Assembly (NCBI GenBank): GCA_005790565.1
Contig: SXUJ01000022.1
Coordinates: 1-40,063 of the forward strand
Direction of reading: 5' to 3'
DNA length: 40,063 bases
From: Planctomycetia bacterium
GTDB lineage: Bacteria > Planctomycetota > Phycisphaerae > Phycisphaerales > SM1A02
Shown: positions 1 to 40,063 of the stretch, piece by piece
Position numbering within the stretch: position 1 is the stretch's first letter
How the letters are laid out: each line of letters begins with the position of its first letter
Position numbers and translations under genes: made by a program
Notes under the pieces: generated by a model
What the model was told of the DNA's origin: nothing
The model's input: only the letters and a program-made list of their open reading frames with translations
Databases searched by the model: none

Positions 1-46
1 AAGCCAGAGTGACTTTTTTGAGTAATGACTGATAAAATCATGTTTC

Positions 47-80
47 AAAGGTTCCTGTCTTTCGACTGGAACCTTTTTTT
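47..80 (+). terminator. Intrinsic terminator
   Basis: AAAGGTTCC (47-55) and GGAACCTTT (68-76) form a 9-bp stem and are followed by a T tract; the local sequence is AT-rich. Confidence 0.8.
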
Positions 81-120
81 GGAATTCTAAAGATTTATAG
101 TCCGAATAACGCTGTTTTTT

Positions 121-294
121 GGGGTCTGGAGCCGTGTATACGGAGAGACGTCGTTTTGCCTGTGCGACGATGATCCTCCAAACACAGTTCCGACCATCCT
201 GAAATGGGTCGGATGCATGCAGGAACTCCCCGTCCTGCAGTGCACGAATGAAAACAAGGACGGGATGCGATAGCCCTTGGCTATCGCTCTCCCC
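121..294 (+). ncRNA. Candidate structured RNA or structured 5' leader of the sigma factor gene
   Basis: Five consecutive hairpins: CCGT/ACGG (132-143), CGTCG/CGACG (149-169), CCGACC/GGTCGG (190-212), CCCGTCCT/AGGACGGG (229-264), GCGATAGCC/GGCTATCGC (267-287). GGGG (121-124) and CCCC (291-294) could close the fold. No known RNA family recognised. Confidence 0.4.
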
Positions 295-571
295 TCGGAT
301 GGATTTGGTTGACTGGGGCGGCGTCGTTTCGCTCTGAAATACGCACCGCAGTTTGTGCGTCAATTGTCTGTGGATGCCCCGCAGGCAGCAACAGGACTGG
401 CGCGCGTCGGTTCAAGCCCACGGCGCGTCCTCATGGGAGTCCGCCATAGCCGTAAGCAACAGTCTGAGCAAGCGATACGAATCAGGTCTTCACCCGCTTC
501 TTCATTGGAACTTTTCCCGCGATTCTGCGGAAGTACTCCCCCTCCTCCTCTCACGCGAAAGCACCACCACC

Positions 572-1780
572 ATGGCACGATCACTCCAACCAGATGCAGA
601 TGCTGCACACGCCGGTGTGCGGAAGTCATCGACAGTTGCGGCCAAGTCTCGGCGCGATGCAATCCATGCTCCAAATCCGACTCGCGCACGAGAGGGCTCA
701 CTCCCCGGACAAGCCACGCGGAAGGTCGCGCGGAAGTGCGCGCTGAAACAGACGCATGCGAAGTTAACCCCCGCGGCCGCTCTCGTTCCCCACGCCCCGC
801 TCGCCAAGTCGCGCGGATTGTCGATCGGCGAGAAGGCGCGCCTCGCGCAAATCATCACCCAGATCACGACCAAGCCGATGGATTTCATGGCGAGCGCGGA
901 GTTTGAACTCGCCGGCGCCGAAGCGCGAATTCTCGAAACTGCGCCATCCATTGAGCAGCCCGATGTCTCGTGGTACCGCCCACTAATGGATGACTTCATT
1001 AGTGCCCGGCATCGTCGAGCGCGCACAGCGAACTCACAGAACTCGGTGCTTCTGACAGGCGCGCAGGAACGCGTGCTCTTCCTCAAATACAACTACGCAC
1101 GGTGGCGCGTGCGCCAAGTGCAGGATTCTCTCACCGACGACGCTGGGGTGCTTGCGAAGCCAAGCGTTGCGCAAGCGCGAGAGATGATCAAGTACTTTGA
1201 ACTCGCAAAGGGCTTCCGCGAGCAGATCGCCGAGATCAACCTCGCCCTGGTGCTCGCAATGGCGAAGCGCGTCCGCAACATCGATGTTGACCTCAGCGAT
1301 CTCATCGGTGAAGGCAACATGGCACTGATGCGGAGCGTCGACAAGTTCGACTGCATGCGCGGCTTCAAGTTCAGCACCTACGCATGCCGAGCGATTTTGA
1401 AGGCGTTTAGCCGCTACTCCATGAAGGTCGCGAAGGATCGCTCGAAGATCGTCGCGGAGTTTGATCCAAGCATGGAGCGGTCGACGCACCTTGAGACGAT
1501 CCGAGCAACGGTCGAACGCGATTCTGCGCGCGAAGTCCGACATCTGGTCGAATCCGATTGCGCTGATCTCACCGAGCTTGAAAAGCGGGTCATCACTTCC
1601 CGGTTCGGCCTGCAGAAGGCGCCAGGAACCCCACAGGCAACCCTTGAGCAAGTCGGCGCTGAGATTGGACTCACGAAGGAGCGTGTGCGCCAGATCCAGA
1701 ATCGCGCGCTGGAAAAGCTCAAGAGCGCATTCGAAGCCCGTCATAAGTTCGGACCAGCGGTTGCGCCGACCAACAACTGA
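572..1780 (+). CDS. Divergent sigma-70 family RNA polymerase sigma factor
   Basis: Region 2-like NLALVLAMAKRVRNIDVDLSDLIGEGNMALMRSVDKFDCMRGFKFSTYA and region 4-like LEQVGAEIGLTKERVRQIQNRALEKLKSAFE. The ORF is open from 353; ATG at 572 is chosen as a more likely start. Confidence 0.85.
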   Translation: MARSLQPDADAAHAGVRKSSTVAAKSRRDAIHAPNPTRAREGSLPGQATRKVARKCALKQTHAKLTPAAALVPHAPLAKSRGLSIGEKARLAQIITQITTKPMDFMASAEFELAGAEARILETAPSIEQPDVSWYRPLMDDFISARHRRARTANSQNSVLLTGAQERVLFLKYNYARWRVRQVQDSLTDDAGVLAKPSVAQAREMIKYFELAKGFREQIAEINLALVLAMAKRVRNIDVDLSDLIGEGNMALMRSVDKFDCMRGFKFSTYACRAILKAFSRYSMKVAKDRSKIVAEFDPSMERSTHLETIRATVERDSAREVRHLVESDCADLTELEKRVITSRFGLQKAPGTPQATLEQVGAEIGLTKERVRQIQNRALEKLKSAFEARHKFGPAVAPTNN

Positions 1781-1803
1781 ACCTTCCCCACTTCACGATC
1801 TCC

Positions 1804-1840
1804 CGATGAACCGAGCAGCTTTGCTCGGTTCATCGCTTTC
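1804..1840 (+). terminator. Intrinsic terminator after the sigma factor gene
   Basis: Perfect 14-bp stem CGATGAACCGAGCA / TGCTCGGTTCATCG with GCTT loop, followed by CTTTC. Confidence 0.7.
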
Positions 1841-1917
1841 ATCTCCCCACGCCAAACGCGATCGCGGGCCGAGAGCGGCTCCTCTACACTCTCGACCTTC
1901 CTCGGAGCCCGCTCAAC

Positions 1918-2616
1918 ATGCCCAACAAGGTCTACCCATCACCGGCCGCAGCATTGGAAGGTCTCCTTCACGATGGCATGACCATCGCCGTGGGTGGATT
2001 CGGCTTGTGCGGGATTCCCGAGCAGCTCATCCTTGCGCTGCGAGATTCCGGAACCAAGGGGCTTACCGCGGTCAGCAACAACGCTGGGGTTGATGAGTGG
2101 GGATTGGGGCTCCTCCTCAAGACCCGCCAGATCCGTCGAATGATCTCAAGTTATGTCGGCGAGAATGCGGAGTTCGAACGGCAGTACATGGCTGGAGAAC
2201 TTGAACTCGAATTCAATCCCCAAGGAACACTCGCCGAACGACTGCGCGCAGGCGGCGCGGGGATTGCAGGCTTCTTCACCAAGACCGGTGTTGGGACGAT
2301 CGTTGCCGATGGCAAAGAGGTTCGCGAGTTTGATGGCGAGTCGTATGTGTTCGAGCGCGGCATTCGGACGGACCTCGCGCTCGTGAAGGCGTGGCGGGCC
2401 GACCCATTTGGCAACCTCGTTTTCCGAAAGACGGCACGGAACTTCAATCCGATGGTTGCGACCGCAGGCAAACACTGCGTGGCTGAGGTCGAGGAGATCG
2501 TGCCGCTGGGAAGTCTTGATTCAGATCAGATCCACACCCCTGGCATCTTCGTGGATCGCATCGTGCGAACCATTTCGGAAAAGCGGATCGAACAGCGCAC
2601 GACCCGACCCGCGTAG
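1918..2616 (+). CDS. scoA: 3-oxoacid CoA-transferase subunit A
   Basis: MPNKVYPSPAAALEGLLHDGMTIAVGGFGLCGIPEQLI...VSNNAGVDEWGLGLLL...GELELEFNPQGTLAERLRAGGAGIAGFFT is characteristic of ScoA/AtoD-type subunit A. Confidence 0.93.
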   Translation: MPNKVYPSPAAALEGLLHDGMTIAVGGFGLCGIPEQLILALRDSGTKGLTAVSNNAGVDEWGLGLLLKTRQIRRMISSYVGENAEFERQYMAGELELEFNPQGTLAERLRAGGAGIAGFFTKTGVGTIVADGKEVREFDGESYVFERGIRTDLALVKAWRADPFGNLVFRKTARNFNPMVATAGKHCVAEVEEIVPLGSLDSDQIHTPGIFVDRIVRTISEKRIEQRTTRPA

Positions 2617-2832
2617 TTTGTAGTTATAGGACAAGAACGGGCGGGGGAGCAAAGCGGCGAGCGTTCGCTCTCGTCCTCTCATTCTCGCGATTCCACGGTC
2701 GATCCGATACATCTCATCCCTTCGTCGCCCGATACTGATTTCCACGCATTCTCAAGTGTCCCTCATCGTTCTCCCGCTCTACTGGTAGACAGCCGACCGC
2801 GTCATCGTTTCGTTCGCCTCAAGGAAGTTGTC

Positions 2833-4239
2833 ATGATCTATCGCCTGCAACCGCTCCGTTCCACCCTCGCCGTTGGATTCACAGCCATCGCGCTCGCCTT
2901 TGGATTTACGCCCACGGCGCAGGCGCAGTTTGGCGGCCGAAGTTCACTGGCGAATTCCTTCGTGCCGGACTTCACCGCGCGCGACCTCGTTGTCTTCATC
3001 GACTCGCTCGGTCTTGAGGAATGGCAGCGTCCGGTGATTGAAGTCTTGCTCGATGACTACACGACCGGCTTCAACAACGGTGTGGAGAGTGTTCGCACGG
3101 AGATGGCTACCCTCAAGGACAAGGTCGCGGGTGTCGACGCGAATGCCGTGATGTCACTCATCACCGGACCGATGGAGAAGTGGCAGGCGCAGAAGCGCGT
3201 CCTTCGTGACGACTTCCTCACCAACCTCAAGAGTCAACTGAGCGACCAACAACTCGAACAATGGCCGCGACTCGAACGCGCGCTGCGCCGCGAGAAGTCG
3301 CTCCCGGCCGCAGAATTGAGTGGCGAAGCCGTCAACCTGTTCGGAGTCGTCCGCGATCTGCAACTCGCGCCGCTCCAAATCGATTCCATTCAACCGATGC
3401 TCGATCAGTACGAGCTTACGCTTGACGCGGCGCTCGCCGCACGCGATGCCGCGATTGAGGCCGCGTCGAAGGACCTCATGCAAGCGATGAGCGCGAATGA
3501 CCCGGAACGCGGCATCGCTGCGCAGGAAGGCATCATGGTGAAGCGCATTGCCGTGCGCACGGTGCAAGAGAACACTGCCTCGCAGATCAAGGACGGCCTT
3601 GGCGGCGATCTCGGCAATCAGTTTGAGTTGAAGGTGCTTGAGCGTGCGTTCCCTCAGGTTTTCCGCCCCGATCCAGTGACCCCACTCTTTGAATCAGCAC
3701 TCGCGATTCCAGATCTTGCACCCGAAAAGAAGATCTCGGTTGACTCGCTCTTCCTCGAGTACGTCCCACAGAACTTCGGGGCGAACATGACTCTCATGCA
3801 AGCGATGCGTTTGTCAGAACCGCAGGAGCCGCGTCGACGAACAGAGGCCATTCAGGCGCGCAAGCAAGGCGGAGCCGTCGTTCGTTCGCCGGAGGCCGAG
3901 AGCGTCGCATCCGCGCGCGACGCACGAGAAGCAGTCTGGGAGAAGTATCGCAATAAGCTCTACGCATTGCTCAACGATGAAGAACGCGAAAACCTTCCCG
4001 GCATAGGAAAGCCTGACCAAGCAGAGGCGGCCGGTAAATCGCAGAGCGGTCGCTCCTCAAGCACCTCCTCAAGCCTGAGTGCCAACGACCGGGCCAGTGC
4101 TCCAAAGCACGGCAACCCAAGCATGGCCGGAAAGGAAGGCAAGGAGACCGTCGGCGAAAAGGCGTCTCGCTCGACAGGGACTGATCGCGGTGCGGCTCGC
4201 GGCGTGCCCAGCGGAGTGCCGCGCCAATCTGCCGACTGA
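2833..4239 (+). CDS. Secreted protein of unknown function
   Basis: N-terminal signal peptide (LAVGFTAIALAFGFTPTAQAQ), predominantly helical and charged body, Ser/Gly-rich C-terminal tail. No family recognised. Confidence 0.8.
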   Translation: MIYRLQPLRSTLAVGFTAIALAFGFTPTAQAQFGGRSSLANSFVPDFTARDLVVFIDSLGLEEWQRPVIEVLLDDYTTGFNNGVESVRTEMATLKDKVAGVDANAVMSLITGPMEKWQAQKRVLRDDFLTNLKSQLSDQQLEQWPRLERALRREKSLPAAELSGEAVNLFGVVRDLQLAPLQIDSIQPMLDQYELTLDAALAARDAAIEAASKDLMQAMSANDPERGIAAQEGIMVKRIAVRTVQENTASQIKDGLGGDLGNQFELKVLERAFPQVFRPDPVTPLFESALAIPDLAPEKKISVDSLFLEYVPQNFGANMTLMQAMRLSEPQEPRRRTEAIQARKQGGAVVRSPEAESVASARDAREAVWEKYRNKLYALLNDEERENLPGIGKPDQAEAAGKSQSGRSSSTSSSLSANDRASAPKHGNPSMAGKEGKETVGEKASRSTGTDRGAARGVPSGVPRQSAD

Positions 4240-4301
4240 GTTTCGCCAAGGCGTCCAGTTCCCACCGAACCATTGCGCGCGCCGAGGGCATTTCTCGCGC
4301 A

Positions 4302-5948
4302 ATGAGACTTGCTGCCGATGACACGGAAGTGGCCCCACGAACGATGAGTATTTCTACCGAGATCAAACCTCCGAGTCCGGAAAGTGCCATGCGAGAGCGC
4401 TGCGCGATTCTTGGGATTGAGTGGTTCGAGCAAGTCCCGAATTCCGATCCAAAAGTGAGCGAACTCCTCGCGCCAGAAGTCGCGGTGCGACTCGGCGTCG
4501 TACCTGTCGCGCTCGAAGGCACGCGACTCATTCTCGCGATGCTCAATCCGCTTGATACAACGGCGCTCGACGAGGTCGCGGCGCTCACCGGAAAACCAGT
4601 AACGCGCGTGGGACTGGAACCGGCGGCGTTTCGCGATCTGATGCGCGATCGCTTCGGCACAACCGCGGCGCGCATGGCGGAGTCTCTCGCGGCCGACGCG
4701 CTTGGCGGTACACCGGATGCAGAGCACAACCTTGACGCGATCGAGGCTGACGATGTGCATCGGATGGCGGAACAGCCCACGCTCATCAACCTCGTCAACC
4801 TGCTGCTGCTCGAGGCCATCCAAGGCCGCGCGAGCGATGTGCACATCGAGCCGTTCGAAAACGACCTCAAGGTGAAGTACCGCATCGACGGCGTGTTGGT
4901 CGAGCAACCTCAGCCACCCAAGCATTTGCAAGCCGCACTCATCGGGCGCGTGAAGATCATGGCCTCGATGAACATCGCCGAACGCTATGTTCCCCAGGAC
5001 GGGCACATCACGCTTCGATTCGAAGGACGCAAAGTTGACATTCGCGTATCGACGGTTCCGACGCTTTACGGCGAGTCGGTCGTCATGCGCATTCTTGACA
5101 AGAGCAACCTTCCGCTCGACCTCGCGGCTCTCGGCATGAGCGAGCCGCATCGCGCAATCGTGGATCGCATGATCACGAAGCCGCACGGCCTCGTCCTCGT
5201 CACCGGTCCCACGGGCTCTGGAAAGACGACCACGCTCTACGCGTCACTTTCGAAGTTGTATGACCCTCGAAAGAAGATCATCACGATCGAAGATCCGGTC
5301 GAGTACGAACTCTCGGGGATCAATCAGATTCCGGTGAATCCCAAGCGCGGGCTCACCTTCGCCACCGGGCTCCGGTCCATTCTTCGCCAAGACCCGGACA
5401 TCATCTTTGTCGGAGAAGTGCGCGATGCGGAAACCGTGGACATCGCGATTCGGTCTGCACTCACCGGACACTTGATTTTCTCCACCCTCCACACCAATGA
5501 CGCGATTAGTTCGATCGGTCGCATGGTGGACATGGGCGCGGAACCGTACCTCGTTGCAAGCGTCATCGAAGGACTCATCGCGCAGCGACTCGGGCGCCGC
5601 AACTGCACGAACTGCAGCCGGGAGCAGGCGATTTCCGAGGAGACCGACCATCGATTGACGCAGGATGAGCGGGAGCGATTCAAGGGTCGACAAGTCGTTG
5701 GGCACGGTTGCGACAAGTGTGGCAACAGTGGTTTCCGCGGTCGCTTGGGTTTCTATGAGATCGTGAAAGTCACGGGCGCGCTTCGGAACGCGATCAGTCA
5801 AAATCGCCCCGTGCATGAGCTTCGCAAACTTTTCGATAGCGACTTCATCAACATGCGCGAAGACGGGATGCGTAAAGCGCTCGATGGCATCACCACGATT
5901 GAAGAAGTGCTCCGCGCAACGCAAGATGTCGATGATTTCAGCGCCTGA
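4302..5948 (+). CDS. gspE: Type II secretion / type IV pilus assembly ATPase GspE/PilB family
   Basis: Walker A GPTGSGKTTTLYASL, Asp box IITIEDPVEYEL, Walker B RQDPDIIFVGEVRD, His box TGHLIFSTLHTNDA, CxxC pairs CTNC and CDKC, MshEN-like N-terminus. ATG at 4344 is an alternative start. Confidence 0.95.
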   Translation: MRLAADDTEVAPRTMSISTEIKPPSPESAMRERCAILGIEWFEQVPNSDPKVSELLAPEVAVRLGVVPVALEGTRLILAMLNPLDTTALDEVAALTGKPVTRVGLEPAAFRDLMRDRFGTTAARMAESLAADALGGTPDAEHNLDAIEADDVHRMAEQPTLINLVNLLLLEAIQGRASDVHIEPFENDLKVKYRIDGVLVEQPQPPKHLQAALIGRVKIMASMNIAERYVPQDGHITLRFEGRKVDIRVSTVPTLYGESVVMRILDKSNLPLDLAALGMSEPHRAIVDRMITKPHGLVLVTGPTGSGKTTTLYASLSKLYDPRKKIITIEDPVEYELSGINQIPVNPKRGLTFATGLRSILRQDPDIIFVGEVRDAETVDIAIRSALTGHLIFSTLHTNDAISSIGRMVDMGAEPYLVASVIEGLIAQRLGRRNCTNCSREQAISEETDHRLTQDERERFKGRQVVGHGCDKCGNSGFRGRLGFYEIVKVTGALRNAISQNRPVHELRKLFDSDFINMREDGMRKALDGITTIEEVLRATQDVDDFSA

Positions 5949-5985
5949 ACGCACTCCGTGATTCGCCGTCTGCTTCCGAGATCCG

Positions 5986-7197
5986 ATGCCCACTTTCCGA
6001 TACCAGTCCATCGGCGCCGACGGCGCAGTCACCGCGGGAAACATCACCGCGAATGATCGCGCGGGTGCTGTTCGCATGCTGACACAGCGAGGGGAAACCG
6101 CCCTCACCATGCACATGACCGACGCGCTTGAGTCAAGCCTCGGTCGCGCGAATCGTCGCGCGACCATCTCGCGCCCGGAACTCGCGGACTTCATCCGTGA
6201 GTTAGCAACCGCGCTCGAAGCCGGTCTTCCGCTCATGAGCGCGCTCCGCGTCGTCCACAAGCAAGCGGGCACGCCGAAACTCCGCGCGATCCTGGACTAC
6301 CTGATTGAGCGGGTCGAGGCAGGCGTCCCGCTCTATCAAGCCGCCAAAGAGTATGGCGCACCCTTTGATGACATGACCGTCGGCATGCTGCGCGCGGCGG
6401 ACGCCTCCGGTCGAACGAGTGAAGTCCTCCACCAACTCGCGGATCTCCTTGAACGATCCGTGGAACTTCGGCGCGAAGTCGTTGGCGCGGTCATCTATCC
6501 AGCCATGGTTGCCGGGCTAATCGCGGTAAGCGTTGTGATCATGATCGTCTTCGTGCTGCCTCGAATCATGGCGCCGATTCTCGCGAGCAAGCAAGCCATG
6601 CCGCTGCCAACCGAAATCCTGCTCGGTCTCAGCGGGTTCATCATCCACTGGTGGTACCTCCTCGCCGCGGTCGGCATTCTGGGTTGGTACTCGGCGAAAG
6701 CGTGGTATTCACAACCGGACAACCGACTTCGGTTCGATACGACGACGCTCCGCTTCCCGGTCGTGGGTCGGCTGCTGCGCGACATCGCCGTTGCGCGATT
6801 CACACGAACCCTCGGCACGCTTGTGTCAGCGGGCATCCCGATCCTGTCCGCCCTGCGCATCGTGCGCGACACTCTTGGCAATCATGCGCTGATGCACGCC
6901 ATCGATCAGGTGACCGAAAAGGTCACCACGGGGCAGTCATTAGCCGATCCACTTGAGCGGAGCGGCCTCTTTCCCCCGCTGCTCGTGCAAATCGTCAACA
7001 TCGGCGAGCGCTCGGGTCGCCTCGAACAGATGCTGATGCACGCGGCGGGCTCCTTTGACCGGCAGGTGAACAACTCGCTCAAGCTCTTCACCCGCATTCT
7101 GCCGACATTCCTGCTCGTGATCATGGCAGTCGTTGCGGTCTTTGTGCTCTCCGCGATTCTTCTCCCGATTCTCCAACTGCAACAGTCCGTCGGTTGA
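5986..7197 (+). CDS. gspF: Type II secretion inner membrane platform protein GspF
   Basis: MPTFRYQSIGADGAVTAGNI, RPELADFIRELATALEAGLPLMSALRV, duplicated GspF domain, three hydrophobic segments. Confidence 0.95.
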   Translation: MPTFRYQSIGADGAVTAGNITANDRAGAVRMLTQRGETALTMHMTDALESSLGRANRRATISRPELADFIRELATALEAGLPLMSALRVVHKQAGTPKLRAILDYLIERVEAGVPLYQAAKEYGAPFDDMTVGMLRAADASGRTSEVLHQLADLLERSVELRREVVGAVIYPAMVAGLIAVSVVIMIVFVLPRIMAPILASKQAMPLPTEILLGLSGFIIHWWYLLAAVGILGWYSAKAWYSQPDNRLRFDTTTLRFPVVGRLLRDIAVARFTRTLGTLVSAGIPILSALRIVRDTLGNHALMHAIDQVTEKVTTGQSLADPLERSGLFPPLLVQIVNIGERSGRLEQMLMHAAGSFDRQVNNSLKLFTRILPTFLLVIMAVVAVFVLSAILLPILQLQQSVG

Positions 7198-7239
7198 TCT
7201 TTTTGCCGACTCGTCCGTAGAACTTCGAGGAATTCCCCT

Positions 7240-7659
7240 ATGCGTACGCCCTCCCGCCGATCTCCCCAACGCCGCGCCCGCCGTGGTTTCAGCCTCCTTG
7301 AAGTCATCGTCGCGGTGACAATCATTGCGCTCTTCGCCGCGATCATCGGTCCCAACTTGTGGGCACGCCTCGGCTATGCGAAGAAGGCCAAGGCCATCAC
7401 AGAGACCAACGCGCTCGCGCAGCAGGTCCGCCTCTATATGACAGAGAAGAATGTCTCTGGGCTGACGCAGGACTTTGAACTGGAGTCGCTCGTCCCGGAT
7501 TACCTCGAGAGTATCGATGGACTCACTGATCCGTGGGGTCATCTCTATGTCATTCGAATGCCCGGCGACGGACGCGACTTTGACATCATGAGTTTCGGCG
7601 AGGACGGCGTGGAGGGCGGCGAAGACGCCAACGCAGACATCGTCCACGGAAAGAAGTAA
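7240..7659 (+). CDS. gspG: Major pseudopilin GspG
   Basis: Prepilin motif RRG/FSLLEVIVAV and C-terminal DPWGHLYVIRMPGDGRDFDIMSFGEDGVEGGEDANADI, typical of GspG. Confidence 0.95.
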   Translation: MRTPSRRSPQRRARRGFSLLEVIVAVTIIALFAAIIGPNLWARLGYAKKAKAITETNALAQQVRLYMTEKNVSGLTQDFELESLVPDYLESIDGLTDPWGHLYVIRMPGDGRDFDIMSFGEDGVEGGEDANADIVHGKK

Positions 7660-7662
7660 ACG

Positions 7663-8256
7663 GTGCACCGGACAGTCCAAGCCACCACACACCCGAGAAG
7701 CCGCGCACGCATGCGCGGCTTCTCGCTGCTTGAAGTCATGGTGGTTGCGGCGATTCTCGCGTTGCTCGCGGCAATGATCATCCCCCGCATGGCGTCGGTG
7801 AATCGCCAGCGGGATGAAACGGGAATCGACTCAATCGCGGATCTCCTTCGCATGTTTGCGTTTCGAAATGGCTCGATGACCCAAGAGATCGCGCTCTGGC
7901 ACGATGCAGAGACGGGCGTGCTCTCGCTGTGGATCAAGGACATTGATCCACAAAATGCCGAGGGTGCGCGCGTTTGGCAGGAGGATCGACTGAGCATGCC
8001 TGTCAACCTGCCTGTCGGCATGGAGATTCAGGACGCGCTTGCGGATGGCGCGCCGGTTTCCCAAACCCCGTGGACGATCGCGACGAGACCCGACGGCTCG
8101 CGCCCGCGCATCGAACTGCGTGTTGTCGGCGAAACCAAGCAGACGACGATCGTCCTCGAGCCTTGGGCGACCGGTCCGATCCGCATGGACCTCGGCGAAG
8201 CAACGAGAAGCAGCATCGACCTTGATAGGGAAGGCCGGGGGTTTGAACGATGGTGA
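7663..8256 (+). CDS. gspH: Minor pseudopilin, GspH-like
   Basis: Prepilin motif RG/FSLLEVMVVAAILALLAAMIIPRM; position between gspG and gspI-like gene. GTG start, or ATG at 7711. Confidence 0.75.
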   Translation: MHRTVQATTHPRSRARMRGFSLLEVMVVAAILALLAAMIIPRMASVNRQRDETGIDSIADLLRMFAFRNGSMTQEIALWHDAETGVLSLWIKDIDPQNAEGARVWQEDRLSMPVNLPVGMEIQDALADGAPVSQTPWTIATRPDGSRPRIELRVVGETKQTTIVLEPWATGPIRMDLGEATRSSIDLDREGRGFERW

Positions 8257-8747
8257 GAGTGCGCCCCGCTCCTCGACCCATGCGAATGCGATCCCGCCGC
8301 GGGTTTGCGCTCATTGATGCCGTGATCGCGGGGGTCATTCTGGCCATCGGCCTCTCGGCCATCCTTTCCATTTCAGGCCGCGCCCTCCTGATGGAACAGA
8401 AGGGGGAGATCGAGATTCGTGCTGCAAGTGCGCTCGACGAGTTGCTTTCTTCGGTCGTCACCGACGGAGTAGAGGTTTTTTCGGAAATTCAGCCCACCAG
8501 CGGCCGTTTTGAGGCAGACTCACCTTACGCAGACTTTGAGTTCGACATCCTGATTGAGGCTGGCGATGCAGGCGTTCCCGCCCGCGTGGTCGCGACCGTC
8601 CTCCACGACACCGGCAAGAAATACACCATCGAAACCCATGTCGCGCTCAAGCGCGGCGAAGAACCAGATCCTGTCCGCTATCCGACAAGCCCCATTGATA
8701 GGGAAGCTCGCTATGAAGAAGAACGCGCGAAACTCGAAGGTAGTTGA
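8250..8747 (+). CDS. gspI: Minor pseudopilin, GspI-like
   Basis: Prepilin-like RRG/FALIDAVIAGVILAIGLSAILS; ATGGTGA overlap with the preceding stop. Confidence 0.7.
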   Translation: MVRVRPAPRPMRMRSRRGFALIDAVIAGVILAIGLSAILSISGRALLMEQKGEIEIRAASALDELLSSVVTDGVEVFSEIQPTSGRFEADSPYADFEFDILIEAGDAGVPARVVATVLHDTGKKYTIETHVALKRGEEPDPVRYPTSPIDREARYEEERAKLEGS

Positions 8748-9828
8748 TCGAGCAGAAATCGTTCGACCGGATGCGCTCGCGCGTCAGCGCCGAGGCTTTA
8801 CCGTCATTGAACTCGTTGTTGCGACGATGATCACGGCACTGGTTGTGGGCACGATTACGCTGAGTACGTCCCAACTCTCGCGTGGTCGTAGTATCACCAA
8901 GCTCCGCCTTGAAGCAACCACTCGTGCGCAAGGCGCGCTTGATGCAGTACGCCGCGACATTGTCGCCACGATCCGCGATGAAGATCTTTTCCGCGCGCGC
9001 GTTGTGATTTACGACGGCGAAGCGTTCAGTCCGTATGGCGTTGTCGATCGCGACGAACTTGTGATTTTCAACAATCGCATGCGGCCGATCAAGGGCGATC
9101 GTTACAGCGGCGAGGGCGGCGAATACGAGACGCAGTACCGAGTGGAGGATGATTACGCGGGCAGTGCCCTCTGGCAGCGTCGTGATGCGGTCCCCGACGA
9201 CAACCCCGAGGGCGGCGGCACGGTGACTCCGCTGGTCGATGGGATCATCGGACTTAAGGTTGAGGCGTACGACGGCGAGTCGTGGTACCCCGACTGGGAC
9301 AGTGACTTCGACGGCCTTCCGTGGGCGCTGCGCGTAACCGTCGTTGCCACCGGCGACCCTGCGGGCAGCGAGCCTTCAGACGCCGAGAAATCAACAATTG
9401 TCCTTCGGACACAGATCCCGATTGATCGAATCGTTCCGCCTCTCGAGGAAGTCGATGAAGCGGAGTCAAAGGAAGAAGCAGCGGCAGAGGATGCGGCCGG
9501 TGGCGATGGGATGCCAGGCGAGTCTCCCATCGATCCCGCGACTGGGAAGCCAATCGAGGGTGGCATTCCAGGGGGCGGAGGCGGCGACCTTGGCAATCCT
9601 GATGGATCCGCAGGCGGGGGTGGAGGCGTTGGCGGAGGTGCCGGTAGCGCCGGCGGCGGAGATTTTTCATCCCCAGGCGGCGGTCCCGGCATGGGAACGG
9701 GCGGAGGAAGCACCTCTCGACCACCAGGAAGACCCGCCTTCAACAGCGGTTCCGGTCGAGGCAGAGCCTCCACGATTGGCCGAGGCAGCGGGCCAGGAAG
9801 CGGCGTTCGCGGCAACCGCGGCGGCTGA
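8713..9828 (+). CDS. gspJ: Minor pseudopilin, GspJ-like, with long Gly-rich C-terminal tail
   Basis: Prepilin motif RRG/FTVIELVVATMITALVVGTITLS; start ATG 8713 overlaps the preceding gene; the ORF-track start at 8554 is probably too long. Confidence 0.8.
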   Translation: MKKNARNSKVVDRAEIVRPDALARQRRGFTVIELVVATMITALVVGTITLSTSQLSRGRSITKLRLEATTRAQGALDAVRRDIVATIRDEDLFRARVVIYDGEAFSPYGVVDRDELVIFNNRMRPIKGDRYSGEGGEYETQYRVEDDYAGSALWQRRDAVPDDNPEGGGTVTPLVDGIIGLKVEAYDGESWYPDWDSDFDGLPWALRVTVVATGDPAGSEPSDAEKSTIVLRTQIPIDRIVPPLEEVDEAESKEEAAAEDAAGGDGMPGESPIDPATGKPIEGGIPGGGGGDLGNPDGSAGGGGGVGGGAGSAGGGDFSSPGGGPGMGTGGGSTSRPPGRPAFNSGSGRGRASTIGRGSGPGSGVRGNRGG

Positions 9829-9885
9829 ACCCGCAGCAGAGCGATTTCAAAGCCCCGGCTCGCATCCGACGGAGGAAACAACACG

Positions 9886-9981
9886 ATGCCGATCGCCGAA
9901 GCGGTCGTGATCGCGGCGCAGTTTTCGCATCGTTTTCTTACGCTAGGGGTAACGCTTGGACGGTTTCGTAGGCAATGGTGA
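9886..9981 (+). CDS. Candidate small ORF (31 aa) inside the T2SS operon
   Basis: GGAGG (9871-9875), 10-nt spacer, ATG 9886, then MPIAEAVVIAAQFSHRFLTLGVTLGRFRRQW and TGA; lies in the largest gap between gspJ and gspK. Confidence 0.35.
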   Translation: MPIAEAVVIAAQFSHRFLTLGVTLGRFRRQW

Positions 9982-10056
9982 GGCGTTTCATTTCCGCGTC
10001 CGATGACCTTCGCCGACTTGCAGCACCGCGTTCCAATTCTGCCGATAGAAGAACTC

Positions 10057-11463
10057 ATGATTCGCCACCTCCAAACACGCCGTCGCCCCGCTTCCCGCGG
10101 TTCGGCGATCGTCATCGTGATTTGGGCGGTCGCGATCGCCGCGGTGATAGTTGCAGGCGCACAAATGCTCGCTTTCCGTCAAGCGACGCTCGGTCGCGAA
10201 GCGCTCGCGAAGGTCGAGGCTCGCTGGGCGGCGCGCGCTGGCCTCGAAGAGACCATCGCAGTCCTCGAGTACCACACCGAGAAACCAGAGGCGGATGACG
10301 CGCGTCAGATTTTCCGCGACCTTGAGAGCGTCGCGGATGGGTCGCTCGAATCAGGTGAATGGAGTATTCGTCACAGTGAAGATGGCTTCGAAAAGAAGGG
10401 TCCGCAGGACGAATCCTCCAAGATCAATCTGAACACGATTTCGAAGACCCAACTCGCGCAACTTTCTGGCATGAGCATCGATGTCTCGGATGCGATTGTC
10501 GACTTCCGAGATGTTGACAATTCACCCGGAATGATGGGCGCGGAGAATGAGTTTTACAAGAACCGAGGACTGACCTATGGCCCGCGCAATGCGGATTTTC
10601 GCAGCGTCGCGGAGCTTGAGCTCGTACTCGGCGCATTTCCGGAGAGCGTGCGAGGCGAGGACGCAAATCTCAATGGGCGACTTGATCCCAACGAGAATGA
10701 TCGCAGCGAGTCGGAACCGGCCGATGACGCCGACGGCATGCTTGATGCGGGATGGAGCGGGTATGTCACGGCGCGGAGTCACGCGCTGCAGGTCGGCGCG
10801 AGTGGTGAGCCCAAGCTTTACTTGAAGGATGCTTCTCCTGAAGAAATGGTCGAACGATTCTCTATCTCCACTGAGCAAGCAGCTCTCATCAAAACTTGGG
10901 CGGCGACCACATCTGCACGCATGGAGCAACTGCTCAGTGGAAATGTGGGAAATCTCAGTGCGCAGTCACAACCGTCCAATGGGCGCAGTAGCGGCGGAAC
11001 TGGAGGCGCTGGTCGATCGGGCCGCAGTTCGCAAGGGAATGGCTCGGGTAATCAGCGCACATCAAACGTGCCCAACCTCGATCAGAATCAGTTACGACGG
11101 GTGTTTCAAGAAGCGACCCTCGACGATCCCGCCAAACCTGCGCCGGGACGAATCAATGTCAATACAGCACTTCCGTCTGTCCTCCGGATCATCTTCGCCG
11201 ATGACCCGATTACCGCGGACGCAATCATGACCTTGCGCAACTCAAAGCCAGGTGGAGTACTTGCGCTGTCGGACTTATCTCAGTCAAGTAGAGTCTCACC
11301 CGACACTCTCGCGCGGCTCGGAGGCATCCTCGATACGCAAAGTGCCGTTTTCACGATCACCAGCCGAGGCCGATCCGCCTCGACTGGACTCGAGGTTGAA
11401 ATCACAGCGGTTGTTGATCGTTCTACCCTCCCTGCGCGCATTTTGGAGTACCGAGAGCAGTGA
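10057..11463 (+). CDS. gspK: Type II secretion minor pseudopilin GspK
   Basis: SRG/SAIVIVIWAVAIAAVIV leader, SKINLNTISKTQLAQLSGM and RINVNTALPSVLRIIF motifs. The ORF is open from 10003; ATG 10057 is the preferred start. Confidence 0.88.
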   Translation: MIRHLQTRRRPASRGSAIVIVIWAVAIAAVIVAGAQMLAFRQATLGREALAKVEARWAARAGLEETIAVLEYHTEKPEADDARQIFRDLESVADGSLESGEWSIRHSEDGFEKKGPQDESSKINLNTISKTQLAQLSGMSIDVSDAIVDFRDVDNSPGMMGAENEFYKNRGLTYGPRNADFRSVAELELVLGAFPESVRGEDANLNGRLDPNENDRSESEPADDADGMLDAGWSGYVTARSHALQVGASGEPKLYLKDASPEEMVERFSISTEQAALIKTWAATTSARMEQLLSGNVGNLSAQSQPSNGRSSGGTGGAGRSGRSSQGNGSGNQRTSNVPNLDQNQLRRVFQEATLDDPAKPAPGRINVNTALPSVLRIIFADDPITADAIMTLRNSKPGGVLALSDLSQSSRVSPDTLARLGGILDTQSAVFTITSRGRSASTGLEVEITAVVDRSTLPARILEYREQ

Positions 11464-13370
11464 ATTCCCGCCATTCAAAGCCCAATGAAACCCCGACGAT
11501 TGACCGATCCCTGATCGGCATCGCTGCATTGCATCGAGGCGCGTGGAATCTGCTCCTTGTCCGAAGCGATAACGGAACGACTCGGGTGCTCTCCGCAACG
11601 ACCCATGCAAGCATCACGGATGCCGCTCGCGCGTTGCAGGACGCAAGCGGCGCGGACCTTCGCATTCTCCACCCCACGAGTGCCACGATCGTCAAGATCG
11701 TCAGCCTTCCGATGATCGCGGCTTCGCAGATGGCGCAAGCGCTGAAGTTGCAGGCGGAAGGAATGCTCCTCGGCGCGACGCCCGCTTGTCGCGTTGGACT
11801 CGCGCCAATTCCAGCGATCACCAGCGGCGCAGATCGGCAGGGCTTGATTCTCGTTTGGCCTGAATCGTCGATCGGAATCGTCGACAAAGACATTCCGAAT
11901 GACGCGCAATTCATTCCCGAACCCGCGGCGCTCCTTCCCTTCCTCACGAGTTCTGCTCCCACTTTCATCGCCGATCGCGCGACGGGTACCGTCCTCTTAG
12001 GGCTGCAAGGCGAGACAGGATTGATCCTGCGATCAACACGCGAAGATGCGAGCGACGATGCCGCATGGCGCGCGGGTGTTCGTCGATCGCTCGTCGAAAG
12101 TTTGATGAATGGCGGCCGCTCCCCCGTGGACGCGGTCACGGAAGCAGACCGCGTGTTGTCGTGCGCGCTCTCGACCGAGGATGGGTTGCGGGAGATTCCG
12201 TGGGAGATGATCAAGTCAGCGAGCGCCCCGCTCCGCTTTGAAGAGGGCATTCCGGTTGAGGATCGAACTTGGTGGAGCACATGGGCGCTTCTCGTGGGTG
12301 CCGCAATCGCCTCCCAAGGCGAGTACGCAGGTCTCACCCAACTTCGACGCGAAGTGGAACACGACGCGCCAACGCTCACGGATCGCTTCATCCAACGATT
12401 TTCGAGCCGTCGTCGCGCGGTCAAACTCGTCCTTGCGGTGGCGCTCCTCCTCGGGCTTGCGCCGATGCTCTTCGGGTGGATGCGCGTCGCGATTCTCCAG
12501 TGGAAACTGCCTTCCGAGTTGGGTGCGTTCGAGCGACAGCAGCGCGCGGTCGACCGCCGCGTTGCGATCTATCGCGAATTGTCCGAAGAAGGCATGCCCG
12601 TCGCGAAAATGCTTGGCGACCTTGCCTGCTGCACAATCGATGGGATCGAACTGATTTCTATCCATCTCTCCAAGAATCAAGGACTCGTGATCCGCGGCAC
12701 GGCACGAACACAGTCTGACGCTGCCGGCAGCGATCTTGTGGCGCGCATGGTTTCCCAACTTCGAGACTCAAAGATATTCGACGCCGTAACGGTGAGCTTT
12801 GCGCCACCGGATGCACGCGGAATCTATGTCTTCACCCTCAATGCGGACATCGAAGCACCCACAACCACTGCTCGGATTCCAGAAGAGCGCGATTGGTCCG
12901 TGAAGAGTTTCTCGGAGCGTAAGTGGGGCAAGCTTGGTGATGAGGAAAGCACCGAGCCCGTGACATCGTCGGCCGCAGCACCACCCACGGCTGTCGCGTC
13001 TGCGGCCGGGGCCACAACAACACCGACGAGTCCATCGACGGCACCAGGAGAGGTTGTCGCGGCCCCTCCCGCTGCTCCTGACAGCGCGTCTCCGGCGACC
13101 CCCAGCCGAGGAATCGGGCGCCGCACAGAGATCCCACCAGGCGAAACCGACGGCACCGCGGCGGCTGGTCCTGCGACGACTGCCGTGGCCATTCAACTTC
13201 CGGCTGAATTCACCGACGAAGAACTCAGGGGCATGAGCAAGGAACAGGCGCGCGGGCTTATCGGTGAAATCGCGCAAGCTCGTAAGCAACCTGGACTCGA
13301 ACCAGAGGTGCTCACGAGGCTCAACAAGGATTGGAAGCGACTGCTCGACTTCCTGAAGTCTGCATCGTGA
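11460..13370 (+). CDS. gspL: GspL/PilM-PilN-like T2SS assembly protein
   Basis: Actin-like-type N-terminal half, one TM (LVLAVALLLGLAPMLFGWM), a PilN/GspL-like C-terminal segment (ELISIHLSKNQGLVIRGTA) and a Pro/Ala/Thr-rich tail; GTGA overlap with gspK stop. Confidence 0.65.
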   Translation: MNSRHSKPNETPTIDRSLIGIAALHRGAWNLLLVRSDNGTTRVLSATTHASITDAARALQDASGADLRILHPTSATIVKIVSLPMIAASQMAQALKLQAEGMLLGATPACRVGLAPIPAITSGADRQGLILVWPESSIGIVDKDIPNDAQFIPEPAALLPFLTSSAPTFIADRATGTVLLGLQGETGLILRSTREDASDDAAWRAGVRRSLVESLMNGGRSPVDAVTEADRVLSCALSTEDGLREIPWEMIKSASAPLRFEEGIPVEDRTWWSTWALLVGAAIASQGEYAGLTQLRREVEHDAPTLTDRFIQRFSSRRRAVKLVLAVALLLGLAPMLFGWMRVAILQWKLPSELGAFERQQRAVDRRVAIYRELSEEGMPVAKMLGDLACCTIDGIELISIHLSKNQGLVIRGTARTQSDAAGSDLVARMVSQLRDSKIFDAVTVSFAPPDARGIYVFTLNADIEAPTTTARIPEERDWSVKSFSERKWGKLGDEESTEPVTSSAAAPPTAVASAAGATTTPTSPSTAPGEVVAAPPAAPDSASPATPSRGIGRRTEIPPGETDGTAAAGPATTAVAIQLPAEFTDEELRGMSKEQARGLIGEIAQARKQPGLEPEVLTRLNKDWKRLLDFLKSAS

Positions 13371-13383
13371 CGAAAGAGTATTG

Positions 13384-13998
13384 ATGAAGTTTCTGCACGC
13401 ACTCAATTCCAAGTTTGACATACAAATCGACCGCGCCATCGCGTGGTATGACCTGCAAGAGCGCGCGATCAAGTGGGCGGCGATTGCGATCCCAATCCTC
13501 GTGGCCTACCTCGTGCTGGATTACGGCTTCTGGCAGGTCTCGGCAAATCTCTCGATCCGCGGCGACAGAATCGAGAGCATCATCGCCGCGTCGAAGAAGC
13601 GAGGCGCGAGTATTGAAGGGTCGGTCGAAAGCGCTGTTCGCGCATTCGGACCGGTCGATGCGCCCGCGACCAAGGATGATGGCGCCGATGCGCTCACCAC
13701 ATCCATCGCCGCGATCTTCAAGCAGAACAACACAAACTACGGACTTGGACTTCGCGAGCAACGCATCAGTTCACGATCACTCGAGAGTGCCGTCGGCAGC
13801 AAGATCGAGAAAATCGTTGCAGAGATTCGCTTCGACGCGACTCCGGATGCCGCGAGCGCGATCATCGCACAACTTGAAGCAGCACCGGAAATCGATTCGA
13901 TCTCCGACTTGAAACTGAACTATCAACCGCAGACTCGCCGTGTCACCGTACAACTGAGCGCGGAAGCATGGACACTCGCACGAGGAGGTCCGGCGTGA
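13384..13998 (+). CDS. gspM: GspM-like T2SS assembly protein
   Basis: Single N-terminal TM (WAAIAIPILVAYLVLDYGFW) followed by a ferredoxin-like-sized periplasmic domain; position between gspL-like and gspC-like genes. Confidence 0.5.
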   Translation: MKFLHALNSKFDIQIDRAIAWYDLQERAIKWAAIAIPILVAYLVLDYGFWQVSANLSIRGDRIESIIAASKKRGASIEGSVESAVRAFGPVDAPATKDDGADALTTSIAAIFKQNNTNYGLGLREQRISSRSLESAVGSKIEKIVAEIRFDATPDAASAIIAQLEAAPEIDSISDLKLNYQPQTRRVTVQLSAEAWTLARGGPA

Positions 13999-15188
13999 GT
14001 GAACGACTTCGAATCTCAGAACTTGTGCGAGGCGGATTCCGCCCCTCGACGACACTCATTGTCTCCGGAGTCGCGAGCGCGGTCGCTCTGCTTGCATTAG
14101 GCCTTGGTGTCCGCGACCTCGCGGGCGCAGTCTTTTCTTCAAGCGTCAGCGAGGCTGATGCGGATCCACTTTCTCCGCTGACTCAAGAGAGTACGCGGGC
14201 GCTCGCGGATGCTCGCAAGCGATTCGACGGTCGAAGTGTCTTTGTTATGCCGAGTGCGCCTGTCCGGCGACCGAAGGCCCCACCAACACCGCTCACCCCA
14301 CCGCCGCCGCCGCCCGATCCAGGCCCTCCACCTCCACCATCGAGCTACACCGGCCCGATGCCAACCAGCATTCTCGGTGACATCGTGTTTTTCGCATCGA
14401 ACATGCAGATCCGGAAGGGCCAAACGATCAATGGCGTGACTGTCATCGAGACGCACGCACCATGGGAGGTGAAGCTCGGGCACATGCGAGGCGAGTACAC
14501 CGTGCCCATTTGGAGCAAGGGTGGAACCAGCTTCTTCACCACAAACCCATATCCACTCACGAGTACTGGAGGGTTTCTCCCGTCCGGCGCAGGAGCAACG
14601 AGCACTGCCGGAGCGAACGCCGCAGCGCATCCGTCAGGTGCGTTGAATGGGGGCACTCGAAATCCTGCGCTCCGACCCGATGGAACTCCGATCACGAGCG
14701 GCAGCGTGAATGGCGCGCCAGGCTCGGCAGTCTCATCGAGCAGCGCAGGCTCGACCAGCGGCGCCGGAAATGCGACGAGCGGCACAGCACAAGCAGCCGC
14801 AAATGCAAACGCGAACCACAATCCCACTCGGGGCGCCCCACCGCTTGCCGCGCCCGGCGATGAACCTGGCGCGGATCAACCGCAAGGTCCCGGCCCTGGA
14901 GATGAACCGGGTCCCGCTGCCTCTCCCGCGATGGAACCGCTTGATCTTCCTGCGCCACCGCCCGAACCGCCATCGGACACAAACTTCGTTGACCCTGCAA
15001 CGCTTCCTCCGCCGATCTCTGATCAGCGCATTGGCACGATGGATATGGAAGCCGCACGAAATGCCCTCGCTGCAATCGACAGCGCGAACAGCCTGCATGT
15101 TGATCCGGTGAGTCGGGATCGACTTGACAATGAACGCATCCACTTGCTTGCCCGCATTGAAGCCTTGCAAGGCGGAAGCAACCCGTAG
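13995..15188 (+). CDS. GspC-like T2SS protein with polyproline linker
   Basis: N-terminal TM, polyproline stretch PPTPLTPPPPPPDPGPPPPP, then a small beta-rich segment (SILGDIVFFASNMQIRKGQTINGVTVIETHAPWEVKLG); sits immediately before the secretin. GTG start overlaps the previous TGA. Confidence 0.5.
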   Translation: MSERLRISELVRGGFRPSTTLIVSGVASAVALLALGLGVRDLAGAVFSSSVSEADADPLSPLTQESTRALADARKRFDGRSVFVMPSAPVRRPKAPPTPLTPPPPPPDPGPPPPPSSYTGPMPTSILGDIVFFASNMQIRKGQTINGVTVIETHAPWEVKLGHMRGEYTVPIWSKGGTSFFTTNPYPLTSTGGFLPSGAGATSTAGANAAAHPSGALNGGTRNPALRPDGTPITSGSVNGAPGSAVSSSSAGSTSGAGNATSGTAQAAANANANHNPTRGAPPLAAPGDEPGADQPQGPGPGDEPGPAASPAMEPLDLPAPPPEPPSDTNFVDPATLPPPISDQRIGTMDMEAARNALAAIDSANSLHVDPVSRDRLDNERIHLLARIEALQGGSNP

Positions 15189-15302
15189 GTAAGTTTCTCA
15201 TCACGACAACCCCCCCCCGCCTGAAGCACGGACGAATCCTCCCCAGCCTCTTCGCGTGCCGCCCCGCAGCCGAAACAGTACTTTGCCATCCGGAGTCCCC
15301 AT

Positions 15303-18152
15303 TTGCGTAATCTGAAGATCTCACTTCTCTCGTCGAGCCCATTTCGAGTTTCACGCGGCGGACGAGCCGGCCTCATCGGCGTTTCCATCGCATCACTCAC
15401 GATCGCGACGAGCACGCTCCACGGCTTGGCTCCAAGGGCCGACGAACCGCAACGACCCGCTCCGCAAGAACAACCAGTCGCGACAGCGCCGACCGTCCCA
15501 CAGGCGACTCCTGCCGTGGTCGCTCCCGTTGCGCCGAGTCGCAGCGACGACCGCGCCGCGCCGACTGCGCAACCGAATGCGACTCGCCCGAATGCCGAGG
15601 GATCCGATGCTTCAGCCGCCGCAGTCAAGCGCGATGATCTCGTGAAGAGTGGTCGCCGCGTGATGGATCAAGAGATGGTGAAGCTCGGGTTCAAGGAAAC
15701 ACCGATCGAAGAGATCGTCCCGACCATCATTGCGTGGACCGGCAAGGTTGTGATGTTCCAAAAGACGGACATTGGCAACGCCAAGATCACGCTCGTGAAT
15801 GACTCACTCATCTCGAAGGAACGCGCGCTCGATTACATGTTTGAAGCGTTCCGCCTCAACGGCATGGGCGTCGTCGAAACCCCCGACACCATCATCATCG
15901 AGACGCTGACGGACCTTTCAAAGGTGCAGCCGCTCGTGGTCCTTGGCCCTGATGACGACATCTCCGAACTCTCGGAGAACGGTAACATCGTGATCAAGCT
16001 TTTTCAGATTAAGCGCGCGAAGGCCGGGGACCTTCATGAGCGAATCGCCGCGCTCATTCCCGACGATTACGCGAAGTTTGAAGCCGATGCAAACTCGAAT
16101 CAGTTGCTTCTGCAGGGCGACATTGGCCTTGCGAAGAAAGTGCAGGCCCTCGTCTTCGCACTTGATGTTGAGGCGTGGGCGGATCATGTCACGAAGACAT
16201 TCCGGCTCGAGTACCAAGACGCGCAGACGATCTCTGATTTGATCTATGAACTCTTCCCAGACTCCGGCGGTCAGTCAAGCCGCTCCAACTCGAGCCGAGG
16301 CCAGAACCAGCGCGGCCAGAATCGCCAACCCAATGTTCCTGGCGCTCAACAGGCTGCTGGGGGCTCGGGAGCTGGTGGAACGCTCATCGTCACCGTGCTA
16401 CCCACGCTGAACTCGCTCACGGTTCGAACGACACCCGACAACCTCGCCCAGATTGAACGCCTCGTGCGCGAAGCTTGGGATCTGCCGCCCAATGCAGGTG
16501 GTTCGATCTTCCGCACCTACGACCTTGAGTACGCGGATCCGAGCAAGATCAAGGGACTCCTTTCGAATCTTCTGAATCCCGGCTCTTCCACGCAATCATC
16601 GGGCAATCGCGCGATTGCGGGAGGGCGTATGCCACAAGGCGGCGGCGAGAGCGGCGCGGGAGTTGCGGTCGCGAATATTTTCCAGATCGAGTCGTATCCA
16701 GAATCCAATCGCCTCGTGGTGATCTCGAAGACACCAGAGAACTTTGAATGGCTTGATCGGTGGATCAAAGAACTCGATCAGCCGTTTACCACCGGCGTAC
16801 CGGTGAACATCCCATTGAAGTACGCGAGCGCGATCAAGCTGTCGGAGATTCTCAACACCCTCCTTGCACAATCGGGCGCACAAACCACTCTGACGCTCCC
16901 TGAAGAGGGATTGACGGGAATCGCGGACGCCTTCGCGCAGGATGGTTCCACGCTCGCCGGAGGTGGTTCAACACCAGAGAGCCCACAAGCGCAGAACTCG
17001 GTGCAGTTTCCGTGGCAAGGCGGCGTCGGTCGTGGTGGCGCAAACGCTGCGGACGAGGGCGAGACGAGTGGACTCATTGGTCGCGCGCGTGTCGTGCCCA
17101 ACGCGGGACAGAATTCACTCCTAGTCCTCGCGCCGCCGGAAGTGCAGAAGAAACTCGAAGAGATCATCATCGACCTCGATCGACCAGGCAAGCAGGTCAT
17201 GATCACGGCTGTCCTCGCGGAAGTTTCGCTTGGAGACGGATTCAGTTGGGGCATGGCGGTCGGTCGACTCGATGATTTCGCGTCGCCGCTCAATGGTGGA
17301 ACCAACTCCGTCACCGGCAACATTGGGCTCACGCTCGAGAAGGGCGGGACTGGCGATTCCAGCAGTAACTTCGCCTACCCGTGGTTCGATTCGTCCGAAC
17401 TCAACATCACCACCTCTGATCAAACCGCCTTCTTCATGCAAGCACTCGCGACGGACTCCGATGTCCGTATCCTGCAGCAGCCGCGCATCGTCACGAGCGA
17501 CAACAAGGAGGCGAAGTTCTTCGCCGGCCGCGATGTTTCGCTGCTCTCGGGCGAAACTTCTGGCTTCGGCACGACCGGCACGACGGCCTCGTACGACCAG
17601 ACGCCGGTGGGAATTGGCTTGAATGTACGACCACGCATTACGCAGGACAACAATGTCAACATGGAGATTGAGATCCTGCTCTCCAATCTCTCCGCCGCCG
17701 TGGTGAACTCGAATCCGATCATCGATCGCCGTCAGACGAACACTGAAATCACACTGAAGAACGGGCAGACGATCATCATCTCTGGCATCCGCCGCGAGCA
17801 AGAGACGAAAAAGAATCGTCGCATCCCATTCCTTGGTGACATTCCGATCATCGGCGCAGCATTTGCTTTGAATGAACTGCAGAACGAAGTGGTGGAACTT
17901 GTGGTCTTCCTCACACCGGTCGTGATTGAGAATCCGGACGCCAACGACAGTAACTACAATGTGAACGAACGCCTTCGCCTACGCGAGTTGTCGGAGCCTC
18001 TCGAAAAGTCGTCGGAATCACTCATCAAGGGCAGTAAATTCTTCGAGGACCTCAAGAACGGCGCCGATCTGACGGCCCCAATTCCAGACCTAGGCGAAGT
18101 GTCTGGCGCCGCGCCACTCGATGATGCGAAATCAACGACGAAGAATCCTTGA
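15303..18152 (+). CDS. gspD: Type II secretion secretin GspD
   Basis: N-domain repeats and secretin domain (VMITAVLAEVSLGDGFSWGMAVG...LQQPRIVTSDNKEAKFFAGRDV...VGIGLNVRPRIT...TEITLKNGQTIIISGIRREQETKKNRRIPFLGDIPIIGAAF). TTG start with SD GGAG 7 nt upstream. Confidence 0.95.
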   Translation: MRNLKISLLSSSPFRVSRGGRAGLIGVSIASLTIATSTLHGLAPRADEPQRPAPQEQPVATAPTVPQATPAVVAPVAPSRSDDRAAPTAQPNATRPNAEGSDASAAAVKRDDLVKSGRRVMDQEMVKLGFKETPIEEIVPTIIAWTGKVVMFQKTDIGNAKITLVNDSLISKERALDYMFEAFRLNGMGVVETPDTIIIETLTDLSKVQPLVVLGPDDDISELSENGNIVIKLFQIKRAKAGDLHERIAALIPDDYAKFEADANSNQLLLQGDIGLAKKVQALVFALDVEAWADHVTKTFRLEYQDAQTISDLIYELFPDSGGQSSRSNSSRGQNQRGQNRQPNVPGAQQAAGGSGAGGTLIVTVLPTLNSLTVRTTPDNLAQIERLVREAWDLPPNAGGSIFRTYDLEYADPSKIKGLLSNLLNPGSSTQSSGNRAIAGGRMPQGGGESGAGVAVANIFQIESYPESNRLVVISKTPENFEWLDRWIKELDQPFTTGVPVNIPLKYASAIKLSEILNTLLAQSGAQTTLTLPEEGLTGIADAFAQDGSTLAGGGSTPESPQAQNSVQFPWQGGVGRGGANAADEGETSGLIGRARVVPNAGQNSLLVLAPPEVQKKLEEIIIDLDRPGKQVMITAVLAEVSLGDGFSWGMAVGRLDDFASPLNGGTNSVTGNIGLTLEKGGTGDSSSNFAYPWFDSSELNITTSDQTAFFMQALATDSDVRILQQPRIVTSDNKEAKFFAGRDVSLLSGETSGFGTTGTTASYDQTPVGIGLNVRPRITQDNNVNMEIEILLSNLSAAVVNSNPIIDRRQTNTEITLKNGQTIIISGIRREQETKKNRRIPFLGDIPIIGAAFALNELQNEVVELVVFLTPVVIENPDANDSNYNVNERLRLRELSEPLEKSSESLIKGSKFFEDLKNGADLTAPIPDLGEVSGAAPLDDAKSTTKNP

Positions 18153-19323
18153 GCTTTGGCGAGAGGTCGGGCTCGCTCGTTGGCTCGGCCTGACTGCCGT
18201 GCTCGTGTACTGCGTGGCCTGCGCGACCAACCCGAAGAAGCCAGGAGTCCTCAAGGGCGCGCTCGCGACCACTCCGCCCCAATCGACACCCGGGATGCTT
18301 GTTTCAACGGGTTTTCGCGGCGCCGTGCAGCCACTTGGCAGCATTGCGTATGACGGCTTCACACTCCCCGTCGTCGCTCCCGATGGGCGGCACTTCGCGG
18401 TCCAGTCGACCGATGGCGCGACTGTGAAATCACGCCTCGCTGTCGCCAACGCGCCAATTCCTCCATCGCGCATCACGCAGTATCGCATCGAAGAACACGG
18501 CCTGTCCCGCTTGGTGGAAAGCGATGCGGGACTCTTGCTCGGCCGAGGAGCGAGTTTCGCGGGTTGCCTGTGTGAAGGGCCGCGAAACGGCGGCGCGCGT
18601 GCGATCGGGGTCATGCCGTGGGGCAGGCTCGAGGTGGAGTGGATCGTGGATGATGGGCGAGTGAATGCCTTCGCGTCGCTGGGGTCCGATGGGACACTGG
18701 CATGGAGTTCACGAGATGTCGTGGGCGGCGCGTGGAGCCTCACGATCCGCATCGATGGAGCGAGTGACGATGCGGTCATTGCACCACCCGAGGGCGCGTC
18801 GTGGGTTTTCCCGGTTGCGGTGAGCCGGCATTGTGTTTGCGCGCTGTTGCTGCGCGATGGCGTTGCCTCTTTCGCAAAGTTCGATCCGTCCAACGCGACG
18901 ACGCTTCAGGATGCGCCCACATTGACGCGCATCTCGGATCGCATGGATCTCCAACTTGCCTCTCAAATGTTTGCGCCGCAACAGGGGCTTGACGCAGTCA
19001 CCCCAACGGGTGAACTCCTCTACTTCGATCCCACGCGACGCGCGATCACCGCGTGGAATCCACAAGGGGGGAAATGTAGTGCGTTTTCCGGTCAACCGAT
19101 GGCACTCTGTTTCGTAGACCGGATGCGAGTCGCTGTACTCTCCGGCACCGAAGTGCGGCTACGAAGTCTCAGCGACGAGCAGGAACCCGGGACGCGGCTG
19201 ATGGACACTATTGCTGTCCCGCGGCGACTTCCCAGTCCTGACGGACGGCAGGGAATCCTGTTCGTGGCGCCTCACGAGCAGACCCTTCGACTCGCAATCC
19301 TCCGACCCTCACCTGCACCGTAA
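18121..19323 (+). CDS. Exported protein of unknown function coupled to gspD
   Basis: N-terminal hydrophobic segment ending in VYCVAC (lipobox-like), beta-rich repeats resembling a propeller; overlaps the gspD 3' end by 32 nt. Confidence 0.75.
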   Translation: MMRNQRRRILELWREVGLARWLGLTAVLVYCVACATNPKKPGVLKGALATTPPQSTPGMLVSTGFRGAVQPLGSIAYDGFTLPVVAPDGRHFAVQSTDGATVKSRLAVANAPIPPSRITQYRIEEHGLSRLVESDAGLLLGRGASFAGCLCEGPRNGGARAIGVMPWGRLEVEWIVDDGRVNAFASLGSDGTLAWSSRDVVGGAWSLTIRIDGASDDAVIAPPEGASWVFPVAVSRHCVCALLLRDGVASFAKFDPSNATTLQDAPTLTRISDRMDLQLASQMFAPQQGLDAVTPTGELLYFDPTRRAITAWNPQGGKCSAFSGQPMALCFVDRMRVAVLSGTEVRLRSLSDEQEPGTRLMDTIAVPRRLPSPDGRQGILFVAPHEQTLRLAILRPSPAP

Positions 19324-19347
19324 CGGGAGTCGGGAGCATTTCAAGCA

Positions 19348-19373
19348 ACGACCCCCGCTCGCGCGGGGGTCGT
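19348..19373. terminator. Probable bidirectional terminator hairpin between convergent genes
   Basis: Perfect 11-bp stem ACGACCCCCGC / GCGGGGGTCGT with TCGC loop between the T2SS operon end and the minus-strand acidic gene. Confidence 0.65.
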
Positions 19374-19418
19374 CGTGCAGGTCAGTGATGTAAAAGCGAG
19401 GTCAGGCGCAGCGTCGAC

Positions 19419-19826
19419 TCACTCGTCTTCATCCTCATCGTCGTCGTCGTCGTCGTCGTCTCCGTCTTCCTCGGAAGATTCGGATTCGGTGGTGTCGGCG
19501 TCTTCCGCGTCGTCAGACTTCTCCTCTTCCTCTTCTTCGTCGTCGTCATCGTCGAAATCATCGCCGAAGTCGTCGTCGTCTTCTTCTTCCTCTTCCTCTT
19601 CGTCCTCTTTGCTCTCGTCATCCTCGTATTCGTCTTCGCCAAACTCGTCATCATCTTCAAGGAAGTTCAGGTCAGCCTCTTCCTCATCGTCACCGCTCGC
19701 GACAAACGCGAACTTACTCCCAGCAAAATCGAGTGATGCAAGACCGACAGAAGAAGTCGCCGCGAAGGCGCGGGCCGTCGGCATCGAGTTCTTAGCGTGA
19801 TTCAACATAAGCATGGGAGTCATCAT
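19419..19826 (-). CDS. Highly acidic Asp/Glu-rich protein
   Basis: Short ordered N-terminal part (SSVGLASLDFAGSKFAFVASG) followed by a D/E-rich tail ending DDDDDDDDEDEDE. Start uncertain (19826, 19814, 19808 or 19784). Confidence 0.6.
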   Translation of the reverse strand: MMTPMLMLNHAKNSMPTARAFAATSSVGLASLDFAGSKFAFVASGDDEEEADLNFLEDDDEFGEDEYEDDESKEDEEEEEEEDDDDFGDDFDDDDDEEEEEEKSDDAEDADTTESESSEEDGDDDDDDDDEDEDE

Positions 19827-19957
19827 GTGCGTTGGAAGAAAATCGAAACGGATTCGGCGGGCCCACCGGACCTTCCGCGCGGACGCAGTATCGGCAGGCG
19901 GAGCCAACGCACTCCACTACCTGCGGGGCGAAGTTGTCGCGCCCCATCGGCCATCTG

Positions 19958-22900
19958 TCAACCCTTGTTTGGGGACGGATTCGAGATTTTTTCAAATCCC
20001 ACCGCAAGGGTGCTTGTGTCATTCGAAAGTAGAATCCACCCATCGACCCCGATCGTTCGGCTGAACCGTTGATTTATGGAATGCACTTCCATCGTGGGGG
20101 AGGTCAGCCGAAGACCTTGGGCGGAATCAACGGCAGACAAGAGATAGGTGTACTCCGAGACGAGCGCGGTGCGCATGGCGTTGGGCGTTTGGCGTCCACC
20201 GATTCCATTCACGAGGACAATGTTTTCCTGCCCAATGATCGCGGAGACGAAATTCGGGTCTCCCACCGTTCCATCACGACCAATGACCCTACCAGTCGCA
20301 TCGATCAGCGCAACGCGCGAGTCGGCGTGCGCCAACACCCCATCCCCGAGTCGAGAAATCCACCGAACGACGCGCGCGTAGTCGGCGGCACCATCGCCAA
20401 ACCCCACCTCAAGGACGCCTCCGCTCCACATATCAAGGGTCAGAATTCGTCCATTTCGATCGAGTGCGAACACGCGGCTATCGCACCAAAGCGGTGATGT
20501 GGAATCCCAACTCTTGGCGTCCGCCACTCCCATAAGAAGCTTTGCTTCAACGCCGTGTCCACTGGGGCTGAGCGTCCACAGCTCAATTCCCGCAGTGGTC
20601 CCAACCGCGATGACCCCATCCTCCGATCGACGAACCCACCGCACATCTCCGCCGGAAGCAGTCGCAAAGGAAGCGATTGGCGAAAGCGAGATTGCGTCGC
20701 ACAGCATCACGACTGCCTGTGCGTGTGATTCGATCGAGTTGCGACCGCCGAGGAGGAGCATCGCGTCGTCGCCGCTTGTGACGAAGACCTGCGGCAGCAG
20801 CGCTCGCGCCAGCGTTGCCACTCCATCCTGTACCGAGAAGCTCGCTGCGTTTCCGTCTCGCCGCACAAGTGCCAAGCGGCCGCCGGCGATGACCGGAAGC
20901 ACTTGTCCAGCGTGGAACGGCGTACCTTCGGGAAGCGTTCGCGCGCCGCCGAGGTCGACTGGCGCATCCGCGACTGCGCCGAGCAACTCATTCAACGCCT
21001 CGGTTTTCCATAGTTCCGCGCTCGTTGCCGCATCGATCGCGATGTAACGCTCCGTTCGCCCCTTCCCACTCTCCATTAGCAGAAGAACCGGCCCCTCTTG
21101 CAGCAAGACCGGATCTCGATCACGCATGGGGTAGCGCCAAATCTCCTCGAAGTCGCTCGCCGTGCGCGCGACGAGATCAAACTCCTCCGTGAAGTACAGC
21201 ACATCTTGTGCACCCGACTCGAGCGCCGAGAACGCGCGTCTCACAAGGCGCCCCGGAATCTCCGTCGCGATGAAGGTCGGCGCACCCAACTGAGGTAGCC
21301 TCGACGGAGTGGCCGTTGAGCGAGGACTCTCGCCGAGCATCGCTTCGAGATCACTTCGCACCGGCGGCACGCGCGCCTCTCGACGCACTGCATCGAGGAG
21401 CGCATCTCGCTGCGCGCGCTGCTCGCTGCCCTCGAGCGATGCAGCGCCGATCAACGCCGCCTTCACGCCCGCGATGGAACGGGGAAACGAAGTAAAAAAC
21501 TCAACGCATGCTTCCACCGTGAGCGGAGTCGGAAGTTCGCGGAGCGCCAACTCCGCGCGCGCTTCGTACGCGTCTGCCGCGCCTTGGTGTTCGGTCGACG
21601 ACAGAAACTGCGCGAGGAGCGGCAGCGCGATCGCTCGGCTCATGCGAACCTCACCAGTGTCCGAGAGCAGAATCTCCGCGCCATCCGTTGCGGCAATCTC
21701 CCGCCATGCCTCCACCGCCGCGCCTAGGTCGTGGCGCTTGGCGAACCACTCCGCGCGCGCGAATGCAAGTCGAATGCGCAGTTGCGCGTCATCCACAATC
21801 TCAGCTGCGACCGCGAAAAACCGCTGTCCAAGTTCTCCCGCTTCCGGCGCGCGCTCCACCAATCGGTCCGCGAGAAGCTCCCGAAGTGGGTCACCCGGCC
21901 GCGCCTTGAGGATTGCGCACGCTCGCTCCGCCGCGTCGAGTGCAAGGGCGAGGTCATTCCCTTCCACGGCGAGGTCAAAGAGCGCCAACGCCGCCGACGC
22001 ATCCTGCGCGAGATCCAAACGGGTACGCAATGCCTGCACCGCATCGACGCCAGACATGTAGACATCAATGTGATCCACCGCGACCGCGACCACGCGATCA
22101 CGCGCGAAGACCGCATTCACCGGCTCCTTCGTCGCGATGCTCGCGACGCGACGCCCGCTTGCGATTTCGACGAACCACAACTCATTGACACCGGGAACGA
22201 GCGCAATCCCATCCGCAACGCTCACTCGACCTCGAATGCCGCCGCGATTGTCGCTCCCACCACGCGTTGCCCACAGCGACGCTTCCGTGTCACTCAGTTT
22301 CCACCGCGGTGTTGCAAGTTGAAGTGGATCAAACGCGACAACATCCCCTCCAATCGCGAGCAAGGACCCGCTTCCAACCACGAGCGATCGCGGACTCCCC
22401 CAAGCCGTGCCCGGACCGATGACCGCGACCGCGACCGTCGCGCCAGTTGTTGCATCAAGCCCGACAACCTCAGACTCGTCTGGCACGATGTTGAAAACTC
22501 GCCCTTCGAGCACTGCGGGGCGTGCAAACTCCCACGCCTCACCAGAAAAACGCGGCTCTCGCAGCGGCACACGAAAACGGCGGAGCCACTCAATGGCTCC
22601 GTCACTCACTCGCAATCGCGCGACGGCGCCCAGTGGCGTCGAGACATAGAGCGAGCCACCTTCAAGAGTCATCCCAGGCGAGCGGCGAACCGAAACGGCA
22701 CGCGTGCCACCCGCTGCCGCCACGAGCGTCAACCACTCGATGCGGCCGTCACTTCGCGACAGCGCGAGGACTGAGTCCGCTTGTTCAAGTCGTGTTGATG
22801 GGCGACGCACCGTCACCAAGACGAGATCACCCACAAGGACCGGCGAGCCAATCGCAAATGCACCCGCGAGTTCCGGCCGCCCTTCAAGTCCATCCACGGA

Positions 22901-24109
22901 CAAACTCCATCGCTGCGTTCCATCCCGAACATCCACAAGGAAGATACGTCCACCATCTGAGCGAGCATTCGAAAACCCGTTCCCCGCAATCACCGCAGCG
23001 TCAAACCCGCGCACCGCGACACTGGAAAGATCGACGGCGACACCCGTCTCACGACCAATGCCGGCAATCGCGAGGTCTACGCTCCATCGTTCCTGTGCGG
23101 TTGTCGAATCAAACGCGCGTAGGGTGCGCCCTTCGCTCACATAGATCGCGTCGCCAAACACCGTCGGTTCCGCCGTCAGCCAGGAAGCGTCAGCGCGGGC
23201 TCGAGCTGCAGCATCCTCTGGGAGTCGGGTGAGCGCTTCCGCGCCGTAGTACCGAAGAAAGAGCGAATCTCCAAACGCCTCTGAGAAGATGCGGCGCCAC
23301 GCGGCATCGGGCAGCGCGCCTTGTGTTCCACCGATGACCGAACTCGACGGCATGGCTCGGCGAGGCGGTGCGACAAACTGTCGAGCCGCGTCAAGCGCGA
23401 TTGTGATCGAAGGTTCAGCCGGAGCATCCGCGGCAAGTTTCTCGAGCGCGTCGAGTGCTGCGCGCGCGCTCGACTCGTCGCCCCGCGCGCGCTCTGCCAT
23501 CGAAAGCAGCGCGAAGTACTCGCCTCGCCGACGAAGCGCCAACGGGTCGGATGCTCCTCCGCCAGTAATGCTCGGGTGCAACCGAATCCGTTCGAGCAGC
23601 ACGACTGCTGCGTCGAACTGCCCCTCTCGCATCGCCACCTGCGCGAGGAGGAGTGATGCAAGGCAACCAGCAGGCGTCCACCGTCGGCGAGACGCAATCG
23701 CCGCAGGCCCTTCGGTTCGGAGCACCCGATCTGCTTCATCAGACTCACTCCGAAGGAACTTGGCGAGCACTTCGGGGGCGCCGCGCAATAGCGACTCGAC
23801 TTCTTCGGCGACGGAAAGAAAGCGCCCCTCGTCAGGATTTCCGACCTGCACGATGCGATCTCCGAACTCGTCGAGTAAACGCCGCGCGATGTGCGCTGCT
23901 TCGGCTGGATTCGCGCTTCCCTGTGCGCGTGCCTGCTCCATGAGTGACTGGGCTGTCGGGGAGTCTGCGACTGCCGGGATGACGCTCTCCTGCGAGGGGC
24001 CTGCGGCGGCTTTCGCAGTCCACTCGCACGACCACGCGACGAGCATCGCAACGCCACAGTGCCTCGTGAAGCGTGCGATGCGAAAGCCTGAATGACCTCT
24101 CGTTCGCAT
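19958..24109 (-). CDS. Large exported PQQ-type beta-propeller repeat protein
   Basis: Signal-like N-terminus, helical-repeat region, then repeated TTAQERWSVDL, DGTQRWSLSVDG, DGRIEWLTLV, DGAIEWLRRF blades typical of PQQ/BamB-like propellers. ATG 24109 preferred over 24184. Confidence 0.8.
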   Translation of the reverse strand: MRTRGHSGFRIARFTRHCGVAMLVAWSCEWTAKAAAGPSQESVIPAVADSPTAQSLMEQARAQGSANPAEAAHIARRLLDEFGDRIVQVGNPDEGRFLSVAEEVESLLRGAPEVLAKFLRSESDEADRVLRTEGPAAIASRRRWTPAGCLASLLLAQVAMREGQFDAAVVLLERIRLHPSITGGGASDPLALRRRGEYFALLSMAERARGDESSARAALDALEKLAADAPAEPSITIALDAARQFVAPPRRAMPSSSVIGGTQGALPDAAWRRIFSEAFGDSLFLRYYGAEALTRLPEDAAARARADASWLTAEPTVFGDAIYVSEGRTLRAFDSTTAQERWSVDLAIAGIGRETGVAVDLSSVAVRGFDAAVIAGNGFSNARSDGGRIFLVDVRDGTQRWSLSVDGLEGRPELAGAFAIGSPVLVGDLVLVTVRRPSTRLEQADSVLALSRSDGRIEWLTLVAAAGGTRAVSVRRSPGMTLEGGSLYVSTPLGAVARLRVSDGAIEWLRRFRVPLREPRFSGEAWEFARPAVLEGRVFNIVPDESEVVGLDATTGATVAVAVIGPGTAWGSPRSLVVGSGSLLAIGGDVVAFDPLQLATPRWKLSDTEASLWATRGGSDNRGGIRGRVSVADGIALVPGVNELWFVEIASGRRVASIATKEPVNAVFARDRVVAVAVDHIDVYMSGVDAVQALRTRLDLAQDASAALALFDLAVEGNDLALALDAAERACAILKARPGDPLRELLADRLVERAPEAGELGQRFFAVAAEIVDDAQLRIRLAFARAEWFAKRHDLGAAVEAWREIAATDGAEILLSDTGEVRMSRAIALPLLAQFLSSTEHQGAADAYEARAELALRELPTPLTVEACVEFFTSFPRSIAGVKAALIGAASLEGSEQRAQRDALLDAVRREARVPPVRSDLEAMLGESPRSTATPSRLPQLGAPTFIATEIPGRLVRRAFSALESGAQDVLYFTEEFDLVARTASDFEEIWRYPMRDRDPVLLQEGPVLLLMESGKGRTERYIAIDAATSAELWKTEALNELLGAVADAPVDLGGARTLPEGTPFHAGQVLPVIAGGRLALVRRDGNAASFSVQDGVATLARALLPQVFVTSGDDAMLLLGGRNSIESHAQAVVMLCDAISLSPIASFATASGGDVRWVRRSEDGVIAVGTTAGIELWTLSPSGHGVEAKLLMGVADAKSWDSTSPLWCDSRVFALDRNGRILTLDMWSGGVLEVGFGDGAADYARVVRWISRLGDGVLAHADSRVALIDATGRVIGRDGTVGDPNFVSAIIGQENIVLVNGIGGRQTPNAMRTALVSEYTYLLSAVDSAQGLRLTSPTMEVHSINQRFSRTIGVDGWILLSNDTSTLAVGFEKISNPSPNKG

Positions 24110-24171
24110 GAAGGCGCAAGCGTAGCGACTCGCTGCTTCCTTGCGCAGCATTCGGTTACCCTGCGCCGCGC

Positions 24172-24723
24172 ATGCGCACTCCATTCCGCCTTCACTCGAT
24201 CGCCATGGTGTTCATCGCGACGCTCTCGACGAGTTGCACGATCGCGCCGCCACAGGTCAGCCTGACCGCGATCCGTCGCAGTGCCTCAAGCCCCCAAGCA
24301 AACGCTTATGACTTGGAGTTCTCGTTACGCAATTCCCACCATGATGCGGTGGAGTTGGAGTCCTGGAGTTACAGCGTTTCCGCGCCCGATGGATCGACCT
24401 ACGGCGGAACCTGGGCTGCTCTGGCAGTGCTCCCCGCCGAGACGACGAAGACACTCGTGATTCCTGCGGTTCTTGATGCGACCCCTCAAACCGGCTCTGG
24501 TGCAAACTTGGTGGTCTCAGGTGAAGTCGGCTACCGCGATCCTGGCAACCTTGCGCGATTGCTTCGGCAGATGGGACTCTTGAAGTCTCGGAGCACATTC
24601 ACTGGCAACGCGAGTGTCCAAGATGACATTCGTCCCCAACCGCCGACCGATCGATCAGTGCCTCAAGGTGCAGCTGTACCGGTTACGACACCAATGTCGC
24701 CTGCACCAGCGAAGCAGGATTGA
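24172..24723 (+). CDS. Putative lipoprotein, possibly LEA14/WHy-like
   Basis: Lipobox LSTSC; VSLTAIRRSASSPQANAYDLEFSLRNSHHDAVELESWSYSVSAPDG resembles LEA14-type domains; Pro-rich tail. Confidence 0.7.
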   Translation: MRTPFRLHSIAMVFIATLSTSCTIAPPQVSLTAIRRSASSPQANAYDLEFSLRNSHHDAVELESWSYSVSAPDGSTYGGTWAALAVLPAETTKTLVIPAVLDATPQTGSGANLVVSGEVGYRDPGNLARLLRQMGLLKSRSTFTGNASVQDDIRPQPPTDRSVPQGAAVPVTTPMSPAPAKQD

Positions 24724-24882
24724 GCGGCGCACCTCGCGCGAGCCGCCGACATCGAACGACACTCGAATGATCCTCCGGTCGAGGCGTGATTCTCGCGGCC
24801 AATCGAGTCGATCTTCAAGTGTGCCCAGAGCACGCGCTGAAGCTCGTCCGCCTCAGTTCGTTCTCGCATGCCGAGGGAATCG

Positions 24883-25935
24883 ATGCTCAATGACATTCTT
24901 CGAAAGGCGCATGAACTTGACGCCTCCGACATTCACCTCGTTGCCGGGAATCCACCCACCGCGCGCATCAACACTGTCGTCACGCCCATGGATCTGCCTC
25001 CGCTCAGTGCGGAAGACACACGGCGCATGGTCGCGGATGTGATGACAGCCGAGCAAGCGGAGCAGTTCGCCCGCGCGCGGGACCTTGACTTTTCCTACGA
25101 AATCGCGGGCTTCAAACGCTACCGCGTGAACGCACATTTGCAACGCGGCGTCGTTGGCCTTGCACTCCGCGCCATTCGAACCAAGGTGCCGCCACTCGCG
25201 TCCTTGAATCTACCGGAAGTCATTTCGCGGCTCACCTATCTGCCGCGCGGGCTCGTCCTTGTCACTGGCGACACAGGTTCGGGTAAGTCGACAACGCTTG
25301 CGGCCATGATCCAAGCGATGAACGAACGCTACCGCAAGCACATCATCACGCTCGAGGACCCCGTCGAATACACCTTCGCAAGCGATCGTTGCCTGATCGA
25401 GCAACGCGAGCTCGGTTCCGACATCCCGACCTTCGCAAGCGGGCTCCGCCATGCGCTGCGTCAGGACCCGGACATCATCCTCGTCGGCGAAATGCGAGAC
25501 CTCGAGACCACCGCGCTCGCGATCACCGCCGCGGAAACCGGACACCTTGTGCTCTCCACGCTGCACACCGTCAACGCAAGTCAGTCGGTGGAACGCATCG
25601 TGGACATCTACCCGGCCGGCCAGCAGAATCAAGTGCGATCGATGCTCGCCAACACGCTGCAAGCGGTCGTCTCGCAAACGCTGTTCCGTCGCAAGGATCG
25701 ACCGGGCATGGTTCCGGCCATCGAAGTGCTCCTCTGCACTCCGGCGGTGCGCAACATCATTCGTGAAGCGCGAACCTACGAAATCCCCAATGTGATTGAG
25801 ACGAACCGCGCCATGGGCATGCAGAGCCTTGACAACGCAATCGCCGAACTCTACTTCAATGGCATGATTGCCCGCGAAGATGCCGTGGCGCAGGCGAGCC
25901 ATCCCGACAAGCTCGATCGCATGTTGGCTGCGTAA
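24883..25935 (+). CDS. pilT: Type IV pilus retraction ATPase PilT
   Basis: ASDIHLVAGNPPTARIN, Walker A GDTGSGKSTTLAAMI, ITLEDPVEY, DPDIILVGEMRDLET, TGHLVLSTLHT. ATG 24883 has GAGGGA just upstream. Confidence 0.95.
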   Translation: MLNDILRKAHELDASDIHLVAGNPPTARINTVVTPMDLPPLSAEDTRRMVADVMTAEQAEQFARARDLDFSYEIAGFKRYRVNAHLQRGVVGLALRAIRTKVPPLASLNLPEVISRLTYLPRGLVLVTGDTGSGKSTTLAAMIQAMNERYRKHIITLEDPVEYTFASDRCLIEQRELGSDIPTFASGLRHALRQDPDIILVGEMRDLETTALAITAAETGHLVLSTLHTVNASQSVERIVDIYPAGQQNQVRSMLANTLQAVVSQTLFRRKDRPGMVPAIEVLLCTPAVRNIIREARTYEIPNVIETNRAMGMQSLDNAIAELYFNGMIAREDAVAQASHPDKLDRMLAA

Positions 25936-25945
25936 GGATTCGTTC

Positions 25946-27175
25946 ATGGCGCACTATCGATTCCAATCTCGAACAGCCAAGGGCGAACTCCACGCTGGCG
26001 TGCTCGTCGCGGAAAACGCGACGGCCGCCGCAAGCCTCATTCGCGGCCGCGGTGAATTCATCGTGCAACTTGTCCCGACTGCCAACAAGGACGGCGAAGA
26101 AACCACGCTCTCCGCCATTCTCAATTACAGCAGTGGTCCATCGGCGAAGGACATTCTCGACTTCACAACCCAACTCGCAGTGATGATTCGCGCTGGCATC
26201 TCCATTCGCGCGGCGCTCGAAGGCATCGCGGAGCAGACCACGAATCCGAAGTTCAAGCGCATGCTCTCTCAAATCCGTTCGGATGTAGAAAGCGGAAAGA
26301 GCTTCAGTGATGCCATCGCGCGCTACCCGAAACTCTTTGGCCCGCTCTATGTGCACATGGTGCGCGCGTCGGAAATGTCCGGCTCGTTCGCGAAGATGCT
26401 TGACCGCATTGCGGGGTACCTCGGGCAAGAAATCGAAACGCGCAAGATGGTGATCGGCGCGAGCATCTATCCAGGCATCATCGCGCTCATGGCGATTGGA
26501 ACCACGATCTTTCTCCTCACTTTCGTCCTCCCGCAATTCGCGGGCGTCTTCAAGGGCAAGGAAGACGCGCTGCCTGGTCCAACGCGCTTCCTCATGAGTC
26601 TCTCCGCGTTCATGGTGCAGTACTGGTGGATTCTCGTGCTTGTGGGCGGAGGAGCCATCGCGAGTTTCCTCGCGTTCATCAGGACAGAGGTTGGCGGCAA
26701 TTGGTGGGATCGTTTCAAGATCAGCATGCCGATCCTCCGTCGCATGTTTCGAGCGCTCTACATCAGCCGTGGTCTCCACACTATGGGCGAGCTACTCAAC
26801 GCAGGCGTGCCGATGCTCGACACCCTGCAAATCACCGCGGATGTCAGCGGAAATCGGCATTACCGCCGGCTCTGGCGAAGCGTTTCGTCTGCCGTCCGAC
26901 AGGGCAAGAAAGTGCAATCGCAATTGCAGAAGACAACCTTACTGCCCCGTGCGGTCATCCAGATGGTCGGCGCGGGCGAAGAATCCGGACGCCTTGGCGA
27001 AACCCTCGATGAGATTTCGCATTACTACGCGAAGGCGCTCAAAGACGCCATCAAGTCAGTGACCGGCATGATCGAGCCACTCATGATCGTCGTCATGGGC
27101 GGCGTCGTCGGCTTCATCGCGATGGCGATCATCCTTCCGATCTTCAAAATGTCCAATCTTGTCTCGGGGCACTAA
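25946..27175 (+). CDS. pilC: Type IV pilus platform protein PilC (GspF family)
   Basis: MAHYRFQSRTAKGELHAGVLVAENATAAASLI, two GspF domains, TM segments; directly downstream of pilT. ORF-track start 25868 is upstream of the likely start. Confidence 0.92.
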   Translation: MAHYRFQSRTAKGELHAGVLVAENATAAASLIRGRGEFIVQLVPTANKDGEETTLSAILNYSSGPSAKDILDFTTQLAVMIRAGISIRAALEGIAEQTTNPKFKRMLSQIRSDVESGKSFSDAIARYPKLFGPLYVHMVRASEMSGSFAKMLDRIAGYLGQEIETRKMVIGASIYPGIIALMAIGTTIFLLTFVLPQFAGVFKGKEDALPGPTRFLMSLSAFMVQYWWILVLVGGGAIASFLAFIRTEVGGNWWDRFKISMPILRRMFRALYISRGLHTMGELLNAGVPMLDTLQITADVSGNRHYRRLWRSVSSAVRQGKKVQSQLQKTTLLPRAVIQMVGAGEESGRLGETLDEISHYYAKALKDAIKSVTGMIEPLMIVVMGGVVGFIAMAIILPIFKMSNLVSGH

Positions 27176-27184
27176 GGAATTGGC

Positions 27185-27742
27185 ATGCTGCAACGCAATG
27201 CATCTCTTCGACCTCGACCGACCCGTGGATTCACTCTCATTGAGACGGCACTTGCGACCGTCATTGTGGGCACCGGCGTGCTCGCAATTGTCTCCGCGCA
27301 ACAAGCATTTTTCCTCAAGAACGAATGGTCGACGCACGCTTCCATTGCGGAACGCCTCGGGAACGAGTTCCGCGAAATGACCTGGCGCCTTCCCGCACAC
27401 GACCCCGTCACGGGCACGACTTTCTGGGGACCTGAGCCGGATGAACTCTCGATTGAGGACTACGACGACCTCGATGATTTCGATGGGGAAGGTGGCACCG
27501 GAACCGTTTGGAGTTCTGCAATCGGGAACGGGCCGCTCGCCGCAGCACGCGCAGTCATCACCAACATGGATGGCTGGTCGCAGGAAGTCACCGTCGAATG
27601 CGTCGATCCATTCGACATCGTCGCCGTCGTCGATGACAACGCGACCGACATGATGCGCGTCCTCGTCACGGTGCGATTCCAAGGGGTCGAAGAAGCCACG
27701 CCACGAGAAATGACGCGCGTTTCTTGGATTGCGCCGCGTTGA
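27185..27742 (+). CDS. Prepilin-like minor pilin (PilV/GspI type)
   Basis: TRG/FTLIETALATVIVGTGVLAIVSAQQAF prepilin motif. Confidence 0.8.
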   Translation: MLQRNASLRPRPTRGFTLIETALATVIVGTGVLAIVSAQQAFFLKNEWSTHASIAERLGNEFREMTWRLPAHDPVTGTTFWGPEPDELSIEDYDDLDDFDGEGGTGTVWSSAIGNGPLAAARAVITNMDGWSQEVTVECVDPFDIVAVVDDNATDMMRVLVTVRFQGVEEATPREMTRVSWIAPR

Positions 27743-27811
27743 ATTGGACAATAGTGAGGGGGCCTTCGCTCCTAGGTTTGGAGAGCATTCACCGGAATCG
27801 CGGCGCACACA

Positions 27812-30217
27812 ATGCAAGCTCTACGCAATCCTCTCCCTCGACGCCTCAGACCGCACGCGCGTCTTCAACGCGGCGTTTCGAGCGTGCTTGCGATGCTCTT
27901 TCTTGTGATCTTTAGTTCGCTCGCGGCCGCGATGGCCGTCGTCGCGCAAGGCAATCTCCGGACAGCCGATAGTTCGCTCAAAGTAAGTCGCGCACAAAGC
28001 GCGGCCGAAACTGGCCTCGTGTTCGCCCAGCGGCGAATGATCGCCGAAGCAAATCGCTTTGTCGTCAAGCGCGGCGTGGTCGCGAGTGACTTCGCCGAGA
28101 GATTGTGGAAGGGAAACTGGAGCGCGGAGGACGGCGTCACCGTGAGTCCGCCTGTGGGCTACGCTGGGAACGGAACTCCCGCGAGCCTTGCGGACGCATT
28201 GCGCGATGCCCATGCGGAAGATGGCAGTGCGTTCGCAGTCTCGTTCGGCGACTCGATCCTTCCGCGCGTCCTCGAGGACGGGACGTTGCTCTGTCCGCCT
28301 ATGCGGATGGAAGCGAACAACGATCAACTCTACTTCCGCCTTTCCTATCAACCGGTTCCCAACTCTTCCGACATCCTGATCTCCTGCTCTGGGACGGATG
28401 GCAATGTCTCCCGAAGCGTCAGCATGCGTTGTCGGCTTGCCAAGCGCATTGAATTCGCGGTGCTAAGTCCGAATCGAATCATGGTCGGAAAGAATGTCCT
28501 CATCGATGGCCCGCTGGGTACGCGCTACGGCACAGAGGCGGACGAACTGACGGCAGCGAATGGCGACCCGCTCGTCATGCGAAGTGATTTTCGTTACCTC
28601 ACTGCCTCACTCACGGCCAAAATCGACATCCTGCGAAACGCAGTCATCGCCCATGATGTCGACGGCGATGCGCGACTGCGCCCCGCGCATCCCGAAGAGT
28701 CACAGGGTCTCTCCGCAAACCCCTCCCTTGTCGACCTCGACCAGAATCAGTATGTGGATGAGTTCGATCTCTTCCTGAGCGAGTTTGATACCGATGGTGA
28801 TGGCGGCGTGGTGTGGGATTCGGTGCGCGCCATGGATGCAGGCCTCGGATCCGTCAGCGCGGAGTTCGACAGCGTGGATGCACAACTCGCCCGGTTGATC
28901 GATCGCCGCGCGCCCGATCGCGATGGCGATGGCGATGTCGACGCGAGCGACACACGCCTTGGGTACGACGACGGCGTGCTCAACGGACATGATCTGTACG
29001 CGAAGGTCACAGGCGCACTCGCCTTCGGGGTGACCAAGGATGCGTGGGAACTCGCGGCCGGCGAGCCATGGCGTGGCATCACGGAGGGCGCGGTGAAGAG
29101 TCCGCTCGATGTCTCGCCAGCGAGATTCGAAGTGCCCGCGGATGAACTCCGCATGGTTTCGACGACTGACTTCGCCGGAAGTGCCTCATGGCTCGCGAAT
29201 ACCGCGCAAGGCATTCTCGCGCAGCAGACCACCGCGGGCGTGACGGCCGGGGGTTCGTTTACGCCCCAGAGTTCCGGAAGCTATGAAGCGGTTCCCTTTG
29301 GTTCGATCGCCGCGTATGACTACTTCCAACGACCGGTCTATAGCAACATCACCTTCCGAGATGTGCGCATCCCAAGTGGAACGAATGCACTTTTCGTGAA
29401 CTGCTCGTTCGAAGGCGTGACCTACATCGAAACCACTCCGGGGTGCACCGACATCAATTGGAACTACGCCGGTTCGACGCAGCGAATCGATCAGGGTGGC
29501 GGCTCGTTTGCCTATGTGCCGCGATTCCCCGACATGGTGAGTGCACTCGACGGCAGTCCAGTCGTGGATACGAAGCCGCTGAGTAACTCTCTCCGATTTG
29601 ATGGCTGCACCTTCCTCGGCGCGGTGACCGGCGATGTGCCGAGTGAGTACACGCACTGGCGGAACAAAGTGCAGTTCACGGGAGCAACCCGATTCTTCAT
29701 CGATCCACAGGACCCGGAAGTCTTGCTGCAAGCGGACGGCGCGCAACTCCAAGGAACGCTCGCGAGCTTCAGTGCCGAAGCGCTCGACAACATGCAGCGA
29801 AGTTCCATCTTCCTCCCCGGATGGTCTGTCGATGTCGGTAGCTTCGCGAACGAACAGAACGCAGACCCTGACCTCACTCCGCGTGTGAAACTGAAGGGCA
29901 CGGTCATCGCAGGCGTCATGGATGTCCGCGGAAGCGCGGAAGTGCACGGCACGCTGCTCCTAACCTACCGACCGGCCACGGCGCAGGGGCCACTCTTCTA
30001 CGGTGGCGCGCCGGAAGCCTTCAACACCACACTCGGATACTTCGGCCCACTCGATGGCGACGGCGAGGGGCTTCTGCCGGAAGACGCTGGATTCCTCGGG
30101 TTCGGCGAGATCCGCTTGCGCTACGACCCGGATGCGAAACTGCCCGACGGTATCCCGTGGCCAATCACCGCGATCCCGCAGCGCGACAGCTACCGAGAAG
30201 GCGGAGGTGCGGCGTGA
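27812..30217 (+). CDS. Large PilX/GspK-like pilus protein with Ca-binding-like loops
   Basis: QRG/VSSVLAMLFLVIFSSLAAAMAVVAQGNLRTADSSLKVSRAQSAAETGLVFAQRR is PilX-like; internal loops DLDQNQYVDEFD, DTDGDGG, DRDGDGDVDASD. Confidence 0.8.
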   Translation: MQALRNPLPRRLRPHARLQRGVSSVLAMLFLVIFSSLAAAMAVVAQGNLRTADSSLKVSRAQSAAETGLVFAQRRMIAEANRFVVKRGVVASDFAERLWKGNWSAEDGVTVSPPVGYAGNGTPASLADALRDAHAEDGSAFAVSFGDSILPRVLEDGTLLCPPMRMEANNDQLYFRLSYQPVPNSSDILISCSGTDGNVSRSVSMRCRLAKRIEFAVLSPNRIMVGKNVLIDGPLGTRYGTEADELTAANGDPLVMRSDFRYLTASLTAKIDILRNAVIAHDVDGDARLRPAHPEESQGLSANPSLVDLDQNQYVDEFDLFLSEFDTDGDGGVVWDSVRAMDAGLGSVSAEFDSVDAQLARLIDRRAPDRDGDGDVDASDTRLGYDDGVLNGHDLYAKVTGALAFGVTKDAWELAAGEPWRGITEGAVKSPLDVSPARFEVPADELRMVSTTDFAGSASWLANTAQGILAQQTTAGVTAGGSFTPQSSGSYEAVPFGSIAAYDYFQRPVYSNITFRDVRIPSGTNALFVNCSFEGVTYIETTPGCTDINWNYAGSTQRIDQGGGSFAYVPRFPDMVSALDGSPVVDTKPLSNSLRFDGCTFLGAVTGDVPSEYTHWRNKVQFTGATRFFIDPQDPEVLLQADGAQLQGTLASFSAEALDNMQRSSIFLPGWSVDVGSFANEQNADPDLTPRVKLKGTVIAGVMDVRGSAEVHGTLLLTYRPATAQGPLFYGGAPEAFNTTLGYFGPLDGDGEGLLPEDAGFLGFGEIRLRYDPDAKLPDGIPWPITAIPQRDSYREGGGAA

Positions 30218-30801
30218 CGCGCCGAGTCTGCTCCACCGGATCGCGACGGCGTGGGCGCGCGTTCAGTCTGATTGAGATGCTCATCGCACTCTCGATCACC
30301 GGAACGCTCCTCGCGGCCGTGCTCGTTTCGCTCAATGCAAGTTTCATCGCGTATCAAACGACGACTGAACAGGCATCGACGCACACGATCGCACGACTGG
30401 TGATTCACCGCGTGCAATCACTCGTTCGCAACGGACGCGAGTTCGGCCCGATGCCAAGCGATGTGCGCGAACGATTCATCGCCTCCGATGAGATTCAATT
30501 CCTCGACGATCAAGATCGCGTCATCGAGATTCGGCTCGACCGGCAGAATTCGAAGCTCACCTTCTCCGTCGACGGAGGCACCGCGTTCGGCTTCCTTGGC
30601 GGCGTGAGTGGACCAACCACCGAAGCCGGCGACCCCGTTGGCGCTTTCCTCCTTGAGTTTGAAAATGGGCGCACTCTCCGTCGCGCCACCTTCGACCTCA
30701 CGGTGCTCGGCGATGACGACATCAACGTCGAACTCGAAGGCGATCATGTCCAGCCGCTACGACTCGTGGGCAGCACGATGCCACGACGGCTCGCCTGGTA
30801 A
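30214..30801 (+). CDS. Prepilin-like minor pilin (PilW/GspJ type)
   Basis: RGRA/FSLIEMLIALSITGTLLAAVLVSLNASF; GTG start forms GTGA overlap with upstream stop. Confidence 0.8.
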   Translation: MTRRVCSTGSRRRGRAFSLIEMLIALSITGTLLAAVLVSLNASFIAYQTTTEQASTHTIARLVIHRVQSLVRNGREFGPMPSDVRERFIASDEIQFLDDQDRVIEIRLDRQNSKLTFSVDGGTAFGFLGGVSGPTTEAGDPVGAFLLEFENGRTLRRATFDLTVLGDDDINVELEGDHVQPLRLVGSTMPRRLAW

Positions 30802-32946
30802 GGCGCCCTGCTTGCGCTCCATCTCCTGACGCATGAGCAGCACATGCGGGCCGACTAACGCGGGGCTTGATTCGGGGATGCCGTCCGTCGACGCACGCTT
30901 GTAGACGCCGTCGCTGCCCATGCGCCACTGTTGGCGGCGGTCATTCAAGTGCATCTGGAGCACCTGCCAGAGTCGCTCGCGATGCTCGCGTAACCCAATC
31001 GGCGTTGCACACTCCACACGCGTGTTGAGGTTGCGATACATCCAATCCGCGCTGCCAATATAGAAATCCCCGTCCAGTGGGTCCGCGGCGCCACGACCAA
31101 ACCAGAAAATGCGACTGTGCTCGAGAAATCGGCCAATGGTGGAGAAGACGCGAATGTTCTCACTCAGACGGGGAACCCCCGGGCGCACGCAACAGAATCC
31201 TCGGCAGACGATGTCGACCGAAACGCCCGCGCACGAAGCGCGATAGAGCGCGTCACTAACGCTGCGGTCTTCGAGTTGATTCATCTTCACGATGATGCGT
31301 CCACGCTGCCCCCGCCTCTGCACCTCGACCTCATCCCCGATGAGTTCGATGAATCGTCGTTTCATCGCGACGGGCGCGATGAGAAGTCGCTGATACTCCT
31401 TCTGACGACTCCGCCCGGTCATGTAGTTGAACAGTCCAACGAGATCCTCGGTGATCGCTCGATCAGAGGTCAGAATTCCGACATCCTCGTAGAGCCGAGC
31501 GGTCTTGGAGTTGTAATTGCCCGTGCCGACATGGGCGTAACAACGGATGCCATCTCCCTCTTGCCTCACGACAAGCGCGACCTTCGTGTGCGTCTTCAAC
31601 CCAATCACACCGTACGCGACATGAACGCCCGCATCTTCGAGCTTTCTCGCCCACACGATGTTGCGCGCCTCATCGAATCGGGCGCGCAGTTCCACGAGCA
31701 CCGCGACCTGCTTACCGGCTTCTGCTGCACGAATGAGGCTCGGAATGAAAGGGCTGTCACCACTTGTGCGGTAGAGAGCCTGCTTGATGGCAAGCACCTT
31801 CGGATCCGCTGCCGCTGCTTCGATAAACCGCTCCACTGAATGATCAAAGCTCTGGTAGGGATGGTGCAGCAGAATGTCCTGCTTGCGAATAAGCGAGAAC
31901 ACATCTGCGTCCTCCGCTTCGAGTCCGGGAGGCGCGAGCGGGGTCCACTTGGGCCAATGCAACTCCGGTGCGTCAATGTCCGCAATCTCGTTGAGCACAC
32001 TCCAGTCGAGCAATCCGTCAACCTCGTAGATGTCTTCATCCGTGAGTTCAAGTTCTTCCTCAAGGAATCGCTGCACGCGATCGCCGGCATTGGTTGCGAC
32101 TTCGAGTCGAACGACACGAGCGAACCGTCTCTCTCGAAGTTGTTGTTGAATGAGTTCGAGCAGATCTTCCGCATCTTCGTTGTCGCGTTCCGTCTCCGCA
32201 TTCCGCGTCACGCGAAAGGGCAATACCTTGATGATTTCCATGCCTGGAAACAAATCGTCGAGATTGTGCGCGATGACGTCTTGCAGCGGGACGAATCGCT
32301 TGGAGTTCGCGAACCGAAAGAGGTTGCCGCCGAACTCCGGCACCTTCACTCGCGCGAAGAGTTGCTCACTTTCTCCCGGCCGACGCAACATCACGCCCAG
32401 CGATACGGACATGTTCGAGATGAACGGAAAACGGTGCCCTGGATCGACCGCGAGCGGCGTGAGAATCGGAAACAGATTTCGACGATACCACGCCTCAACC
32501 TCGTTGCGCTCCTCTGCCGTCAATTCACTCCAGCCAAGGAGCTGAATGCCCTGTGCAGCGAGTTCGGGAAGCAAGCTTTCGCGCCACAATCGCTGCGCGA
32601 CGGCGTTCTGCGCAATCGTCCGTTCACGAATGAGCGTCACCTGATCTTGCGGCGAAAGCGGTTCCCAGATCGGGCTCGCGACACCCGCATCAATCTGCCG
32701 CCGCAAGCCTCCGACGCGCTTCATGAAGAACTCGTCGAGGTTGGATCCAAAGATCGCAAGGAATCGCACACGCTCAAGTAAGGGAACATGCGGGTCATCC
32801 GCTTGGGCAAGCACACGGCAGTTGAACTCGAGCCACTGCAAGTCGCGGTTCAAGAACCGTGCGGGGTCATCGAGCCCGATTGGCGTGATGTCGTTGGGCG
32901 CGATCGGCTTGCGCGGGGACATGGATGAGAGGTCGGTGGGAGTCAT
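30757..32946 (-). CDS. ppk1: Polyphosphate kinase 1
   Basis: FLNRDLQWLEFNCRVLAQADDPHVPLLERVRFLAIFGSNLDEFFMKRVGGL, and YAHVGTGNYNSKTARLYEDVG around the catalytic His. Confidence 0.97.
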   Translation of the reverse strand: MTPTDLSSMSPRKPIAPNDITPIGLDDPARFLNRDLQWLEFNCRVLAQADDPHVPLLERVRFLAIFGSNLDEFFMKRVGGLRRQIDAGVASPIWEPLSPQDQVTLIRERTIAQNAVAQRLWRESLLPELAAQGIQLLGWSELTAEERNEVEAWYRRNLFPILTPLAVDPGHRFPFISNMSVSLGVMLRRPGESEQLFARVKVPEFGGNLFRFANSKRFVPLQDVIAHNLDDLFPGMEIIKVLPFRVTRNAETERDNEDAEDLLELIQQQLRERRFARVVRLEVATNAGDRVQRFLEEELELTDEDIYEVDGLLDWSVLNEIADIDAPELHWPKWTPLAPPGLEAEDADVFSLIRKQDILLHHPYQSFDHSVERFIEAAAADPKVLAIKQALYRTSGDSPFIPSLIRAAEAGKQVAVLVELRARFDEARNIVWARKLEDAGVHVAYGVIGLKTHTKVALVVRQEGDGIRCYAHVGTGNYNSKTARLYEDVGILTSDRAITEDLVGLFNYMTGRSRQKEYQRLLIAPVAMKRRFIELIGDEVEVQRRGQRGRIIVKMNQLEDRSVSDALYRASCAGVSVDIVCRGFCCVRPGVPRLSENIRVFSTIGRFLEHSRIFWFGRGAADPLDGDFYIGSADWMYRNLNTRVECATPIGLREHRERLWQVLQMHLNDRRQQWRMGSDGVYKRASTDGIPESSPALVGPHVLLMRQEMERKQGALPGEPSWHRAAHES

Positions 32947-32977
32947 GGAGCGTTCAAGAAGCGTGAGCGAACGAAAC

Positions 32978-33352
32978 TCATCGATGATTGGTCGGCCGGT
33001 AGATCGCGACGCACCGAGGCGCCTCGGTCACGCGAACGCTCGCGAGACGAATTCCGCGCGGAAGTTTCGGAAGCAACTCCTCGGCGATGTGCTTGGCGAC
33101 ATGTTCGGCGGTTGGGTTCGTCGACTCAAACGCCGCCGTGGCATTGAGATCGGCGTTCCGAAATGGGGAGATGACCCGCGCGAGCGCCGCTTCGATTGCG
33201 TGGAAATCGCACAGGAGCCCCTCGGGATCGAGTGCGGGGCCTTCCACTTCGCACTGGACCCGCCAGTTATGGCCATGCACCGTCTCTCGCACACCACGAA
33301 GGACGATCGCATGGGCGGCACTGAATTCAGCTTCGATTTCAAGCGAATACAT
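32978..33352 (-). CDS. COG0720 6-pyruvoyl-tetrahydropterin synthase / QueD family protein, PTPS-III-like motif
   Basis: FSAAHAIVLRGVRETVHGHNWRV: Zn-binding His residues present; ExxHGH instead of CxxxHGH. Confidence 0.88.
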   Translation of the reverse strand: MYSLEIEAEFSAAHAIVLRGVRETVHGHNWRVQCEVEGPALDPEGLLCDFHAIEAALARVISPFRNADLNATAAFESTNPTAEHVAKHIAEELLPKLPRGIRLASVRVTEAPRCVAIYRPTNHR

Positions 33353-33401
33353 CTCGCCGAGTGTACGAGAGACGAGGAGGAAGGATCCTGGCGAGAGCCG
33401 C

Positions 33402-33429
33402 TTGCGTACACCGTAGCATATGCTACTAT
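33402..33429 (+). promoter_or_regulatory. Candidate promoter with operator-like palindrome
   Basis: TTGCGT (33402-33407), 16-nt spacer, TACTAT (33424-33429); perfect palindrome GTAGCATATGCTAC (33413-33426) overlaps spacer and -10. Confidence 0.55.
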
Positions 33430-33435
33430 CGTTGC

Positions 33436-34422
33436 ATGTGCCTCGAATCCCGCTTGCTTACCCGCTGTTCGCTCATCCTCCCTTCCCTCCTCGCTCTACT
33501 GCTCGCCTTCGGTTGCGGAGGCACCGCGCAGCCTGAGCGCGAGACTGAGGGAACGAGGCCCCCGTCGGACACATCCGTGCCAGTCCTCATCGCGACCACG
33601 GGCATGGTTGCCGATGTCGTGCAGAGCGTCGTTGGACCTCACGCGCAGGTCGTTACGCTTATCCCCGCCGGCGCGGATCCACACCTCTGGACTCCGACGC
33701 GCACCGACATCGTGCAGTTGCTCGACGCCGATGCGCTCTTCATGAATGGACTCGGACTCGAAGGACGAGCCGGAGAAGCTTTCGCGAGAGTTTCGAACTC
33801 CGGTCGCCCCGTATGCGCGGTGACGAGCGCGCTGACTCAGGAAGATTTACTTCGCGACCCCTCCAATCCGCATCACCCCGATCCGCATGTGTGGATGGAT
33901 CCGTTGGTTTGGGGGCGCACTGCGCTCGCTGTGGCTGAGACGTTGACGCAACTCGATCCAGTGCATGCGGAAGACTTCAATCGCAACGCCCTGCACTACG
34001 TATTCGAAGCAGAGAAACTCCATGACGAGATCAAAGCGATGCTCGATCAGGTGCCGACTGCGAATCGCATGCTCACCAGTTCACACGACGCGTTCGGATA
34101 CTTCGGCAAGCGGTTTGGCTTCGAAGTGCGAGGGATTCAAGGGATTTCCACCGAGAGCGAGGCGAGCGTCGGTGATATCGAACGACTCGTCGCAGAGCTC
34201 TGCGGGCGGTCGATTCCGACCGTCTTCATCGAGACCACCGTGTCAGATCGCACCATCCGCGCACTCGTGGATGGATGCGCCGCAAGGGGGCACGCACTCA
34301 AGATCGGTCCGGCACTTTTTAGTGATTCGATGGGAGCACCTGGCACCGCAGGCGGAACGTGGCTCGGCATGATTCGCCACAACGCCAGTTCCATTGCCTC
34401 CGGACTTCGAGGCGGTGCATGA
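33436..34422 (+). CDS. troA: Metal ABC transporter substrate-binding lipoprotein (TroA/ZnuA, cluster A-I)
   Basis: Lipobox LAFGC; DPHLWTP, DPHVWMDPLVWG, SSHDAFGYFGKRFGFEVRGIQGISTESEAS, LFSDSMGAPGTAGGTWLGMIRHN. Confidence 0.9.
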   Translation: MCLESRLLTRCSLILPSLLALLLAFGCGGTAQPERETEGTRPPSDTSVPVLIATTGMVADVVQSVVGPHAQVVTLIPAGADPHLWTPTRTDIVQLLDADALFMNGLGLEGRAGEAFARVSNSGRPVCAVTSALTQEDLLRDPSNPHHPDPHVWMDPLVWGRTALAVAETLTQLDPVHAEDFNRNALHYVFEAEKLHDEIKAMLDQVPTANRMLTSSHDAFGYFGKRFGFEVRGIQGISTESEASVGDIERLVAELCGRSIPTVFIETTVSDRTIRALVDGCAARGHALKIGPALFSDSMGAPGTAGGTWLGMIRHNASSIASGLRGGA

Positions 34423-35168
34423 ATGATCGCGCCTCTCCACTCGCGGTTGACGGATTCTCAGCGGGCTACGGCAATGGGGAAGTGATCGTGCACGACGCGT
34501 CGTTCGCGCTCCGTCGTGGAGCTATGACTGCGCTGGTCGGCCCTAACGGCGCTGGAAAGAGCACCCTCCTCAAGGGCGCGCTTGGATTGCTCCCGCACGC
34601 GAACACCGCGTGCGTTCGATTCTTCGGTCAACCGCTCGAGCAAGTCCGCGCGCGCGTCGCGTACCTGCCGCAGCGCGCGGATATCGATTGGACCTTCCCC
34701 GCAAGCGCTCTCGATGTGGCCGCGATGGGGCTGTACCGAAAGATCGGCTTCTTTCGTCGGGTCAGCGGTCGATGGAAAACGGAAGCGCGCCGTGCGCTCG
34801 CGTTGGTTGGGATGGAATCTCTTGAAAGCATGCCGATTGGCGAACTCTCGGGGGGCCAGCAGCAGCGCGTGCTCCTCGCGCGCAGTTTGGTGCAAGGTGC
34901 TGATCTTCTGATGCTCGACGAACCGTTTGTGAATGTCGACTTCGCGACAGAAGAACGACTCGGTGCGGTCTTGCGAGACGCTTGCCGCAGCGGCATGAGC
35001 GTGCTCGCGGTCCATCATGACCTCGGCGATGTTCGGCGGTACTTCGACGATGCGGTGCTCTTTGATGGAACCGTCGTCGCACACGGACCAATCGAGGACG
35101 CACTCGCCGACGCAAACCTGCACGAAGCATTCAAACTCGGACCTCCCCCAGAGGACTCGATCGCGTGA
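34419..35168 (+). CDS. troB: Metal ABC transporter ATP-binding protein
   Basis: Walker A GPNGAGKSTLLKG, signature LSGGQQQRVLLAR, Walker B LLMLDEPFVNVD; ATGA overlap. Confidence 0.92.
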   Translation: MNDRASPLAVDGFSAGYGNGEVIVHDASFALRRGAMTALVGPNGAGKSTLLKGALGLLPHANTACVRFFGQPLEQVRARVAYLPQRADIDWTFPASALDVAAMGLYRKIGFFRRVSGRWKTEARRALALVGMESLESMPIGELSGGQQQRVLLARSLVQGADLLMLDEPFVNVDFATEERLGAVLRDACRSGMSVLAVHHDLGDVRRYFDDAVLFDGTVVAHGPIEDALADANLHEAFKLGPPPEDSIA

Positions 35169-36070
35169 TCGAGCATCACACCAATCTGGAGATCCCATTC
35201 TGGGGCGCCAACACGATCACGGTCACGCTCGGCTGCGCGGTGTTCGGCGCGCTCGCGGGTAGCGTTGGGACGTTTGTCCTCGCGCGCAAGCAGTCACTGC
35301 TCGCGGATGTGACCGGCCACGCGGCATTGCCCGGCGTGGCGCTTGCCTTCCTCATCGGTGAATGGGCGCAAATCGGCGGTCGATCGCCATGGTTGCTCTT
35401 TTTGGGAGGCGGCGTGACGGCTCTACTTGCTGCTTGGAGTACGCCGTGGCTCGCGCGAAAGCGGAGACTTGGCGCAGATGGAGCGAACGCGGTGACACTC
35501 GCGGCGTTCTTTGGATTGGGAACGGTGCTGTTCTCACTGGTGCAATCACATCCCACCGGGGCACAAGGAGGACTTCGTCGGTTGCTCTTTGGAAACGCCG
35601 CCGCGATGACGAACAGCGACGCGCTCGCAATCGCAACCATCGCGATTGCCGCTCTACTCACGCTCATCTTGCTTTTCAAGGAGTTCTCCCTTCTGGCGTT
35701 TGACGAGGATGCCGCGCGAGTACTCGGGCTCCCCGTGCGAAGGCTCGATTGGTTGCTCTTGCTCCTCCTCGTCGCAACCGTCGTCACCGGAATGCAAGTG
35801 GCGGGTATTGCGCTTGTCGTTTCGATGCTCATCGCCCCCGCTGCGGCGGCGCGAGTCATCGGCGGATCCTTTGGGCGCACTGCCTCGATCGCTGCGTGTT
35901 TCGGAGTTGCGTGCGCGGTCGCGGGCGCAATGGCATCGCGATCCGTCGAGCATTTCCCCACCGGCAGCGCAATGGCACTCGCCGCAACGGTTGTGTTCTT
36001 CCTTTCGATCCCCTGCTCGCGAATCCTGCACGCCCGACGCGAACGAAACTCGGCTGAGGCACGTCGATGA
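35165..36070 (+). CDS. troC: Metal ABC transporter permease (ABC-3 family)
   Basis: Multi-TM, ARKQSLLADVTGHAALPGVALAFL and LLLFKEFSLLAFDEDAARVLGLPVRRLDW typical of ZnuB/TroC; GTGA overlap. Confidence 0.9.
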   Translation: MIEHHTNLEIPFWGANTITVTLGCAVFGALAGSVGTFVLARKQSLLADVTGHAALPGVALAFLIGEWAQIGGRSPWLLFLGGGVTALLAAWSTPWLARKRRLGADGANAVTLAAFFGLGTVLFSLVQSHPTGAQGGLRRLLFGNAAAMTNSDALAIATIAIAALLTLILLFKEFSLLAFDEDAARVLGLPVRRLDWLLLLLLVATVVTGMQVAGIALVVSMLIAPAAAARVIGGSFGRTASIAACFGVACAVAGAMASRSVEHFPTGSAMALAATVVFFLSIPCSRILHARRERNSAEARR

Positions 36071-36945
36071 TGCCATCGCTCGCCGTCGATGTCCCCGCGT
36101 TGCTCGCGCTGCTCTGCGCACTCGTCGCCTGCGGAACACTGGGAAACTTTCTCGTGCTCCGCAAAGAAGCAATGACGGGCGACGCGGTCGCGCACGCCGT
36201 GCTCCCTGGACTAGTCGCGGGATTCCTGCTCACAGGAACTCGTTCGACTCTCGCGATGTTCGTCGGCGCCGCGTGCGCGGGCGTACTCTCGATCCTACTG
36301 TCGGGTTGGGCGCGTCGCGCCACGCGGCTTGAAGCGGGCGCGACTCTCGGGGTCGTCTTCTCCGGGCTCTTCGCGCTCGGTGTTGTGTTGTTGGAAACGC
36401 AGGGTGCCCGGCAAGTCGATCTCGATCCAGAGTGTGTGCTGTTTGGCTCGCTTGAAACGCTCTTCTATGTCCCCGCGTCCGGCGCGCCTTGGTACACCGG
36501 AGTTCCGCGCACACTCTGGACGCTTGCCATCGCCGCGCTCTTCACGCTGATCTTCGCGCTCCTCTTTCTCAAGGAACTCGCCCTCCTCGCGTTTGACCCA
36601 AGCGCGGCGCGACACCTCGGCGTTGCGCCGCGATGGCTTGAACGCGCGTTCCTCATTGTGATTTCGGCGAGCATCGTTGCGAGCTTTGAAGCCGTCGGAA
36701 GCGTGCTTGTCATTGGCATCCTCGCCTGCCCCGCACTCCTTGCGGCGCCTCATGCAAAGAGCGTCGCGGGGCAGATCACGCTCAGTCTCGTCCTCGGCGT
36801 TGCGCTCTCGATTCTCGGTTATGCCATCGCGGCACTCTCTCCACAACTCTTCGGCACCTCGACCGCGCTCAATTCCGCGGGCATGATTTCGCTCGTCCTC
36901 GCGCTGAGCGTGCCACTCTCGCACGCGATGGCGCGGCGCGCGTAA
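36067..36945 (+). CDS. troD: Metal ABC transporter permease (ABC-3 family), second
   Basis: RKEAMTGDAVAHAVLPGLVAGFLL and LLFLKELALLAFDPSAARHLGVAPRWLERAF; ATGA overlap. Confidence 0.9.
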   Translation: MMPSLAVDVPALLALLCALVACGTLGNFLVLRKEAMTGDAVAHAVLPGLVAGFLLTGTRSTLAMFVGAACAGVLSILLSGWARRATRLEAGATLGVVFSGLFALGVVLLETQGARQVDLDPECVLFGSLETLFYVPASGAPWYTGVPRTLWTLAIAALFTLIFALLFLKELALLAFDPSAARHLGVAPRWLERAFLIVISASIVASFEAVGSVLVIGILACPALLAAPHAKSVAGQITLSLVLGVALSILGYAIAALSPQLFGTSTALNSAGMISLVLALSVPLSHAMARRA

Positions 36946-36960
36946 CGGATTCGAGAATTC

Positions 36961-37845
36961 CTAGCCGCCTCCGCCCGGAAGCAACATCCAGTTTGGCGTC
37001 GAGGCGCGGTCCGTCCACATGCGCATGTCTTTCAAGGCCTCGCTCGACTTGGACTCGGCGTGGCCGTCCGCAAAGGACACCACTGAATCACCGGCGTACC
37101 GCGCACTCACATTTCCCCAACTCGCGGGCTCGACGGGGTTGTACTCGGCCGTCCACACTGCGGTGGTGAAGTTCGGACTGCGTACGCGGAAGTAACCCTC
37201 CACGATCTCGCCCTCGGTCCCGTCCGCCGCGAACGCGCGCGCGCTCGCAAAGACGAGTGTCTCCGCGGGCCGCATGAGTTCAGAAGTCCGCGTCGCGTAG
37301 AAGCGCCCAAAGCCCCCGAGAAAAATCGGATTGAAGCCACCGTAGTTTTCGTCACCTCCGAGCCAGACGGAGTTCAATCCAAAGCTCGGGAAGACGCTTG
37401 TCTGATAGAGGTAGTTCGAGGTGTCGGTGACTTCAAGTTCTCGCAGCGTGCGTTCATTCTCATTGATGTACATGGCGTCAAAGGCATGGCCGATGTAAGG
37501 CGCAAGTCGCCAAGGCCATCGGCTCGCAGCGACCCCAATCGTCTGCGTTGCAATCGACTCGCCCTGCGCGTCAAATGCGGGTAATCCCGACTTGTAACCA
37601 GGCAGCAGCGCACCGTGGTGATCATCGGCATACGAGAGCCAAGCTTGCGCCAAAGTTCGCGCGCAAACAATCTCCTTGGCGCGACTCGCCGACGCGCGCA
37701 CTTTCGAAATGACTGGAATGAGAATCCCAATGAGCATTGCGAGAATGCCGACTACGACGAGTAGCTCGACCAAAGTAAAACCCGCTGCCTCTGCAAGTGG
37801 GCGAAGTGGACATCGTCGTGTTGGGCGTGGATGACTCAAGGGCAA
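36961..37845 (-). CDS. Planctomycete-type pseudopilin (prepilin N-terminal methylation domain)
   Basis: AAG/FTLVELLVVVGILAMLIGILIPVISKVRASA and C-terminal VSFADGHAESKS, as in DUF1559-like or H-X9-DG pseudopilins. Confidence 0.88.
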   Translation of the reverse strand: MPLSHPRPTRRCPLRPLAEAAGFTLVELLVVVGILAMLIGILIPVISKVRASASRAKEIVCARTLAQAWLSYADDHHGALLPGYKSGLPAFDAQGESIATQTIGVAASRWPWRLAPYIGHAFDAMYINENERTLRELEVTDTSNYLYQTSVFPSFGLNSVWLGGDENYGGFNPIFLGGFGRFYATRTSELMRPAETLVFASARAFAADGTEGEIVEGYFRVRSPNFTTAVWTAEYNPVEPASWGNVSARYAGDSVVSFADGHAESKSSEALKDMRMWTDRASTPNWMLLPGGGG

Positions 37846-38054
37846 CGGCTTCTTGTCGCGGAAAGTCCGATAGGGGTCTCGAACGGGCGTCGAAGTCTAC
37901 GGGGAGGCAGGATCCTTTGTATCGATCGTTGCGTAAAGGAGATTCCGCCGCATGATTGCGAAAAATCCGCATCGATCGAACCCATTTCTCTCGCCCTGCG
38001 TTCAGGTGAGAGGCACGGACCGCCTAGGCTCTCGACTCGCGATTCCGCTTCACC

Positions 38055-39083
38055 ATGCGCTTCAACCCCCCTCTCTCCGCAATTCTGCTTCCCGCGCTGT
38101 TCCTTGGTAACACGGCGAGTGCGGGGGATGTGACCTTCACGCGCAGCGCTCCGGATCTCGATCGCTGGAACTACCCGTTCAACTCCTCCCCCGGCGTGCG
38201 CCCGACTGCTTCCACCTTTGGGAACGAGGCAGGCTCCGTCATGTTTGACAACCGCGACGGGCAAATGATCGTTGGGTGGACGACTTCAGGCGAGATCCCC
38301 GCTGGCAATGGCGCCGATGCGTACGCAGTCCTCTCCTGCACGATTGAACTCATGGTCGCGAACGACATGGCGTTCCTCTACGACTCGACGCTTGATCCGT
38401 TCACCGCGTTTCTCCCGACCAACGACAGCGCGTATGTGGCGGACGCTGACGCGGGACAGCCGATCGAGCTCTATGGCACAGGCTTTCGAAATGGGTTTTC
38501 ACTCGCCAATTGGCAAGAGACTTCGCCCTATGGAACTGGCAGCGTGCTCGATCCACAAATCCGAAACGCCTTCGCGCTCGGACACACAGGCAAGGGCAAA
38601 GTGACCGACGTGTCAAACAGTGTTCGCGAAAGATGGACACCGACCCCGTTCGCCATCGGGGTGATTGAAGGAGGAATCGACGGTGACGCCGTTGCGATGA
38701 ACACCGTGATGCGATTTCAGCTTGATCTCAATCGCCCCGCGGTCGCGCACTACATCGCCGAGTCTCTCCATGAAGGGCGACTGCTCTTTTCCATCACTTC
38801 GCTCACACGAACCGTGCAGCAAGGGAGCAACTTCCCCTCCTTCTATTGTCGCGAGAATCCGCTCGTCGCAGTCGATCTCGCGAGTGCGGCCCGCATCGAA
38901 CTTCATGTCGGGCTCAATCCCGCGTGCGTTCCCGAAGATCTCGATTGCAATGGCGTCGTCGACGCCGCGGATCTCGCCACGCTCTTGAGCGATTGGGGAA
39001 GCTCGGGCAGTGCAGACTTCAATGGCGACGGCGTCATCGATGCCGCGGACCTCTCCATGCTGCTGAATGCGTGGACGAGCTAG
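38055..39083 (+). CDS. Secreted protein with C-terminal dockerin-like repeat
   Basis: Signal peptide MRFNPPLSAILLPALFLGNTASAG; C-terminus DLDCNGVVDAADLATLLSDWG...ADFNGDGVIDAADLSMLLNAWTS with two EF-hand-like loops. Confidence 0.88.
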   Translation: MRFNPPLSAILLPALFLGNTASAGDVTFTRSAPDLDRWNYPFNSSPGVRPTASTFGNEAGSVMFDNRDGQMIVGWTTSGEIPAGNGADAYAVLSCTIELMVANDMAFLYDSTLDPFTAFLPTNDSAYVADADAGQPIELYGTGFRNGFSLANWQETSPYGTGSVLDPQIRNAFALGHTGKGKVTDVSNSVRERWTPTPFAIGVIEGGIDGDAVAMNTVMRFQLDLNRPAVAHYIAESLHEGRLLFSITSLTRTVQQGSNFPSFYCRENPLVAVDLASAARIELHVGLNPACVPEDLDCNGVVDAADLATLLSDWGSSGSADFNGDGVIDAADLSMLLNAWTS

Positions 39084-39086
39084 GAA

Positions 39087-39317
39087 CTAGCCGCGCGGCT
39101 TCTTCATGCGCCCTCGAACATGTCGGCGAATGCGAGCAAGAATGCCCTCAACCTCGCTGGTTGCGAGTTCAAGTACCGCGGCAACTTCTTTCACCGTGAG
39201 TTCCTCGGTGTAACTCAACATGAGCACGAGCCGCTCGGTTCGAGAAAACTCCGCCGCGATGGATCGAAGGATTTGAGTTGGCGTCGCAACGCCACGCTGA
39301 GTGAGGACGCCATCCAT
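39087..39317 (-). CDS. Stand-alone sigma-70 region 4-like helix-turn-helix protein
   Basis: FSRTERLVLMLSYTEELTVKEVAAVLELATSEVEGILARIRRHVRGRM. Start ATG 39317 supported by AGGAG (minus strand of 39325-39329) 7 nt upstream. Confidence 0.7.
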   Translation of the reverse strand: MDGVLTQRGVATPTQILRSIAAEFSRTERLVLMLSYTEELTVKEVAAVLELATSEVEGILARIRRHVRGRMKKPRG

Positions 39318-39414
39318 GGCAACACTCCTTTTCGTTCGGTTCGGGCCGTCATCCATGACGACTTCGACGCGCAAGGTAAACAGTTCCCGTTCGCTGTCAA
39401 GCGGAAGGCGCGGT

Positions 39415-40063
39415 TCAAGGATTCCCTGCGACAACCTTGCTCAGCGAGAAGAGCGGAAGGAGGAGCGCGATCGCAAGTCCCCCAAGCACCGATCCAAGGA
39501 CGACGACAAGCATCGGCTCAAGCAAACTCATCGCCTGCTTGATTGCAATCTCAAGGTCTTCTTCAGCGAAGGTGGCGACCCGCTCAAGCACATCGGAGAG
39601 CCGCCCTCCCCGTTCACCTGCGGCAATCATCGAGGCGACAGTGACGGGTAACAAACCTTCGCGTCGAACGGATTCTGCCAGCAACCGACCTTCGCGCACC
39701 GACGCGTCGACGCTACTCCAGAATCGTTCGGTTCGTGGTGATCGGTCAAGGCTGCGCACTATGGCGATCGCGTCAAGCAGGTGAATCCCACTTGAAAGGA
39801 GCGTAGAAAGGGTGCGCATCGAACGCGCGACGAACGCTGCGCGAACAAGCCGTCCCACAATCGGGAGTCCGAACCGAAGTCGATCAAAGATGTGCCGCGC
39901 TGACTCACTCCGACTCCAAAGGATGACGAGGCTGATCACAATCGCAGCGCCAACCGAAATCGAGAGCCCATGCGCACCGATCGTGCGGCCCACCCACAAG
40001 AGCGATTTCGTGATCGCGGGAAGTTCCGCTCCACGATCTTCATAGAGTTTCGCAAATCGTGGG
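39415..40063 (-). CDS. GspF/PilC-family platform protein, partial (runs off window)
   Basis: LYEDRGAELPAITKSLLWVGRTIGAHG...GLLPVTVASMIAAGERGGRLSDVLERVATFAEEDLEIAIKQAMSLLEPMLVVVLGSVLGGLAIALLLPLFSL; frame stays open to 40063. Confidence 0.9.
   Translation of the reverse strand, partial: PRFAKLYEDRGAELPAITKSLLWVGRTIGAHGLSISVGAAIVISLVILWSRSESARHIFDRLRFGLPIVGRLVRAAFVARSMRTLSTLLSSGIHLLDAIAIVRSLDRSPRTERFWSSVDASVREGRLLAESVRREGLLPVTVASMIAAGERGGRLSDVLERVATFAEEDLEIAIKQAMSLLEPMLVVVLGSVLGGLAIALLLPLFSLSKVVAGNP

Follow-up and report, generated by a model that had tools for sequence, protein, structure and literature searches.

A conserved folded segment, probably an undescribed control element, upstream of an RpoS-like sigma factor gene in a genus of Phycisphaerales

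Gene order and conserved signals between ndk and the sigma factor gene

The window, that is, the whole stretch of DNA that was analyzed, is a complete 40-kb contig (C171) from the 2.66 Mb genome of a freshwater planctomycete, assembled in 177 contigs. It begins with the end of the housekeeping gene ndk and runs through a long intergenic region into a sigma factor gene, which is followed on its 3' side by a CoA-transferase gene. The intergenic region was compared in four sequences of one genus: the window genome (G000) and the only three same-genus genomes used, G001 (locus L006), G002 (L007) and G003 (L008), which are MAGs from public collections labelled Phycisphaerales, Planctomycetota or Planctomycetia. 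Fourfold-degenerate sites of two downstream genes, 40-46% identical between any pair of the genus and thus near saturation, served as neutral reference. The following features flank the folded segment:

1-11, + strand: last codons of ndk with the stop codon (TGA, 9-11); with the ndk protein of L008 as query, a match lies ahead of the sigma gene in almost every locus of the family
26-40, + strand: conserved block GACTGATAAAATCA of putative function, including the extended -10-like word TGATAAAAT (30-38); pairwise identity 80-100% (fourfold sites: 40-46%)
47-80, + strand: intrinsic terminator of ndk, hairpin plus T7; many compensatory changes in four species, alifold z -19 relative to shuffled columns
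99-110, + strand: conserved block AGTCCGnATAAC, recognized by identity and spacing; may form the 5' strand of a closing stem, GUCC 100-103 pairing with GGAC 258-261
500-535, + strand: conserved block TTGGAACTTTnnCCGCGnnnCTGCGGAAnTAC, apparent in the conservation profile 40-70 nt before the ATG; possible separate promoter of the sigma gene
572-1780, + strand: sigma-70 family sigma factor, 402 amino acids, RpoS-like, with regions 2 and 4 (Pfam)

Contig C23 of this assembly ends with the remainder of ndk (L005), and this end overlaps window positions 1-36 with a few mismatches. The overlap places the break in the assembly within the intergenic region between ndk and the sigma gene, with strain variation as the probable cause. 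Nearly all fetched loci of this bacterial family show ndk followed by a long gap and the sigma gene; in loci of the same order from outside the family, ndk was absent upstream of the sigma gene.

The best NCBIfam and PDB matches of the sigma factor were RpoS, with a score below the family cut-off: the RpoS equivalog TIGR02394 was the best model, with 119.7 bits against the required 378.7. Because the score is so far below the cut-off, the protein is called RpoS-like only. Homologues were present in all 61 relatives searched (61/61), and no relative of the protein was detected in the viral contigs searched. The first-pass annotation of this DNA had placed the sigma start 278 nt after position 294, which agrees with the ATG at 572; it had also called the gene divergent, which, if orientation was meant, is wrong, as the gene lies on the same strand.

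The intrinsic terminator that had been noticed upstream of the folded segment proved to be real and structurally conserved (47-80). Among the words conserved in all four species, TGATAAAAT had the best -10 score, and weaker candidates were found at 96-110. In all four species TGATAAAAT is situated between the stop codon and the terminator of ndk, an odd spot for a promoter; a promoter at 30-38 would begin the RNA just ahead of the terminator hairpin. A convincing promoter at a fitting place was not found, the best conserved -10-like word being upstream of the terminator.

Conserved sequence and structure in the intergenic region

The segment 121-294 had been described from the letters as a row of five perfect inverted repeats, with a GGGG/CCCC pair that could close the whole fold. 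Perfect arms are present at 149-153/165-169 (5 bp), 189-195/207-213 (7 bp), 218-224/233-239 (7 bp), 229-236/257-264 (8 bp) and 267-275/279-287 (9 bp). None of 500 dinucleotide shuffles matched the number of arms of at least 7 bp, and the segment folds with a z of about -4.5 to -5 (4-5 standard deviations better than shuffles), whereas none of 80 control segments taken across the window reached -4. The arms cannot, however, coexist as five consecutive hairpins, because 229-236/257-264 and 218-224/233-239 share positions 233-236. Comparison of the four species gave the following features:

126-190, + strand: long conserved hairpin P1-P3, consisting of GUGU 134-137/ACAC 182-185, GGAG 142-145/CUCC 176-179 and an apical stem 147-175, with a conserved internal loop AUAY
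189-213, + strand: variable hairpin TCCGACC/GGTCGGA; about 40 nt extra in the loop in G003, different or shorter hairpins in the other species
214-244, + strand: covarying hairpin P4, UGCA plus UGCAGGA pairing with UCCUGCA plus a G bulge plus UGCA
250-266, + strand: GAAAAC-AA-GGAC-GGG, moderately conserved; possible 3' side of the closing stem (weak)
267-287, + strand: 9-bp perfect hairpin GCGATAGCC/GGCTATCGC; kept with a G-U pair in G003, not kept as a hairpin in G001 and G002

At the sequence level, the blocks 26-40, 97-110 and 131-158 are 79-100% identical, whereas in between, several stretches come close to neutral identity. The spacing is exact in all four species: CTGATAAAATC is followed after 70 bp by AGTCCGnATAAC, and this after 35 bp by GTGTATAYGGA.

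When each species was folded alone, the 126-190 region formed the same hairpin in 4/4 (GGAG/CUCC or equivalents), with z values from -2.4 to -5.1, and the RNAalifold energy was reached by 2 of 200 column shuffles. Three of its pairs changed on both sides, a number that with four sequences does not by itself exceed that of shuffles. For P4 the comparison was more telling. In an arm alignment fitted by hand, and therefore biased toward pairing, 41 of 43 cells pair and seven of the 11 pairs show double-sided change, a count equalled in 0-1 of 500 shuffles; on the unedited MAFFT alignment the region had an alifold z of -4.85 (0/200 shuffles). P4 thus shows the base-pair covariation looked for in a structured RNA. 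It forms in all four species from short segments, with the bulge on the 3' side; when longer intervals were folded, P4 was not the minimum-energy choice in G002, and those intervals were not unusually stable. The whole domain (88-300) had an alifold z of -3.1, and no conserved structure was detected at 300-345 (35/200 shuffles).

Several of the hairpins originally proposed did not survive this comparison. The first one, CCGT/ACGG (132-143), is broken in one relative, and in all four species GUGU 134-137 pairs with ACAC 182-185 instead. The 8-bp stem 229-236/257-264 is not conserved, and neither is the 9-bp stem as a structure (267-287; 76 of 200 shuffles attained its alifold energy). The GGGG/CCCC closure is missing from the RNAalifold consensus fold, which proposes a closing stem 93-103/258-266 that includes GUCC 100-103/GGAC 258-261. 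As no single-species minimum-energy fold contains the pairing 100-103/258-261, we regard it as a possible but weak candidate. The folded element is therefore largely real, with a kept architecture that differs from five hairpins and a closure: selection maintains the long hairpin 126-190, the hairpin 214-244 and the exactly spaced blocks upstream to 99-110 and 26-40.

Could such a pattern be chance structure in neutral, G+C-rich intergenic sequence with inverted repeats? The loss of the 9-bp and 8-bp stems, which are among the most striking repeats, is in line with this explanation, as are the unremarkable z values of the whole region in two of the four species (-1.6 and -2.4). Conservation far above that of fourfold sites, a core hairpin common to 4/4 and the covariation of P4 already largely refute it, and we consider it the least probable of the explanations discussed here.

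Coding content was rejected. No frame is conserved as coding, in agreement with the first reading: in the relatives, in-frame stops and indels interrupt a 121-aa frame of the minus strand, and the only plus frame tested (309-449) has no counterpart there. By eye, the frames of a short upstream ORF after GGAG 142-145 differ in every species. AGUUCC, in the 185-190 region, could pair with a GGAAC ahead of the ATG; judged by eye as well, this pairing is seen in two species and broken in G001, and it was rejected.

Known RNA families and related elements

The suspicion that the element matches no familiar RNA family was borne out. With Rfam 15 no match above the gathering score was obtained in the whole window, and at E <= 10 the interval 1-620 gave only three weak matches, all on the ndk terminator region and none overlapping 121-294. 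Each of the four genus genomes has one copy of the element, which always lies downstream of the ndk terminator and ahead of the sigma ATG, at the same position directly upstream of the same gene. An nhmmer search over about 40 ndk-sigma intergenic regions recovered the four genus members only. With a covariance model of 126-195, applied to 42 loci and 101 genomes, the matches outside the genus stayed at chance level, the best of them having E 0.001 per genome, uncorrected for about 100 genomes. As far as can be seen from the collections searched, the element thus appears genus-specific, which suggests a local invention or a fast-evolving element and not a widespread class.

6S RNA (RF00013) deserved consideration, being structured, about 180 nt long, tied to sigma-factor biology and detected in some genomes of this family and order. 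The element fails its model: no 6S match was obtained in G000-G003, while relatives and controls match. In the family, 6S RNA sits elsewhere; the 6S-like matches in L061, L064 and L065 have a HIT-family gene and a transporter-like gene as neighbours, so that in none of these three loci is 6S RNA next to ndk or the sigma gene. The genus of the window gave no match; it may have lost its 6S RNA, or the RNA may have diverged too far to be recognized. A search of the literature on planctomycete RNA motifs yielded only the Rhodopirellula-1 motif, a candidate cis-regulatory RNA of Planctomycetes and Proteobacteria (Weinberg et al. 2010, PMC2864571). It resembles the element in being a candidate cis-regulatory RNA reported for Planctomycetes; it is listed without an Rfam accession, and a match in taxon and gene context would be conjecture.

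Many other family members have, in the ndk-sigma gap, a Fur/PerR-like palindrome close to TTAGAATnATTCTAA, located 116 (L021), 280 (L033), 222 (L038), 236 (L039), 223 (L040), 272 (L041) or 90 (L042) bases after the ndk stop. In those species the sequence suggests that metal or peroxide controls the orthologous sigma gene; the window's genus gave no comparable match. The palindromes bear on an explanation at the DNA level, according to which the exactly spaced AT-rich blocks would be a promoter and regulator sites, and the hairpins secondary. The exact 70 and 35 bp distances with variable sequence between them and a GTATAC palindrome are also consistent with such a control region. The compensatory changes in 214-244 and the shared 126-190 fold are, in contrast, signatures of RNA, and the blocks fit sigma-70 hexamers poorly, which makes this explanation unlikely in our opinion.

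Conservation and covariation are thus both present in the relatives, and the proposal of a structured RNA, whether small RNA or cis-acting leader, stands: the element is a real, selected, structured RNA absent from Rfam. Since the folded segment is kept in four species, with paired bases changing together, it is probably an undescribed control segment in front of the sigma message.

The region between the element and the sigma start codon

Downstream of the element, conservation is at the neutral level from 416 to 498 and rises sharply at 500-535. This block contains GGAACTT and an inverted repeat CCGC/GCGG; it has an ECF -35-like sequence as well as the GG-N10-GC spacing of sigma-54 promoters, and rpoN (sigma-54) is present in all four genomes. 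From its sequence, 500-535 is possibly an ECF-type or a sigma-54-type promoter. Genome-wide counts of the GGAACTT block were not consistently above those of a reversed-pattern control, and its role as a regulon promoter was therefore rejected.

Terminator scans and lists of T-runs revealed no intrinsic terminator from the element to the sigma ATG in any of the four species. The scan also missed the ndk terminator because of its long loop, thus the T-run lists are the firmer evidence. With no terminator in this interval, the simplest reading is that the element belongs to a long 5' leader and controls the sigma message in cis.

The promoter-like block allows a second, less probable reading, in which the element would be an independent small RNA, some 150-200 nt long, encoded after the ndk terminator and ahead of a sigma promoter of its own at 500-535; its target would be the sigma gene or lie in trans. 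A structured conserved domain, then a neutral stretch (416-498), then a promoter-like block just before the ATG, with sigma-54 at hand in every genome, is an arrangement compatible with this idea. Yet no 3' intrinsic terminator ends such an RNA in any of the four species, though the genus uses one for ndk; no conserved hairpin marks a 3' boundary; and the element always adjoins the sigma gene. With the drop in conservation at 416-498 and the rise at 500-535 taken into account, the leader was given an even chance, and the separate small RNA was kept as a doubtful, though serious, competitor.

Proposed function

The reading we prefer, with about equal weight for and against it, is that a genus-specific structured domain of roughly 150-170 nt lies in the long 5' leader of the mRNA of an RpoS-like alternative sigma factor. 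Counted in its favour were blocks above the fourfold level, exact spacing, the 126-190 fold and a single-copy locus (each 4/4), the covariation of P4, the missing terminator before the ATG where ndk has a clear one, and the family-wide long ndk-sigma gap. Counted against it were the lack of a convincing promoter, the neutral 416-498 stretch followed by the conserved 500-535 block, the small sample (n = 4), the weak closing stem and the restriction to one genus.

In the leader model, transcription would start upstream of about 130, either from the AT-rich conserved stretch 93-120 or from the extended -10 word (30-38), in which case the polymerase would have to read through the terminator hairpin, and the transcript would continue into the sigma ORF. 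The folded domain would then work in cis, through a protein, a small RNA or a ligand bound at the internal loop of 126-190 (approximately GUAUAYGGA-RGAC), and such binding would set translation or elongation of the sigma message. A bolder form of the proposal would see in the compact two-hairpin domain with its conserved internal loop a new ligand- or protein-sensing RNA class of Phycisphaerales, in which the ndk terminator hairpin, located just after the conserved extended -10, would double as an attenuator of the sigma gene and couple sigma synthesis to a metabolite or stress signal; we hold this to be a long shot.

In enterobacteria, rpoS has a long folded 5' leader that is controlled by DsrA, RprA and other small RNAs. 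The element resembles this leader in that both are long, folded and placed immediately ahead of a sigma gene of the stress type, with cis control here a proposal. The two differ in that no sequence relation was found between them and that the sigma factor studied here is below the RpoS family cut-off; control by small RNAs of the DsrA/RprA type is a feature of rpoS, whereas for the element a transcript, a small-RNA partner or a role of Hfq would be conjecture. To our knowledge, few cases of gene control by RNA are documented in Phycisphaerae. A conserved RNA ahead of a sigma gene that has homologues in all relatives searched offers a small target (about 170 nt) for the study of RpoS-like sigma switching.
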